Assembly: GCF_002105555.1 (NCBI RefSeq)
Contig: NZ_CP020612.1
Coordinates: 1,976,001 to 2,040,000 of the forward strand
Length of the DNA stretch: 64,000 nucleotides
Source: Paracoccus contaminans
GTDB taxonomy: Bacteria > Pseudomonadota > Alphaproteobacteria > Rhodobacterales > Rhodobacteraceae
Direction of reading: 5' to 3'
Shown here: piece after piece, positions 1 through 64,000 of the stretch
How the letters are laid out: each line of letters starts with the position of its first letter
Numbering within the stretch: position 1 is the stretch's first letter
Notes under the pieces: model-generated
What the model saw: the letters and a program-made list of their open reading frames with translations, nothing else
The model's database searches: none
What the model was told of the DNA's origin: nothing
Position numbers and translations under genes: made by a program

Positions 1-113
1 ATCAGCGCATTGGAATGGCCCTGCCGCAGGTCGTGGACCGCCTGGTGATAGATCAGCGCCAGGCTTGATCCGGCGGCGGCGGCCATGGTCCTGTTGCGGG
101 GCTGCGCGAACAT
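1..113 (-). CDS. KpsM-like polysaccharide export ABC permease, N-terminal fragment
   Basis: Only the first 37 codons lie in the window; the gene runs off the left edge. The start is ATG at 111-113, preceded by a weak AGGA about 8 nt upstream. The peptide reads MFAQPRNRTMAAAAGSSLAL followed by IYHQAVHDLRQGHSNAL, which matches my memory of the N-terminus of Rhodobacteraceae ABC-2 type permeases that export polysaccharide or polyol phosphate (KpsM family). It is divergent from cysQ-kdsB, and KdsB makes the CMP-KDO used for capsule linkers and LPS, so a capsule-export role fits. An internal ATG at 84-86 is in frame. Identification from so few residues is tentative. Confidence 0.5.
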   Translation of the reverse strand, partial: MFAQPRNRTMAAAAGSSLALIYHQAVHDLRQGHSNAL

Positions 114-287
114 CTGTCTGTTCCTGGGCTGTCCAAGGGGCGGCGGCCGGGGCCGGGCGGATATCGGCGCGGCGGCGGAGCAGGGCGGCCCCGCTTGCCC
201 ATCAGGGCGCCGCATATCATAAGGGTTTCGGACGATGTTTCAATCGCGCGCGGGGCCTGCAGCGCGCGCAGCACAGGGGTTTATTGC

Positions 288-1088
288 ATGCAATTCGACC
301 AACTCGTCCCGCTGATGCGCCGCCTTGCGCTGGCGGCGGGCGCCCGCATCATGGAGATCTACGAGCGCCCCGAGATCGCCGTGCGCGCCAAGTCCGACGC
401 ATCCCCCGTGACCGAGGCGGACGAGGCGGCCGATGCCCTGATCGCGGCCGGCCTGCGCGCGGCCTTCCCCGACATGCCGCTGGTGACCGAGGAACAGGCC
501 GGCACGCATGAACAGCGCCTGTCCACCTTCCTGATCGTCGATCCCCTGGATGGCACCAAGGAATTCGTCCAGCGCCGCGGCGATTTCACCGTCAACATCG
601 CCTATGTCGAAAACGGGGTGCCGCTGCGCGGGGTCGTCTATGCGCCCGCGCGGGGGCGGCTGTTCTATACGACACCCGATGGCCGCTCGGTCGAGGAGGA
701 AGGCCCCTTCGGCGAGACGGCGGGCACGCTGCGCCCCATCGGCGTCAATCCTGCCCCCGACAACCGGGCGCTGATGGTCGTGGCGTCCAAGTCGCACCGC
801 GACCAGGCGACCGACGACTATATCGCCCGCTACGGGGTGCGCGACATGACATCGGCGGGATCCTCGCTCAAGTTCTGTCTTGTCGCCACGGGCGAGGCCG
901 ATCTTTACCCCCGCCTCGGGCGGACGATGGAATGGGATACCGCCGCGGGGGATGCGGTGCTGCGCGGCGCAGGGGGCGAGGTGGTGCGCCTGGATGACCA
1001 TGCCCCGCTGACCTACGGCAAGCCGGGGTTTGAAAACCCGTTCTTCATCGCCCATGCGCCGGGCGTTCTGCTGCAACCGCGGGGCTGA
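288..1088 (+). CDS. cysQ: 3'(2'),5'-bisphosphate nucleotidase CysQ
   Basis: 266 residues of the inositol-monophosphatase superfamily. It hydrolyses 3'-phosphoadenosine 5'-phosphate (PAP), the by-product of PAPS-dependent sulfotransferases and PAPS reductase, to AMP and phosphate. Visible metal-binding motifs are VTEAD (41-45), EE (68-69), the signature DPLDGT (85-90) and EWDTAAGD (215-222). The start at 288 gives the usual family N-terminus (MQFDQLVPLMRR); the reading frame is open upstream to 195 but the extra sequence looks non-coding. It is 4 bp upstream of kdsB. A sulfotransferase lies 7 kb downstream in the same orientation, so here CysQ may serve polysaccharide sulfation as well as sulfate assimilation. 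Confidence 0.93.
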   Translation: MQFDQLVPLMRRLALAAGARIMEIYERPEIAVRAKSDASPVTEADEAADALIAAGLRAAFPDMPLVTEEQAGTHEQRLSTFLIVDPLDGTKEFVQRRGDFTVNIAYVENGVPLRGVVYAPARGRLFYTTPDGRSVEEEGPFGETAGTLRPIGVNPAPDNRALMVVASKSHRDQATDDYIARYGVRDMTSAGSSLKFCLVATGEADLYPRLGRTMEWDTAAGDAVLRGAGGEVVRLDDHAPLTYGKPGFENPFFIAHAPGVLLQPRG

Positions 1089-1092
1089 GCGG

Positions 1093-1893
1093 ATGGCGGT
1101 GGTCATCGTCATTCCCGCCCGCCACGCCTCGACCCGCTATCCGGGCAAGCCGCTGGTGGAACTGCGCGGGGCGGGCGGGCAGGCGCGCAGCCTGATCCGG
1201 CGCAGCTGGGACGCGGCGCGGCAGGTGCAGGGCGCCGGCCGCGTCATCGTGGCGACGGATGATGCGCGCATCGCCGACCATGCCGCCGCCTTCGGCGCCG
1301 AGGTGACGATGACCTCGGCCGATTGCCGCAACGGCACCGAGCGCTGCGCCGAGGTGCTGGCCGGCCTGCCCGAGCGGCCCGAGATGATCGTCAACCTGCA
1401 GGGCGACGCGCCGCTGACGCCGCCCTGGTTCATCGAGGATCTGATCGCCGGCCTGCGCGCCGCCCCAGATGCCGACGCGGCGACGCCGGTGCTGAACTGC
1501 ACGGGCGCGATGCGCGCCGACCTGCTGGCCGACCGTGCCGCCGGCCAGGTCGGCGGCACGACCGCCGTGTTCGGCGCGGGCGGGCAGGCGCTGTATTTCT
1601 CGAAAGAGGTGATCCCCTTCGTCCCGGGCGATGTCGCGCCCGATGCGCCCAGCCCGGTCTTTCATCACGTCGGGGTCTATGCCTATCGGCCCGAGGCGCT
1701 CGAGGCCTATGCCGGCTGGCCCGAAGGGGCGCTCGAACGGCTCGAGGGGCTCGAGCAGCTGCGCTTTCTCGAAAACGGCCGCCGGATGCTGTGCGTCCGG
1801 GTCGAGGCGCGGGGCCGCGCCTTCTGGGAACTGAACAACCCCTCGGACGTGCCGCGCATCGAGGCGATGATGGCCGCCATGGGGATGGGCTGA
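1093..1893 (+). CDS. kdsB: 3-deoxy-manno-octulosonate cytidylyltransferase
   Basis: 266 residues. Transfers CMP from CTP to KDO, giving CMP-KDO for lipid A-core or for the KDO linker of group 2 capsules. The N-terminus VIVIPARHASTRYPGKPL is the nucleotide-binding signature of the family; VIVATDD (52-58) and NLQGDAPL (about 101-108) are the conserved nucleotide/metal loops, and the C-terminal ELNNPSDV segment is also typical. The ATG at 1093 is four bases after the cysQ stop, so the two are probably co-transcribed. Its neighbourhood of export permease, sugar-nucleotide genes and glycosyltransferases favours a surface-polysaccharide role (KpsU-like), but a general LPS role is equally possible. 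Confidence 0.92.
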   Translation: MAVVIVIPARHASTRYPGKPLVELRGAGGQARSLIRRSWDAARQVQGAGRVIVATDDARIADHAAAFGAEVTMTSADCRNGTERCAEVLAGLPERPEMIVNLQGDAPLTPPWFIEDLIAGLRAAPDADAATPVLNCTGAMRADLLADRAAGQVGGTTAVFGAGGQALYFSKEVIPFVPGDVAPDAPSPVFHHVGVYAYRPEALEAYAGWPEGALERLEGLEQLRFLENGRRMLCVRVEARGRAFWELNNPSDVPRIEAMMAAMGMG

Positions 1894-2032
1894 AGACCGC
1901 CGCCGCGGCTATGTCGGTGGAACTTTGTGCATCCGACGCGGTTATGGGGCGATCGTCCCTGGGGCCGGCTTGCCGTGCAGCCTCGCCGGGTGATACCTGC
2001 CTGTAACTTATCCTTAGTGTGGAGTTTTCTGG

Positions 2033-2923
2033 ATGCGGCCCAAGGTGACCAAGGCGATCTTTCCGGTAGCGGGGCTGGGGACCAGGTTTCTGCCCGCCAC
2101 CAAGTCGATCCCGAAAGAGATCATGACGCTGGTTGACCGCCCGCTGATCCAGTATGCGATCGACGAGGCCCGCGCCGCCGGCATCAAGGAGTTCATCTTC
2201 GTCACCTCGCGCGGCAAGGGCGCGCTCGAGGATTACTTCGATCACGCGCATGAGCTGGAAAACACCCTGCGCAAGTCCGGCAAGGACGACCTGCTGGAAC
2301 TGCTGCGCCACACCAACATGGAATCGGGCGCGATCGCCTATATCCGCCAGCACAAGGCCATGGGCCTGGGCCATGCCGTGTGGTGCGCGCGCCGCCTGAT
2401 CGGGGACGAGCCCTTCGCCGTCGTGCTGACGGACGACGTGATCGCCGGCGAGCCGCCCTGCCTGCAGCAGATGATCGAGGCGCATGAGGAAGTGGGCGGC
2501 AGCATGGTCGCCACCATGGAAGTGCCGGTGGAAAAGACCAGATCCTATGGCGTGCTCGACATCGCCGAGGACATGGGCGCCATCGTCCGCGCCAAGGGCA
2601 TGGTCGAAAAGCCCAAGGAAAACCCGCCCTCGAACCTGGCGGTGATCGGCCGCTATATCCTTGCGCCGACGGTGATGGAAAACCTCAACAAGCTCAAGCA
2701 GGGCGCGGGCGGGGAAATCCAGCTGACCGACGCCATCGCCGACGAGATCGAGGAAGGCCGCCCCGTCTATGGGCTGCGCTTCCGGGGGCAGCGCTTTGAC
2801 TGCGGGTCCAAGGCCGGCTTCCTGCAGGCGACCGTGGCATTCGGGCTGGCCCGCGACGACCTGAAGGCCGAGTTCGCCGAATATCTGGGCGAAGTCGTCG
2901 GGATGCTGAAGGCGGCCGAGTGA
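2033..2923 (+). CDS. galU: UTP--glucose-1-phosphate uridylyltransferase
   Basis: 296 residues, normal for GalU. Makes UDP-glucose from UTP and glucose-1-phosphate in the cytoplasm. The N-terminus KAIFPVAGLGTRFLPATKSI is the nucleotidyltransferase signature; IPKEIMTLVDRPLIQYAIDE follows, VVLTDDVI (about 134-141) is the metal-binding region, and VEKPKENPPSN (about 196-206) is conserved. A GGAG lies about 9 nt before the ATG. It begins 139 bp after kdsB, enough for its own promoter, and its stop overlaps or abuts the galE start, so galU and galE form an operon supplying UDP-glucose and UDP-galactose to the glycosyltransferases downstream. Confidence 0.95.
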   Translation: MRPKVTKAIFPVAGLGTRFLPATKSIPKEIMTLVDRPLIQYAIDEARAAGIKEFIFVTSRGKGALEDYFDHAHELENTLRKSGKDDLLELLRHTNMESGAIAYIRQHKAMGLGHAVWCARRLIGDEPFAVVLTDDVIAGEPPCLQQMIEAHEEVGGSMVATMEVPVEKTRSYGVLDIAEDMGAIVRAKGMVEKPKENPPSNLAVIGRYILAPTVMENLNKLKQGAGGEIQLTDAIADEIEEGRPVYGLRFRGQRFDCGSKAGFLQATVAFGLARDDLKAEFAEYLGEVVGMLKAAE

Positions 2924-2925
2924 CC

Positions 2926-3927
2926 ATGCCCGCCAAGGTTCTTGTCACCGGAGGCGCCGGCTATATCGGATCGCATGCTTGCAAGGCGCTTGCCGCCGCA
3001 GGCTATGTGCCCGTGACCTATGACAACTTTGTCACCGGCTGGCGCGAGGCGGTCAAGTTCGGCCCCTGCGAGGAGGGCGATCTGCTGGACCGGGCCCGGC
3101 TCGACCAGGTCATCGCGGCCCACAAGCCCGTCGCCGTCATGCATTTCGGTGCCCTGAGCCAGGTGGGCGAGGCGATGCGCGCGCCGGGCAAGTACTGGCG
3201 CGGCAATGTCTGCGCCTCGCTCAATCTCATCGAGGCGACGGTGGATGCGGGTATCCGCGACTTCGTGTTCAGCTCGACCTGCGCGACCTATGGCGATCAC
3301 GACGGCGTGGTTCTGGACGAGACGACGCCCCAGCAGCCGCTGAACGCCTATGGCGCCTCGAAGCGTGCGATCGAGGACATGCTGTCGGATTTCGGCAGCG
3401 CCAGCGGCCTGCGTTCGGTCATCTTCCGCTATTTCAATGTCGCGGGCGCCGACCCGGATGGCGAGGTGGGCGAATTCCACCAGCCCGAAACGCATCTGAT
3501 CCCGCTGATCCTGGATGCGGTCGACGGCAAGCGCCCCGCCCTGACGATCCACGGCACCGATTATCCGACCCCGGACGGCACCTGCATCCGCGACTATGTC
3601 CATGTCATGGATCTGGTGGATGCGCATGTTCTGGGGCTGAACTGGCTGCGCGCGGGCACAGGTCTGGCGAATGGCGGGACCGAGGTGTTCTGCCTTGGCA
3701 CCGGCAACGGGTTTTCCGTGCGCGAGGTGCTGGATCATTCCGGCGTCGTCACCAATCGCCCCGTTCCGACCGAGGAAGGGCCGCGCCGGGGGGGCGATGC
3801 CATCAAGCTGGTGTCGGGCAGCGAAAAGGCGGGCCGTGTGCTGGGCTGGCGGCCCGAGCGTTCGACCCTGCCGCAGATGATCGCGGATGCCTGGCGCTGG
3901 CACCAGACCGGCCACTACGCCTCGTGA
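2926..3927 (+). CDS. galE: UDP-glucose 4-epimerase
   Basis: 333 residues of the extended short-chain dehydrogenase family. Interconverts UDP-glucose and UDP-galactose with tightly bound NAD. The dinucleotide fold GGAGYIGSH is at the N-terminus; SSTCATYG contains the catalytic Ser/Thr and YGASK the Tyr-x-x-x-Lys pair; FRYFNVAGAD is the GalE-type substrate loop. The frame allows GTG at 2920, overlapping the galU stop as GTGA, or ATG at 2926. I chose ATG because MPAKVLVTGGAGYIG is the usual beginning. Either way it is translationally coupled to galU. Confidence 0.94.
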   Translation: MPAKVLVTGGAGYIGSHACKALAAAGYVPVTYDNFVTGWREAVKFGPCEEGDLLDRARLDQVIAAHKPVAVMHFGALSQVGEAMRAPGKYWRGNVCASLNLIEATVDAGIRDFVFSSTCATYGDHDGVVLDETTPQQPLNAYGASKRAIEDMLSDFGSASGLRSVIFRYFNVAGADPDGEVGEFHQPETHLIPLILDAVDGKRPALTIHGTDYPTPDGTCIRDYVHVMDLVDAHVLGLNWLRAGTGLANGGTEVFCLGTGNGFSVREVLDHSGVVTNRPVPTEEGPRRGGDAIKLVSGSEKAGRVLGWRPERSTLPQMIADAWRWHQTGHYAS

Positions 3928-3945
3928 CATGACGGCGGCGCGGGG

Positions 3946-5004
3946 GTGACGCTGGCGGGGGCCGAGGGCATCGGCCTTGCCGCGCGTCTGCGGGTGGCGG
4001 CCCGGCTGCGCTGGAAACGGCGGCGCATCCTGTGGCGCGCCTTCCGCAGCCGCCGCCAGCTGGATGCCGTCATTGATCGCACCGGGGCGATGGGGCGGGG
4101 CGATGCGGCGGTGTTCGCCGTCATGCGCAACGAATCCGCCCGCCTGCCGCACTGGCTGGACCATCACCGCAGGCTGGGCATCCGCCATTTCCTGATCGTG
4201 GACAATGCCAGCGACGACGGCAGCACCCAATGGCTGGCGCGCCAGCCGGACGTGTCGCTGTGGACCACCAGCGCCGGTTACCGGCAGTCGCGGTTCGGAC
4301 GCGACTGGGCCAACTGGCTGCTGATGCGATACGGCGCGGGGCGCTGGTGCCTGACGCTCGACGCGGACGAGCTGTTTGTCTTTCCCCATTGCGACCGCTT
4401 GCCGCTGTCGGCCCTGACGGCCGAACTTGATCGACGGGGCATTGACGCGCTGGGCGCGCTGATGGTCGAGCTGTTCCCCTGCGGCCCGCTTGCCCCCGAC
4501 CCGCCGCCCGGCGATGCCGAGGCGCTGGCGCGGCTGTGCTGGTTCGACCCTGCCGGCTATCGGCTGCGCATCCAGCAGCCGATGCGCAACCGCTGGGTGC
4601 AGGGCGGGGTGCGCGACCGGGCCTTTTTCGCGGCCCGGCCGGGGCGCGCGCCGACGCTGAACAAGCTGCCGCTGGTGCGCTGGCGCCGGGGCTATGCCTA
4701 TGTGAACTCGACCCACTCCCTGCTGCCCGCCCGGCTGAACGACAGCTGGGACGGGCCGGGCGATCCGCGCCTGTCGGGCGGCCTTCTGCATACCAAGCTG
4801 CTGCCCGACATCGTGGCCAGGTCACGCCAGGAACGCGCCCGCCGCCAGCATTTCAACGACCCGGCCGCCTTTGACGGCTATTACGATGCGCTGATCGCCA
4901 ATCCCGACCTGTGGGCCGAAGGGGCGGCCCGGCTGGACGGCTGGGAAACGCTGGTGGCCGCCGGCCTGATGGCGACGGGCGGCTGGACAGGGCGGGACGG
5001 CTGA
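3946..5004 (+). CDS. glycosyltransferase family 2 protein (first of two tandem paralogues)
   Basis: 352 residues, GTG start (the only start after the in-frame galE stop codon; 18 bp gap). FAVMRNESARLPHWLDHHRRLG and HFLIVDNASDDGS (81-93) form the nucleotide-sugar binding half of a GT-A fold as in PF13704-type transferases; DADEL (139-143) supplies the DxD metal site. The basic N-terminus (residues 14-40, many Arg and Lys) has no obvious signal peptide, so it probably acts at the cytoplasmic face. It shares long stretches with the next gene (HFLIVDNAS-DGS, QPDVSLW, RFG-DW, WCLT-D-DE, LNK-PLVRW), so the two arose by duplication. Donor and acceptor cannot be deduced; it follows galU-galE, which provide UDP-glucose and UDP-galactose. 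Confidence 0.82.
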   Translation: MTLAGAEGIGLAARLRVAARLRWKRRRILWRAFRSRRQLDAVIDRTGAMGRGDAAVFAVMRNESARLPHWLDHHRRLGIRHFLIVDNASDDGSTQWLARQPDVSLWTTSAGYRQSRFGRDWANWLLMRYGAGRWCLTLDADELFVFPHCDRLPLSALTAELDRRGIDALGALMVELFPCGPLAPDPPPGDAEALARLCWFDPAGYRLRIQQPMRNRWVQGGVRDRAFFAARPGRAPTLNKLPLVRWRRGYAYVNSTHSLLPARLNDSWDGPGDPRLSGGLLHTKLLPDIVARSRQERARRQHFNDPAAFDGYYDALIANPDLWAEGAARLDGWETLVAAGLMATGGWTGRDG

Positions 5005-5118
5005 ACACCGGGGGCGGCGGGTCCTTGCCGCCCGCGGCGCCCTGTGCCGCCGCGGCGTTGACTTGGCCGGCATTCGCCGCCAAGACACCAGGCGATTTCA
5101 GGCACAATCCTATCTGCG

Positions 5119-6153
5119 GTGAATGACGTGGGCGGTTTCCTGCAGCATGCCTTGGCAACTGTGCGGCTGCGGGCGCTGCGGCAATACTACATCGCGCGGG
5201 CGATCCGCCGCGGCCGCCGCCTGACCCCGCTGAACGACCGCACGGGGGCCATCGGGCCGAACGCGATCCTCGGCTTCATGACACTGCGGAACGAACGGGT
5301 CCGGCTGCCCTATTTCCTCGATTATTACCGTGATCTGGGGATCGACCATTTCCTGATTGTGGACAATGCCAGCACCGATGGCAGCCGTGAATATCTTCTG
5401 GCCCAGCCTGACGTGTCGCTGTGGTCCACCGATGCCAGCTACAAGGCCGCGCGCTTCGGGATGGACTGGATCAACCATCTGCTGCGCCGCCATGGCAGCG
5501 GCCATTGGTGCCTGACCGTCGATCCCGACGAGTTCCTGGTCTATCCGCATGTCCAGGCCCGTCCGCTGCGGGCGCTGACGGACTGGCTGGAATCCTCGGG
5601 GCATCGGTCGATGTCGGCGATGCTGCTGGACATGTATCCGCGCGGTTCGATGAACGCCGTGCCCTATGTCGAGGGCCGGAACCCGTTCGAGATCGCCTGC
5701 TGGTTCGACCCGGCCAATTACGCGATCCGCAAGAACCACCGCTTCGGCAACCTGTGGATTCAGGGGGGGCCGCGGGCGCGGATGTTCTTTGCCGACGATC
5801 CGGGGGCCGCGCCCGCGCTGAACAAGATACCGCTGGTGCGCTGGCAGCGGCGCTATGCCTATGCCAGTTCCACCCACATGCTGCTGCCCCGATCATTGAA
5901 CGTCGTCTATGACGAGGACGGCGGAGAGATGGCCTCGGGCGTGCTGCTGCATGCCAAGTTCCTGTCCACCTTCGCGGCCAAGTCGGCCGAAGAGCTGCAG
6001 CGCCGCCAGCACTATGCAGGCAGCCTGGAATACCGCGCCTATCACCGCGGGCTTCAGGATGCGGTGGATTTCTGGTGCCCGCAGTCCCGCCGCTATACCG
6101 GCTGGCGCCAGCTGGAAAGGCTGGGGCTCATCTCGCGCGGGAACTGGGCATGA
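5119..6153 (+). CDS. glycosyltransferase family 2 protein (second tandem paralogue)
   Basis: 344 residues, GTG start at 5119 (a second GTG at 5128 is possible). Same architecture as the preceding gene: FMTLRNERVRLPYFLDYYRDLG, HFLIVDNASTDGS (77-89) and the metal site VDPDEF (134-139), then a C-terminal half with LNKIPLVRW and a YTGW-QLERLGL ending. The stop overlaps the next start as ATGA, implying translational coupling with the GT14-like gene. It is separated from its paralogue by 114 bp. Probably adds successive sugars to the same surface glycan; the specificity is unknown. Confidence 0.82.
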   Translation: MNDVGGFLQHALATVRLRALRQYYIARAIRRGRRLTPLNDRTGAIGPNAILGFMTLRNERVRLPYFLDYYRDLGIDHFLIVDNASTDGSREYLLAQPDVSLWSTDASYKAARFGMDWINHLLRRHGSGHWCLTVDPDEFLVYPHVQARPLRALTDWLESSGHRSMSAMLLDMYPRGSMNAVPYVEGRNPFEIACWFDPANYAIRKNHRFGNLWIQGGPRARMFFADDPGAAPALNKIPLVRWQRRYAYASSTHMLLPRSLNVVYDEDGGEMASGVLLHAKFLSTFAAKSAEELQRRQHYAGSLEYRAYHRGLQDAVDFWCPQSRRYTGWRQLERLGLISRGNWA

Positions 6154-7916
6154 CAGGCGAGGGCGCGTCCGGCCCGCCCCCCGCGGTCCCCTGCGGGGAT
6201 GGCGCGGACGCGGTGCGGCTGGGCGTGGTGATGCTGTGCCATGACAACCTGCCGCTGGCCGCGCGGATGGCCCGCATCTGGGCCGAGGGCGGGGCCTGCG
6301 TGGCAATGCACATCGACGCCAAGACCCCGGCCGACGATGTCGCGCGGCTGCGCGCGGCGCTGTCGGGTCTGGACGTGACCCATGCGCCGCGGCGGTCCTG
6401 CGCCTGGGGCACCTTCAGCCTGGTGGCGGCCACGCAGGACGCGGCCGCCGCGCTGCTGCGCGCGCATCCGGGCCTGACCCATGTGCTGCTGGTATCGGGC
6501 GCCTGCCTGCCGCTGCGCCCGCCGGCCGAGCTGCGGATGTTCCTTGCCCGCCACCCGCAGGCCGATTTCATCGAAAGCGTCAACGTCCATGACGTGGGCT
6601 GGACCATCGGCGGGCTGAACGAGGAACGCTTCACCCTGCATTTCCCCATCTCGTTCCGGCGCAATCGCAAGCTGTTCGACCGGCTGGTCCGGGTGCAGCG
6701 GCGGCTGGGGGTGCGCCGCAGGCTGCCGGCGGATCTGGCGCCCCATATCGGGTCGCAATGGTGGTGCCTGACGGCCGCGACCCTGCGTGCCATCTTGGAC
6801 GATCCGCGCCGGCCCGAGATGGAGCGTTACTTCCGCCGCGTCTGGATCCCGGATGAAAGCTATTTCCAGACGCTGGCCCGCCGCCATTCAAGCCGGATCG
6901 AAAGCCGCTCGCTGACGCTGGCCAAGTTCGACAGCCAGGGCAAGCCCCATGTGTTCTATGACGACCACCTGGCGATGCTGGCGGGCTCGCGCATCTTCGT
7001 GGCGCGCAAGATCTGGCCGGGGGCGCGTGCGCTGTATGCGGCCTTTCCCCGCGCCAGCCGCGCCGACGCGATGGCCGATCCTGATCCCGAACCGCTGGGC
7101 AAGCTGCTGGATGCGGCGGCCCGGCGGCGCCAGTCGGGTCGGCCGGGGCTGTATATGCAGAGCCGCTTTCCCCGCAAGGATGCTGAAAACGGCAAGACGG
7201 CGCGGCCCTATGCAGTCATCCATGGCCTTTCGGACCTGTTCATGGACCTTCCCGCATGGCTGTCAGGGGCGACGGGACAGGAAGTGCACGGTCATCTGCT
7301 GGCCCCGGACGAGGTGCAGTTCGCCGGCGGCGCGCCGGTCGGGCCGGGGGCGCTGCCCGCCAGCCCGGGGCTGCGCGATCTCGACCCGCAGACCTTCATC
7401 GCCTCGCTGATCCGCTCGTCCTCCGGCGTGCCGGGATTCATGCTGTCGCCGCGCGACGGCCAGCAGCTCAACTGGTTCTTTGCGACCGATCCCAATGCGG
7501 CGCTGTTCGTCGTCACCGGCGCCTGGATCGTGCCGCTGCTGCATGCGGACATGCCTTTTGACGACGTGCGCCGCATCGCCGCGCGGATGCAGCGGGCCGA
7601 GATCGCCTTCATGGACATCCTCGATTCCGTCTGGGCCAAGGCGCAGGTGCGGCGCTGGACGCTGGCGCAGGCGCTCGCCGCGCCCGAGCAGCCGCTTGGC
7701 GCCCTGTGCCAGGCTCTGGGCGCCGCCAGGAATGGCCCCCCGCCGGCCCTGCCGGCGCTGCGCGATGTGCAAGGGATGACGGATCTGCTGGCACGGCTGC
7801 GCAATGCGGGCCTTCAGCCGCGCGGCATGGGCGATTCGCGCCGCCTGCACCGTCTGACCGCGCCGGCCGGCGGGGCGGGGGCCGCCTCGGGCACCGGGCG
7901 GGCGTCTTTCGGTTGA
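6150..7916 (+). CDS. Core-2/I-branching (GT14-like) glycosyltransferase with a C-terminal extra domain
   Basis: 588 residues; the ATG at 6150 overlaps the upstream stop (ATGA). Residues about 20-260 resemble bacterial beta-1,6-N-acetylglucosaminyltransferase-type GT14 proteins: VVMLCHDNLPLAARMARIW, VAMHIDAKTP, THVLLVSGACLPLRPPAEL and GSQWWCLTAATLRAIL, with IPDESYFQTL holding the expected catalytic acid. About 300 further residues follow, including QSRFPRKDAENG and SPRDGQQLNWFFATDPNAAL, which I recall as a domain of unknown function (DUF5927 type) restricted to Rhodobacterales. The linkage it makes is inferred from family only. It ends 60 bp before the sulfotransferase and is likely in the same operon. 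Confidence 0.8.
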   Translation: MTGEGASGPPPAVPCGDGADAVRLGVVMLCHDNLPLAARMARIWAEGGACVAMHIDAKTPADDVARLRAALSGLDVTHAPRRSCAWGTFSLVAATQDAAAALLRAHPGLTHVLLVSGACLPLRPPAELRMFLARHPQADFIESVNVHDVGWTIGGLNEERFTLHFPISFRRNRKLFDRLVRVQRRLGVRRRLPADLAPHIGSQWWCLTAATLRAILDDPRRPEMERYFRRVWIPDESYFQTLARRHSSRIESRSLTLAKFDSQGKPHVFYDDHLAMLAGSRIFVARKIWPGARALYAAFPRASRADAMADPDPEPLGKLLDAAARRRQSGRPGLYMQSRFPRKDAENGKTARPYAVIHGLSDLFMDLPAWLSGATGQEVHGHLLAPDEVQFAGGAPVGPGALPASPGLRDLDPQTFIASLIRSSSGVPGFMLSPRDGQQLNWFFATDPNAALFVVTGAWIVPLLHADMPFDDVRRIAARMQRAEIAFMDILDSVWAKAQVRRWTLAQALAAPEQPLGALCQALGAARNGPPPALPALRDVQGMTDLLARLRNAGLQPRGMGDSRRLHRLTAPAGGAGAASGTGRASFG

Positions 7917-7976
7917 CCTTGGCCGCGGCGCGGTGGACCCTGCCGGCCGCCTGCATCCACCCAGCGAGAAGAGCGC

Positions 7977-9356
7977 ATGCCGCAGTTCACCAGCTTTGTC
8001 GTCCTTGCCGGGATGCGCACCGGCTCGAACCTGCTGGAGGCGACGCTGAACGCCAATGACCTGGCCTGTTTCGGCGAGGCCTATAATCCCTATTTCATCG
8101 GCTGGCCCGACCAGAAGTCGCTCTATGACATGACCCTTGCCGACCGCGACGCCGACCCGCTGGCGCTGTGGCAGCACATGGTGCGGGCGCGCAAGGTCAA
8201 GGGGTTCCGCTATTTCCACGACCATGATCCGCGCATGTTCGAGCCGCTGATGGACGATCCGGCCTGCGCCAAGATCGTGCTGACGCGCAACCCGGTGGAC
8301 AGCTGGGTATCCACCCAGCTGGCCTATGCCACCGACCAGTGGAAGCTGAACGCGGCCGAAACGCCGATCCCGGCCCGCATCGACTTCGATGCGGCCGCCT
8401 TCCGCGCGGCCACGGCGGCCAACCAGCATTTTCTGGAACGCATCCAGCACGCCTTGCAGATGCGCGGGCAGACGGCGTTCTGGCTCAACTATGACGATCT
8501 GCGCGATGCGGATGTGCTGACCGGGCTGGTCCACTGGCTGGGCCGCACCGACATCGCGCGGGCCGAGCCGGCGCAGGATCAGGTGCCGCAGAACCCGCGC
8601 GAGATGGCCGACAAGATCACCGACTTCGAGGCCATGCAGGCCGAGATCGTCGCCACCGACCCCTTTCAGCTGCACCGCATTCCGGGGTTCGAGCCGCGCC
8701 GCGGCCCCGCCGTTCCGTCCTGGCTGACCTGCGAGGCGGGGCGGGGGCTGCTGTTCATGCCGGTGCGGGGCGGGCCGGGCGAGGATGTGGCGCGCTGGCT
8801 GGCCGGTCTGGGCGCCGTGCAGTCAGACCTGACGCAGGCCGCGCTGCGCCAGTGGAGGCGCAGCCATCCCGGCCATCGCAGCCTGACCGTCCTGCGCCAT
8901 CCCCTGCCGCGCGCATGGGATGCTTTCCAGGCCATGATCAGCGGCGGCAATGGCGAGCTGCGCGAGACGCTGCGCGCCATCCATCGCGTGCCGCTGCCCC
9001 CCGACGAGGCGCTGGGCAGCCTCACCGATGCCGAGGCGGCGCCGCTGTTCGCGGCATGGCTGGATTTTCTGCGCCGCAACCTGAACGGGCAGACAGGCAT
9101 CCCTACCCATCCGGGCTGGGCCACGCAGGCCGAGGTGCTGGCCGGGTTTGCCCGCTTCGGCAGCCCCGACATGATCGCGCGCGAGGCGCGCATGGCCGAG
9201 GATCTGGGCTTTGTGGCCCGCGCCGCCGGGATCGACCAGGCCGGGCCCCGTCCCCGGCCGATCCCGGCGCTGCTTGACGATCCGGCGCTGCGCAAGGCGG
9301 CCAAGGCCGCCTATCTGCGCGATTACATCGCCTTCGGCTTTGACGACAGGCCCTGA
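7977..9356 (+). CDS. sulfotransferase with a second, degenerate sulfotransferase-like half
   Basis: 459 residues, longer than a single sulfotransferase domain (about 230-280). The N-terminal half has the PAPS 5'-phosphosulfate loop RTGSNLL (14-20) and the 3'-phosphate loop TRNPVDSW (103-110), as in Stf0/NodH-like carbohydrate sulfotransferases. The C-terminal half (from about 240) starts with SWLTCEAGRGLLFMPVRGGP, contains VLRHPLPRAWDAF, which looks like a worn 3'-phosphate loop, and ends [13 protein letters not shown], the ending I associate with family-2 sulfotransferases; it lacks a clear PAPS loop, so it is probably inactive or structural. Likely sulfates the glycan made by the genes upstream; CysQ would remove the PAP. 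Its 3' end overlaps the convergent CoA-transferase by 34 bp. Confidence 0.82.
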   Translation: MPQFTSFVVLAGMRTGSNLLEATLNANDLACFGEAYNPYFIGWPDQKSLYDMTLADRDADPLALWQHMVRARKVKGFRYFHDHDPRMFEPLMDDPACAKIVLTRNPVDSWVSTQLAYATDQWKLNAAETPIPARIDFDAAAFRAATAANQHFLERIQHALQMRGQTAFWLNYDDLRDADVLTGLVHWLGRTDIARAEPAQDQVPQNPREMADKITDFEAMQAEIVATDPFQLHRIPGFEPRRGPAVPSWLTCEAGRGLLFMPVRGGPGEDVARWLAGLGAVQSDLTQAALRQWRRSHPGHRSLTVLRHPLPRAWDAFQAMISGGNGELRETLRAIHRVPLPPDEALGSLTDAEAAPLFAAWLDFLRRNLNGQTGIPTHPGWATQAEVLAGFARFGSPDMIAREARMAEDLGFVARAAGIDQAGPRPRPIPALLDDPALRKAAKAAYLRDYIAFGFDDRP

Positions 9357-10489
9357 CCCAGCAGCGGCGCGGCGCGCCCCAGCGACAATTCGCTGCGCGA
9401 AAAGCTGATCGGCGTGCGCAGGCCGGGGATGCCTTCGGGCGCGATCCGCATGCCGCGCGCCGCCACCTGCGGTTCGGCCAGCGCGTCGGCGACGCTGTTG
9501 ATCGGGCCGGCAGGCACCCCGGCCCCCTCGAGCGCGGCAATGATCTGGGCGCGGCTGCGCTGCGCGGTCGCATCCGCGATCCGGGGCACCAGCGCCTCGC
9601 GGTTGCTCACGCGGGCGGGGTTGGTGGCAAAGGCCGGGTCTGCGTCCAGCGGCCCAAGGCCCAAGGCCCGGCACAGCCCGGCGAACTGCCGGTCATTGCC
9701 GCAGGCGATGATGACATGCCCGTCCGATGCCGGAAACATCTGATAGGGCACGATGTTCGGATGCGCGTTGCCCAGACGGCGGGGCACCGTGCCGCCGATC
9801 AGGCAGTTCATCGCCTGGTTGGCCAGCACCGCAACACCCGTGTCCAGCAGCGACAGATCGACATGCTGGCCCAGCCCCGACCGTTCCCGTTCCGCCAGCG
9901 CCGCCTGAATCCCGATGACGCCGTAAAGCCCGGTGAAAATGTCGATCCAGGCCACGCCGACCTTCTGCGGCTCGGCCTCCGGCGCGCCGGTCAGGTCCAT
10001 GATCCCGCACATGCCCTGGATCAGGAAGTCATAGCCCGGCTGGCTGGCGCGCGGCCCGTCCTGCCCAAAGCCGGTGACCGAGGCATAGACCAGCCGCGGG
10101 TTGAGCGCGGACAGGCTGTCATAGTCGAGCCCGAACCGGCGCAGGCCGCCCACCTTGAAGTTTTCCACCACCACATCGGCGGTGGCGATCAGATCCTTCA
10201 GCCGCGCCAGATCATCGGCATTGCCGAAATCGCAGGTGACGGAGGTCTTGCCCCGGTTCGCGGCATGGAAATAGGCCGCGACCCGTTCCGTCCCCCCGTC
10301 CGGCAGGGGCCGGTCGAGGAAGGGCGGCCCCCAGCGGCGGGTGTCGTCCCCCTCGGGCGCCTCGATCTTGATGACCTCGGCGCCCAGATCGGCCAGCGTC
10401 TGGCCAATCCACGGCCCGGCGAGGATGCGCGCCAGCTCGATGACGCGCAGCCCCTTCAGCGGCGCCCCCCGCAGGTCAGGCTCGCTCAT
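9323..10489 (-). CDS. CaiB/BaiF family (class III) CoA-transferase, probably glutarate CoA-transferase
   Basis: 388 residues. [41 protein letters not shown] is split over the typical N-terminus; [11 protein letters not shown] and [20 protein letters not shown] follow, with the expected catalytic Asp in [17 protein letters not shown]. The ATG overlaps the gcd stop (ATGA), so the two are an operon. Next to glutaryl-CoA dehydrogenase the likely reaction is activation of glutarate to glutaryl-CoA using succinyl-CoA or another donor, like human SUGCT. The family is confident; the substrate is inferred from context. Confidence 0.87.
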
Positions 10490-11694
10490 GCGAAGGCCTG
10501 CAGCCCCGTGATCGCCCGGCCGAGGATCAGCGCATGAACGTCATGCGTGCCCTCATAGGTATTCACGGTTTCCAGGTTGGCCGCGTGGCGCATGACCTGG
10601 AATTCCTCGGAAATGCCGTTGCCGCCATGCATGTCGCGGGCGATCCGCGCGATGTCCAGCGCCTTGCCGCAGTTGTTGCGCTTGACGATCGAGATCATCT
10701 CGGGCGCGGCCTGCGCGGCGTCCATCAGCCGCCCGACCTGCAAGGATGCCTGCAGGCCCAGCGAGATCTCGGTCATCATGTTGGCCAGTTTCAGCTGGAA
10801 CAGCTGGGTCTGGGCCAGCGGGCGCTTGAACTGATGACGGTCAAGCCCGTACTGCCGCGCGGCGTGGAAGCAGAACTCGGCCGCGCCCAGAACGCCCCAG
10901 CTGATGCCGTAACGCGCGCGGTTGAGGCAGCCGAACGGACCCTTCAGCCCCTCGATGTTCGGCAGCAATGCATCCTCGCCGACCTCGACATCCTGCATCA
11001 CGATCTCGCCGGTGATCGAGGCGCGCAGGGACAGCTTGCCCTCGATCTTGGGGGCGGACAGGCCCTTCATCCCCTTGTCGAGAACAAAGCCGCGGATCTT
11101 GCCGCCATGCGCCTCGGACTTGGCCCAGACGACAAAGACATCGGCGATCGGGCTGTTGGAAATCCACATCTTGGACCCGTTCAGCACATAACCGTTCGCA
11201 GTCTTTTTCGCCGTGGTCTTCATCCCGCCGGGGTCCGAGCCCGCATCCGGTTCGGTCAGGCCGAAGCAGCCGATGAATTCGCCCGTGGCGAGCTTGGGCA
11301 GGTATTTCCGGCGCTGTTCCTCGGACCCGTAGGCATAGATCGGATACATGACCAGCGACGACTGCACTGACATCATGCTGCGATAGCCGCTGTCCACGCG
11401 CTCGACCTCGCGCGCGACAAGGCCATAGCTGACATAGGAGGCGCCCAGCCCGCCATATTCCTCGGGGATGGTGACGCCCAGCAGGCCCATCTCGCCCATC
11501 TCGGCAAAGATGGCGGGATCGGTCTTTTCCTCGCGATAGGCGGCGATGACGCGGGGCTGCAGCTTTTCCTGCGCATAGGCGCGGGCGCTGTCGCGCATCA
11601 TGCGCTCATCCTCGGACAGCTGGCCGTCAAGGCGGAAAGGGTCCTGCCAGTCAAAGGCGGTCAGGTCGGGGGCGTCCTTGGGTTTCAGGGCCAT
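10486..11694 (-). CDS. gcdH: glutaryl-CoA dehydrogenase
   Basis: 402 residues, acyl-CoA dehydrogenase fold. Oxidatively decarboxylates glutaryl-CoA to crotonyl-CoA in lysine and tryptophan catabolism. Seen: [17 protein letters not shown] (FAD-binding), [16 protein letters not shown], and the catalytic Glu in [18 protein letters not shown], the ending that separates GCDH from other acyl-CoA dehydrogenases. ATG at 11694 is preceded by GAGGAG about 8 nt upstream; the frame stays open to 11802 but that stretch contains a repeat-like hairpin and is not coding. Divergent from a LysR gene, which probably controls it. Confidence 0.93.
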
Positions 11695-11741
11695 GGCGGA
11701 AGGCTCCTCGCATTCTCTTGCAGAAAAATATCCTCGGGGGT

Positions 11742-11762
11742 CCGGGGGTGGAAAACCCCCGG
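11742..11762. repeat. GC hairpin of a Rhodobacterales-type intergenic repeat
   Basis: Stem CCGGGGG (11742-11748), 7-nt loop, CCCCCGG (11756-11762), preceded by GAAAAATATCCTCGGGGGT. I recall this AAAATATCC-CGGGGGTCCGGGGG arrangement as a common intergenic element in Rhodobacter and Paracoccus genomes. It sits between gcdH and the LysR gene, 50 nt upstream of the gcdH start, so it would lie in or near the gcdH 5' untranslated region. Function unknown. Confidence 0.55.
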
Positions 11763-11775
11763 TCGCGGCATGGCC

Positions 11776-11804
11776 TTGTGATACCCCGCCCGGTCCTGTC
11801 ACAA
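11776..11804. promoter_or_regulatory. candidate LysR-type operator
   Basis: Perfect inverted repeat TTGTGA-N17-TCACAA (29 bp overall), extended on both sides as TTGTGA[T/C]A. It is centred in the 146-bp divergent gap, about 37 bp before the LysR start and 82 bp before the gcdH start, where LysR regulators usually bind. It is not the classical T-N11-A spacing, so it may be a two-half-site recognition element. Assignment is by position and symmetry only. Confidence 0.5.
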
Positions 11805-11840
11805 CAGCGCCATCTTGTCCGCAGTTGTTGAGTTTTCCTT

Positions 11841-12770
11841 GTGAACCGCCATCCCCATACCCCTAGCGTGGCCGAACTGTCGGCGCTGGTCGCCTGTGCG
11901 CGTCTGGGCACGGCCGCGCGGGCGGGGGACGCGCTGGGGCTGACGCCCAGCGCGGTCAGCCGCTCGCTGCGCGGGCTTGAGGACCGGCTGGGCGTGGCGC
12001 TGTTCGCGCGCCAGCGCCAGCGGCTGGTGCTGACCGACGCGGGCCGCGCGATGGTGCGCGACGCAGAAGCCATCCTCGCGCAGATCGACGCCGCCGCCCG
12101 CATGGTCATGGCCTTCGGCGGCAGCGGCGCGGTGCTGCGGCTGGCGGTGCTGCCGACCTTCGCGCAGGCATGGCTGATCCCTCGGCTGGCGGGCTTTGCC
12201 GCGATCGCCCCTGAGGTGTCGCTCGACCTGACGGCCGAACTGGGCCCGGTCGATTTCGATGCAAGCCCCTTTGACGCGGCGATCCAGCGGGCCGATCTGG
12301 CGCGGCCCGGCACCGTGGTCGTGCCGCTGGCGCACGAGCGGCTGATCGTCGTGGCCGCCCCGGCGCTGGCGGCCGGCGGCGATATCGCGGCGCTGGCCGG
12401 CCTGCCGCTGATCCAGCAGTCCACCCGGCCGCGGCTGTGGGCCGACTGGTTCGCCGCCGCCGGGATGGTGCCCGCGCCGGCCTGGCAGCGCGGCCCGCGC
12501 CTTGCGCAGTTCGGCATGATCCTGTCGGCCGCCCGCGCGGGGATGGGGGCGGCGATCCTGCCCGACATCTTCGTCGGCGATGCGCTGGCCGATGGCAGCC
12601 TGGTGCGCATCGGCAATGCCGCACTGCCCGGCCCTTCGCCCTATGCGCTGATCCATCCCGCCCGCACGCGCCCCCCGGCGCTGGCCCGGTTGGAACGCTG
12701 GCTTCTGCGGGATGCGGCCGGGCCGGGGGATGCCGGCGCGGCCTTGGCGCCAAGCGGTGGCGAGCCCTAG
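11841..12770 (+). CDS. LysR family transcriptional regulator (GcdR-like)
   Basis: 309 residues. The winged helix-turn-helix is near the N-terminus: [38 protein letters not shown], then [16 protein letters not shown]. The remaining about 210 residues form the effector-binding domain, with [21 protein letters not shown] typical of this family. GTG at 11841; a second in-frame GTG at 11868 is possible. It is divergent from gcdH and the CoA-transferase, so a glutarate or glutaryl-CoA responsive activator is the natural guess. Confidence 0.88.
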
Positions 12771-12921
12771 CGGGCGCCTTGGCGGGATGCGCCCCTTCGC
12801 AGGCGGACGGGGGCGGGGGGCTGCGCCTTTCCTTGCCCCGGCGCCGCCGCTCGCCTAGGACTCGGGCGCGGACCGGCGCCGGCCGGCCGGGGCAAGGGCG
12901 AAAGCAGGGGCGGGGCAAGGG

Positions 12922-14205
12922 ATGCAGGGAAAGCGGGTTCTGCTGATCGTCGGCGGCGGCATCGCCGCCTTCAAGACGCCCGAGCTGGTGCGGCTGATGA
13001 CCCGGGCCGGGCTGGGCGTGACCACGGTTCTGACCGAAGGCGGCGCGCAGTTCGTCACGCCGCTGACGCTGTCGGCGCTGTCGGGCAATCCGTGCCATAC
13101 CGCGCTGTGGGATCTGACGCGCGAGGCCGAGATGGGCCATATCCGGCTGTCGCGGGCCGCCGACCTGCTGGTCGTGGCACCGGCGACGGCGGATCTGATG
13201 GCCAGGATGGCGGCGGGGCTGGCCGATGATCTGGCCGCGACGCTGCTGCTGGCGACCGACAAGCGGGTGCTGATCGCGCCGGCGATGAACGTGCGGATGT
13301 GGGAACATCCCGCCACCCGCCGCAACCTTGCCACGCTGCGCGCCGACGGGATCCTGACGGTCGGCCCGGACGAGGGCGCGATGGCCTGCGGCGAATGGGG
13401 CGAGGGGCGCATGGCCGAGCCCGAGGCGATCCTGGCCGCCATCCGCGCCGCGCTGGCCGAGGAAGAGCCGCCGCTGCGCCTGACCGAGCAGGTGCTGCGC
13501 CTGCCGCCCGAGGCGGCGGTGCAGCCCGGACCCGCCGCCTTGCCCGGCCCGCTGAGCGGAGGGCATGTCATCGTCACCTCGGGGCCGACGCATGAGCCGA
13601 TCGACCCGGTGCGCTATATCGCCAACCGCTCGTCGGGCGCGCAAGGGGCGGCACTGGCGGCGGCGCTGCGCGATCTGGGCGCGCGCGTGACCTTTGTCAC
13701 CGGCCCCGCCAGCGTGCCCGCGCCCGAGGGGGTCGCCGTCGTCGCCGTCGAGACCGCCCAGCAGATGCGCGCGGCGGTGGAAGCGGCGCTGCCCGCCGAT
13801 GCCGCCGTGATGGCGGCCGCGGTTGCCGACTGGCGGGTCGTGAACGCCTCGGAGCGCAAGATCAAGAAGGACGCCGCCGGGCTGCCGCCGACGCTGAAAA
13901 TGACGCAGAACCCCGACATCCTCGCCTGGATCAGCCGCGATGCGCAGCCGCGCCCCGCGCTGGTCGTCGGCTTTGCCGCCGAAACCGACGACATCGTCGC
14001 CAATGCCACGGCAAAGCGGGCGCGCAAGGGCTGCGACTGGATCGTGGCCAATGACGTGCGCCCCGCCACCGGCATCATGGGCGGGACCGAGAATGCCGTG
14101 ATCCTGGTGACGGACCGGGGCGCCGAACACTGGCCGCGCCTGCCCAAGGACGAGGTCGCCCGCCGCCTTGCCGCCCGCATCGCCCGCGCACTGGAGGGAC
14201 GGTGA
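12922..14205 (+). CDS. coaBC: bifunctional phosphopantothenoylcysteine decarboxylase / phosphopantothenate--cysteine ligase
   Basis: 427 residues, full-length CoaBC (Dfp). Two steps of coenzyme A synthesis: ligation of cysteine to 4'-phosphopantothenate, then decarboxylation. The N-terminal flavoprotein CoaC domain has VGGGIAAFKTPELVRLM, VAPATADLMARMAAG, PAMNVRMWEHPA and the ACGEWGEGRM substrate clamp with its Cys. The CoaB half starts about residue 210: VTSGPTHEPIDPVRYIANRSSG, MAAAVADWRV, KIKKD and GFAAET. The stop overlaps the following cysteine desulfurase start as GTGA, so a cysteine-using pathway and SUF genes are coupled. Confidence 0.96.
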   Translation: MQGKRVLLIVGGGIAAFKTPELVRLMTRAGLGVTTVLTEGGAQFVTPLTLSALSGNPCHTALWDLTREAEMGHIRLSRAADLLVVAPATADLMARMAAGLADDLAATLLLATDKRVLIAPAMNVRMWEHPATRRNLATLRADGILTVGPDEGAMACGEWGEGRMAEPEAILAAIRAALAEEEPPLRLTEQVLRLPPEAAVQPGPAALPGPLSGGHVIVTSGPTHEPIDPVRYIANRSSGAQGAALAAALRDLGARVTFVTGPASVPAPEGVAVVAVETAQQMRAAVEAALPADAAVMAAAVADWRVVNASERKIKKDAAGLPPTLKMTQNPDILAWISRDAQPRPALVVGFAAETDDIVANATAKRARKGCDWIVANDVRPATGIMGGTENAVILVTDRGAEHWPRLPKDEVARRLAARIARALEGR

Positions 14206-15248
14206 GCCGCGTCTATCTCGACTGGAACGCCACCGCGCCCCTGCGCCCCGAGGCGCGCGCGGCCATGGCGGCGGCGATGGACGTGATCGGCAACCCCTCA
14301 TCAGTCCATGCCGAGGGGCGCGCGGCAAAGATGCTGCTGGAACGCTGCCGCGAGCAGCTGGCCGAGGCGCTGGGCGCGGCGCAGGCCGATATCGTGTTCA
14401 CCTCGGGCGCGACCGAGGCGGCCGTCATGGCCCTTGAGGGGCAGGGCCTTGCCTGCGCCGGCATCGAGCATGACTGCGTGCGCGCCTGGTGCGCTGAAAG
14501 CCTGAGCGCCGACGCCATGGGGCAGGTTGCCCTTTCCGATCCCGCCGGCTGCGCGCTGCAGCTTGCCAACAGCGAGACGGGGGTGATCCAGGCGCTGCCC
14601 GAGGGGCTGGCGGTCAGCGACCTGACGCAGGGCCTTGGCAAGGTGCCGATCGCCTTTGACTGGCTGGGGATCGGGGCGGGGCTGGTCAGCGCCCACAAGC
14701 TGGGCGGCCCGCGCGGCATCGGCGCGCTTATCCTGCGCGCGGGCGCGGACCGGGCCGCGCGGCTGCGCGGCGGCGGGCAGGAATCGGGCCGGCGGGCCGG
14801 CACCGAAAACCTGATCGGCATTGCCGGCTTTGCCGCTGCGGCAGCGGCGGCCCAGCGCGACCTTGCGGCAGGCATGGCAGAAAAACTGACCGATCTGCGT
14901 GATAGGCTGATCCGAAGGCTGGAAGATGCTGACGGAATCACTATGTTTCCGGGGCGCGAATCCCGACGCCTGCCGCAGACCGTTTCCATCCTGACACCGG
15001 GCTGGAAGGGCGAGACACAGGTGATGCAGATGGATCTTGCCGGTTTTGCGGTATCCGCGGGATCGGCCTGTTCTTCCGGCAAGGTCCGGTCCAGCGGGGT
15101 GCTGCGCGCGATGGGCTATGCGGATGGGGACGCGGGATGCGCGATCCGCGTCTCGTTTGGCGGGGCGACGATGCCCGGGGAATTGGACCGCTTTGCCGAG
15201 GCCTGGCTGACCGCCCGAGCCCGCTGGCAAGGCAGACAGGGAAGGTGA
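14202..15248 (+). CDS. cysteine desulfurase family protein (NifS/IscS type, class V aminotransferase)
   Basis: 348 residues, GTG start overlapping the coaBC stop. PLP enzyme removing sulfur from cysteine. YLDWNATAPLRPEA and NPSSVHAEGR are the N-terminal signature; VSAHKLGGPRGIG carries the PLP lysine; ESGRRAGTEN and the active-site Cys in SAGSACSSGKV are seen. It is shorter than classic IscS (about 400) and diverges from it, as do the NifS-like proteins that head SUF operons in Rhodobacterales. sufB follows after 3 bp. It is distinct from SufS at the end of this operon, so the operon has two sulfur donors. Confidence 0.88.
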   Translation: MSRVYLDWNATAPLRPEARAAMAAAMDVIGNPSSVHAEGRAAKMLLERCREQLAEALGAAQADIVFTSGATEAAVMALEGQGLACAGIEHDCVRAWCAESLSADAMGQVALSDPAGCALQLANSETGVIQALPEGLAVSDLTQGLGKVPIAFDWLGIGAGLVSAHKLGGPRGIGALILRAGADRAARLRGGGQESGRRAGTENLIGIAGFAAAAAAAQRDLAAGMAEKLTDLRDRLIRRLEDADGITMFPGRESRRLPQTVSILTPGWKGETQVMQMDLAGFAVSAGSACSSGKVRSSGVLRAMGYADGDAGCAIRVSFGGATMPGELDRFAEAWLTARARWQGRQGR

Positions 15249-15251
15249 GCG

Positions 15252-16790
<1,539 letters not shown>

Positions 16791-16835
16791 TCCGGCTCGC
16801 TTTCCTGCCGGGCGGCCGGCAGGATCGGTGATCGC

Positions 16836-17120
16836 ATGGCCATGCGGTTCTATATGTCTGCGATGCGTTTCATGCGCTCGCGCCCGCCCGGTCCGGTCTG
16901 GGTCAACCTGATCGCCGTGGTCGCGGGGATGCAGATCATTGGCGCTGTCAATGCCGTGTTCGTGCGCGATCAGGGCTTCTGGCCGGGCTTTGCGCTGACC
17001 CTGATCTTCGCCACCGGCTATTACGCGCTGGTGACAGCCATCCTGGATAGCATCTTCCCCAACAACAGTGACAGCGACGCGTTGACGCCGCCCCCGCCAA
17101 CCGAAACGAGACAAAAGTAA
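16836..17120 (+). CDS. small membrane protein in the suf operon, unknown function
   Basis: 94 residues with two hydrophobic stretches, about residues 21-42 (VWVNLIAVVAGMQIIGAVNAVF) and 49-70, and a short hydrophilic tail rich in Pro and Asp. It lies 45 bp after sufB and 1 bp before the sufC start, in the same orientation, so it is almost certainly co-transcribed. ATG at 16836 or at 16842 (MAM...). No domain recognised. Location and gene order suggest either a conserved passenger or a membrane link for the Suf machinery. Confidence 0.75.
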   Translation: MAMRFYMSAMRFMRSRPPGPVWVNLIAVVAGMQIIGAVNAVFVRDQGFWPGFALTLIFATGYYALVTAILDSIFPNNSDSDALTPPPPTETRQK

Positions 17121-17121
17121 C

Positions 17122-17875
<754 letters not shown>

Positions 17876-17883
<8 letters not shown>

Positions 17884-19210
17884 GGGCGCAAGCGCGATCC
17901 AGACGCCGAGCGTCGAGGGCGGGCGCATGCCGGCCGCCGATCCGCTGGCCGCGCGGCTTGGGGCGGCGTCCCCGGCGACGCCCGCCGGCGTCACCGCGCC
18001 CGCGCGGGCAGAGGCGCTGGCGCGCCTGCGCGCGATGGGCCTGCCGCGGCCGCGGGATGAATACTGGCGTTACACCGATCCAGCGCCCTTCAACGCCCCT
18101 GCGCCGCAGGCGCGGCCCGTCGATGAGGGCGGCGACACGCCCCTTTTCAGCGATATGGACCGGCTGCGGCTCGTCTTCATCGACGGGCGCTTCGACGCGG
18201 CCGCCTCGGACGATCCGGCGATGGCCGGGGCCGAGATCGCGCCCCTGTCCCAGGCGGAGGCGGGCAGCGGCTGGCTGGGCGCGGCCTATGGCGCGCTCGA
18301 GGCGGCGGGGCAGCGGCCGGTCAGCCGGCCCTTTGCGGCGCTGAACACCGCCCTTGCCACCGACGGCGCGGTGATCCACGTCACCGGCAGGGCGGAACGG
18401 CCGGTCGAGATCATCTATCGGCGCAGCGACCCGGCCGCCGATGTCGTCTGCCACCATGTCCTGCGCCTGGAAAAAGGCGCCGAACTGACGCTGCTTGAAA
18501 GCGGGCTGATGGGCGCGCGCGGCAATGTGGTGATCGAGGCCGACCTTGCCCCCGGCGCGCGGCTCCATCACATCGCCGCCCACCGGGCGGGCGCGCCGCG
18601 GATATCCACCGTTCATCTGTTCGCCCGCGTGGCCGAACGGGCGGCGCTGAAAAGCTTTGCGCTGGATCTGGACGGGGCGCATATCCGGTCGGAAACCGTG
18701 GTCGATCTGGCCGGCGACGATGCGCTGGCCCATGTCGCGGCCGCCGTGCTGGGGCAGGGAACGGGCTTTCACCAGGACGATACCGTGTTCATCACCCATG
18801 GCGCCCTGCGCGGGGAAAGCCGGCAGGTGTTCAAGAAGGTGCTGAAGGACGGGGCGACCGGGGTCTTTCAGGGCAAGATCCTCGTCAGGCCGGGGGCGCA
18901 GAAGACGGACGGCTATCAGATCAGCCAGGCCCTGCTGCTGGATGAGGCAAGCCAGTTCCTCGCCAAGCCGGAGCTGGAGATCTATGCCGACGACGTGAAA
19001 TGTTCCCACGGCTCGACCACCGGCGCCATCGACGATACGGCGCTGTTCTACCTGCGCTCGCGCGGGGTGCCGCGCGAGCGGGCGGTCGTGCTGCTGGTGT
19101 TGTCCTTCCTGGCCGATGCGCTGGACGAGATCGAGGATCAGGACCTGCGCGCCCGGATCACCGAGCGGCTTGAACAATGGCTGACGCAGCGGGCCGGGGA
19201 TGCCGGCTGA
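17876..19210 (+). CDS. sufD: Fe-S cluster assembly protein SufD
   Basis: 444 residues. Partner of SufB and SufC. RPRDEYWRYTDPAPF near the N-terminus is the SufD-family ends-of-helix motif; the C-terminal core contains GQGTGFHQDDTVFITH, VFQGKILVRPGAQKTDGYQISQALL and EIYADDVKCSHGSTTGAID, with the conserved His and Cys of the SufB-SufD interface. ATG at 17876 is chosen because it overlaps sufC by 8 bp; another in-frame ATG at 17927 would shorten it by 17 poorly conserved residues. Overlaps the next gene by 11 bp. Confidence 0.93.
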
Positions 19211-19709
19211 GCGTCAGGCCCCTCGCGGGCTGGTCGGGCGGCTGGCGCGCGCATGGACGCGGCCGCTTGATGCAGCGCGCGGCCTTGCTGACCTGCCCGA
19301 GCCTGCGGTGCTGGCGCTGCTGCTGGGAACCATGGTGGTCTATTTCATGGCCCAGTGGCCGGGCCATGCCCGGTCGGCGGCGCTTGACCCGTCGGTTCCG
19401 ATGCAGGCGCGGCTGGGCGGGGCGCTGCTGGCGACGATGTTCATCATGCCGCTGGTGGTGATGGCCGTCGCCGCCCTGGCGGCCCTGGCCATCCGCGCCC
19501 TGGGCGGGCGGATCGAGGGGCGCCATTCGCGCATCGCCCTGGTCTGGGCGCTGGCGGCGGCGGCCCCGGTGATGCTGCTGGGCGGGCTGACGCAGGGTCT
19601 GATCGGTCCCGGCGCGGCCCTGACTCTGGTCCATGCGGCGGCGGGCGCGGCCTTTGTGATCTTCTGGGCGGCGGGCCTGCGCGCCTTTGTCCGCAGGGGG
19701 CCTGCATGA
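19200..19709 (+). CDS. YIP1-type integral membrane protein (first of two)
   Basis: 169 residues with about four predicted membrane segments: around residues 39-57, 73-98, 112-135 and 140-160. Starts within the 3' end of sufD (11-bp overlap) and its stop overlaps the next start (ATGA), so it is part of the suf operon. I recall YIP1-family labels for proteins at this position in Rhodobacterales. Biochemical function unknown; candidates include membrane anchoring or a transport partner. Confidence 0.72.
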   Translation: MPAERQAPRGLVGRLARAWTRPLDAARGLADLPEPAVLALLLGTMVVYFMAQWPGHARSAALDPSVPMQARLGGALLATMFIMPLVVMAVAALAALAIRALGGRIEGRHSRIALVWALAAAAPVMLLGGLTQGLIGPGAALTLVHAAAGAAFVIFWAAGLRAFVRRGPA

Positions 19710-20284
19710 TCCCGTTGATGAACCTGACGCTGCGCCAGCCCTTTGCCGCGTGGAGCGTGCTGCGCGCCCGCGGCCTGACGGCGGCCGATGGCTGGGCGCT
19801 GATCGTCGCTACCGCCGCGCTGGCCGCCATTCTCAGCTGGCTGGGCGCATGGCTCGTTCCCGCCGCGGCCGAGGGGGCCGGCCTGCTGGGCATCCTCGTG
19901 CATCGCCCCTTCAGCATGGCGGCGGTGCAGGTCGTCTCGGCCGCCCTGGGCGCGGTGCTGCTGTCGGGGGTGGGGCGCGCCTTCGGCGGCACCGGCCGGC
20001 TTGCCGATGCGCTGGTCGCCATCGGCTGGATCGAGGCGGTGATGATCGCCCTGCAGGCCGCGCAGCTTGTCCTGTCCATCCTGCTGCCGCCGCTGGGGGC
20101 GCTGTTCGGCATCGCCACGCTGCTGCTTGCCGCCTATCTGGTCGTCGCCTTCACCATGGCGGTCCATGGTTTCCGAAACCCGCTGCTGGTCGTGCTGGGC
20201 ATCGTCGGAACGGTGATGATGACGAGCTTTCTTCTTTCATTGCTGGCCGCTATGCTCGGCCTTTTGCCGGAACTGCCTGTATGA
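19706..20284 (+). CDS. YIP1 family membrane protein (second of two)
   Basis: 192 residues, very hydrophobic, about five membrane segments between residues 30 and 185, with the short amphipathic N-terminus MIPLMNLTLRQPFAAW typical of this group. Coupled to both neighbours by 4-bp ATGA overlaps, which implies fixed stoichiometry with the preceding membrane protein and SufS. Function unknown. Confidence 0.75.
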   Translation: MIPLMNLTLRQPFAAWSVLRARGLTAADGWALIVATAALAAILSWLGAWLVPAAAEGAGLLGILVHRPFSMAAVQVVSAALGAVLLSGVGRAFGGTGRLADALVAIGWIEAVMIALQAAQLVLSILLPPLGALFGIATLLLAAYLVVAFTMAVHGFRNPLLVVLGIVGTVMMTSFLLSLLAAMLGLLPELPV

Positions 20285-21492
20285 GCCTTGATGTCGCACG
20301 CGTCCGCGCGGATTTCCCGATCCTTTCCACCAGGGTCGGGAACCGGCCGCTGGTCTATCTGGACAGCGCGGCCAGCGCCCAGAAACCGCAGGTGGTGATC
20401 GACGCGATCAGCCGCGCCTATGCGGGCGAATACGCCAATGTCCATCGCGGGCTGCACCACCTGTCGAACCTTGCGACGGCAAACTATGAACGGGTGCGCG
20501 GGATCATCGCCCGCTTTCTGGGCGCCGCGCACGAGGACGAGGTCATCTTCACCACCGGCTCGACCGAGGGGATCAACCTGGTCAGCTATGCTTGGGCCGC
20601 GCCGCGCCTGCAGGCGGGGGACGAGATCGTCCTGTCGGTGCTGGAACACCACGCCAACATCGTGCCCTGGCATTTCCTGCGCGAACGGCAGGGGGTGGTG
20701 CTGCGCTGGGTCGAACGCGAAGCGGATGGCAGCCTGTCTGCGGACAAGGTGCTGGCGGCCGTCGGCCCGCGCACCCGCCTGATCGCCGTCACCCACATGT
20801 CCAACGTCACCGGAACGGTGGTGGATGTGGCCACGATCGCGCGCGGCACGGATGTGCCGGTGCTGGTCGATGGCAGCCAGGCGGCCGTGCACATGCCCGT
20901 GAATGTCGCGGCGCTGGGATGCGATTTCTACGCTGTCACCGGGCACAAGCTGTATGGTCCCTCGGGCTCGGGCGCGATCTGGATCTCGCGCGCGCGCCAG
21001 GCCGAGATGCGGCCCTTCCTCGGCGGCGGCGACATGATCCACGAGGTCACGCGCGAGGTGGTCAGCTATGCCGCCCCGCCCCTGCGGTTCGAGGCGGGAA
21101 CGCCCGGCATCGTCAACCAGATCGGCCTGGGGGCGGCGCTGGAATACCTGATGGCACTCGGCATGGACAACATCGCCGCCCATGAGCGTGATCTTGGCGC
21201 CTATGCGGCGCAGCGCCTGTCGGCGCTGGACTGGCTGGACATCCAGGGGAACGCGCCGGGCAAGGGCGCGATCTTTTCCATGGCGATGCAGGGCGCGCAT
21301 GCCCATGACATCTCGACCATCCTCGACAAGCAGGGGATCGCGGTGCGGGCGGGAACCCATTGCGCGATGCCGCTGATGCAAAGCTATGGCCTGCCCGCCT
21401 CGGCGCGGGCAAGCTTTGCGCTCTACAACACCCGCGCCGAGGTGGATGCGCTGGTGGCCGGCCTTGAATTCTGCCGCGAGCTTTTCGGCTGA
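20281..21492 (+). CDS. sufS: cysteine desulfurase SufS
   Basis: 403 residues, group II cysteine desulfurase. YLDSAASAQKPQVVIDA and NVHRGLHHLSNLAT at the N-terminus, VLEHHANIVPW, DGSQAAVHMPV, VTGHKLYGPSGSG with the PLP lysine, and the active-site Cys in RAGTHCAMPLM. The ATG at 20281 overlaps the upstream stop. No sufE, sufT or iscR is present in the window, so the sulfur acceptor and the regulator are elsewhere. Last gene of the suf operon. Confidence 0.95.
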   Translation: MSLDVARVRADFPILSTRVGNRPLVYLDSAASAQKPQVVIDAISRAYAGEYANVHRGLHHLSNLATANYERVRGIIARFLGAAHEDEVIFTTGSTEGINLVSYAWAAPRLQAGDEIVLSVLEHHANIVPWHFLRERQGVVLRWVEREADGSLSADKVLAAVGPRTRLIAVTHMSNVTGTVVDVATIARGTDVPVLVDGSQAAVHMPVNVAALGCDFYAVTGHKLYGPSGSGAIWISRARQAEMRPFLGGGDMIHEVTREVVSYAAPPLRFEAGTPGIVNQIGLGAALEYLMALGMDNIAAHERDLGAYAAQRLSALDWLDIQGNAPGKGAIFSMAMQGAHAHDISTILDKQGIAVRAGTHCAMPLMQSYGLPASARASFALYNTRAEVDALVAGLEFCRELFG

Positions 21493-21553
21493 CATCAACC
21501 AAGCCTTAAGCCTGCAATGCTAGGGCTGCCCCCATGGGTGCGGGGGCGGCAGG

Positions 21554-22414
21554 ATGCGGCTGGTTGCGATCATCGTGATGATGCTGGCGGCGGCGCTGCC
21601 GGCGCGGGCTGCCGTGGACCCGGCCGACCAGCCAGCGGCCGTCTGCGAATGGGCGGCGGTGACCGCGGCGAAAGAGGCGGGTATTCCCGTCGATATCCTT
21701 GCCGCGCTGACCCTGACCGAAACCGGGCGCCGCCGGAACGGCCTCGTCCGCCCTTGGGCGTGGAGCATCAATGCCGAGGGCGCGGGCAGCTGGTTCGACG
21801 GCCCGGCCGAGGCGCTGGCCTTTGCCCAGGACCGGATCGACCAGGGGCGGCCCAATTTCGACGTGGGCTGCTTTCAGCTGAATTATCGCTGGCACGGGCA
21901 GAACTTTCCCTCGATCGTCGAGATGTTCGATCCGCTGGAAAATGCCCGCTATGCGGCCCGCTTCGTGCGCGATCTCTACGCCGAGACGGGCGATTGGCGG
22001 CGCGCGGCAGGGGCCTTTCATTCCCGGACGCAGGCGAATGCATCGAAATACCTGCTTCGCTTTGACGAGCTGCGGGCCGCATTTCTCATCCAGGGGTTCG
22101 AGGGGATGGCCGGCGCCCCGGAAACCTACAACCGCTTTGCACTGGCCGAACCGGTCGCCCCCGAGAAAGTTGCCCGCGCGCGCGAGCGGCTGACCCTGCT
22201 GGGCGCGGTGCCGGGAACGGCGCGCATCGGCTCGCCCGGTTCGCTGGCGGTGGTGGCAAGCGGCAGGGGCCGGCTTATCGGCGGGGCGCGCGGTGCGCTG
22301 TTCGCCCGGCCTGCCGCGCAGAAGGAGGCGATGAGCGATCCTGCGCTGCCGCCCCCGCCGGCCGGAATGGTCGAGACGCCAGGCGGGGCGGCGCCCCCGC
22401 CCGAGGCGCTGTAA
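21554..22414 (+). CDS. secreted transglycosylase-SLT-domain protein
   Basis: 286 residues. Signal peptide MRLVAIIVMMLAAALPARA, cleavage after about residue 19. Residues about 28-180 look like a lytic transglycosylase fold: AAKEAGIPVDILAALTLTETGRRRNG has the expected catalytic Glu in TETG, and NFDVGCFQLNYRWHGQNF plus AGAFHSRTQ are the sugar-cleft motifs. Cleaves peptidoglycan glycan strands in the periplasm. The C-terminal 60 residues are Pro/Ala-rich. A GGCAGG precedes the ATG. Many Rhodobacterales place this gene near motility or envelope genes; here it stands alone. Confidence 0.82.
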   Translation: MRLVAIIVMMLAAALPARAAVDPADQPAAVCEWAAVTAAKEAGIPVDILAALTLTETGRRRNGLVRPWAWSINAEGAGSWFDGPAEALAFAQDRIDQGRPNFDVGCFQLNYRWHGQNFPSIVEMFDPLENARYAARFVRDLYAETGDWRRAAGAFHSRTQANASKYLLRFDELRAAFLIQGFEGMAGAPETYNRFALAEPVAPEKVARARERLTLLGAVPGTARIGSPGSLAVVASGRGRLIGGARGALFARPAAQKEAMSDPALPPPPAGMVETPGGAAPPPEAL

Positions 22415-24052
22415 TCAGGCCCCGGACAGCGGAAAGCTCAGCCTGACGCGCATCCCGGCATCGGTGAAGGCGCGGCTGAAGCGGCCCCCTAGATCGCCTT
22501 CGATCAGCGCCTCGATCAGCTGCGTGCCAAAGCCGTGGGGACGCGAATCGGCGGGCTGCGCGGCGGTCAGGGCCCGCGGTTCGCTCCATTCGAGATGAAG
22601 CCAGGGCTTGCCCTTTTCCTCGCCCAGGCGCCAGTCCACGGCAAGGTCATGGGCCGCCAGATCGACGCCCCGTCCCGGCGTGTATTTTACCGCATTGGTC
22701 ACCAGCTCATGCGCGACAAGGCCGATGGCCTGCGCCTCGCGGCTGTTGAGGCGGATAGCGGGGCCGGTCAGGGCTGCCTCGACTGCCGCCCCGTCCAGAA
22801 CCTGCGACAGCTCTCCGCTGAGCAGCGTGCGCAGATCGGCCTGCTGGCCGCCGCTTGCGCCCAAGGCATCCTGCGCCTTGGCCATCGCTGCAAGGCGGCC
22901 CCCGAAGATCCGTTCGAAATCGGACAGATCGGCAGCGCCGCGCATGCTTTGCCGGGCGATGGCATGGATGCGGGCGATGTGGTTCTTGATGCGGTGCTGC
23001 ATCTCGCGCAGCAGCAGCGCACGGTCGGCGGCCTGCCGCTCGGCCATGTCCGCACTGCGCTGCGCGGCATCAAGCTCGCGTCCCAGGCTGGTCATCGCCA
23101 CGGCCACCGCGCTCAGCAGCAGCAGGGACAGAAGGCCGACCGCCACGGTCGCCAGATGCCCGCGCAGGCCGCCCAGACCGACAGTCGGGGTCATGGTCAG
23201 CTGCCAGTGCCGCCCGGCAACCTCGATCTGGTGGGTGACGGCGCGCGCGGCAAGCGCCGCCGGGGGCGGAGAGGGCGCGCTGTCGAACAGCGGCTGGGCA
23301 GGCGCATCCAGATCGACACCGCGCACGGTAAGGGGAAGATCCGGCGTCTCGGCCAGCACGGCCTGGATCAGATCGCCCGCACGGAATGGGGCATAGACGA
23401 AGCCTTCGCCGCGACCGTCCATTCCATCAAGCGCGGTCGGGGCATGCAGATAGATCAGAAAGCCCATCTGCTTGTCGGCGGTGATTTCCTGCACCAGCTC
23501 GACCGGGCCGGTGGCGCGCGGCTCTTTGCTGTCCAGTGCCGACAGGATCGCCGCCCGGCGGACGGGTTCGGAAAACATGTCAAAGCCGAAGGCGGCCTGG
23601 TTGCGGGTATCGCGCGGCTCCAGCAGTGCGATGGGCACGCGCATCGGCTGGTCGGTCACGGGAAGGATATCGAGGTGCCGTCCGTGCAGGCGGGAAAGTT
23701 GCTCGGCCATCCTCGGGGTGTCGGCCGCGGCGATAAGCGGCGCAAAGCCGATCCCCTGGATGCCGGCGGCGCCATTCCCGATGTTCAGGCCCTCGACATA
23801 GGCGGTGAATTCATCCGGGTTGATCTGGCCCCTCTTGGCTATCAGGATGCTGGCCGTCGCGCGCAAAAGCGTCATGTGCTGGATCATGCGCTGGCGCAGG
23901 TTGCCGGCGAGCAGATCGGCCAGGCGGGCGATGCGTACCGCCTCGGCCCGGTTTTCCAGCCGCATGGTGCCGAAGGTCAGCCCCATGCCCAGAAGCAGCG
24001 TTGCCAGCAGCGCGATCACAAGGGCGCGCGAGGGCCGCGACAATCGCCCCAT
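22415..24052 (-). CDS. CHASE-domain sensor histidine kinase, HWE type
   Basis: 545 residues. A membrane segment at about 10-30, an extracytoplasmic CHASE-like sensor (about 31-298; GIQGIGFAPLI, EPVRRAAILSALDS, GFLIYLHAP), a second membrane segment (299-321), then a kinase. The H-box LLREMQHRIKNHIARIHAIA has the phospho-acceptor His353; the N-box is VAHELVTNAVKYTPG and LHLEWSE is the W-x-E motif defining HWE kinases. No response regulator is adjacent. ATG at 24052 is chosen; a TTG at 24109 would add 19 residues. It lies downstream of cckA with a 227-bp gap, and its stop meets the convergent transglycosylase gene. Confidence 0.86.
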   Translation of the reverse strand: MGRLSRPSRALVIALLATLLLGMGLTFGTMRLENRAEAVRIARLADLLAGNLRQRMIQHMTLLRATASILIAKRGQINPDEFTAYVEGLNIGNGAAGIQGIGFAPLIAAADTPRMAEQLSRLHGRHLDILPVTDQPMRVPIALLEPRDTRNQAAFGFDMFSEPVRRAAILSALDSKEPRATGPVELVQEITADKQMGFLIYLHAPTALDGMDGRGEGFVYAPFRAGDLIQAVLAETPDLPLTVRGVDLDAPAQPLFDSAPSPPPAALAARAVTHQIEVAGRHWQLTMTPTVGLGGLRGHLATVAVGLLSLLLLSAVAVAMTSLGRELDAAQRSADMAERQAADRALLLREMQHRIKNHIARIHAIARQSMRGAADLSDFERIFGGRLAAMAKAQDALGASGGQQADLRTLLSGELSQVLDGAAVEAALTGPAIRLNSREAQAIGLVAHELVTNAVKYTPGRGVDLAAHDLAVDWRLGEEKGKPWLHLEWSEPRALTAAQPADSRPHGFGTQLIEALIEGDLGGRFSRAFTDAGMRVRLSFPLSGA

Positions 24053-24279
24053 GTCAGATCGAGGCAGCGCGGATGGCGCCGCCGGTGGCAAGGAAATCGG
24101 GGTGGGCAAGCGGATCCATCAGCACGATTCCTGTTAGACCGGCAATCCTGCTGCGTCCAGCTAAAACTGATGCGTCACAAGCACTTGTGCAGGGTGCGAG
24201 TCGTCCTGCGCCGGCGTGAGCCGATCCGTTCCGGCCCGAGCCCGTCGCGCATGGCCCTTGCCCGGCCGCCGGGTTGCGT

Positions 24280-26454
24280 TCAGGCGCGCGATGTCGCCAG
24301 CCCCGGCGCCGTCGCGCCGCTTTCCTGCGCCCCTTCCGCCGTCCCATCCGGTGCCGCGTCCCTTTCTGCCGTACCGTCCTTGCCGGCCCGATCGTCCCTG
24401 GGCGCAGAAATAAGGGTGCGGCCGGCAAGGTGGTTTTCGACGCTGACTACCAGATCGCTCAGCGAGAAAGGCTTGGCGAGAAACAGCGCGCCGGGGACCA
24501 GGGGGTTCTCGGCGTCAAAGGTCGTGTCCGCATATCCCGACATGAAGATGACCTTGGTGCCCGGCCGCTTTGCCAGGGCCTCTCGCACCCAGGCCGGTCC
24601 GTCCAGGCCCGGCATGATCACGTCGGTCACGAAGATGTCCACCGCCAGCGTCTCGTCGCGCAGGCACTCCAGCGCCTCTTCGCCCGATTCGGCCTCGATC
24701 ACCTTGAAGCCGCGCAGCGCGAGGGCGCGGCGGGCGAAGGCGCGGACCGGCGCCTCGTCCTCGACCAGCAGGACCACCGGACAGCGCTGTTCGCCCGCCC
24801 CCGGAAGATCGGCCGCGGGCACCTCGACGGGCTGCGCCTGCCGGGCGGGGCCGGGCTTTTGCGCCGGGAAATAGATCGAGAAGCTCGTCCCACGGCCGGG
24901 TTCGCTGTCGCAGAAGATATAGCCGCCGGTCTGCTTGACGATGCCATAGGCGGTGGACAGGCCCAGGCCGGTCCCCTCGCCCACCCGCTTGGTGGTAAAG
25001 AATGGCTCGAAGATCTTGTCGATGACGTCGGGCGCGATCCCGCAACCTTCGTCGGTGACGGTGATGCGGACATAATCCCCCTGCGGCAGGCTGGCCCCTT
25101 CCATCGACTGGCCGGAGCCCAGCCGAAGGTTTTCGGTGCGCAGGATGATTTCGCCCCCGCCGGGCATGGCGTCGCGGGCGTTGACGACAAGGTTCATCAG
25201 AACCTGTTCAAGCTGGCGCGCATCGGCGCGGATCGGGCGCAGGGCCGGATCGTTGGTCATCGTCAGAACGATCCGTTCACCCACCAGCCGGTTGAGCAGA
25301 TGCGCCAGTTGCGGCAGCGTGTCGCGCAGGTCGATGATTTCCGGCTTGAGGGTCTGCTTGCGCGAAAAGGCCAGCAACTGGCGCACGAGCGCCGCGGCCC
25401 GGTTGGCATTCTGCGAGATCTGGTGCAGGTCGTCATAGTCGGGATCGGTCTTGTCGCGGCTGACCATCAGCAGGTCGCAATGGCCGCTGATGGCGGTCAG
25501 CAGATTGTTGAAATCATGCGCGATACCGCCCGCAAGCTGGCCGATCGCCTGCATCTTCTGGCTTTGCACGAACTGCGCCTCAAGCGTCTTGATGGCGCTG
25601 GCATCGGTCAGGACGGCGACGATCCGGTCCGATCCGGCCTCGGCGGCAAGCGTCACCTGCAGGTCGCGTTCCCTCCCCTCGGCGCGGGTGCGCATGACTT
25701 CGCCCCGGCCGCTGCTGCGGCCCTCGCGCACCTCGTCGATCCAGTCGGCCAGGGGGCGGCCGAGTCCCTCGATCAACTCGCCCAGCAGGATGCCGGGGGG
25801 AACAGGGCCGAGCAGCGCCTCGGCGGCGCGGGTGGCGGCGCGCACGCGCCCGCATCCATCCATGTCGAGCATGGCAAAGGGCATGTCGGACAGGCTTGCC
25901 CCGCCCGAGGGCACGGGGGGCGGGGCGGCATCGCGCGCCGTTCCCGGCGCCGCCTGTTCGAGCCGCCAGCATTGCAGGGCCGTGCCGGGCATCAGCCCCG
26001 CGGTGACGCGGCTGCCATCGGGCAGGTCCAGCCTGGCCGTTCGGCCCTGCGCCGCCCTGACGGCCATCCGCTGGGCCGTGCCGGCCGGATCGGCGCTGCA
26101 GCGGGCGACAAGGGCGGCGATGTTCTGGCCCGCCAGATCGCGCAGTCCTTCCGCCTCGGCGGTCTGGGCGCGGACGGTGCCGGCCGGATCGACCAGCCAG
26201 GCGCAGCCCCCTTCGGCGCGCAGCCGCCGGCTCGCGGCCCGGACCTGCCGCGCGAGGGCGAGGCCCGAAAGCAGCTGCCGTCCCGCGATCCAGCCGCCCA
26301 GCACATACCAGGCCACCACGACCGTCCCCGCGACGATCGCCGTTCGGGGCACGAGATGATGGGGAAAGACCGCCAGCCACAATGATCCGACGACCAGCGG
26401 CAGCATAAGCAGCGGCAAGATCAGGGTCGCCCGCCCAGCGGGAAGCGCCTTCAT
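24280..26454 (-). CDS. cckA: hybrid histidine kinase CckA
   Basis: 724 residues. Two membrane segments (about 8-30 and 36-56), PAS-like regions, then a kinase: H-box [14 protein letters not shown] with His313, N-box [11 protein letters not shown]-boxes VTDEGCGIA and [10 protein letters not shown], and a receiver (about 558-680) with [10 protein letters not shown], phospho-acceptor Asp611 in [12 protein letters not shown] and the KPFSL lysine. In alphaproteobacteria CckA drives the ChpT-CtrA phosphorelay controlling motility, cell cycle and, in Rhodobacterales, gene-transfer agents and SOS-linked genes. The flagellar cluster downstream in this window is a plausible target. A CtrA-type site lies in its promoter. 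Confidence 0.95.
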
Positions 26455-26498
26455 GCGGTCCTCGTTCTCGTCACGGCGCCGATCCTAGCGCCCGGATC

Positions 26499-26514
26499 GT
26501 TAAGCATCGTTTAA
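26499..26514 (-). promoter_or_regulatory. candidate CtrA binding site in the cckA promoter
   Basis: Read on the minus strand the sequence is TTAAACGATGCTTAAC, a perfect fit to the CtrA consensus TTAA-N7-TTAAC. It ends 44 nt before the cckA ATG and overlaps the rsmB stop codon. TTAA is rare in this GC-rich DNA, and two copies at the right spacing in front of the gene for the kinase that activates CtrA would allow feedback. Confidence 0.6.
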
Positions 26515-27660
26515 TGCGACCAGCTTTGCGGCGAAAAAGCCATCGCTTTCCGCCAGGGGTGTCATCCGCCGCATTCCGTCCAGGGCAAAGCGCCCCTGCC
26601 GCGCCAGGAAGGCGGCGATCTGGTCCTCGTTCTCGGCCCGCAGCAGCGAGCAGGTCATGTAGGCCAGGGTGCCGCCCGGCCGCACCCGCGCCGCCGCCTC
26701 GTCGAGGATGGCCGCCTGAAGCGCGGCCAGCCGGGCAAGATCGTCCTCGCCCAGCCGCCATTTGGCATCGGGCGTGCGCCGCCAGGTGCCCGAACCCGAA
26801 CAGGGCACGTCCGTGACCACCAGATCAAAGCGCCCGGTCGGCCGCGCCGGGGCGAGCGTCACCCGCACGCCCGCCCGCTGGGCGCGGGCGGGCAGGTCGC
26901 GCATCCGGGCCGGGGCTGCGTCCCAGGCCGTCACCCGCGCCCCCCGCGCGGCCAGCGCCAGCGCCTTGCCCCCGCCGCCGGCGCAGTAATCCAGAACCGT
27001 TGTCCCCGGCCCCACATCCAGCGCCGCGCAGGCCATCTGGGGCGAAAGATCCTGAAGCTCGACCAGGCCGCCAAGCCAGGCGGCCGAGCCATGGATGCGG
27101 CGGGCGCCCTGGGTCACGCGCAGGGCGCCGGGGCAGCGCGGGTCAGGCTCGGTCAGGATGGCCTCTGCGGCAAGCGCCTGGCGGGCCTCGGCGGCCGTTC
27201 CGCGCGCCAGGTTGGCGCGCAGCCATACGGGCGCGCGGTCCCGCAGGGCCTGGGCGATCGCGGGGAAATCGCCCGCAAGATCGGCGGCAAGGCGTGCGGC
27301 GATCCAGTCGGGCAGGTCGGCGGCCTCGGCCGGGCTGGGCGCGCGGCCCGCCTCGCGCTCGGCCGGGCTGAGCGCGGCAGGGGCGTGCCGATCCGAGGTG
27401 AAAAGCGTATCCGGGTCGATCCCGTCATCGCGCAGGGCGCCGATGACCAGGGCGCGGGCATTGTCCCCGCCGCCAAGGGCGGCCCGGCTGCGCCGGCGCC
27501 GAAGCGTGTCGAACACCAGATCGCGCACCGCCGCCCGGTCGCCCGAGCCGGCAAAGCGGCTTGCCCGCGCCCAGCGGATCAGGCGCGCTTCGGCAGCCTC
27601 ACCGGCCAGAATATCGGCGAGAATGTCGATCGCCGCCGCGGCGCGCGCGGCCGGGGTCAT
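26500..27660 (-). CDS. rsmB: RsmB/NOP family 16S rRNA m5C methyltransferase
   Basis: 386 residues. The N-terminal NusB-like helical domain (about 1-130) is followed by the PUA-like linker and a SAM methyltransferase. SAM motif VLDYCAGGGGKALALAA, motif IV VTDVPCSGSGTWRR and catalytic Cys in MTCSLLRAENED are seen. Methylates a cytosine in 16S rRNA (position 967 in E. coli). The gene is divergent from recA with a 217-bp gap that holds the recA SOS box, and its 3' end carries the CtrA-like site of cckA. Confidence 0.9.
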   Translation of the reverse strand: MTPAARAAAAIDILADILAGEAAEARLIRWARASRFAGSGDRAAVRDLVFDTLRRRRSRAALGGGDNARALVIGALRDDGIDPDTLFTSDRHAPAALSPAEREAGRAPSPAEAADLPDWIAARLAADLAGDFPAIAQALRDRAPVWLRANLARGTAAEARQALAAEAILTEPDPRCPGALRVTQGARRIHGSAAWLGGLVELQDLSPQMACAALDVGPGTTVLDYCAGGGGKALALAARGARVTAWDAAPARMRDLPARAQRAGVRVTLAPARPTGRFDLVVTDVPCSGSGTWRRTPDAKWRLGEDDLARLAALQAAILDEAAARVRPGGTLAYMTCSLLRAENEDQIAAFLARQGRFALDGMRRMTPLAESDGFFAAKLVALNDA

Positions 27661-27811
27661 CGGGGCAGGGCCAGGCAGGGACAGCTCATCGCGTGCATGT
27701 GCCGCGCGCGCCCAGCGCGGTCAACAGATTGTTAACCGGCTTGCCGCAGGATCGCGAATCATGGGGCTGCCCTTCTTGCGATCGGGCCACCCCGTGACCA
27801 GATACGCGTAA

Positions 27812-27826
27812 GAACAGTCCGTGAAC
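27812..27826 (+). promoter_or_regulatory. SOS (LexA) box of recA
   Basis: GAAC-N7-GAAC, the alphaproteobacterial LexA box (GTTC-N7-GTTC on the other strand), 52 nt before the recA ATG. It overlaps a perfect 8-bp inverted repeat with 6-bp spacer, CAGTCCGT (27815-27822) and ACGGACTG (27829-27836), which could form a hairpin in the 5' leader. Confidence 0.8.
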
Positions 27827-27877
27827 ATACGGACTGCGTTGTGCGGCATCCCGCGCTGCATTAGAGATAGGACAAGA

Positions 27878-28948
<1,071 letters not shown>

Positions 28949-28954
28949 TCCCCG

Positions 28955-28977
28955 CCGGCGCCCCCTTCGGGCGCCGG
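28955..28977 (+). terminator. recA terminator hairpin
   Basis: CCGGCGCCC (28955-28963), loop of 5 nt, GGGCGCCGG (28969-28977), 7 bp after the recA stop and followed by TCTTC. A 9-bp perfect GC stem with only a weak T stretch, so termination may be intrinsic or Rho-assisted. Confidence 0.7.
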
Positions 28978-29045
28978 TCTTCATCGGGGCTGGCGCGGCC
29001 GGCGGCAGGAAGGCAGGGTGGCGCCAGTCAACGCTGGAGAGCCTC

Positions 29046-30266
29046 ATGACCCTGCCTGCCGCCTTTGCCATTGGCGCCGCCGCATTGCTGCTTGCCCCTG
29101 CCTCTTTCGCCGAGGCGCCCTATCGCCACGCTGCCGAAAAGATCGGCACGGTCGAGCAGATCTATGACGGCGATCTGTTGCCCGACGATGCGGTGGCGAC
29201 GTTCCGCAATATCGACCGTCTGTTTCCGACCCGTACGGTGGCCGCCTCGGCCAATCCCCGGCCGCTCGAGCCATCCCCGCTGAAGCTGGGCAAGCTGGAC
29301 CTGACGATCGACGGCAAGGCCCATGACCTTGATGACGTGATCGCCCTGGACAGCATCACCGGGCTGATCGTGCTCAAGGACGGCAAGCTGGTGACCGAGA
29401 TCTATCAGCGCGGCAACGGCCCGGATACCCGCTGGATGTCGATGTCGCTGGCAAAGTCGGTGACTTCGACCCTGATCGGCGCGGCGATCCGCGACGGCGC
29501 CATCCGGGGCGAGGATGCGCTGGTCACCGATTACGTTCCCGACCTGAAGGGCAGCGCCTATGAGGGCGTGACGGTGGGCCAGATCCTGTCCATGACATCG
29601 GGCGTCAAGTGGGACGAAACCTATACCGATCCCGCATCGGACCGGCGCGCGCTGCTGAAGGCCCAGATCGCCCAGCAGCCCGGCGCGGCGATGAAGGTCA
29701 TGGCCGCGCTGCCCCGCGCCGCCGAGCCGGGGACGGTCCACAACTATTCCACGGGGGAAACCCAGGTCGCGGGCGAGATCGTGATGGGGGCGACCGGCAA
29801 GCCGCTGGCGGATTATCTGGCGGAAAAGATCTGGCAGCCCTACGGGATGGAGGCTGACGCCAAGTGGTGGCTGGACAGCGAGGAGGGGCACGAGATCGGC
29901 GGCAGCGGCCTGTCTGCGACCCTGCGGGACTTTGCCCGGTTCGGCCAGTTCTTTCTGGACGGCGGACTGGCGGACGGCAAGCCGGTCCTGCCCGATGGCT
30001 GGACGCAGCGGGCGGGCCTGCCGATCACGCTCAAAGACGGCAAGACGGCCGATTACGGGCTGATGTGGTGGCCGGCCTGGACGGCGCAATCGACCGCTCA
30101 CAAGGCCTTTGCCGCGGTCGGCATCCAGGGCCAGAACATCTATATCGACCCGCAGGAAAAGGTCGTGATCGCCATGATCGCCGCCCAGCCCGAACCCCTG
30201 GGCAAAGAGCCGGTTGACCCGATGGCCTTTTTCGACGCCGTGGTGAACGCGATCGGGGCCAGGTAA
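29046..30266 (+). CDS. secreted serine hydrolase of the beta-lactamase (class C / 6-aminohexanoate hydrolase-like) family
   Basis: 406 residues. Signal peptide MTLPAAFAIGAAALLLAPASFA, mature from about residue 23. The SxxK active site is SLAK (134-137) and the YxN-like motif is Y235-S-T in HNYSTGE, the form found in serine hydrolases such as NylB/EstB rather than true penicillinases. DYVPDLKGSAYEGVTVGQILSMTSG and GLSATLRDFARFG are conserved. Periplasmic esterase, amidase or peptidase; substrate unknown, and antibiotic resistance should not be assumed. Not in an operon: hairpins flank it on both sides. Confidence 0.85.
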   Translation: MTLPAAFAIGAAALLLAPASFAEAPYRHAAEKIGTVEQIYDGDLLPDDAVATFRNIDRLFPTRTVAASANPRPLEPSPLKLGKLDLTIDGKAHDLDDVIALDSITGLIVLKDGKLVTEIYQRGNGPDTRWMSMSLAKSVTSTLIGAAIRDGAIRGEDALVTDYVPDLKGSAYEGVTVGQILSMTSGVKWDETYTDPASDRRALLKAQIAQQPGAAMKVMAALPRAAEPGTVHNYSTGETQVAGEIVMGATGKPLADYLAEKIWQPYGMEADAKWWLDSEEGHEIGGSGLSATLRDFARFGQFFLDGGLADGKPVLPDGWTQRAGLPITLKDGKTADYGLMWWPAWTAQSTAHKAFAAVGIQGQNIYIDPQEKVVIAMIAAQPEPLGKEPVDPMAFFDAVVNAIGAR

Positions 30267-30274
30267 CCGCCGGC

Positions 30275-30306
30275 GCCGCCGCCCGTTCTGGACAGCGGGC
30301 GGCGGC
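30275..30306 (+). terminator. terminator-like hairpin after the serine hydrolase
   Basis: Perfect 11-bp stem GCCGCCGCCCG (30275-30285) and CGGGCGGCGGC (30296-30306), loop of 10 nt, 8 bp after the serine-hydrolase stop. No run of T follows, so Rho-independent action is uncertain. It lies 45 bp before alaS. Confidence 0.6.
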
Positions 30307-30350
30307 ACCCTTACATATTGCCGCTGCAAATCCCGGCAGGAAACCCGCCC

Positions 30351-33008
30351 ATGGCCAGTCTGAACGACATCCGCTCGACCTTTCTCGACTTCTACGAACG
30401 GAACGGCCATCGCCGGGTCGAAAGCTCGCCCCTGGTGCCGCGCAACGATCCCACGCTGATGTTCGCCAATTCGGGGATGGTGCAGTTCAAGAACCTGTTC
30501 ACGGGGCTGGAACACCGCGACTATACCCGCGCGACCACGGCGCAGAAATGCGTGCGCGCGGGCGGCAAGCACAACGACCTCGACAATGTGGGCTACACGG
30601 CGCGGCACCATACCTTCTTTGAAATGCTGGGCAATTTCAGCTTTGGCGACTATTTCAAGGAACAGGCCATCCCCTATGCCTGGGAACTGCTGACCCGCAA
30701 TTTCGGGATTCCCAAGGACAAGCTGCTGGTCACCGTCTATCACACCGATGACGAGGCGGCGGATATCTGGAAAAAGGTCGCGGGGCTGACCGATGACCGC
30801 ATCATCCGCATCCCCACCAATGACAATTTCTGGCAGATGGGCCCGACCGGCCCCTGCGGCCCCTGCACCGAAATCTTCTATGACCACGGCCCGTCGATCT
30901 GGGGCGGCCCGCCCGGTTCGGCCGACGAGGACGGGGATCGGTTCATCGAGATCTGGAACCTCGTCTTCATGCAGTTCGAGCAGTTCGAGGACGGCAGCAT
31001 GAAACCGTTGCCCAACCCCTCGATCGACACCGGCATGGGGCTGGAACGGATCGGCGCGCTGCTGCAGGGCAAGCACGACAACTATGACACCGACCTGATG
31101 CGCGCGCTGATCGAGGCGAGCGCTCATGCAACCAGCAGCGACCCCGACGGCCCCGGCAAGGTCCATCACCGTGTCATCGCCGACCACCTGCGGTCCACCA
31201 GCTTTCTGATCGCCGACGGGGTGATGCCATCCAACGAGGGCCGCGGCTATGTGCTGCGCCGCATCATGCGCCGCGCCATGCGCCATGCGCACATGCTGGG
31301 GGCGCAGGATCCGCTGATGCACCGTCTGGTTCCGGCGCTGGTCCGCCAGATGGGCGCGGCCTATCCCGAACTGACCCGCGCGCAGGCGATGATCGAGGAA
31401 ACGCTGCGCGGCGAGGAAACCCGCTTCCGCCAGACGCTCGACCGGGGGCTGCGGCTGCTGTCGGATGAGGTCGCGCGGCTGCCCGAAGGGGCCGACCTGC
31501 CGGGCGAGACGGCTTTCCGGCTGTATGACACCTATGGCTTTCCGCTGGACCTCACGCAGGATGCGCTGCGCGAACAGGGCCGCGGGGTCGAGATCGCCGG
31601 TTTTGACGCGGCCATGGCCGAACAGAAGGCCAAGGCCCGCGCCGCCTGGGCCGGGTCGGGCGAGACGAAGGATTCGGCCATCTGGTTCGAGCTGGCCGAC
31701 CGGCATGGCGCGACCGAGTTCCTTGGCTATGACACCGAAGAGGCCGAGGGCCAGATCCAGGCGCTGATCCGGGACGGCGCCGAAATCGATGCCGCCGCCG
31801 AGGGCGAGCAGGTCCAGATCGTCGTCAACCAGTCGCCCTTCTATGCCGAAAGCGGCGGGCAGGTGGGGGATACGGGCCTCATCACGACCGAAACGGGTGC
31901 CGCGCGGGTAACCGACACGCGCAAGTCGGGCGCGCTGTTCATCCATGTCGCCGAGGTGACGACGGGGCGCATCGCCTGCGGCCAGGGGGCGAGCCTGTCG
32001 GTGGATCATGACCGCCGCGGCGCGATCCGGGCCAACCACTCTGCCACCCATCTGCTGAACGAGGCCCTGCGCAATGCGCTGGGCGAGCATGTCGCGCAGA
32101 AAGGCTCGCTGAATGCACAAGACCGGCTGCGCTTTGACTTCAGCCACGGCAAGGCGCTGACGGGCGATGAGCTGGCGCAGGTCGAGGCCGAGGTGAATGC
32201 CGTCATCCGGCAGAACACGCCCGTGGAAACGCGGCTGATGACCCCCGATGACGCCCGTGCCATGGGCGCGCAGGCCCTGTTCGGCGAGAAATACGGCGAC
32301 GAGGTGCGCGTCGTGTCGATGGGCCGGCGCGAGGGGTCGGGAAAGGGCGCGGGCCGCGATACCTATTCGCTGGAGCTGTGCGGGGGCACCCATGTCGGCC
32401 GCACCGGCGACATCGGCGCTTTTGTCCTGCTGGGCGACAGCGCGTCAAGCGCGGGGGTGCGCCGCGTCGAGGCGCTGACCGGGCAGGCCGCGCTGGCGCA
32501 TCTGCGCGAGGCGGAGCGGCAGCTTGCCGATATCGCCGGTCTGCTCAAGGCGCAGCCGGGCGAGGTCGTGGGGCGGGTCAGGGCGCTGGCCGATGATCGC
32601 AAGGCGATGCAGAACGAGATCGCGCAGCTGAAGCGCCAGCTTGCCATGGGCGCCAGCCCGGCTGAGGCCGCCGTCAAGGAGATCGCCGGCATCAAGCTGA
32701 TCGCCCGGCGCGTCGAGGGGGTTTCCGGCAAGGAACTGGGCGCGCTGGCCGACCAGATGCGGCAGGGCCTTGATAGCGGCGCCGTCGTGGTGATGGCCGA
32801 GGATAACGGCAAGGCCACGGTGGCGGCCAGCGTCACCCCTGACCTGGCGGCGCGCGTTTCGGCGGTGGCGCTGGTCCAGGCGGCGGTTGCCGCGCTTGGC
32901 GGCAAGGGCGGCGGGGGGCGGCCCGACCGCGCGCAGGGCGGCGCGCCGTCGCTGGACAAGGCCGAGGCAGCGATCGAGGCGGTCGAGGAGCTGCTGTCCG
33001 GCGCCTGA
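30351..33008 (+). CDS. alaS: alanyl-tRNA synthetase
   Basis: 885 residues, full length. Charges tRNA-Ala. The class II core has [54 protein letters not shown] and [17 protein letters not shown]. The editing domain shows [11 protein letters not shown] (HxxxH zinc ligands) and [13 protein letters not shown] (Cys and His ligands), and a C-terminal C-Ala domain follows. The ATG at 30351 has AGGA about 8 nt upstream. Single-gene unit with hairpins on both sides. Confidence 0.97.
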
Positions 33009-33026
33009 TCCTTGGGCAGACCGAAC

Positions 33027-33055
33027 GCCGCGCGATCTTGTGATGGGCGCGCGGC
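33027..33055 (+). terminator. terminator-like hairpin after alaS
   Basis: GCCGCGCG (33027-33034), 13-nt loop, CGCGCGGC (33048-33055), 19 bp after the alaS stop. No T tract. Confidence 0.5.
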
Positions 33056-33137
33056 GGACCGGCCCGGCAAAGCGGATGCACCGGCTTTTCGCGCCTGCTA
33101 GGCTTCGGGAAAGACAAGAACAAGCTGGGGGGCGTGA

Positions 33138-33932
33138 ATGTGCCGTTGGGCGGCCTATGTCGGCAGGCCGATCTATCTGGAAGACATTGTCAGCCGGCCC
33201 GGCCATTCCCTGGTCCGGCAAAGCCATGGGGCAAAGCGCTGCCACACGCCGGTCAATGCCGATGGTTTCGGCATCGCCTGGTATGGTGACCGCGAACAGC
33301 CCGGACTGTACCGCGATGTCATGCCCGCATGGTCCGATCCGAATCTGCACAGCCTGACCGCGACGGTCCGGTCGCATCTGTTCATGGCCCATGTCCGCGC
33401 CTCGACCGGCACCTCGACCAGCCGCAACAACTGCCATCCCTTCACCGTGGGGCGCTGGAGCTTCATGCATAATGGCCAGTTCGGCGGCTATAACGACTGG
33501 CGGCGCTGCGCCGATGCCCTGATCCCGGATGAGCTTTATCCCCAGCGCAAGGGCGCGACCGACAGCGAGGCGTTTTTCCTGTGCGCCCTGGGCGAGGGGC
33601 TGGACAACGACCCGATGGGCGCGATGGCGCGTGCGACCGCGCGCTTTGAGGCGCTGGCGCGCGACCGCGGCACGGCGCCCTTCGTGCGGCTGACCTGCGC
33701 CTTTTCGGACGGGCGGCGGCTTTACGCGCTGCGCTATTCGTCCGATGATCAGGCGCCCACGCTGTTTCACCGCTGGTCCCCCAGCCGCGGCGGCCGCGCC
33801 GTCGTGTCCGAGCCGCTGGAGGCGGATGAGACGGACTGGCTGGAAATCGCACCGGGCAGCTTTTGCGTGTTCGAGGGCGAGACGGCCTCCGTCACGCGCT
33901 TTGTTCCCGCCGCGGCGCGCGTCGCGGCCTGA
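33138..33932 (+). CDS. class II glutamine amidotransferase (YafJ/EgtC-like)
   Basis: 264 residues. The N-terminal nucleophile is Cys2 after removal of Met (MCRWAAYVG). NADGFGIAWYG, AHVRASTGTSTSRNNCHPF and SFMHNGQFGGYNDWR are the Ntn-glutaminase motifs, with the Asn/Gly oxyanion residues in HNGQFGG. Releases ammonia from glutamine or a gamma-glutamyl compound; the acceptor is unknown since it has no synthetase domain. The stop and the next start overlap as TGATG, linking it to the flavoprotein downstream. Confidence 0.88.
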   Translation: MCRWAAYVGRPIYLEDIVSRPGHSLVRQSHGAKRCHTPVNADGFGIAWYGDREQPGLYRDVMPAWSDPNLHSLTATVRSHLFMAHVRASTGTSTSRNNCHPFTVGRWSFMHNGQFGGYNDWRRCADALIPDELYPQRKGATDSEAFFLCALGEGLDNDPMGAMARATARFEALARDRGTAPFVRLTCAFSDGRRLYALRYSSDDQAPTLFHRWSPSRGGRAVVSEPLEADETDWLEIAPGSFCVFEGETASVTRFVPAAARVAA

Positions 33933-35023
33933 TGAAAAACCCCGGCGGCATCATGGAATGTGACATTCTCATCATCGGCGGGGGTGTTGCAGGTCTTTCG
34001 GCTGCGGCCGAGATCGCCCCCTCGGCCAGCGTGATCCTTGTCGAAGCCGAGGATAGCCTGGCCTATCATGCCTCTGCCCGCTCGGCCGCGCTGTATGAGC
34101 CATATTACGGCCCGCCCGCGATCACCGAGCTGTCGCTTGCCTCGCGCGCATCGCTCGAGAATGCAGGGGTGCTTTCGGCGCGCGGAATGATGGTCGTGGC
34201 CTCTGCCGGAGAGCAGGCGGCCTTTGCGGCCGACATGGCGGCGATGCATCTGCGCGACATCACGCCCGATGAGGCGGCGGCGCTGTTCCCGGCGCTGGAC
34301 CCGGGACGGATCGCGCTGGCCGGGCATGGCGATCATGCCTGGGACATCGACACCGACCAGCTGGTCCAGTCGTTCGCGCGCAAGGCCCGCAGCCATGGCG
34401 CAACGATCATCACGCGGGCCGGGCTGACGGGCCTGCGGCGGCAGGGCAGCGCGTGGCAGGCGATTACGCGCGAGGGGCCGATAGCGGCCCGCATGGTCAT
34501 CAATGCCGCCGGGGCCTGGGCCGATGCCATCGGCCGGATGGCCGGCCTTGCCCCGATAGGGCTGGTGCCGCATCGCCGTTCGATGGCCCGCATCGCCGCG
34601 CCTGGCGGACTGGACCCGGCCGCCTGGCCGATGGTCATTGGTGCAGGCGAGAAATGGTATGCCAAGCCTGACGCGGGCGCGCTGATCGTCTCGCCCGCGG
34701 ACGCCGATGCGGTCGAGCCGCATGACGCCTGGGCCGACGACATGGTTCTGGCCGAGGGCCTTGCGCGTTACGAGGCGCTCAGCCGCTTTCAGGTCGAACG
34801 GCTGCTTGCCAGCTGGGCCGGCCTGCGCACCTTTTCCCCGGACGGAACCCCCATCTATGGGCGCGACGCTGCCGAGCCGTCATTCCTGTGGTTCGCGGGG
34901 CAGGGCGGCTATGGCTTTCAATCGGCGCCCGCCGCCGCGCGGTTCATTGCCGACATCGCCTTGGGGCGGGGCGTGGATCGGGCGCTGGGGGCGCTACTCT
35001 CGCCCGCCCGCTTCGCCCGCTGA
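33932..35023 (+). CDS. FAD-dependent oxidoreductase of the DAO family, D-arginine dehydrogenase-like
   Basis: 363 residues. FAD Rossmann motif [33 protein letters not shown] resembles the H-SGRSAAHY stretch of DauA, and the C-terminal GTPIYGRDA and [19 protein letters not shown] are typical. Probably deaminates a D-amino acid with electrons passed to the respiratory chain. Start ATG at 33932 is coupled to the upstream stop (TGATG); ATG at 33953 (MECDIL) gives the more usual N-terminus. Its 3' end overlaps the convergent aroC by 30 bp. Confidence 0.8.
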
Positions 35024-36121
35024 GCCGATCCGTCCCCGGACGCCGCCGGTCTGCGCGCGGTCCAGCAGCAGATGGTCGAGGATCACGCAGGCCGCCATCG
35101 CCTCGGCCACCGGGACGGCGCGGATGCCCACGCAGGGGTCGTGGCGACCCTTGGTGATCAGGTCGATCTCCTCGCCGGCCTGGTTGATGGTGCGGCGCGC
35201 GGTCAGGATCGAGCTGGTCGGCTTGACGGCGAAGCGCATGACGATGTCCTGCCCGGTCGTGATCCCGCCAAGGATGCCGCCGGCGTGGTTCGTGCCAAAG
35301 ACCGGGCCATCCGGCCCCATGCGGATTTCATCAGCATTTTCAGTGCCTTTCAGGCGGGCGGCGGTCATGCCCTCGCCGATCTCGACGCCCTTGACGGCGT
35401 TGATCGACATCATCGCCGCGGCAAGGTCGGTGTCGAGCTTGGCATAGACAGGGGCGCCGAGGCCGGGGGGGCAGCCGCGGATGGTGACCTCGATCACGGC
35501 GCCGATGCTGTCCTGGGCCTTGCGGATCTCGTTCAGATACGCGGTCCATTCGGGGACGGCGGCGGCGTCGGGCAAAAACAGGTCGTTGCGGTCGATTTCC
35601 GCAAAGTCGAAGCGGGCGCGGTCGGCGACCAGATCGCCCATCTGGACCATATAACCCGTGATGGTCAGCTGTTGCGCAAGCTGGCGCAGGACCGCGCGGG
35701 CGACGCCGCCGGCGGCGACGCGTGCGGCGGTTTCGCGGGCGGAGGATCGGCCACCGCCGCGATAGTCTCGGATTGCGTATTTCTGCCAATAGGTTATGTC
35801 GGCGTGGCCGGGGCGGAAGGCGGCCGCGATGTCGCCATAGTCGCGGCTGCGCTGATCGGTGTTCTCGATCATCAGCTGGATCGGGGTGCCGGTGGTGCGG
35901 CCCTCGAACACGCCGGACAGGATGCGGACCTGATCGGGTTCCTGCCGCTGGGTGGTCAGCTTGCTCTGGCCCGGGCGGCGGCGGTCGAGCCAGGGCTGAA
36001 TGTCTGATTCCGTTAGGGAAATTCCCGGCGGGCAGCCGTCGACGGTGGCGCCGAGGGCGGGGCCGTGGCTTTCGCCCCAGGTGGTGACGGTGAAGATGCG
36101 GCCGAAGGTGTTGAAGCTCAT
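34994..36121 (-). CDS. aroC: chorismate synthase
   Basis: 375 residues. Converts EPSP to chorismate with reduced FMN, the last shared step of aromatic amino-acid synthesis. The N-terminus [33 protein letters not shown] is the family signature (in two parts), followed by [50 protein letters not shown] and [20 protein letters not shown] at 36121 is chosen; the frame is open to 36256 but upstream sequence is the regulatory region with the GTTC array. Confidence 0.96.
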
Positions 36122-36224
36122 GCGCCCCCCTTTTGCGCGATGAATAGGGCCGCGGGCTGGCGAGGGGAAGCGCCGGGGCGCAGATTTGGAACTCCCCCCA
36201 CAAGGGGTGTGACTGTCCTTCGGT

Positions 36225-36261
36225 GTTCGGGGGATGTTCGTGCGGCGTTCATGCACGGTTC
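36225..36261 (+). promoter_or_regulatory. four tandem GTTC motifs at exact 11-bp spacing (overlapping SOS-type boxes)
   Basis: GTTC occurs at 36225, 36236, 36247 and 36258, each separated by exactly 7 bp, so every neighbouring pair is a perfect GTTC-N7-GTTC LexA box of the alphaproteobacterial type. The array lies in the 222-bp divergent gap between aroC (104 bp away) and the BrnA-like gene (82 bp away). Binding by LexA is inferred from the consensus; the 11-bp period puts all half sites on one helix face. Confidence 0.6.
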
Positions 36262-36285
36262 ATGCGAATGGCGCCGGGCGGGGGG

Positions 36286-36301
36286 TTAACGGGGCGTTAA
36301 C
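36286..36301 (+). promoter_or_regulatory. candidate CtrA binding site upstream of the BrnA-like gene
   Basis: TTAACGGGGCGTTAAC fits TTAA-N7-TTAAC exactly, and each half is part of a GTTAAC. It ends 42 nt before the ATG at 36344, a usual place for CtrA activation or repression, and lies 24 bp after the GTTC array. Confidence 0.6.
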
Positions 36302-36343
36302 GCGGGCGGGCGAGGATGGCGGCGGTGTTGCAAGGGGGGCGGG

Positions 36344-36871
36344 ATGGCGCAGACGGGCAATCCGCGCGGCGGCGCGGCGGCGAAGGCCGAGGCGGCGCGG
36401 CGGGTCAATTACCACTACATGGCCGACGTGATGCGGCGGCTGGAATGGGATCTGCACCAGCGCATCCTGACCGAGGGGCGGGTGCCGGAGGCCTGGCACG
36501 CGCTGGCCCGCGAGCGGGGGGCGGGCAAGAAGGTGCGGGTGACGATCCTGGTCGAGGAGGAGGTGCTGCGCTTCTTCAAGTCGATGGGCGAGGGGTACGG
36601 GCCGCGGATGAACCGGGTGCTGGCCGGCTTCATGCACGCGCGGCTGGCAGGGCTGCTGGAGGGCGGCGAGACGATGGACTATCTGGCCCGCCGCGATCGC
36701 GAGGGTCTGGACGGGATGAAGCCGGGCTGGGGCGAGTCGCAGAAGATGTACGAGGTGCTGGGCCACGAGGGGGCGGAGCTGATGAGCGACGAGCCGGGGG
36801 TGCCGCTGGGGGAGGAGAAGGCGAGCCGGCGGGCGGACAAGATGGCGTGGTTGCGGGGGAGGGAGGAGTAG
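36344..36871 (+). CDS. orphan BrnA-like / DUF4415-type ribbon-helix-helix protein
   Basis: 175 residues. The middle part, KKVRVTILVEEEVLRFFKSMGEGY followed by GPRMNRVLAGFMHARLAGLL, resembles the BrnA antitoxin / DUF4415 core (beta-strand, then two helices) that binds DNA as a dimer. It is longer than a normal BrnA (about 80-110), with a basic N-terminal part and a charged C-terminal part. No BrnT toxin gene is adjacent, so it is more likely a regulator than half of a toxin-antitoxin pair. Its promoter carries SOS-type and CtrA-type motifs. The reverse-transcriptase insertion begins 18 bp after its stop. Confidence 0.65.
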   Translation: MAQTGNPRGGAAAKAEAARRVNYHYMADVMRRLEWDLHQRILTEGRVPEAWHALARERGAGKKVRVTILVEEEVLRFFKSMGEGYGPRMNRVLAGFMHARLAGLLEGGETMDYLARRDREGLDGMKPGWGESQKMYEVLGHEGAELMSDEPGVPLGEEKASRRADKMAWLRGREE

Positions 36872-36889
36872 AGACGCCAGTAAATTAAT

Positions 36890-38223
36890 CTACGTTGCAT
36901 CGATTAGCCCGCCGTAAACGCGTCGGACTTCTCGGTTCCAGCAGCTTTTGAACCACTTGTGGTGTCTCTTAATCTGTCGTTTCAGCGCGTCGTCGTTAAA
37001 AATTTTGGCTGCTCTGTAAACCTACTTAACGAAGTTTCTTCCACGCCCCAGGTGAGTATATCGGCTCAGTAACTGGCGTCTATACACCTGATTTGATGGA
37101 ATGCCTTTGGATTTTGCGGCAACCAATTTAGCATGGATTCCGCGGCGCATTTTTTTCCGATAGTTCGCCATTGATGATTCCCTCACCTGAACATGGCGAC
37201 CATCGAACGTGAACCCTAGATACTGGGCTGGTTTGTTCGGAGTCAGGCAAACACCACCGGAAAATTCTGATATCACGGTCTTTGTCGCGGAGAGGGCTAA
37301 ACCGTAAGCACTTAGAGCATCCGAGATATGTGTTAAAGCCGAGTCTACGTTTTCGCCTGGGGGCAACACTAGGCAATATCGTCCGAATATCTTCTGTAAC
37401 TAGCGCCTATCCGCTCTGCATAGGTGGACATGCGCTCATCAAACGTCAACATATATAGATTTGCATACATTCCGGATAAGGGCGTACCTTGAGGAATCCC
37501 GAATGGGTCAGCGTGCACCTTCACCAAGCCCGTTGTCTTTCGCACGTGCTTCTTGTATTCATCTGGAGTACACACACGCCCGCATCGACGACGTCTTTTG
37601 CCAAGAACAGCGTCAAGCGAATCTATGTCCACGGAGGCGTAGCGGGTCATCGCTCTGAATATTGTCCAGTGGTGTCCCAAGAGCTGGGTGCTCCCAAGCA
37701 ACTGCAATAGTTCATTTTTCAGGTGCGCATGCAGCAAGTTATCGAAAAAACCCGAAATATCGACGGCTAGCAACTTGCAGTCGGAACGTAAACGGATTTC
37801 GTCGAATAAGTCTTTCGCGTGATGAATATTTTAGCGTCCGCCCTTTCGATACGCAAGCACATACTTCGACAGGTTGCGGCGCCGAAGCTCAACTTCATAA
37901 GCTAGCGACAAAAAGGAAGCGTACGCCTCGAGATAGGCTGCATCCTTGTGCGCGGAAAATTTTATTGGTCTTTCCTTCGATTCTGTAAAGGCTACGCCAT
38001 CTGCGTTTTTCTTGACGCGTCGCTTGACCTCGCTGTAGGCCAGGAACGGATAAAACTGGTGGCGCTTGGTCTCTAATTCAAAATTAACACTAATAACCCT
38101 CGATGCTGCATTCAACTTGTCGTCAAAGTGCATGTAATTGCGCTCTTTGGCGAGGAAAGGACTCACCAAGTCGCCGGTTTGAGGGTCAACATCTTGCTCG
38201 GAGAGGAGGTCTAGCCCGGACAC
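36890..38223 (-). pseudogene. disrupted reverse transcriptase gene, possibly from an RT-based defence system
   Basis: Read on the minus strand, one RT of about 440 residues can be rebuilt across three lesions. It starts at GTG 38223 (MSGLDLLSEQDVDPQTG), then a TAA at 37831-37833 splits VLAYRKGGR from NIHHAKDLFDEIR in the same frame. Next come LLAVDISGFFDN, GIPQGTPLSGMYANLYM and the catalytic YSDDI; a one-base loss at about 37371 shifts the frame to VLPPGENVDSALTHISDALS. A TAG at 37022-37024 splits RGRNFVK from VYRAAKIFNDDALKRQ, and the frame ends at 36890. There is no maturase or HNH domain, so it is not a group II intron. The motifs recall RTs of unknown-group (DRT-like) or Abi type, without proof. 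GC content is clearly below the flanks, so it was acquired. Confidence 0.75.
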
Positions 38224-38484
38224 AATGACACCGTTCGTCGCATGTCCGGGCTTATGTTACCTAACTCCAACCTCGACGAGGCCGTACGAGAGAAACCTGG
38301 TGTGGTACGTTATGACCACATCGTGCTGTGGAGACGAGACGATGGCAAACCTGCCGATCCCGACCTGGGCCCGCATCGCGAAGATTGTGCTTGCGGTCCT
38401 TAACACATTCCACCGATGCCTCTTGCATCGGGCTTAACTCAAGTAGCCTCGAATGAGGCAGCAATCAAGAGGCTCGTCAACGCC
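38224..38484 (-). ncRNA. hairpin-rich region upstream of the reverse transcriptase, candidate structured RNA
   Basis: 261 bp between carB and the RT pseudogene contain three perfect inverted repeats: TGTGGT (38301-38306) with ACCACA (38315-38320); CCGATGC (38413-38419) with GCATCGG (38425-38431); GCCTC (38446-38450) with GAGGC (38455-38459). Retrons and several DRT systems carry a structured template RNA directly upstream of the RT, in the orientation seen here. The two hairpins nearest carB could instead be its terminator, though no T run follows. No known ncRNA family was recognised. Confidence 0.3.
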
Positions 38485-41400
38485 TCACCCCTGCAACGTC
38501 CTGACCCCCACATCCCCCTCGGCCCGTGACCGAATCGCCGCCACGGCGGCGATCGCCCCCGCCGCCGTCGTATAATACGGGATCTTGTCATACAGCGCGA
38601 CGGACCGGATCTCGCGCGAATCGCTGATCGCCTGGCCGCCCTCGGTGGTGTTCAGGACCATCGCGATCTCTCCGTCCTTGAGGCGGTCCACGATGTTCGG
38701 GCGGCCCTCATAGACCTTGTTCACCGGCTGCGCCTCAACCCCCGCCGCGCGCAGGAAATCGGCGGTGCCGCTGGTGGCGGTCAGGGTAAAGCCCATCGCG
38801 GTCAGGGCCTGCATCGCCTGCGCCATCGCCGGGGTCTTGTCGGATTCGCGGACCGACACGAAGACGCGCCCCGCGGCGGGCAGCAGGGTGCCGGCGCCGA
38901 GTTGCGCCTTGTAGAAGGCGCTGGCGAAGTCGCGGTCCCAGCCCATCACCTCGCCGGTTGAGCGCATCTCGGGGCCGAGCAGCGTGTCGACGCCGGGGAA
39001 GCGGGCGAAGGGCAGCACGACCTCCTTGACCGAGAACCACGGGGTGATCGGGTCGGCCAGCGTCAGCGGGTCGGCATAGGGCAGGGGCGTGTCGGGGCCG
39101 ATGCCGGCGGGGTAGGGGGGGCGCATCGGGAAGGCCGACAGCGGCTCGCCCGCCATCAGGCGCGCGGCGATGCTGGCGATGGCGCTGTCGGTGGCCTTGG
39201 CGACGAAGGGGACGGTGCGGCTGGCGCGGGGGTTCACCTCGAGCACGAAGATCTCGCCGTCCTTGATCGCGAACTGGACGTTCATCAGGCCGACAACCTT
39301 CAGCGCGCGAGCCATGAGGACGGTCTGGCGTTTCAGCTCGTCGATGGTGGCGGCGCCCAAGGTGTGGGGGGGCAGCGAGCAGGCGCTGTCGCCGGAATGG
39401 ACGCCGGCTTCCTCGATATGCTCCATGATGCCGCAGACATGGACGGCGGCGCCGTCGCTGAGGGCGTCCACGTCAACCTCGATCGCGCCGGAGAGGTAGC
39501 TGTCGAGGAGGACCGGGCTGTCGCCCGAGACCTGCACGGCGGTGGTGATGTAGCGGTCGAGTTGGGCGTCGTCGCGCACGATCTCCATCGCGCGGCCGCC
39601 GAGGACGTAGGAGGGGCGGATGACGAGGGGGAAGCCGACCTCGGCCGCGATGGCGCGCGCCTGATCGGGCGAGCGGGCGATGCCGTTGACGGGCTGTTTC
39701 AGGCCGAGGTCGGACAGCAGGCGCTGGAAGCGCTCGCGGTCCTCGGCCAGGTCGATGGCGTCGGGGGTGGTGCCGAGAATCGGGATGCCCTCGGCCTCGA
39801 GCGCGTTGGCGAGTTTCAGCGGGGTCTGGCCGCCGAACTGGACGATGACGCCGTGGAGGGTGCCGTTCTCCTGCTCGGTCCGCAGGATTTCGAGAACGTG
39901 TTCGAGGGTGAGCGGCTCGAAGTAAAGGCGGTCCGAGGTGTCGTAGTCGGTGCTGACCGTTTCAGGGTTGCAGTTGACCATGATCGTCTCATAGCCCGCG
40001 TCGGTCAGCGCAAAGCAGGCGTGGCAGCAGCAATAGTCGAACTCGATCCCCTGGCCGATGCGGTTGGGGCCGCCGCCGAGGATGACGACCTTCTTGCGGT
40101 CCGAAGGGCGCGCCTCGCATTCGACATCGCCCATCGCGGGGGCCTCATAGGTCGAATACATGTAGGGGGTCTGGGCCTCGAACTCGGCCGCGCAGGTGTC
40201 GATGCGCTTGAAGACCGGGGTGATGCCGGCGCCGCGGCGGGTGCGGCGGATGTCGGCCTCGCTGCGGCCGGTCAGGTGGGCGAGGCGGGCATCGGTGAAG
40301 CCGAGCATCTTCAGGCGGCGCAGGCCGGCGGCGTCGGGCAGGCCCTCGTGGCGGACCCGGTGCTCGGCATCCACGATCTCGCGGATGCGGGCCAGAAACC
40401 AGGGGTCGAAGCGGGTGACGCGGTTGATCTCGTCATCCGTCAGGCCGGCGCGCATCGATTCGGCAATGACGCGGATCCGGTCGGGGGTCTGCTGGGACAG
40501 GGCGCGAATGAAGGCGGGCTTGCCCTCCTCTACCGCGCCGGGGATCGCGATCTCGTCGAGGCCGGTGAGACCATTTTCCATGCTGGCGAGGGCCTTCTGC
40601 AGGCTCTCGTGGAAGGTGCGCCCGATGGCCATGACCTCGCCCACCGATTTCATCGCGGTGGTCAGCTCGGGCTTGGCGCCGGGAAACTTCTCGAAGGCAA
40701 AGCGCGGGATCTTGGTCACGACATAGTCGATCGACGGCTCGAAGCTGGCAGGCGTGACCTTGGTGATGTCGTTGTCCAACTCGTCGAGCGTATAGCCGAC
40801 GGCCAGCTTTGCGGCGACCTTGGCGATGGGAAAGCCCGTGGCCTTGGAGGCGAGGGCCGAGGAGCGGCTGACGCGCGGGTTCATCTCGATCACGACCATG
40901 CGGCCATCGGCGGGGTTGACCGCCCACTGGACGTTGCTGCCGCCGGTCTCGACCCCGATCTCGCGCAGGACGGCGATCGAGCCGTTGCGCATGCGCTGGT
41001 ATTCGCGGTCGGTCAGGGTCAGCGCGGGGGCGACGGTGATCGAATCGCCCGTGTGCACGCCCATCGGATCGACGTTCTCGATCGAGCAGACGATGATGGC
41101 GTTGTCGGCCTTGTCGCGCACGACCTCGAATTCATATTCCTTCCAGCCAAGCAGGCTTTCGTCGATCAGCACCTGCGCGACGGGACTGGCGTCGAGGCCC
41201 GAGCGCACGATCGCCTCGTAATCCTCGCGGTTATAGGCGACGCCGCCGCCGGTGCCGCCCAGCGTGAAGGCGGGGCGGATGATGGCGGGCAGGCCGATGC
41301 CCTCCAGCGCCTTCATCGCCTCGGCGATCCCGGCTGCGATATCGAAGCGGCCATTGGGCAGCTTGGGCGCGCTGACGATGGTGGCGCGCGGGTTTTCGAG

Positions 41401-41820
41401 GCCGATGCGGTCCATCGCCTCGCGGAACAGCTTGCGGTCCTCGGCCATCTCGATGGCCGCGCGCTGGGCGCCGATCAGCTCGACCCCGTATTTGTGCAGA
41501 ACGCCCATATCAGCCAGCGCCAGCGCGGTGTTCAGCGCCGTCTGACCGCCCATGGTCGGCAGCAGGGCATCGGGACGTTCGGCGGCGATGATCTTTTCCA
41601 CGACCTCGGGGGTGATCGGCTCGATATAGGTGGCGTCGGCCATGCCGGGGTCGGTCATGATCGTGGCGGGGTTCGAGTTGACCAGGATGACGCGGTAGCC
41701 TTCCTCGCGCAGGGCCTTGCAGGCCTGGGCGCCCGAATAGTCGAACTCGCAGGCCTGCCCGATGACGATGGGTCCGGCGCCGATGATGAGGATCGAGGAG
41801 ATATCGGTTCTTTTCGGCAT
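38485..41820 (-). CDS. carB: carbamoyl-phosphate synthase large subunit
   Basis: 1111 residues. Makes carbamoyl phosphate from bicarbonate, ATP and ammonia channelled from CarA. Two homologous ATP-grasp halves: first [47 protein letters not shown] and [20 protein letters not shown]; second [34 protein letters not shown] and [20 protein letters not shown]. The C-terminal allosteric domain (about 960-1111) is present and intact. carA is not adjacent. The gene is transcribed towards the RT insertion, whose edge is within a few hundred bp of its stop. Confidence 0.97.
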
Positions 41821-41946
41821 TGTGGGTCCCCTCGGCGGTCAACGGCTTGCAAATCGTCCGGGGTTATAGAGGGCCGGCAGGGTTGCGCAAGGGCAGCCCG
41901 GATCAAGGGGGGCCGGCCGGGGCAGCAGCCGATGAAAGACTTGGCG

Positions 41947-42056
41947 CAGCAGGGCGGTGCCCTCCTGCCATCGTGGCAGCGCCTGGTGGCGCTCATCCGC
42001 CCGGACGGCGGGGCATTTGGCGGGCGATAGCAGGGCGGCGGTCCGATCCCCGTCAC
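41947..42056. repeat. direct repeat, copy 1 of 2
   Basis: About 110 bp running from CAGCAGGGCGGTG to GATCCCCGTCAC. Contains a small hairpin AGCGCC-TGGT-GGCGCT and an ATAGCAG near the right end. The second copy begins 113 bp further on with roughly 85% identity by eye. Likely a repetitive extragenic element. Confidence 0.75.
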
Positions 42057-42059
42057 GGG

Positions 42060-42170
42060 CAGCAGGGCGGTGCCGTCCTGACATCCTGGCGGCGCCTGCT
42101 GGCGCTCATCCGTCCGGACGGCGTGGCAATTTGGGCGGCGATAGCAGAGGAGCGGTCCGATCCCCGTCAC
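42060..42170. repeat. direct repeat, copy 2 of 2
   Basis: Second copy of the same unit, with the hairpin as GGCGCC-TGCT-GGCGCT: loop and outer base pair changed but pairing kept, which suggests that the structure matters. Separated from copy 1 by 3 bp. Confidence 0.75.
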
Positions 42171-42560
42171 CGCCCGCGCTTAGGCCGGCATCCGTCGGAT
42201 TGCCGGCTGGCGCGCCGCAGGGTGGTGGTTATCCTTGCTCCTGGATGCGGCCCGGCCGGTGCCGTCTGCCGGACAGGCGGGCCGAATATGGCCGGCTGTC
42301 CGGCCTGTGCCCCGCGCAGGCGCGAGGGTTGACCACAGGCCCGATGAGGGCGCGCGATCTCATCCGCCTGCTTTCTGGCTCAGCCCATCCCGCCCCCAGC
42401 CGGGCGCGTCTGGACCGTTCCTTGACGGCGAGGGGGCGATGCCCTGTGCCCCCTCAAGCCTTCCGGATTTCGTGCCGGCAGGAATGCCGGGGCGATTCCA
42501 GTGCCGTAAGCATGCCGCGCGCTGCGCCAGCATGGCCGGTCGGGCTGAGGCCGCGGCGCG

Positions 42561-43265
42561 TCATGCCGGGCTGCGCAGGGCCGTCACCTCGCTTTCCAGC
42601 GTGCTGGCGCCGCCCGGCAGGATCAGGCTGACCCCCTTGCTGGTCAGTTCGGCCCCGGTCACGCGGGCATAGGCGCCGACCGCGCCGGTATGCAGGATGT
42701 CCTCGCCCTTCAGGCTGACCAGCTTGAAGCTGTAAAGACCGTTCGGCAGCGCCGTTCCGGCCCCGTTGCGGCTGTCCCACGCCACCTCGCCGGCGCGGGC
42801 GGGCAGGGTCTGCCGCTGGACCTCCTTTCCCAAGGCGTCCAGCGTGACAAGCTGGACAGAGGTGGCGCCGCTTGCAGGCTCGATCGACAGGCTGATCGGG
42901 CGGCCGTCATAGGCGACAGGGGCGGTGGTGCGGACCTCCTTGCCGATCCAGCCTGCCGCGCTGTCCAGGCCGCCCGCGCGCTGGGCATTGAGCGATTCGA
43001 GCAGCTGGTTGGTGCGCACCTGCTGTTCGACCCCCGAGAAGGTCGCAAGCTGGACGGCAAAATCGGAGCTTTCGATGGGGTTGAGGGGATCCTGGTTCTG
43101 GATCTGCGTGGTCAGCATCCTCAGGAAGGTCTGAAAGTCGCTGCCGGTGAAACCGGACGCCTCGGCGTTGTTCGCCGCGCTTGCTGCGGGCGCGCTGGCG
43201 CTGCCCGGGGCAGCGGGCTGGACTGGGGCAGGGCTGCCCGTCGGGGCCGTGGTGATCATGGGCAT
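42561..43265 (-). CDS. flgD: flagellar hook capping protein FlgD
   Basis: 234 residues. Cap needed for polymerization of the hook protein. The N-terminal export/conserved region is FQTFLRMLTTQIQNQDPLNP, then ESSDFAVQLATFSGVEQQVRTN; the C-terminal half is a FlgD Ig/tudor-like domain (GLYSFKLVSLKGEDI). Start ATG at 43265 has AGGAAAG 6 nt upstream; ATG at 43259 is also possible. 10 bp after the fliK stop, so fliK and flgD are an operon. Confidence 0.9.
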   Translation of the reverse strand: MPMITTAPTGSPAPVQPAAPGSASAPAASAANNAEASGFTGSDFQTFLRMLTTQIQNQDPLNPIESSDFAVQLATFSGVEQQVRTNQLLESLNAQRAGGLDSAAGWIGKEVRTTAPVAYDGRPISLSIEPASGATSVQLVTLDALGKEVQRQTLPARAGEVAWDSRNGAGTALPNGLYSFKLVSLKGEDILHTGAVGAYARVTGAELTSKGVSLILPGGASTLESEVTALRSPA

Positions 43266-43275
43266 GGGGGCTTTC

Positions 43276-44631
43276 CTAAAGGCGGATATCGATTCGGGAG
43301 GGCGCAAGGATGGGGACAGGGGGAACGGGCGCCGGGGCTGGGGGCATGGCCGGCATCTGCGTCAGGTCGGCATCCGCCCCGGCCTGACGGGCGCGCCCGT
43401 CCCGCGCCTGTCCGCCGCCGGACCGGCTGTCCTGCCGCATGAAGTCGAGCCGGGCATCGGGCATGCCGTTCTCGTGCAGATCCTGCAGCAACTGGTCGCT
43501 GTGACGGCGGATCAGGTCGAGCGTTTCAAGCCGTTCGGCAAGGATGCCGAGGCCGCTTCGGTGATCGGTTCCAAGCAGAACGGTCACGCGGCCAAGCTCG
43601 ACGGGATCAAGCCGGATCTCGATGATGCCGTCATCCCGCGTGCGCACGATGGCGTCGGCCAGCTGCCGATGGGGGGCCGGGGCCTGCGCCTGAAAGGACG
43701 CTGGGGATGCCTCGGGCGGCGTGCCGTGCTGCGGCGCGGCGGGCCCTGCGGCGGGCAATTCGCCGCCGCCCGCGGCATGGATCGTCACCCCCAGCTGTCC
43801 GGCGGGCAGGAGGGCGGCCTGCGCGCCTGAACCGGGCAGCGGTGGGCGGGGCTGCGTGCCGCCATCGGGTTCGGCAGGCCCCGCCCCCTCATCCAGCCCA
43901 GCGCGCCCCGGCGCCCCGTCCGCATCGTCAGGCCGGCGCTGCGCCTTTGCGGCCTCATCTTCGCCAGGCCCTTGTTCCCCGTCAGTTCCCGGCGGTTCGC
44001 CGAGAAGGGTGCCTGCCTGCTGCGGCGGCGAGTCGGGGCGCTGGGTGGCCGGGGGCGTTTCGGCGCCTGCCCCTTCAGGGGTGGACGCCATCGGGGCGGC
44101 ATCCTCGGTTCCGGGCATGAAGGGGTCATCACCGCCTGTTTGCTCGGGCAGCATCGCCTCGCCCGATGGGCCATCGGGGGTTGCGCCATCCGCCCCGGCC
44201 GATGCGGGCCGGCCATCGGGCGCAGGGGCAGGCTCATCCAGGCCATCCTGCGCCGCCCCCGCGGGCCGGGCCGCATCCGGCGCGGCCTGGCAGGGGGCTG
44301 GCCAGGGCAGCGGCGCAAGCGGGCTGTCCGCAGGGCAGGCATCCCGGCGATCGGCCTGCTTCTCCTCGCGCTCGCCCGCATCGTCGGGCGCGACGACGTC
44401 CCTGGCCGAAGGGCGGGAGGCGGGCTCGGGCGCCTTGCTCGGGGGCTGGGGCGGCACAGTCGCCTGGCGGGGCGCGGGGGCCGGGGGGCGGGGCATGCGC
44501 CCCGCCATTGTCCTTGCAAACTCGGCCCCCGTTCCGGCCGGCGCCTGATGCGCGCTGCCCGTGCTGTTGCCGACCGCCGTCGAGAATAGGGATGAAACCT
44601 GCATTATCCTGTCCGAAGGAATCGCCTTCAT
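43276..44631 (-). CDS. fliK: flagellar hook-length control protein FliK
   Basis: 451 residues, very rich in Pro, Ala, Gly and Asp in residues about 45-320, as expected for the disordered ruler part of FliK. The C-terminal domain (about 325-410) has IIEIRLDPVELGRVTVLL and LDLIRRHSDQLLQDLHENG, the T3S4-type substrate-specificity switch. Secreted through the flagellar export apparatus and tells it to switch from hook to filament. Start ATG at 44631; an ATG at 44604 is also in frame. Divergent from the flgJ-like gene. Confidence 0.85.
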   Translation of the reverse strand: MKAIPSDRIMQVSSLFSTAVGNSTGSAHQAPAGTGAEFARTMAGRMPRPPAPAPRQATVPPQPPSKAPEPASRPSARDVVAPDDAGEREEKQADRRDACPADSPLAPLPWPAPCQAAPDAARPAGAAQDGLDEPAPAPDGRPASAGADGATPDGPSGEAMLPEQTGGDDPFMPGTEDAAPMASTPEGAGAETPPATQRPDSPPQQAGTLLGEPPGTDGEQGPGEDEAAKAQRRPDDADGAPGRAGLDEGAGPAEPDGGTQPRPPLPGSGAQAALLPAGQLGVTIHAAGGGELPAAGPAAPQHGTPPEASPASFQAQAPAPHRQLADAIVRTRDDGIIEIRLDPVELGRVTVLLGTDHRSGLGILAERLETLDLIRRHSDQLLQDLHENGMPDARLDFMRQDSRSGGGQARDGRARQAGADADLTQMPAMPPAPAPVPPVPILAPSRIDIRL

Positions 44632-44651
44632 CCTTTTCTAGCCTCGATAAG

Positions 44652-44666
44652 TTACCGATTATTTAC
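44652..44666. promoter_or_regulatory. degenerate CtrA-like site between fliK and the flgJ-like gene
   Basis: TTAC-N7-TTAC (44652-44655 and 44663-44666), one mismatch per half from the CtrA consensus TTAA-N7-TTAA, in the 78-bp divergent flagellar promoter. Weak on sequence alone, supported by context: CtrA controls flagellar genes in many Rhodobacterales. Confidence 0.35.
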
Positions 44667-44709
44667 CGCCGCCCCATAGGATTTCTGTATTCAATCTGAC
44701 GGAGGCAGC

Positions 44710-44958
44710 ATGAAGATCGACCATCGGCCGGAAATCGGAACCAGAAATGTGCCTTTGTCAAAGGGTGGCGAAAGGCTTGAGGCGGCGTTTCTGGGCGAAA
44801 TGCTCAAGCTGGTGATGCCGGACGGCTCTGCGGGGGCATTCGGCGGGGGCGCGGGCGAATCGCAGTTCGCCTCGTTCCTGACCGAGCAGTATGCGGATGC
44901 CTTGGCCGAGCGGCTCGACCTCGGACTGGCCGCCAGGATGGGGCATGCGAATGCGTGA
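44710..44958 (+). CDS. flgJ: flagellar rod-binding protein (FlgJ N-terminal type)
   Basis: 82 residues, corresponding only to the rod-binding half of FlgJ, without the muramidase domain, as is usual in alphaproteobacteria. LEAAFLGEMLKLVMP, then FGGGAGESQFASFLTEQYADALA and DLGLA match the family pattern. Acts as rod cap or scaffold in the periplasm. A GGAGG is 5-9 nt before the ATG. Overlaps the next gene by 14 bp. Confidence 0.85.
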   Translation: MKIDHRPEIGTRNVPLSKGGERLEAAFLGEMLKLVMPDGSAGAFGGGAGESQFASFLTEQYADALAERLDLGLAARMGHANA

Positions 44959-45265
44959 TCGCAGCGCCCTGCTTGAAGATGCCTGCGCTGCCATGATCGC
45001 CGGGGATCCGCTGCGCTGCGCTGCGGTGCTGGAACGCTTCAGCGCCTCGGCCCGGCGCCGCGCCTTGAGCGAGGCCGAGTGTTCGGCCTGCGCCGCTCAG
45101 CTCGAGCGCCTGCGCATTCTGGCGCAATCGGCCTGCAAGGGCATTGAATCGGCCCGCGCCTGGCTGACGACGCTGACCGAGATCACCGGCGGGCTGGACA
45201 TCTATGACCGGGGCGGCAGACAGCGCGTTCCGACCGAACTGAGCGGCAAGGATCGGCGCTTTTGA
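44945..45265 (+). CDS. FlgN-like flagellar protein
   Basis: 106 residues, helical with the pattern of a small export chaperone. The C-terminal GLDIYDRGGRQRVP resembles the GL-TYD-GR ending I recall from Rhodobacterales FlgN proteins, chaperones for the hook-filament junction proteins FlgK and FlgL. Start ATG at 44945 (AGGA 6 nt upstream), with ATG 44951 as alternative; it overlaps flgJ, so they are coupled. Identification is by position and size more than by sequence. A hairpin follows. Confidence 0.65.
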   Translation: MRMRDRSALLEDACAAMIAGDPLRCAAVLERFSASARRRALSEAECSACAAQLERLRILAQSACKGIESARAWLTTLTEITGGLDIYDRGGRQRVPTELSGKDRRF

Positions 45266-45268
45266 TTA

Positions 45269-45290
45269 AAAACCCGTGCATATGGGTTTT
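45269..45290 (+). terminator. terminator after the flgN-like gene
   Basis: AAAACCC (45269-45275), 8-nt loop, GGGTTTT (45284-45290), 3 bp after the stop. The stem ends in four T, giving an intrinsic-terminator form, and could also insulate fliC. Confidence 0.65.
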
Positions 45291-45433
45291 GAGGGAATCG
45301 GCCGGATTCATTATCCGTTAGCTGTCGCCCGCTAGACAGGCGATGCATCGAACGGTGCCGGGATTTCCCGTCGGTCAGAATGGCCTTTCTTTCATCAGGG
45401 GTAAAAACAGCCCCTTCTTTGCAGGAGGACACA

Positions 45434-46375
45434 ATGTCCAGCATTCTGACCAACAATGGCGCGATGGTCGCGCTGCAGACCCTGAAGGGCATCAACTCGT
45501 CCATGGCCAAGACCCAGGACGAGATCTCGACCGGCAAGTCGGTGGCGACGGCCAAGGACAACGCCGCTGTCTGGGCTGTCGCCAAGACGATGGAGGCCGA
45601 TGTCGCGTCGTTCAAGGCAATCGACAAGACCCTGTCGATCGGCCAGTCGACCGTCGCCGTGGCCCGCTCGGCCGCGGAATCGGTGACTGACCTGCTCGGC
45701 AAGATCAAGACCAACGTCATCGCGGCGCAGGTCGCGGGCACGTCGGAAGAGGATCGGGCCAAGTATCAGACCCAGATCACCGCGCTGAAGGACCAGATCA
45801 AGTCGGTGGTGGGCGCTGCCCAGTTCAACGGCAAGAACCTGATCAACGGCACCGAAGCCACCCCGATGAAGGTCACCTCGTCGCTTGACCGGGCTGCGGA
45901 CGGGAAAGTTTCGGCCAGCACCATCGACGTGACGACCTTCAACCTGTCCACCAAGGACAAGAACGGTGATCCGCTGAAGGCCGATGCGGACGCGGCCTTC
46001 AAGGACGATACCAGCCTGGCCTATCTCGACTATCTGGACGTCACCAAGGCGGACAGCGGCGTGGACATGGATGGGGACAGCGCCAACGACTCCGGCGCAT
46101 CCGTCGCCCTCAAGAAGATGGACTCGCTGATCAAGGTCGCGGTGGATGCCGCCTCTGCGTTCGGTACCGCGCAGTCCAGGATCGAGATCCAGCGCAACTT
46201 CATGGGCGATCTGGCCGACTCGCTCCAATCGGGTGTCGGCTCGCTTGTCGATGCCAACATGGAGGAAGTGTCCGCGCGTCTGCAGGCCCTGCAGGTCCAG
46301 CAGCAGCTGGGCACGCAGTCGCTGTCGATCGCGAACTCGGCGCCCCAGCAGCTTCTGTCGCTGTTCCGCGGCTGA
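45434..46375 (+). CDS. fliC: flagellin
   Basis: 313 residues, shorter than enterobacterial flagellin but normal for Rhodobacterales. The conserved D0/D1 N-terminus has SSILTNNGAMVALQTLKGIN and STGKSVATAKDNAAVWAVAK; the C-terminus has IEIQRNFMGDLADSLQSGVG, LVDANMEEVSARLQALQVQQ and SLSIANSAPQQLLSLFR. The variable centre (about 150-230) is acidic with DMDGDSAND. Exported and polymerized into the filament. GGAGG is 7-11 nt before ATG 45434. Probably transcribed from its own promoter; strong hairpin after the stop. Confidence 0.95.
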   Translation: MSSILTNNGAMVALQTLKGINSSMAKTQDEISTGKSVATAKDNAAVWAVAKTMEADVASFKAIDKTLSIGQSTVAVARSAAESVTDLLGKIKTNVIAAQVAGTSEEDRAKYQTQITALKDQIKSVVGAAQFNGKNLINGTEATPMKVTSSLDRAADGKVSASTIDVTTFNLSTKDKNGDPLKADADAAFKDDTSLAYLDYLDVTKADSGVDMDGDSANDSGASVALKKMDSLIKVAVDAASAFGTAQSRIEIQRNFMGDLADSLQSGVGSLVDANMEEVSARLQALQVQQQLGTQSLSIANSAPQQLLSLFRG

Positions 46376-46384
46376 TGAAGCAGG

Positions 46385-46409
46385 TCCGGGGCCCTTCAGG
46401 GGCCCCGGA
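46385..46409 (+). terminator. hairpin between fliC and flaF
   Basis: Perfect 10-bp stem TCCGGGGCCC (46385-46394) with GGGCCCCGGA (46400-46409), loop of 5 nt, 9 bp after the fliC stop. No T run: could be a terminator or an mRNA-stabilizing structure that raises fliC over flaF-flbT expression. Confidence 0.65.
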
Positions 46410-46453
46410 TACCCGCCGAGACTTGAGCAACATTCTTTCCTGCAGGAGCTTTC

Positions 46454-46822
46454 GTGAACGCTTTCGCGCCGCGCGGCTATGCCGCCACCACATCCGTCGA
46501 GGCCGATCCCCGGCGTGCCGAGGCTGCGATCCTGTCCAATCTTGCCGCCCGCATGATCAGGGCGGGCGAGGTGGGCGCGGCGGGTTTTCCGGCGCTTGTT
46601 GCCGCCGCCCATGAGAACCGGAAATTCTGGCAGATCGCAGCCGAGGATCTGGCCAGCCCGGAAAACGGGCTGCCGGCCGGGCTGCGGGCGCAACTGCTGT
46701 CGCTGGCGATGTTTGTCGAGCGGGAGACGGCGCATGTTCTTGCCGGCCGCCGTCCTGCCGACGCCCTGATCGAAATCAACCGGGCCGTTGCGCGCGGGCT
46801 TTTCGACCAACCCGTAACCTAA
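46454..46822 (+). CDS. flaF: flagellar biosynthesis regulator FlaF
   Basis: 122 residues, GTG start with AGGAG 5 nt upstream. Recognised by GYAATTSVEADPRRAEAAIL, NRKFWQIAAEDLASPENGLP and LRAQLLSLAMFVERETAHVL. In Caulobacter FlaF is needed for flagellin translation/secretion, opposing FlbT. Position between fliC and flbT is typical for alphaproteobacteria. Confidence 0.9.
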   Translation: MNAFAPRGYAATTSVEADPRRAEAAILSNLAARMIRAGEVGAAGFPALVAAAHENRKFWQIAAEDLASPENGLPAGLRAQLLSLAMFVERETAHVLAGRRPADALIEINRAVARGLFDQPVT

Positions 46823-46882
46823 TCCTGGCATGCGCCCTGTTGGCGGGGCGGGCATGGGGCGACCAGATCAAGGAACAATACC

Positions 46883-47284
46883 ATGAGCGGACTGATCCTC
46901 AAGCTCGCACCGGGCGAGCGCGTGCTGATCAACGGGGCTGTTATCGAGAATGGCGATCGCCGGTCCAGGATCTCGATCAAGACACCTAATGCCAGAATCC
47001 TGAGGCTGAGGGATGCCATTCATCCCGATGATGTGGGCACGCCCGTGTCCCGGCTGTGCTATGCCGCGCAACTGGTCTTGTCGGGGGATGCCGAGCCTGA
47101 AAGGGGCAGGCGCGACCTGATGAAGGGCATCGAGCAGTTGTCTCAGGTGTTCGACGACCGCGACAGCCGCATCGCCCTGGACGGCGCCACCGCTGATGTC
47201 GCGTCGGGAAACATCTATCAGGCCCTGCGCCGGCTGCGCAGCCTTCTGCCCAGAGAAGCGCGCCTGTTCGCGCAGCTCGCATGA
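46883..47284 (+). CDS. flbT: flagellar biosynthesis repressor FlbT
   Basis: 133 residues. LILKLAPGERVLINGAVIEN followed by IKTPNARILRLRDAI matches FlbT, the RNA-binding protein that controls flagellin mRNA in alphaproteobacteria. The stop overlaps the next start (ATGA). Likely binds the 5' leader of fliC. Confidence 0.92.
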   Translation: MSGLILKLAPGERVLINGAVIENGDRRSRISIKTPNARILRLRDAIHPDDVGTPVSRLCYAAQLVLSGDAEPERGRRDLMKGIEQLSQVFDDRDSRIALDGATADVASGNIYQALRRLRSLLPREARLFAQLA

Positions 47285-48057
47285 GCTTTCAACCGATCAT
47301 CGGCCAGGGGGGTTATGCCGGCTGGAAGCTTTTGTCGCGAACCAGCGGCATGCAGACGGCGATGGTGGCGCGCGATCCCGTGATCATGCGCGACAACGAT
47401 CATTTCCGACAGGAAATCAACGGGGTCGAGACAGCAGACGACCTCATTTCGGATTATCGCCTGCTGCGCACCGCGCTGAGTGCGTTCGGGCTTGAGGCGG
47501 ACCAGAATAACCGCGCCTTCCTTCGCAAGGTGCTTGAATCCGATCTGAATGATTCATCCAGCCTGGCCAATCGCCTGGGCGACAAGCGGTACCGCGCCTT
47601 TGCCGAGGCCTTCGGTTTCGGAAAGAACGGAACCCGTGCCGCCGATCTGGCGGACATGGTCACCCGCCGCCATGTCGAGGCCGAACTGGAAAGCAGGGTC
47701 GGGACGCAGGACGGGAATCTGCGCCTTGCCATGAATGCCAAGCGCGAGCTTGCGGCGCTGGGCAGTTCGTCGGCGTCGGACAAGACGCGCTGGTACAGCA
47801 TTCTTGGCAGCACGCCCCTTCTCAAGGTCGTGCAGGGGGCCTTGGGGTTGGGAACAAGCTTTGGGAAACTGCCGATCGACCGTCAGGTGGAGGAGATGGC
47901 CCTGCGCACCAGAAAGCTGCTCGGCTCCGACTCTCCCTCGGTTTTCGCGGATGGGGCGAATGTCGAAAAGCTGATCAGCCGGTTCCTTATCCGTGCCGAT
48001 GCCGTGACCGGCGCCCAGTCTAATTATAATGCGGCGCTGATTCTTCTGAGAAACTGA
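47281..48057 (+). CDS. DUF1217 domain flagellar-associated protein
   Basis: 258 residues. AGWKLLSRTSGMQTAMVARD, then VETADDLISDYRLLRTALSAFGLEA and DKRYRAFAEAFGFG are the DUF1217 signature (PF06748), found beside flagellar genes in alphaproteobacteria. Function unknown. Coupled to flbT by ATGA overlap. End of the flagellar cluster in this window. Confidence 0.85.
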   Translation: MSFQPIIGQGGYAGWKLLSRTSGMQTAMVARDPVIMRDNDHFRQEINGVETADDLISDYRLLRTALSAFGLEADQNNRAFLRKVLESDLNDSSSLANRLGDKRYRAFAEAFGFGKNGTRAADLADMVTRRHVEAELESRVGTQDGNLRLAMNAKRELAALGSSSASDKTRWYSILGSTPLLKVVQGALGLGTSFGKLPIDRQVEEMALRTRKLLGSDSPSVFADGANVEKLISRFLIRADAVTGAQSNYNAALILLRN

Positions 48058-48531
48058 CCCTTGGGCGGCACGGATCCCGCATCCGGGGCCAAGCGGCTGA
48101 CTGTCCGAGGTGCGGTTCTGCCGGGCCTGCTCTGCCCTCCAAGGGACCGGATCGCGCGTCGATGCGCCGGCCTTGGCGCAAGGGCCGTCCCCTTACCCAC
48201 CTCGCTCCCATCCGGGGATCGGCTGACACAGCCTGAGCGAGGATGAGATCGTCGAGATGATGACTTGCCACGGGCTCTGCGCGGGATGCCGTTGCAGTGA
48301 TAGGCAGCGGCGGGCGAAGCAGAAACGCCTCATGGCCTTGCGCACAGCGCCGCGGTTGTTCCGCACCGCATCACCGCATCACCGCATCACCGCATCACCG
48401 CATCACCGCATCACCGATGAACAGCGCCGCCGCTGCGGGCAGGGCCGGCCCATGATGTCCTGGCCGCTGCTGGCTTTGCAGGCCAAGCCGATGCGCGGCA
48501 GGCGAGTGCCCGCCGCGCAGTTTGGCCGCGA
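48058..48531. other. 474-bp gap between the DUF1217 gene and mdh
   Basis: No gene supported on either strand. The only notable content is the octamer repeat at 48365-48416. The gap is convergent (both flanking genes end here). Confidence 0.6.
48365..48416. repeat. octamer tandem repeat, 6.5 copies
   Basis: ACCGCATC repeated six times without error (48365-48412) plus ACCG. Perfect short tandem repeats are prone to slipped-strand change in copy number. It lies outside genes, so variation would probably be neutral and useful only as a strain marker. Confidence 0.9.
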
Positions 48532-49864
<1,333 letters not shown>

Positions 49865-50404
49865 TCAGGCTTCCTCGTCTTCGCTGTCGTCGTCCTCGCT
49901 GCTGTCGCCCTCGGCGGCCATCGGGTTGACACGCTCTTCGGCGACTTCGGTCAGCAGGTCGTCGGCGGCTTCCTCCTGGTCGAGGATCTCGTCCAGCAGC
50001 GAGGCGACCTCGTCATGGCCCAGCAGTTCGGCATAGGTCCGCAGGCTGCCATAGCGGGTGATCTCGTAATGCTCGACCGCTTGGCAGGAAAAGATGATCG
50101 CCGCATCGCCCGCCGCGGTGCCGCCGAAGTCGGACAGCAGCGAATCGCCTTCCTTCAGGATGCCCTCGATGGCATCGCATTTCTCGCCCTTGGCCTTCTC
50201 GCCCAGCAGCTCGAACACCTGCTCCAGCTTGCTGATCTGCTCGGCCGTCTCCTCGAGGTGCTTTTCAAGGCCGCTCTTGAGCTCGTCGTCCTGGGCCGCC
50301 TCGATCATCTTGGGCAGCGACTTCTGGATCTTGCCCTCGGCATAGTAGATGTCCTTGAGCCCGTGCTTGAGCAGATCCTGAAGACCCTTTTGTTCGGTAG
50401 CCAT
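49865..50404 (-). CDS. ferritin-like DUF892 / YciF-type protein
   Basis: 179 residues. GLQDLLKHGLKDIYYAEGKI, then KSLPKMIEAAQDDELKSGLEKHLEET, and CQAVEHYEITRYGSLRTYAELLGH are the YciE/YciF signature, with Glu and His metal ligands in the two helix pairs. A four-helix bundle induced by stress in enterics; the exact role is unknown. The last 15 residues are almost all Asp, Glu and Ser. Divergent from mcl2. Confidence 0.88.
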   Translation of the reverse strand: MATEQKGLQDLLKHGLKDIYYAEGKIQKSLPKMIEAAQDDELKSGLEKHLEETAEQISKLEQVFELLGEKAKGEKCDAIEGILKEGDSLLSDFGGTAAGDAAIIFSCQAVEHYEITRYGSLRTYAELLGHDEVASLLDEILDQEEAADDLLTEVAEERVNPMAAEGDSSEDDDSEDEEA

Positions 50405-50584
50405 TTCCTGTCCTTTCGAATTCCGGGTCACAGCATTGCGCCCGTCCACGCACAAGACGCGCAGAGGGCTGGGCCGGTTGCAGCACGGCGCAAAAAACGG
50501 CGCCCTCGACGGGGGCTTGCCGGCCGGGCGCAAAACGCCCAGGCTTGCGGCCGCAGGGTTCCGTTCACCAAGGCAAGGCCGCTC

Positions 50585-51439
50585 ATGACACGTCCCTATC
50601 GTTCGGTTCTTTACATTCCCGCCTCGAATGCGCGGGCGCTGGAAAAGGCGCGGGGGCTGGCGGCCGACGCGATCATCTTCGATCTCGAGGATGCGGTCGC
50701 GCCCGCCGAAAAGGCGGGCGCGCGCGAGACGCTGCGGGCGGCGCTGGCGCAGGATTACGGCACGCGCGCGCGGATCGTGCGCATCAACGGGCTGGATACC
50801 GAATGGGGGCATGCGGATGCGGCCGCCTTGGCCGGCGCGGCCGATGCGATCCTGGTGCCCAAGGTTTCCAGCCCCGCCGATCTGGACGCGGCCGCGGCCC
50901 TGGTGCCCGACGGACCGCTATGGGCGATGATGGAAACCGCCGCGGGCATGCTGAACGCCGCCGCCATCGCCGCCCATCCCCGGCTTGAGGGGATGGTGAT
51001 GGGCACGAACGATCTGGCCAAGGAACTGGGCAGCCGCGCCCGCCCCGACCGCCTGCCCATGCAGGCAGGGCTGGGGCTGTGCCTGCTGGCGGCGCGGGCG
51101 CATGGGCGGGTGATCGTGGACGGCGTGTTCAACGCCTATATGGACGAGGACGGCCTGCGCGCGGAATGCCAGCAGGGCCGCGACATGGGCTTTGACGGCA
51201 AGACGCTGATCCACCCCGCGCAGCTTGGCACCGCCAATGCCGTCTTTGCCCCGTCGCAGGCCGAGATCGACCTGGCCCGCCGCCAGATCGAGGCCTTTGA
51301 TGCCGCCATCGCCGAAGGCAGGGCCGTCGCCGTCGTCGATGGCCGCATCGTCGAGAACCTGCATGTCGAGACGGCGCGCCGCATGCTGGCCTTGGCCGAT
51401 GCGATCGGCGCGGCCTCGGGGCAGCCGGCCCATGGCTAG
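50585..51439 (+). CDS. mcl2: CoA ester lyase family protein, probable (3S)-malyl-CoA thioesterase
   Basis: 284 residues of the CitE/HpcH superfamily. RSVLYIPASNARALEKARGL, IIFDLEDAVAPAEKAGAR, WAMMETAAGMLNAAAIA and VMGTNDLAKEL carry Arg, Asp and Glu residues for Mg and CoA binding. In R. sphaeroides two paralogues exist: Mcl1 (about 318) is the lyase and Mcl2 (about 284) hydrolyses malyl-CoA to malate in the ethylmalonyl-CoA pathway. Length and neighbourhood (mch, sdh, mdh) favour Mcl2. The ATG at 50585 is chosen; an upstream in-frame extension is not coding. Confidence 0.85.
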   Translation: MTRPYRSVLYIPASNARALEKARGLAADAIIFDLEDAVAPAEKAGARETLRAALAQDYGTRARIVRINGLDTEWGHADAAALAGAADAILVPKVSSPADLDAAAALVPDGPLWAMMETAAGMLNAAAIAAHPRLEGMVMGTNDLAKELGSRARPDRLPMQAGLGLCLLAARAHGRVIVDGVFNAYMDEDGLRAECQQGRDMGFDGKTLIHPAQLGTANAVFAPSQAEIDLARRQIEAFDAAIAEGRAVAVVDGRIVENLHVETARRMLALADAIGAASGQPAHG

Positions 51440-51529
51440 CCATGGGCGCGGGGCGTTTTCCCATGCCACGGGCCGCGCGCGCCGGCGGCCGGGCCGTTGT
51501 TCCAACCCCCTGGCGCCGGAGGCTGCCGC

Positions 51530-51736
51530 ATGAGCATGATCTATCGCCTGCTGACCGAGGATGACACCAGCGCCTTCTGCCACAAGATCAGCCTGGCGCT
51601 GTCACAGGGCTGGTCGCTGCATGGCGCGCCCACCATGACCTTCGATCCGGTGCGCGGGGTCATGCGCTGCGGGCAGGCCGTCACCAAGCAGATCGAGGCG
51701 CCCTATGCGCCCGACATGAAGCTGGGCGAGCAATGA
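51530..51736 (+). CDS. DUF1737 domain small protein
   Basis: 68 residues. MIYRLLTEDDTSAFCHKISLALSQGW followed by YPGAPTMTF-like GAPTMTFDP is the DUF1737 pattern, a small beta-rich domain. The stop overlaps the mch start by 4 bp (ATGA), so it belongs to the mch operon. Function unknown. Confidence 0.82.
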   Translation: MSMIYRLLTEDDTSAFCHKISLALSQGWSLHGAPTMTFDPVRGVMRCGQAVTKQIEAPYAPDMKLGEQ

Positions 51737-52767
51737 GCAAGACCAATCCCGGCCGCTTCTTCGAGGATTACCGCATCGGCGCGGTGATCCGCCATGCCGT
51801 GCCGCGCACCGTCACGGCGGGCGAGCGGGCGCTGTATCACGCCCTCTATCCGGCGCGCGGGGCGCTTTATTCCTCGGATGCCTTTGCCGCCGACTGCGGG
51901 CTGGCGGGCAGTCCGCTGGACGATCTGCTGGCCTTTCATGTGGTCTTCGGCAAGTCGGTTCCTGACATCAGCCTGAACGCCGTCGCCAATCTGGGCTATG
52001 CCGAGGGACGCTGGCTGCGCCCGGTCTGGCCGGGCGACACGCTGCGGGCCGAATCGCGGGTGATCGGTTTGCGCGAGAACTCGAACGGCACATCGGGGGT
52101 GGTCTGGGTCCGCACCACCGGGCTGAACCAGTCGGACGAGCCGGTGCTGGAATATGTGCGCTGGGTGATGGTGCGCAAGCGCGATCCGGGCGCGCCCGCG
52201 CCCGACCCGGTGGTGCCCCAGCTTGCCCCCGCCGTGGCGGCCGATGCGCTGGTCGTCCCGCAGGGGCTGAGCTTTGCCGGCTATGATTTCGCCTTGGCGG
52301 GCGAGCCGCATCGCTGGGGCGATTATGCGATCGGCGAGGTCATCGACCATGTCGATGCCGTGACCATCGAGGAAGCCGAGCACATGCTGGCCACCCGGCT
52401 GTGGCAGAACACGGCCAAGGTGCATTTCGACGCCACCTTCCGCGAGGACGGGCGGCGGCTGATCTATGGCGGGCATGTCATCAGCCTGGCGCGGGCGCTG
52501 TCCTTCAACGGGCTGGCGAATGCGCAGATGATCGTGGCCCTGAACGGGGGGGCGCATGCCAATCCCTGCTTTGCCGGCGATACCGTCCGGGCATGGAGCG
52601 AGGTGCTGGACAAATGCGAGACTGCCAGCCCCGGCGTGGGCGCGCTGCGCCTGCGGCTGGTCGCCCACAAGGGCGCCGCCGGCGATCTGACCCTGCGGGC
52701 CGAGGGGGGCAAGCATGCGCCCCATGTGCTGCTCGACCTCGACTACTGGGCGCTGGTGCCGCTATAG
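51733..52767 (+). CDS. mch: mesaconyl-CoA hydratase (beta-methylmalyl-CoA dehydratase)
   Basis: 344 residues with two MaoC-like hot-dog domains. GRFFEDYRIGAVIRHAVPRTV, then LYSSDAFAADCGLAGSPLDD, and the C-terminal half DHVDAVTIEEAEHMLATRLWQNTAKVHFD with GGHVISLARALSFNGLAN are as in R. sphaeroides Mch. Hydrates mesaconyl-CoA to beta-methylmalyl-CoA in the ethylmalonyl-CoA pathway. Coupled to the DUF1737 gene. Its 3' side leads into the sdh promoter region. Confidence 0.9.
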   Translation: MSKTNPGRFFEDYRIGAVIRHAVPRTVTAGERALYHALYPARGALYSSDAFAADCGLAGSPLDDLLAFHVVFGKSVPDISLNAVANLGYAEGRWLRPVWPGDTLRAESRVIGLRENSNGTSGVVWVRTTGLNQSDEPVLEYVRWVMVRKRDPGAPAPDPVVPQLAPAVAADALVVPQGLSFAGYDFALAGEPHRWGDYAIGEVIDHVDAVTIEEAEHMLATRLWQNTAKVHFDATFREDGRRLIYGGHVISLARALSFNGLANAQMIVALNGGAHANPCFAGDTVRAWSEVLDKCETASPGVGALRLRLVAHKGAAGDLTLRAEGGKHAPHVLLDLDYWALVPL

Positions 52768-52798
52768 CGTGATCACGCATGGCAGCGGCGTGATCACG
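52768..52798. promoter_or_regulatory. paired palindromes upstream of sdhC
   Basis: CGTGATCACG at 52768-52777 and again at 52789-52798, both perfect 10-bp palindromes, centre to centre 21 bp, i.e. two helical turns. The first begins directly after the mch stop. The arrangement suits cooperative binding of two dimers to control the sdh operon, about 146 bp before the sdhC start. Protein unknown. Confidence 0.5.
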
Positions 52799-52943
52799 GG
52801 GCGGGGGAAATCGGTCCTTCTGCCGCGGGGGACTGGCATCGACGGGTGACTCATGCCACAGGACAGCTAGACAAGCGTCAACACTAGCCAGCCGCGCGCC
52901 AGGCATCCGCCCCGGTCGCGCCGCCTTCTGAAAAGGAGCGCCA

Positions 52944-53333
52944 ATGGGTGACATCCCTCGGGGCAATCGCCCGCTTTCCCCGCATCTGAGCGTCTATCGC
53001 CTTCCGATGCCCGCGATCACCTCGATCATGACGCGGATCACGGGGCAGGCGATGATGGCGGGGCTGCTGCTGGTCGTGTGGTGGCTGGTCGCCGCGGCGA
53101 CAGGCCCGCGGGCTTTTGCGACCGCCGACTGGGTGCTGCGGTCCTGGCTGGGCGCGCTGGTGCTGCTGGGGTCGATGTGGTCGCTGTGGTATCACTTCCT
53201 CGCCGGCATCCGCCACCTGTTCTATGACGCCCGCCAATTGCTGGAAATCAACGAGGCCAAGGGGGCAAGCTGGTTCATCATCATCGCCTCGGTGGTGCTG
53301 ACGCTGCTGACGCTGCTGCTGTTCGTGTTCTGA
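52944..53333 (+). CDS. sdhC: succinate dehydrogenase cytochrome b556 subunit
   Basis: 129 residues with three membrane helices (about 24-52, 66-86, 108-129). RPLSPHLSVYRLPMPAITSI is the quinone-site N-terminus with the conserved Ser and Arg, and SLWYHFLAGIRHLFYDARQL carries the heme-ligand His. Anchor of complex II in the inner membrane. AAAGGAG is 6-12 nt upstream of the ATG. First gene of the sdh operon. Confidence 0.94.
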   Translation: MGDIPRGNRPLSPHLSVYRLPMPAITSIMTRITGQAMMAGLLLVVWWLVAAATGPRAFATADWVLRSWLGALVLLGSMWSLWYHFLAGIRHLFYDARQLLEINEAKGASWFIIIASVVLTLLTLLLFVF

Positions 53334-53345
53334 GGGGAATCCGCC

Positions 53346-53774
53346 ATGCGTTACCTGACCCCCCGCAAGGCCGCCAAGGGCCTCGGCGCCGCCGGTCCCG
53401 GCTCGGCCACGGCGCATCACTGGTCGATGACCGTCAGCTCGGTCGCCCTGATGATCCTGACGCCGGCCTTCATCTTCGTGATCGCGAATGCCATCGGCCT
53501 GCCGCATGAAGGCGTCGTGGCCTATTTCTCGCGCCCCTATCCGGCCATCGTGACGGCGCTGTTCCTGATCGTGGGGCTGCTGCACTATATCAACGGCACC
53601 CAGATCATGATCGACGACTATCTGGGCCACACCGAACGCAAGGTCGCCGTCATCGCGGCGCAGCTGCTGGGCTGGGCCGTGATCGCCGCCGCCGTCTATG
53701 CGCTGGTGCGCATGGCGCTTTCGCCCGCGGTGGCGCCGGTGTTGGCGCCCGTCACCGCCGTTGTCGTTCAGTAA
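53346..53774 (+). CDS. sdhD: succinate dehydrogenase hydrophobic membrane anchor
   Basis: 142 residues with three membrane helices (about 30-50, 62-82, 101-122). [20 protein letters not shown] and [17 protein letters not shown] are the conserved parts, the second with quinone-site residues. The C-terminal 20 residues are hydrophobic and Val/Ala-rich. 12 bp after sdhC, 13 bp before sdhA. Confidence 0.92.
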
Positions 53775-53787
53775 GGGGGCGCCGGAC

Positions 53788-55590
53788 ATGTCCGCCTATC
53801 AGTATCAGACGCATGATTACGACGTGGTCGTCGTCGGCGCGGGCGGCGCGGGCCTGCGCGCCACGCTCGGCATGGCCGAGCAGGGGTTCCGCACCGCCTG
53901 CGTGACCAAGGTGTTTCCTACCCGTTCGCACACCGTCGCGGCGCAGGGCGGCATCGCCGCCTCGCTGTCGAACATGGGGCCGGACAACTGGCAATGGCAC
54001 CTTTACGACACGGTGAAGGGTTCGGACTGGCTGGGCGACACGGATGCGATGGAATACCTCGCCCGCAGCGCCCCGGCCGCCGTCTATGAGCTCGAGCATT
54101 ACGGCGTGCCCTTCAGCCGCACCGAGGAAGGCAAGATCTATCAGCGCCCCTTCGGCGGCCACACGACCGAGTTCGGCGAAGGCCCCCCCGTGCAGCGCAC
54201 CTGCGCCGCGGCCGACCGAACAGGGCACGCGATCCTGCACACGCTGTATGGGCAGAGCCTCAAGGAAAAGGCCGAGTTCTTCATCGAGTATTTCGCGCTC
54301 GATCTGGTCATCACTGACGGGCGCTGCACCGGCGTCGTCTGCTGGAAGCTGGATGACGGCACGATCCATGTCTTCAACGCCAAGATGGTGGTGCTGGCCA
54401 CGGGCGGCTATGGCCGCGCCTATTTCAGCGCGACCAGCGCCCATACCTGCACCGGCGACGGCGGCGGGATGGTGGCGCGCGCCGGCCTGCCGCTGCAGGA
54501 CATGGAGTTCGTCCAGTTCCACCCGACCGGCATCTACGGCTCGGGCTGCCTCATCACCGAGGGCGCGCGGGGCGAGGGCGGCTATCTGACCAATGCCGAG
54601 GGCGAGCGGTTCATGGAACGCTATGCCCCGACCTACAAGGATCTGGCCAGCCGCGACGTGGTCTCGCGCTGCATGACGCTGGAGATCCGCGAGGGCAGGG
54701 GCGTGGGCGAACACAAGGACCACATTTTCCTGAACCTCATGCATCTGCCGCCCGAAACGCTGCATGAGCGCCTGCCGGGGATCAGCGAATCGGCCAAGAT
54801 CTTTGCCGGCGTCGATGTCACGCGCGAGCCGATCCCGGTGCTGCCGACGGTCCATTACAACATGGGCGGCATCCCGACGAACTATTGGGGCGAGGTGCTG
54901 GCCCCCGAACAGGGCGATCCCGACCGCATCTTCCCCGGTCTGATGGCGGTGGGCGAGGCGGGCTGCGCATCCGTCCATGGGGCGAACCGGCTGGGGTCGA
55001 ACTCGCTGATCGACCTGGTGGTGTTCGGCCGGGCCGCGGCGCATCGCGCGGCCGAGGTGATCGACCGCAATGCGGCGATCCCGCCCACCAACCGGGCCGA
55101 GATCGACCGCGCGCTGGACCGCTTCGACGCGCTGCGCCACGCCAAGGGGGGCACCTCGACGGCGGAACTGCGCGACCGGATGCAGCGCACCATGCAGGCG
55201 GACGCGGCCGTGTTCCGCACCGACGCGACGCTGGCCGAGGGCGTGGACAAGATGCGCGCCATCGCCGCCCAGCTGGACGATCTGCGCGTCACCGACCGCA
55301 GCCTGATCTGGAACAGCGACCTGATGGAGACGCTGGAGCTGACCAACCTGATGCCCAATGCCCTGGCGACCATCGTCGCGGCCGAGGCCCGCAAGGAATC
55401 GCGCGGCGCCCATGCGCATGAGGATCATCCCGAGCGCGATGACGCCAACTGGCGCAAACATTCCCTTGCCTGGGTCGATGGAAATGATGTCAGGCTGGCC
55501 TATCGGCCCGTTCACCTCGAACCCTTGACCCGGTTCGAGGATGGCGGGATCGACCCCAAGAAGATCGCACCTAAAGCAAGGGTTTACTGA
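53788..55590 (+). CDS. sdhA: succinate dehydrogenase flavoprotein subunit
   Basis: 600 residues. [20 protein letters not shown] is the FAD motif; [16 protein letters not shown] contains the His that links FAD covalently; [31 protein letters not shown] and RDVVSR carry catalytic His and Arg; [11 protein letters not shown] is conserved. Oxidizes succinate to fumarate. ATG at 53788. The stop overlaps the next gene (TGATG), so lipoproteins follow without a gap. Confidence 0.97.
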
Positions 55591-55982
55591 TGCGTCTCCA
55601 TCTGATTGCGGCTTTTGCCGCCGCTGCGGCCGTGGCCGGCTGCACCATGTCGCCGATGACCACCGTGACCCCGGCACCGGGCAGGGCACCCATCGTCGTG
55701 ACCCCGCCCACGCCGGGCGCGGCGGTCGTGGTGACGCCCAAGGCCACCGTCCAGGTGCCCGATACCGCGACGGCGCGCACCGTCGTCAACGCCGAGATGG
55801 CGCGCCGCCTGCCGGGCCGCAATGTCGGCCCTGTCACCGACTGCGTGATCTCGAACGCCTCGCAGGCCGAACTGGCCGACATCTCGGCGCAGCAGGGCAA
55901 GCCCGCGGCAGCCGGCGCGGTCGCGGCGATCGTCAAGCGGCCCGCGACCTCGCAGTGCATCGCCCGCGCCAACCTGGCCTGA
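55590..55982 (+). CDS. putative lipoprotein in the sdh operon (first)
   Basis: 130 residues. Signal peptide with lipobox AVAGC (Cys about residue 18), then a Pro/Thr/Val-rich linker and a domain with two Cys (DCVISN and SQCIAR) that may form a disulfide. No domain recognised. Start overlaps the sdhA stop (TGATG) and its own stop overlaps the next start (TGATG). Envelope location, between complex II genes, is unexplained. Confidence 0.78.
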   Translation: MRLHLIAAFAAAAAVAGCTMSPMTTVTPAPGRAPIVVTPPTPGAAVVVTPKATVQVPDTATARTVVNAEMARRLPGRNVGPVTDCVISNASQAELADISAQQGKPAAAGAVAAIVKRPATSQCIARANLA

Positions 55983-56299
55983 TGAGAGGGCGCGCGCCCC
56001 TGGCGGCCGCGCTGTGCCTGGGGGCGGGGCTGTCCGGCTGCGGGCCGGTCCCCGTCGATCAGGCCGAGCGCAGCTGCCTTGCCGATGCGCACGCCGCCAC
56101 CGCTCCGCAGGGCGAGATCGCTCTGGGGCTCGGCTCGGACGGCCATGGGCTGCGGCCGGCAGGCCGGCTGGAAATGTCGGTTTCGGCCGATTATATCATG
56201 GGGCGCGACCCGTCCGAGGTTTTTGACCGCTGCGTGCGGCAGCGATCTGGGCGGGCGCCGACGCAACCCCTGCCGCGGCAGCCCGGCTGGAGGAGGTGA
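55982..56299 (+). CDS. putative lipoprotein in the sdh operon (second)
   Basis: 105 residues. Signal peptide with lipobox LSGC (Cys about residue 20). Contains two further Cys (ERSCLAD and DRCVRQ) and ADYIMGRDPSEVFDRC. The C-terminus is basic. No homology recognised by eye. Coupled to both neighbours: TGATG upstream and a GTGATG junction downstream, where the next ribosome site lies within its last codons. Confidence 0.75.
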   Translation: MRGRAPLAAALCLGAGLSGCGPVPVDQAERSCLADAHAATAPQGEIALGLGSDGHGLRPAGRLEMSVSADYIMGRDPSEVFDRCVRQRSGRAPTQPLPRQPGWRR

Positions 56300-56301
56300 T
56301 G

Positions 56302-57096
56302 ATGCAGCCCCGTCCCGCAGATGCGCCCGCCGGCATGATCCGCGCGCAGCTTGCCACCTTTCCCGCGCGCGAGCCGATGCTGCGCGAGGTGGTTCAGGCC
56401 CTGCTGCCGCAGGTGGACCGGCTGGTGATCCTGTTCAACGGCTATGCCGAGGCGCCTGCCGACCTGGCCGATCACCCCGCCATCGAGGCGATCACCACCG
56501 ACCTGGACACCAAGGATACCGGCAAGTTCTTTTCCCCGCCTGCCCCCGATGACATCGTGTTCCTGCTCGAAGATGACATCGGCTATCCGCCCGACTATGT
56601 CGAACGCTCGATCGCCGAGGCCTCGCGGATCGGCTGGGACGGCAATGTCTTCGGCTATCTGGGCTTTGTGCACCATGAGGGCGGGGACGATCAGCCGCAG
56701 GGGTGGGAAATGCTGCCGTTCAACGGCCGCCTGACCAAGGCGCGCGGCGTGCGCATGCTGGGGACCGGCACGGCGCTGGCGCGGGGGGATGCCATCCCGC
56801 CCATGGGCTTCATGCTCAACTATATCGGCCATGGCGATGTGGGCTTTGCCCTGCATGGCTTGCGCCGCGGCCGGCTTGCCTGGGCCTTGCCGCGCCAGTC
56901 GGGCTGGCTGAAGGACAGGATCGCCCGCGATCAGCGCGATCCGGCGCTGTTCGCCGCCGAACGCCAGTCGCCCGGGCTGGCCGTCGTCGCCGGGCTGCGC
57001 GAACTGATTGACGCGCCCATGGGGCATGTCGATGTGCCATACGAGAAATACGCCAGGACCGGCGCCGCTGCTGCCGGTCGAGCCAGAGGAGCCTGA
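56302..57096 (+). CDS. glycosyltransferase-like protein in the sdh operon
   Basis: 264 residues. MIRAQLATFPAREPMLREVV, then VDRLVILFNGYAEAP and DDIVFLLEDDIGYPPDYVERSI look like the start of a GT-A fold with LEDDIGYP as the metal motif; HVDVPYEKYAR is at the end. Activity unproven. Start ATG at 56302 (AGGAGG 5 nt before); ATG 56299 or GTG 56296 are alternatives. It is 3 bp upstream of sdhB and coupled to the second lipoprotein. Confidence 0.68.
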   Translation: MQPRPADAPAGMIRAQLATFPAREPMLREVVQALLPQVDRLVILFNGYAEAPADLADHPAIEAITTDLDTKDTGKFFSPPAPDDIVFLLEDDIGYPPDYVERSIAEASRIGWDGNVFGYLGFVHHEGGDDQPQGWEMLPFNGRLTKARGVRMLGTGTALARGDAIPPMGFMLNYIGHGDVGFALHGLRRGRLAWALPRQSGWLKDRIARDQRDPALFAAERQSPGLAVVAGLRELIDAPMGHVDVPYEKYARTGAAAAGRARGA

Positions 57097-57099
57097 GCC

Positions 57100-57879
57100 A
57101 TGGTCCAGCTGACCCTTCCCAAGAACAGCCGCATCCGGGTGGGCAAGACATGGCCCCGGCCCGAGGGCGCGACCAACCTGCGGCGGTTCAACATCTATCG
57201 CTGGGATCCCGAGACCGGCGAGAATCCGCGGCTCGACACCTACTGGATCGACCTGGACAAATGCGGGCCGATGGTGCTGGACGCGCTGATCAAGATCAAG
57301 AACGAGATCGACCCGACGCTGACCTTCCGCCGGTCCTGCCGCGAAGGCATCTGCGGATCCTGCACGATGAACATCGACGGGGGCAACCATCTCGCCTGCA
57401 TCTACGGCATCAACGAGGTGAAGGGCGACGTGAACATCTATCCGCTGCCGCATATGCCGGTGGTCAAGGATCTGATCCCGGACCTGACGCATTTCTATGC
57501 CCAGCATGCAGCCGTGCACCCTTACCTGATCACGGAAACGCCCGCGCCCGGCAAGGAATGGCGCCAGTCGATCGAGGATCGCAAGAAGCTGGACGGGCTT
57601 TACGAATGCATCCTGTGCGCGGCCTGTTCGACATCCTGCCCCTCCTACTGGTGGAATGCCGACAGGTTCATGGGGCCGGCGGCTTTGCTGCACGCCTATC
57701 GCTGGATCACCGATTCCCGCGACGAGGCCACGGGCGAGCGGCTGGACGAGCTTGAAGACCCCTTCAAGGTCTATCGCTGCCACACGATCATGAACTGCAC
57801 CAACACCTGCCCCAAGGGGCTGAACCCGGCCAAGGCGATCGCCGAGATCAAGCACCTGATGGTTGATCGCCTGGTCTGA
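57100..57879 (+). CDS. sdhB: succinate dehydrogenase iron-sulfur subunit
   Basis: 259 residues. The 2Fe-2S site is [16 protein letters not shown] with a downstream Cys (LACIYG); the 4Fe-4S site is [12 protein letters not shown]; the 3Fe-4S site uses [15 protein letters not shown] and SYWWN lies next to the quinone pocket. Passes electrons from FAD to quinone. Separated from sdhA by three unrelated genes but in the same run, so assembly of complex II depends on the whole operon. Confidence 0.97.
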
Positions 57880-58011
57880 GGGGGGCACGGAGAGGCCGGT
57901 GACAGATGCTGCGTCTTGACGCGGCGTCAGGTCACTGGCCATTCCTGCAAGAGCCATTAAGTGCTGCGTCGGGGAGAAGTGACGCAACCAGCACGATTTG
58001 GAAAACCCGAA

Positions 58012-58173
58012 ATGACTCGCACCCCCGACACCAGCCGCCAGCCGACCGTCACCCCTCCTGCGCCCCGCCGCGCCGACTGCAACGCGATGGCGGCGCTTGG
58101 CCAGATGTTCGACTATTACGACCAGCAGACCGGCGTGAAGGCTGTCGATCTCAGCTACGATACAGCCGCCTGA
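58012..58173 (+). CDS. small protein of unknown function
   Basis: 53 residues, MTRTPDTSRQPTVTPPAPRR then ADCNAMAALGQMFDYYDQQT. The second half looks like a short conserved helix (NAMAALGQMFDYYD). No strong ribosome site; the frame is also open to 57961. A tetraloop hairpin GCCGCC-TGAA-GGCGGC sits on the stop codon. Probably a real small gene, but weakly supported. Confidence 0.45.
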   Translation: MTRTPDTSRQPTVTPPAPRRADCNAMAALGQMFDYYDQQTGVKAVDLSYDTAA

Positions 58174-58220
58174 AGGCGGCGCGCCGGGCGGGCGGTTCCG
58201 CCTGTCTCTTCCCTCTCCAT

Positions 58221-58253
58221 TGCACCCGGCGCAGCTTCGCTGTTCCGGGTGCA
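58221..58253. terminator. strong convergent hairpin between the small gene and the ArsR gene
   Basis: TGCACCCGG (58221-58229) with CCGGGTGCA (58245-58253), 9-bp perfect stem; the 15-nt loop contains an inner CAGC-GCTG stem. Located between two convergent genes, so it can serve both strands. No T run. Confidence 0.55.
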
Positions 58254-58280
58254 AGCATATCGGGCCTGGCGCGGCCCCAC

Positions 58281-58625
58281 TCAGGGCGCGTCTGCCGCGC
58301 CGTCGAGTTCAAGGGCAAGGAAACGCTCGAAGGCGTCAAGGTCGAGCGGATCGAACTGGCCGAGGCCGCACATCCAGACAGCCGCCGGGCGCATCCCCGC
58401 AGGGTCAAGCTTGCACCAGATGATCCGCCCGCGGCGTTCCTGCCGGATCAGCCCCGCGGCCGCCAGCGTCGCCAAATGGCGCGAGATCGCCGCGAGGCTG
58501 ATGCCGAATGGGGCCGCGACATCGGTCACCGCCATGTCATCTTCAAGCAGCATCGACAGGATCGCCCGCCGCGTGGGGTCGGCCAGCGCGGCAAAGATCG
58601 CATCGAGATCGGGGGAAACGGACAT
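58281..58625 (-). CDS. ArsR family transcriptional regulator
   Basis: 114 residues. FAALADPTRRAILSMLLE, then MAVTDVAAPFGISLAAISRHLATLAAAGL and RQERRGRIIWCKL form the winged helix of ArsR. Metal-site Cys pattern (ELCVCDL) is absent from the recognition helix, so metal sensing is not supported; a single WMCGLG Cys is near the C-terminus. No transporter is adjacent. Lies between sdhB and the F0 operon, with its start 162 bp from atpI, divergent. Confidence 0.86.
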   Translation of the reverse strand: MSVSPDLDAIFAALADPTRRAILSMLLEDDMAVTDVAAPFGISLAAISRHLATLAAAGLIRQERRGRIIWCKLDPAGMRPAAVWMCGLGQFDPLDLDAFERFLALELDGAADAP

Positions 58626-58787
58626 CGACTGACATTCAACGGTGCGGTTGAATGATGCCTTGGCGGCGGCCGGCCTGCAACCATCCTTGCCGATCCATGT
58701 TTTTCAATGACTTGCCCTGTCAGGCGTGCCGGTTGACTCGGGCCTGACCCTTGCCTATCAGCACCGCAACTTGCAGGGGGCGGGTCG

Positions 58788-59168
58788 ATGGCGGATCACC
58801 GGGGCGACGATGCCCAGAGGAGCCGCGACGCGGAACGCTTGCAGGCGCTTGAATCGCGGCTGGTCACGATGGCCCGCGACAGGCGTCCCGCAACCCCCGG
58901 CGCCGACAAGTTCTACAACGCCAACCAGGCATGGCGGATGGTCGTGGAACTGGTGGCGGGGCTCGCGATCGGCTTTGGCGTCGGTTACGGGCTGGACCGG
59001 CTGTTGGGCACCACGCCCATCATGCTGGTCATCTTCATCTTCCTCGGCTTTGCCGCAGGGGTGCGGACAATGCTGAGAACCGCGGCCGAGATGGGCAAGG
59101 CCCCGCCGGCGGCGGATGCGGGCAGGCAGGGGCCGGACGACGGGCCGGACGAGGACGAAAGGGACTGA
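58788..59168 (+). CDS. atpI: ATP synthase accessory protein AtpI
   Basis: 126 residues. Two membrane helices (about 52-72 and 77-97), with [22 protein letters not shown] and [17 protein letters not shown] as the AtpI core. Helps assembly of the c-ring. Acidic C-terminus. First gene of the F0 operon, 2 bp before atpB. Confidence 0.88.
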
Positions 59169-59170
59169 GC

Positions 59171-59926
59171 GTGGCAACTGAAGCGCATGGCGAAGGCACG
59201 GGCCTGGTGTTTCACCCGATGGACCAGTTCATCGTCAGGCCGCTGTTCGGCGACGGCCCGATCCACTGGTACACGCCCACCAATGTGACGCTGTGGCTGA
59301 TGCTGGCGGTGGCGGTCGTATGGGTTCTGTTCGTCGCCGGCACCTCGGGGCGTGCGCTGATCCCCTCGCGCGTGCAGTCGGTGGCCGAGCTGACCTATGG
59401 CATGATCCACAAGATGGTCGAGGACGTGACCGGCAAGGACGGGCTGAAATATTTCCCCTATGTCTTCACGCTGTTCTGCTTCATCCTGTTCGCGAACCTG
59501 CTGGGCCTGCTGCCCAAGTCGTTCTCGACGACGTCGCATATCGCGGTGACGGCGGTGCTGGCCGTGTGCGTGTTCGTGGGCGTCACCGTTCTGGGTTTTG
59601 TCAAGAACGGGACCGAATTCCTGGGCCTTTTCTGGGTAAAATCCGCGCCGCTGGCCATGCGCCCGATCCTGGCCGTGATCGAGCTCATCTCGTATTTCGT
59701 GCGCCCGCTGACCCACAGCATCCGACTGGCGGGCAACATCATGGCCGGCCACGCCGTGCTGAAGGTGTTCGCCGCCTTTGCCGCAGTCGCCGCCATCGCC
59801 CCCGTGTCGATCATCGCCATCGCCGCGATGTACGGACTAGAGCTGCTGGTCGCGGTGATCCAGGCCTATGTCTTTACCATCCTGACCTGCGTGTACCTCA
59901 AGGACGCGCTGCACCCGGCCCACTAA
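59171..59926 (+). CDS. atpB: F0F1 ATP synthase subunit a
   Basis: 251 residues, GTG start. [17 protein letters not shown], then [20 protein letters not shown] and [17 protein letters not shown] with the essential Arg of the proton half-channels, and the last helix [22 protein letters not shown]. Inner-membrane stator of F0. The upstream frame extends far but the GTG at 59171 matches the family N-terminus. Confidence 0.95.
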
Positions 59927-59970
59927 GGCCCGTCAGCCTCATCACGTTTCCAACCCCAAGGAGCAAGACC

Positions 59971-60213
59971 ATGGAAAACGTCGCCAACTACGCCGAACTG
60001 GGCAAATACATCGGCGCGGGCCTCGCCTGCTTCGGCATGGCCGGTGCGGCCATGGCCGTCGGCAACGTCGCCGGCAACTACCTGTCGGGCGCGCTGCGCA
60101 ACCCTTCGGCCGCCGCGTCGCAGACCGCCACGCTGTTCATCGGCATGGCCTTCGCCGAAGCCCTCGGCATCTTCTCGTTCCTGGTCGCCCTGCTGCTGCT
60201 GTTCGCAGCCTGA
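59971..60213 (+). CDS. atpE: F0F1 ATP synthase subunit c
   Basis: 80 residues, two helices. [27 protein letters not shown] with the loop NPSAA, then [21 protein letters not shown], where Glu in FAEALGIF is the proton-carrying carboxylate. AAGGAG 7-12 nt before ATG is the strongest ribosome site in the operon, as expected for the many copies of c. Confidence 0.97.
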
Positions 60214-60287
60214 TCCCGGCACGACTCCTTGCTTTTGGGAGGGGGCTTCCCCCTCCCGATTGCCAACCGCTCGGCCAGGGATAGGAC

Positions 60288-61241
60288 ATGTTCAGCCTTT
60301 TGCAGCAGACCGCCCCAGCCGCGGTCGAAACGACTACCCGGACGATCACCGTTCCGATCACCGACGCCGCGCCCGCGGCTTCGGCGGCGACTGTATCGAA
60401 TGCGGCCCCCGCGGCCGTCAACGTGGCGCCGGCCCCCGCCGTATCTGCGCCCGCGCCGGTCAGCGCCCCGGCCGTGACCGTCACGCCTGCCGCCCCGCAT
60501 GGAGCTGACGCCGGCCACAGCGCCGCGGCCCAGACCCATGCCACTGATTCCATGATCGTGCCGCATGCCGCAGGCGCCGAGCACGCCGCGCCCGTTGCGC
60601 AGAGCGGCGTTGGCCATGCGCCCGTCGCCCCGGCCGAGGTGATGACCACCGCCGATGGCCACGCCGCCGTCGCCGCCCACAGCGCGCCCGGCACCGATGC
60701 CGTTCATGCCGTCGGCGCGGGCGGGCACGACGCTGCCGCCTCGGCAGGGATGCCGCAGCTCGATTTCTCCACCTTCGGCAACCAGATCTTCTGGCTGCTG
60801 GTCGCGCTGGCGCTGATCTATCTGATCCTGTCGCGCGTCGCGATCCCGCGGATCGGGCGCATCCTGGGCGATCGTCAGGGGCTGATGACCGCCGATCTGG
60901 CCGCCGCCGAGGATTTCAAGCGCAAGGCGCGTGACGCCGAGTCGGCCTATGACAAGGCGCTTGCGGATGCCCGCGCCGAGGCGAACAAGATCGTCGCGTC
61001 CCAGAAGGCCGAGATCGACGCCGACCTGAAAGCCGCGATGGCCCGGGCTGACGCCGAGATTTCCGCCCGCTCGGTCGAATCCGAGCGCCGCATCGGCGAG
61101 ATTCGCGAATCTGCCGTCACCGACGCGCGTACCGTCGCGCAGGATGTCGCGGCCGAGCTGGTTCGCGCCTTCGGCGCCACGCCTGACGCCGCCGCCATCG
61201 ACGCTGCTGTCGATGCCCGCCTGAAGGGAGCCGTGCAATGA
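60288..61241 (+). CDS. atpG: F0F1 ATP synthase subunit b' with long N-terminal extension
   Basis: 317 residues, against about 160-200 for usual b'. Residues 1 to about 155 are an Ala/Pro/Val-rich, low-complexity region with 10 His between 71 and 147. The b' part starts PQLDFSTFGNQIFWLLVALALI, with the membrane helix at about 166-183, followed by a coiled coil (AEDFKRKARDAESAYDKALA). Partner of b in the peripheral stalk. The extension lies on the periplasmic side by topology. The stop overlaps the atpF start (ATGA). Confidence 0.9.
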   Translation: MFSLLQQTAPAAVETTTRTITVPITDAAPAASAATVSNAAPAAVNVAPAPAVSAPAPVSAPAVTVTPAAPHGADAGHSAAAQTHATDSMIVPHAAGAEHAAPVAQSGVGHAPVAPAEVMTTADGHAAVAAHSAPGTDAVHAVGAGGHDAAASAGMPQLDFSTFGNQIFWLLVALALIYLILSRVAIPRIGRILGDRQGLMTADLAAAEDFKRKARDAESAYDKALADARAEANKIVASQKAEIDADLKAAMARADAEISARSVESERRIGEIRESAVTDARTVAQDVAAELVRAFGATPDAAAIDAAVDARLKGAVQ

Positions 61242-61798
61242 TCGCCCGTCTGATCGCCGCCCTGGCCATGCTGGGGGCAACCCCCGCGCTGGCCGCTTCG
61301 GGTCCGTTCTTCTCGCTGCGGAACACCGATTTTGTCGTGACGCTGGCATTCCTGCTGTTCGTCGGCATCCTGCTGTATTTCCGCGTCCCGGCGGCGGTCG
61401 GCAAGCTGCTGGACAAGCGCGCCGAGGGCATCAAGGCCGATGTGGCCGAGGCGCGCCGCCTGCGCGACGAGGCGCAGGACATCTATGCCAGCTATGAACG
61501 CCGCCAGCGCGAGGTGCGCACGCAGGCAGACGAGATCGTGGCAAATGCCCGCAAGGAGGCTATGGCCCAGGCCGACAAGGCCAAGCTTGACCTGGAAAAA
61601 TCCATCGAACGGCGGCTTGCCGCCGCGCAGGACCAGATCGCATCGGCCGAGAGCGAGGCTGTTCGCGTGGTCCGCGACCGTGCGGTGCAGGTGGCCATTG
61701 CCGCCGCGTCCGAGGTGCTGGCCCGGCAGCTTGGCCCGCAGGAGCGTAGTGCCGGCATCGACCGCGCCATCGACGATGTTGCCCGCCATCTGAACTGA
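61238..61798 (+). CDS. atpF: F0F1 ATP synthase subunit b
   Basis: 186 residues. MIARLIAALAMLGATPALAA may be a cleavable leader; the helix FVVTLAFLLFVGILLYFRVP follows, then a long charged coiled coil (RLRDEAQDIYASYERRQREV) to IDDVARHLN. Peripheral stalk with b'. Last gene of the F0 operon, followed by a terminator. Confidence 0.95.
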   Translation: MIARLIAALAMLGATPALAASGPFFSLRNTDFVVTLAFLLFVGILLYFRVPAAVGKLLDKRAEGIKADVAEARRLRDEAQDIYASYERRQREVRTQADEIVANARKEAMAQADKAKLDLEKSIERRLAAAQDQIASAESEAVRVVRDRAVQVAIAAASEVLARQLGPQERSAGIDRAIDDVARHLN

Positions 61799-61822
61799 CG
61801 AGCCCTGGCCCGTCATGAAAAG

Positions 61823-61843
61823 GCCCCCGGTCTGTCCGGGGGC
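61823..61843. terminator. bidirectional terminator between atpF and the OmpA-like gene
   Basis: GCCCCCGG (61823-61830), loop TCTGT, CCGGGGGC (61836-61843), with AAAA before and TTT after the stem, so it works for both convergent genes. 24 bp after the atpF stop. Confidence 0.8.
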
Positions 61844-61857
61844 TTTGTCGTTCCTGC

Positions 61858-62517
61858 CTAGCGGTTGGGGCGGATCACGATCTCGACCCGGCGGTTCTGC
61901 GCCCGGCCCGCGAGCGTATCGTTCGATGCGACGGGTTCGGCTTCGCCCCGGCCCAGCGTCGCCACGCGGTTGGCCGCGACGCCGCCTGCCGTGAGGATCG
62001 CCGCCACGGAACGGGCCCTGCGCTGCGACAGATCGAGGTTGTATTCGGCCCGGCCGGTCGAATCGGTGTATCCGGTCACCTGGACGGTCGAGTCGGGATA
62101 TTGCTGCAGGTTCCGCGCCAGCGCGTAAAGGTCGTTCTGGGCCGGGCCGGATACGGTGGCGCTGTCGGTGGCGAACAGGACACCTTCGGGCAGCGTCACG
62201 TTCAGCGTCTGTCCGGTGTTGACGACCTGCACGCCGGGCGTGGTCATCTGCGATTGCAATGCCCGCGCCTGCGCATCCAGCGCCGATCCGATCAGCCCGC
62301 CGGCTGCGCCCCCCACGATCGCGCCCTTGATCGCATCGCGCCCCTTGGCGCGCCCGTCGCTGTCGCGGGTTGCGCCATACAGCGCGCCGATGGCCGCGCC
62401 GCCGATGACGCCCTGCTGCGCACGGCTGAGCTGCACCGGCTCTCCGGTCGGGCTGACGCAGGCGCCGAGCGTGGCGATACCGGCCAGGGCTGCGGCGAGT
62501 GAGGCGGATCGTTTCAT
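61858..62517 (-). CDS. OmpA-like lipoprotein
   Basis: 219 residues. Lipobox LGAC with Cys at residue 20, then a glycine-zipper-like part (GVIGGAAIGALYGATRD, GAIVGGAAGGLIG) and a C-terminal OmpA domain that binds peptidoglycan: VQVTGYTDSTGRAEYNLDLS, QRRARSVAAIL and NRRVEIVI. YiaD-type. Anchors outer membrane to peptidoglycan. Convergent with atpF. Confidence 0.9.
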   Translation of the reverse strand: MKRSASLAAALAGIATLGACVSPTGEPVQLSRAQQGVIGGAAIGALYGATRDSDGRAKGRDAIKGAIVGGAAGGLIGSALDAQARALQSQMTTPGVQVVNTGQTLNVTLPEGVLFATDSATVSGPAQNDLYALARNLQQYPDSTVQVTGYTDSTGRAEYNLDLSQRRARSVAAILTAGGVAANRVATLGRGEAEPVASNDTLAGRAQNRRVEIVIRPNR

Positions 62518-62711
62518 GGAACTGTCCCTTTCCTTTTGTCATGGCGAAATCCAGCGCCGCCCTTGGGGCGGTGCTGCCGCACTGCCTGACCAACGGCAGC
62601 GGCACGGGGCGGTTCCCCCGCGTGCCCCTCTCCTCGGGGCACGATTCGTCACAAACGCGGGATCGCCTTGGCGGGCTTGCGACGCGGCCCGATGCGCGGC
62701 ATCACCCTGTC

Positions 62712-63428
62712 ATGCCAGCCCCGCTTGATCCCGCACGGCCGCTGCCCGCCAAGGGCCCCGCAAGGCGCCCCGCCCGGCTGCCGCCCCCATTGCCCTTTGA
62801 CGCGCAGCTTGCCGTCTTTTCGCGCCTGCGCGAGGCCAATCCCCATCCCGCGACGGAACTGCAGTATCGCGACGCCTTCACGCTGCTGGTGGCGGTGGCG
62901 CTGTCGGCGCAGGCGACCGATGCCAGCGTGAACAAGGCTACCCCGGCGCTGTTCGCGGCGGCGCCCACGCCCGCGGCGATGGTCGCGCTGGGGCTAGAGG
63001 GGATCACCGCCCATATCCGCAGCATCGGCCTTTACCGGCAGAAGGCCAGGAACGTGCTGGCGCTGTCGCAGCGGCTGATCGATGTGTTCGGGGGGGCGGT
63101 GCCATCCTCGCGCGCGGCGCTGATGACCTTGCCGGGGGTGGGGCGCAAGACGGCGAATGTGGTGCTGAACAATGTCTGGCGCATCCCCGCCCAGGCAGTG
63201 GACACCCACATCTTTCGCGTCGGCAACCGGACGCGCATCGCGCCCGGCCGTGACGAGGCCGAGGTCGAGCGCGCCATCGAGGACAATGTCCCCGCCGCTT
63301 TCCAGCAGGAGGCGCATAACTGGCTGATCCTGCATGGCCGCCACATCTGCCAAGCGCGCCGGCCGCGCTGTCCGATCTGCCCGATCCGCGAGCTTTGCCC
63401 CCATGAGCCCAAGACCGTGGACCCGTGA
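62712..63428 (+). CDS. nth: endonuclease III
   Basis: 238 residues. DNA glycosylase/AP lyase for oxidized pyrimidines. Helix-hairpin-helix LPGVGRKTANVVLNNVW with the catalytic Lys, VDTHIFRVGNR with the catalytic Asp, and the 4Fe-4S site C-x6-C-x2-C-x5-C in CQARRPRCPICPIRELC. The N-terminal 25 residues are Pro/Arg-rich. Start ATG at 62712. The cluster would be delivered by the SUF system encoded in this window. Confidence 0.95.
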   Translation: MPAPLDPARPLPAKGPARRPARLPPPLPFDAQLAVFSRLREANPHPATELQYRDAFTLLVAVALSAQATDASVNKATPALFAAAPTPAAMVALGLEGITAHIRSIGLYRQKARNVLALSQRLIDVFGGAVPSSRAALMTLPGVGRKTANVVLNNVWRIPAQAVDTHIFRVGNRTRIAPGRDEAEVERAIEDNVPAAFQQEAHNWLILHGRHICQARRPRCPICPIRELCPHEPKTVDP

Positions 63429-63503
63429 AGGGCTTGCCCCCCGGCGATCAACCGGAAATTAACCCGCAGGGCGCCATGATGCGCCGCGCGAGAAAGGAAC
63501 AGC

Positions 63504-64000
63504 ATGGCCCATCAGGTGATCGGCATCGGCAATGCGATCATGGACGTGATCGCCAGCGTCACGGATGACGCGCTTGAACGGCTTGGCGTGCGCAAGGGGA
63601 TCATGCAGCTGATCGACCGCGAACGCTCGGATGCGCTGACCGCGGCGGCCGGGGCATCGGGGCAGGGGCCGCGCCTCGTGCCCGGCGGATCGGTGGCCAA
63701 CACGCTGGCCGGGCTGGGGCGGCTGGGCCTGACCACCGCCTTCATCGGCCGGGTGGCCGACGACGATCTGGGCCGCAGCTATGCACAGGGCATGGCGGCG
63801 GACGGGACAGACTTTGTGAACCCGCCGGTGCCGGGGGGCAGCCTGCCGACCTCGCGCTCGATCATCCATGTCACGCCCGATGGCGAACGGTCGATGAACA
63901 CCTATCTGGGCATCTCGGCCGAGCTTGGCCCGGCGGAGGTGGACCCGTCGCTGTTTTCAGGCGGCACCTGGCTGTTCCTCGAAGGATATCTGTTCGACAA
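63504..64000 (+). CDS. PfkB family kinase, probable adenosine kinase, partial
   Basis: N-terminal 165 residues, cut by the window end. MAHQVIGIGNAIMDVIASVT, then PGGSVANTLAGLGRLG and FIGRVADDDLGRSYAQ are the ribokinase/PfkB signatures. Alphaproteobacterial proteins of this type are usually labelled adenosine kinase; the substrate is not proven because the C-terminal Asp motif is outside. GAAAGGAA lies 6-13 nt before the ATG. Confidence 0.85.
   Translation, partial: MAHQVIGIGNAIMDVIASVTDDALERLGVRKGIMQLIDRERSDALTAAAGASGQGPRLVPGGSVANTLAGLGRLGLTTAFIGRVADDDLGRSYAQGMAADGTDFVNPPVPGGSLPTSRSIIHVTPDGERSMNTYLGISAELGPAEVDPSLFSGGTWLFLEGYLFD

Follow-up and report, generated by a model that had tools for sequence, protein, structure and literature searches.

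A tandem 11-bp array in Paracoccus contaminans as a candidate operator of a BrnA-like ribbon-helix-helix protein

The window, a 64,000-nucleotide stretch of Paracoccus contaminans DNA, carries a tandem array of four 11-bp units (36225..36264, forward strand). Comparison with related sequences suggests that this array is very probably the operator of a BrnA-like ribbon-helix-helix (RHH) protein, the gene of which begins 80 bp downstream of it. The 11-bp period is conserved upstream of the relatives of this gene, whereas the GTTC word that first draws the eye is not.

The array and its 11-bp period

Direct reading of the sequence showed GTTC at 36225, 36236, 36247 and 36258 (GTTCGGGGGATGTTCGTGCGGCGTTCATGCACGGTTC at 36225-36261), and this agrees with the exact 11-bp spacing given in the initial annotation. 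The array lies where that annotation had placed it, between two divergent genes, aroC (chorismate synthase, 34994..36121, reverse strand, start at 36121) and the BrnA-like gene (36344..36871, forward strand). Six GTTC-N7-GTTC pairs were observed in the window against 0.76 expected, and three of the six are within the array. Among 400 windows of equal length simulated with a first-order Markov model, none had a triple or quadruple GTTC array, and the number of quadruple arrays expected from the GTTC frequency is 3.7 × 10−5.

The repeated word exceeds GTTC. The units are GTTCGGGGGAT (36225), GTTCGTGCGGC (36236), GTTCATGCACG (36247) and GTTCATGCGAA (36258, beginning with GTTCATG), and two of the four depart from GTTCATG. 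A scan of the window genome (3.03 Mb, 2 contigs) for multiple half sites, which the initial annotation had advised, found one further array of this kind at C1:1619428-1619478 (1501-1551 of locus L002), directly behind gltD (named by eye); a third GTTC triple, at 242950, has only GTTC in common with the window array. The gltD array holds four copies of the longer unit GTTCATGCNNN. Since this unit is clearly longer, the unit word is approximately GTTCATG plus a 4-bp spacer and not GTTC alone. The gltD site carries arrays in the window genome and in genomes G454 and G455 alike. The gltD array is more regular than the window array (units GTTCATGC), and it precedes a gene of no Pfam match (family unassigned), which is followed by gltB. 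The window genome is the weakest case of all: it has just two arrays, two units of the window array are imperfect, and its array network may therefore be decaying.

Relatives of the BrnA-like gene as a rule have an 11-bp tandem array upstream. The lag analysis started from 109 loci, of which 17 without the anchor motif and one that was too short were dropped, and 91 regions were kept (86 distinct, own included). With ties counted, no lag beat lag 11 in 60 of the 91 regions. Any other lag was best in 0-12 regions, and the 12 belong to the harmonic lag 22. The mean self-match at lag 11 was 21.2/33, compared with 15.2/33 in single-base shuffles. At least 22/33 matches were reached at lag 11 in 41 regions, at the harmonic lag 22 in 19, and at the other lags in 0 to 4.

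The array unit differs by lineage: it is GTTCATG in the window and CGTRCAC, SATGCAC, GTCTTSC, GTCTGGC or GTATGG elsewhere. The initial annotation had headlined a nested triple SOS box bound by LexA, and this is not supported, since the promoters of relatives keep the 11-bp period and swap GTTC for these and other words. Loss of the period in related genomes, named there among the refuting outcomes, is the opposite of what was found.

The arrays also accompany the BrnA-like gene across differing neighbourhoods, which further counters an SOS reading. The nearest relatives (L007 and L008) have aroC upstream, as in the window. The array stays with the gene beside other neighbours too: of 80 named loci, 15 have, by eye, a carB-like gene and, mostly in the Tabrizicola group, 10 have a DUF-type gene and 9 an xerC-like recombinase. 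aroC itself probably does not belong to the system of array and BrnA-like gene. In the window, the stretch between the BrnA-like gene and carB (37022-38223, reverse strand) resembles a broken reverse-transcriptase gene; it holds three consecutive short frames, two of them with partial RVT_1 matches under the curated cut-off.

The BrnA-like protein and covariation of its strand with the array core

The BrnA-like protein (175 aa) matches PF14384 with 38.4 bits (curated cut-off 26.1), and all 53 aligned relatives (own included) match this model with E up to 0.01. A match to the window protein was found in 18 of 61 genomes (own included), all of the same genus. The scan of named genomes gave at least 80 BrnA-like loci, and 86 were confirmed. 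At the family level, 153 of 394 genomes matched, many of them through the short domain alone. Among the best 120 of 485 hits, the source annotations read 'BrnA antitoxin family protein', 'BrnA antitoxin of type II toxin-antitoxin system', DUF4415 or hypothetical. No account of this protein family or its arrays was found in the open-licence PMC literature among the matches listed.

BrnA antitoxins of the brnTA type II toxin-antitoxin systems have the same Pfam domain, and BrnA-type antitoxins autoregulate. The window family is unlike them in having no BrnT-like gene, approximately 60-70 extra residues at each end, and a tandem array with a lineage-specific core. The BrnT search was a tblastn with two BrnT queries at E 1e-3, and by it neither the window gene nor L010 nor any of 80 relatives (neighbourhoods L055-L134, some cut by contig ends) had a BrnT-like neighbour, although a very diverged BrnT would escape it. 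The queries were taken from the pairs in L022 and L024 and matched those two loci alone. Because no BrnT-like gene was found alongside, the window protein probably does not function as an antitoxin. The name 'BrnA antitoxin family protein' is probably misleading for the family.

In the BrnA-like protein, the beta strand R65-V66-T67-I68-L69 is the proposed reading head, and structure models have helices at about 72-80 and 85-101. The domain model (a 54-residue piece) had a mean pLDDT of 85, with helices at 16-24 and 29-45, and in this lone monomer the strand is extended and unpaired. The full-length model was poor (mean pLDDT 56) and its structural matches were uninformative. The Foldseek search with the BrnA-like models gave no RHH match.

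The array core covaries with this strand. In an unbiased scan of 124 seven-residue windows of the protein against the array core, the RHH strand VRVTILV ranked first, with a partial r of 0.369 (median 0.05). The sample comprised 57 non-redundant loci at which an array was clear, from 60 with at least 20/33 matches; distances were taken over the five bases following the common GT, and the rest of the protein was regressed out. When loci were permuted, the maximum over all windows was at most 0.214, and none of 500 permutations reached 0.369. R65 was the best single protein column (0.53), and the runner-up had 0.26.

Residues 65, 67 and 69 of the strand largely predict the unit (108 distinct loci, four duplicates removed). 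SATGCAC was found in 12/12 loci with R65-T67-[A/C/G/S]69, GTCTTSC in 13/15 with N67 (2 no call), and GTCTGGC in 7/8 with K65-T67-R69 (the other one GTATGG). Loci with K-T-[A/G/S] had GTATGG in 4/5 (1 no call), those with R-T-R had CGTRCAC in 26/38 (8 no call, 4 of other type), and those with R-T-[L/M] had GTTCATG in 3/5 (2 no call). The remaining 25 loci carry rarer strands, with no call in 21. The rate of false array calls on shuffled upstream regions was 1/430. These recognition classes were named post hoc on the same data, and the blind part is the covariation scan with its permutation test.

Some observations count against the operator reading. An array was called at few of the loci where residue 67 is A, G or S, and the 8 uncalled R-T-R loci, the 4 R-T-R loci of another type, the two deviating window units and the lack of an RHH match by Foldseek weigh on the same side. 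In L101, L105, L108, L122, L125, L131, L134 and L145, one of these residues replaces T67, residue 69 is R, and no 11-bp array was called; in L125 and L134, other short repeats precede the BrnA-like gene.

The small-residue group with SATGCAC is spread over relatives of Paracoccus chinensis, Gemmobacter and Rhodobacter MAGs, and several other genera. This scatter over genera suggests that the SATGCAC type may have arisen repeatedly. In a tree built without the strand, the SATGCAC type changes 8 times against CGTRCAC, with few firm branches. The phylogenetically independent test on starred branches had 3 pairs only, all SATGCAC against CGTRCAC; 2 went in the expected direction, 0 in the opposite, and 1 showed no difference. 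Because few branches are firm, this test is underpowered.

For an operator of the RHH protein, we propose that RHH dimers would occupy successive 11-bp units and, as the units are one helical turn apart, would all lie on the same side of the helix. The 7-bp core of each unit would be read by the beta strand, through residues 65, 67 and 69. Neighbouring dimers may touch each other, which would make occupancy cooperative. This predicted cooperative binding fits an alternative that the initial annotation had also offered, in which the array marks another regulator that shares the half site. At its own promoter, the protein would act in (auto)regulation, most likely as repression or tuning.

Dispersed arrays in other genomes

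Arrays with the matching core are dispersed over the genomes of relatives. Three core patterns were scanned in 18 genomes picked by promoter type (up to one mismatch, overlapping hits counted). The type of the own promoter gave 8-79 hits, the other types 0-3, and the same three patterns reversed 0-4. The SATGCAC pattern had 30 hits in G019, where it is the own type; it also had 9 in G235, each with one mismatch, 2 in the window genome and 1 in G459. G235 had 95 hits of its own type, and that pattern had 0-2 hits elsewhere. In most relatives looked at, the dispersed arrays match the genome's own core, and the window genome retains only one extra array, that behind gltD.

Distinct array loci, own promoter counted, numbered 26 in P. 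sanguinis (G454), 22 in G455 after one scattered one-mismatch hit was removed, 29 in P. mutanolyticus (G459), 43 in G235 after removal of five singletons, and 9 in G005. A core-free scan (23/33 at lag 11), which finds 20/25, 27/27 and 12/21 of known arrays, gave 4 hits in 400 kb of G235 and 1 in 240 kb of G459, both with the gene; the G459 hit is not among the own-type arrays. In genomes without a hit to the window protein, the same scan, which misses many arrays, gave 1 hit each in 400 kb of G035 (L326:5811) and of G006 (L352:12963). One 11-bp array in G235 (L383:16573) is built of another word, CATCCGTCC, the genome's own type being CGTCTGG, and is possibly the site of a second regulator.

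The placement of arrays in four genomes was classed with a crude codon-usage gene finder, which erred in places (the own promoter array of G459 was called convergent, for example). Of 80 loci fetched, L239 and L258 had no pattern hit; among the other 78 arrays, 70 were intergenic, 6 inside genes and 2 open. The intergenic arrays were tandem (34), convergent (20) or divergent (16), which is near the proportions of intergenic DNA at large (0.45/0.27/0.27 by length). At the other loci of G459, the finder put 3 of 17 arrays within genes, and by eye at least one other, L291, looks intragenic as well. A promoter regulon was rejected, the placement being mostly intergenic and indifferent to gene direction.

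For the chromosomal position tests, the origin was placed by parS, and chromosomes were taken as circular, the terminus lying across from parS. From G235, five one-mismatch singletons were left out, two such singletons (in G025 and G019) stayed in, arrays on other contigs were excluded (two in C2 of G025), and the 4.156 Mb of G235 was taken as 4.2 Mb. Over six chromosomes, 18 of 123 arrays fell in the terminus-proximal quarter; there is no terminus enrichment, and a terminus organiser was rejected. Arrays pointed toward the origin in 73 of 123 cases (p 0.047), with 21/29 in P. mutanolyticus, 10/19 in G022 and 3/9 in G005. The origin half held 78/123 arrays (p 0.004), and the best-sampled genome, G235, was even (22/43). 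We regard array polarity and origin bias as hints only. The GC skew of G459 over 20 stretches was too noisy; it put the origin at about 1.0-1.2 Mb, compared with 1.5 Mb by parS.

The arrays might instead be a dispersed REP-like repeat family spread by copying, with the BrnA-like protein as a host-encoded handler or a mobile-element relic and the promoter copy as one insertion. We consider this possible but rather unlikely. In P. albicereus (G461), most of the 27 copies lie within a dispersed repeat of approximately 120 bp. Array positions are mostly unshared between genomes, and copying would be the easiest route to concerted switching of tens of sites. Against this, conservation in G454 and G455 is limited to the array and its immediate flank; before a few tens of bases have passed, it is down to approximately 0.2-0.3 bits per base. 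Some positions are also common to genomes: besides the gltD site, there are about five array places common to G454 (25) and G455 (21), two to G454 and G461, two to G461 and G467, and one to G454 and G467. At the sensitivity used, relatives of the gene were not found on mobile DNA either, with no match among 72,556 plasmids and no confirmed viral contig. Spread by copying need not exclude the array being an RHH operator. The G461 repeats (L215-L234 and L268-L274) carry CAGCGCAACACC and CCAGCATTTGCTGG blocks upstream, and many copies have a GGCGGGGATATTT tail.

The CtrA-type box and other regulators

A TTAA-N7-TTAA box at 36286..36300 (forward strand) lies between the array and the BrnA-like gene and has the form of the CtrA full site, as given in the cited part of PMC6180460. 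The last 220 bp preceding the conserved NYHYMAD codons were scanned in 86 promoter regions (own included). The box was perfect in 27 and had at most one mismatch in 42, compared with 0.025 and 0.6 in single-base shuffles. It is therefore a conserved promoter element and, by its sequence, a candidate CtrA site, which probably drives or gates the BrnA-like gene. At dispersed arrays, CtrA-type boxes were found in 1 of 68 cases in G454, G455, G459 and G467 together, in 16/27 in G461, and at two of the three G235 arrays sampled.

The array itself could be read as the site of an OmpR-family response regulator, either CenR, with the motif TGA-N8-TGA in the cited part of PMC9275681, or CtrA with degenerate half sites. 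Regulators of this family recognise direct repeats spaced by one helical turn, and the CtrA full site adjoins the array. One TCA-N8-TCA pair in the window (36249/36260, by eye) is the reverse of the CenR motif, and the gltD array holds more such pairs. This reading is nevertheless highly improbable: the cores CGTRCAC, GTCTTSC and GTCTGGC are without TCA or TTAA, and by eye the CenR motif is absent from all three. Moreover, the core tracks the BrnA-like strand, which neither CenR nor CtrA explains, and CtrA-type boxes are rare at the dispersed arrays of four genomes, though not in G461 or the small G235 sample. The least credible reading is a nested LexA/SOS operator, in which LexA dimers on three overlapping GTTC-N7-GTTC sites would regulate aroC or the BrnA-like gene: the three pairs are perfect and of the form reported for the alphaproteobacterial LexA box (PMC8565304, in the part cited), but the equivalent site of relatives keeps the 11-bp period without a conserved GTTC, the arrays are neither numbered nor placed as such a reading would require (in P. 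sanguinis, the 25 loci other than the own promoter are mostly intergenic and without promoter orientation), and recA (named by eye) carries an ordinary single LexA-type pair upstream, at the expected place (27812..27826, reverse strand).

Further single GTTC-N7-GTTC pairs at 43974-43988 (forward strand) and 63885-63899 (reverse strand) are possible ordinary LexA sites or chance. In P. sanguinis and similar Paracoccus species, scans for the GTTC-N7-GTTC LexA box will catch many of these arrays.

Comparable systems and biological meaning

The fold of MatP is RHH. Both MatP and the archaeal RHH protein SegB have tens of dispersed chromosomal sites, according to the parts cited of PMC7188993 and PMC12284271, and the BrnA-like family resembles them in its predicted sites. 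SegB, moreover, binds DNA upstream of its own operon, but its sites are palindromic, alike across genera and mostly inside genes, as described in the same part of PMC12284271. The matS sites differ in being confined to the terminus region (PMC7188993, part cited), where the arrays of the window family are not enriched. ZapT, presented in the cited parts of PMC7188993 and PMC7858052 as a MerR protein without a known motif, was dropped as a comparison. A further likeness is to CdbA of Myxococcus xanthus, an RHH nucleoid-associated protein (PMC7156744, part cited): the predicted sites of the window family are of the CdbA type, being direct repeats with a 4-bp spacer that are dispersed and intergenic-enriched.

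By analogy with CdbA, the dispersed arrays are perhaps chromosome-architecture sites, a role suggested by their being mostly intergenic and not oriented as promoters. We tentatively speculate, at somewhat less than even confidence, that a CtrA-linked RHH protein nucleates on intergenic 11-bp arrays and that this system, widespread in Rhodobacteraceae, would organise the chromosome or mark the nucleoid. In each lineage, the strand and approximately 8-43 sites would have been switched together, leaving a legible RHH code, and in the window genome the network would have collapsed to the own promoter and one site.

With the array read as an operator of the BrnA-like RHH protein, an apparent SOS box becomes a natural experiment in protein-DNA recognition, in which one RHH family has passed through many lineages with a short reading strand. 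Since each genome scanned has matching dispersed sites, the recognition code would be readable from sequence. It also raises the question of how tens of dispersed sites change together with the specificity of the binding protein, whether by copying or by point mutation.
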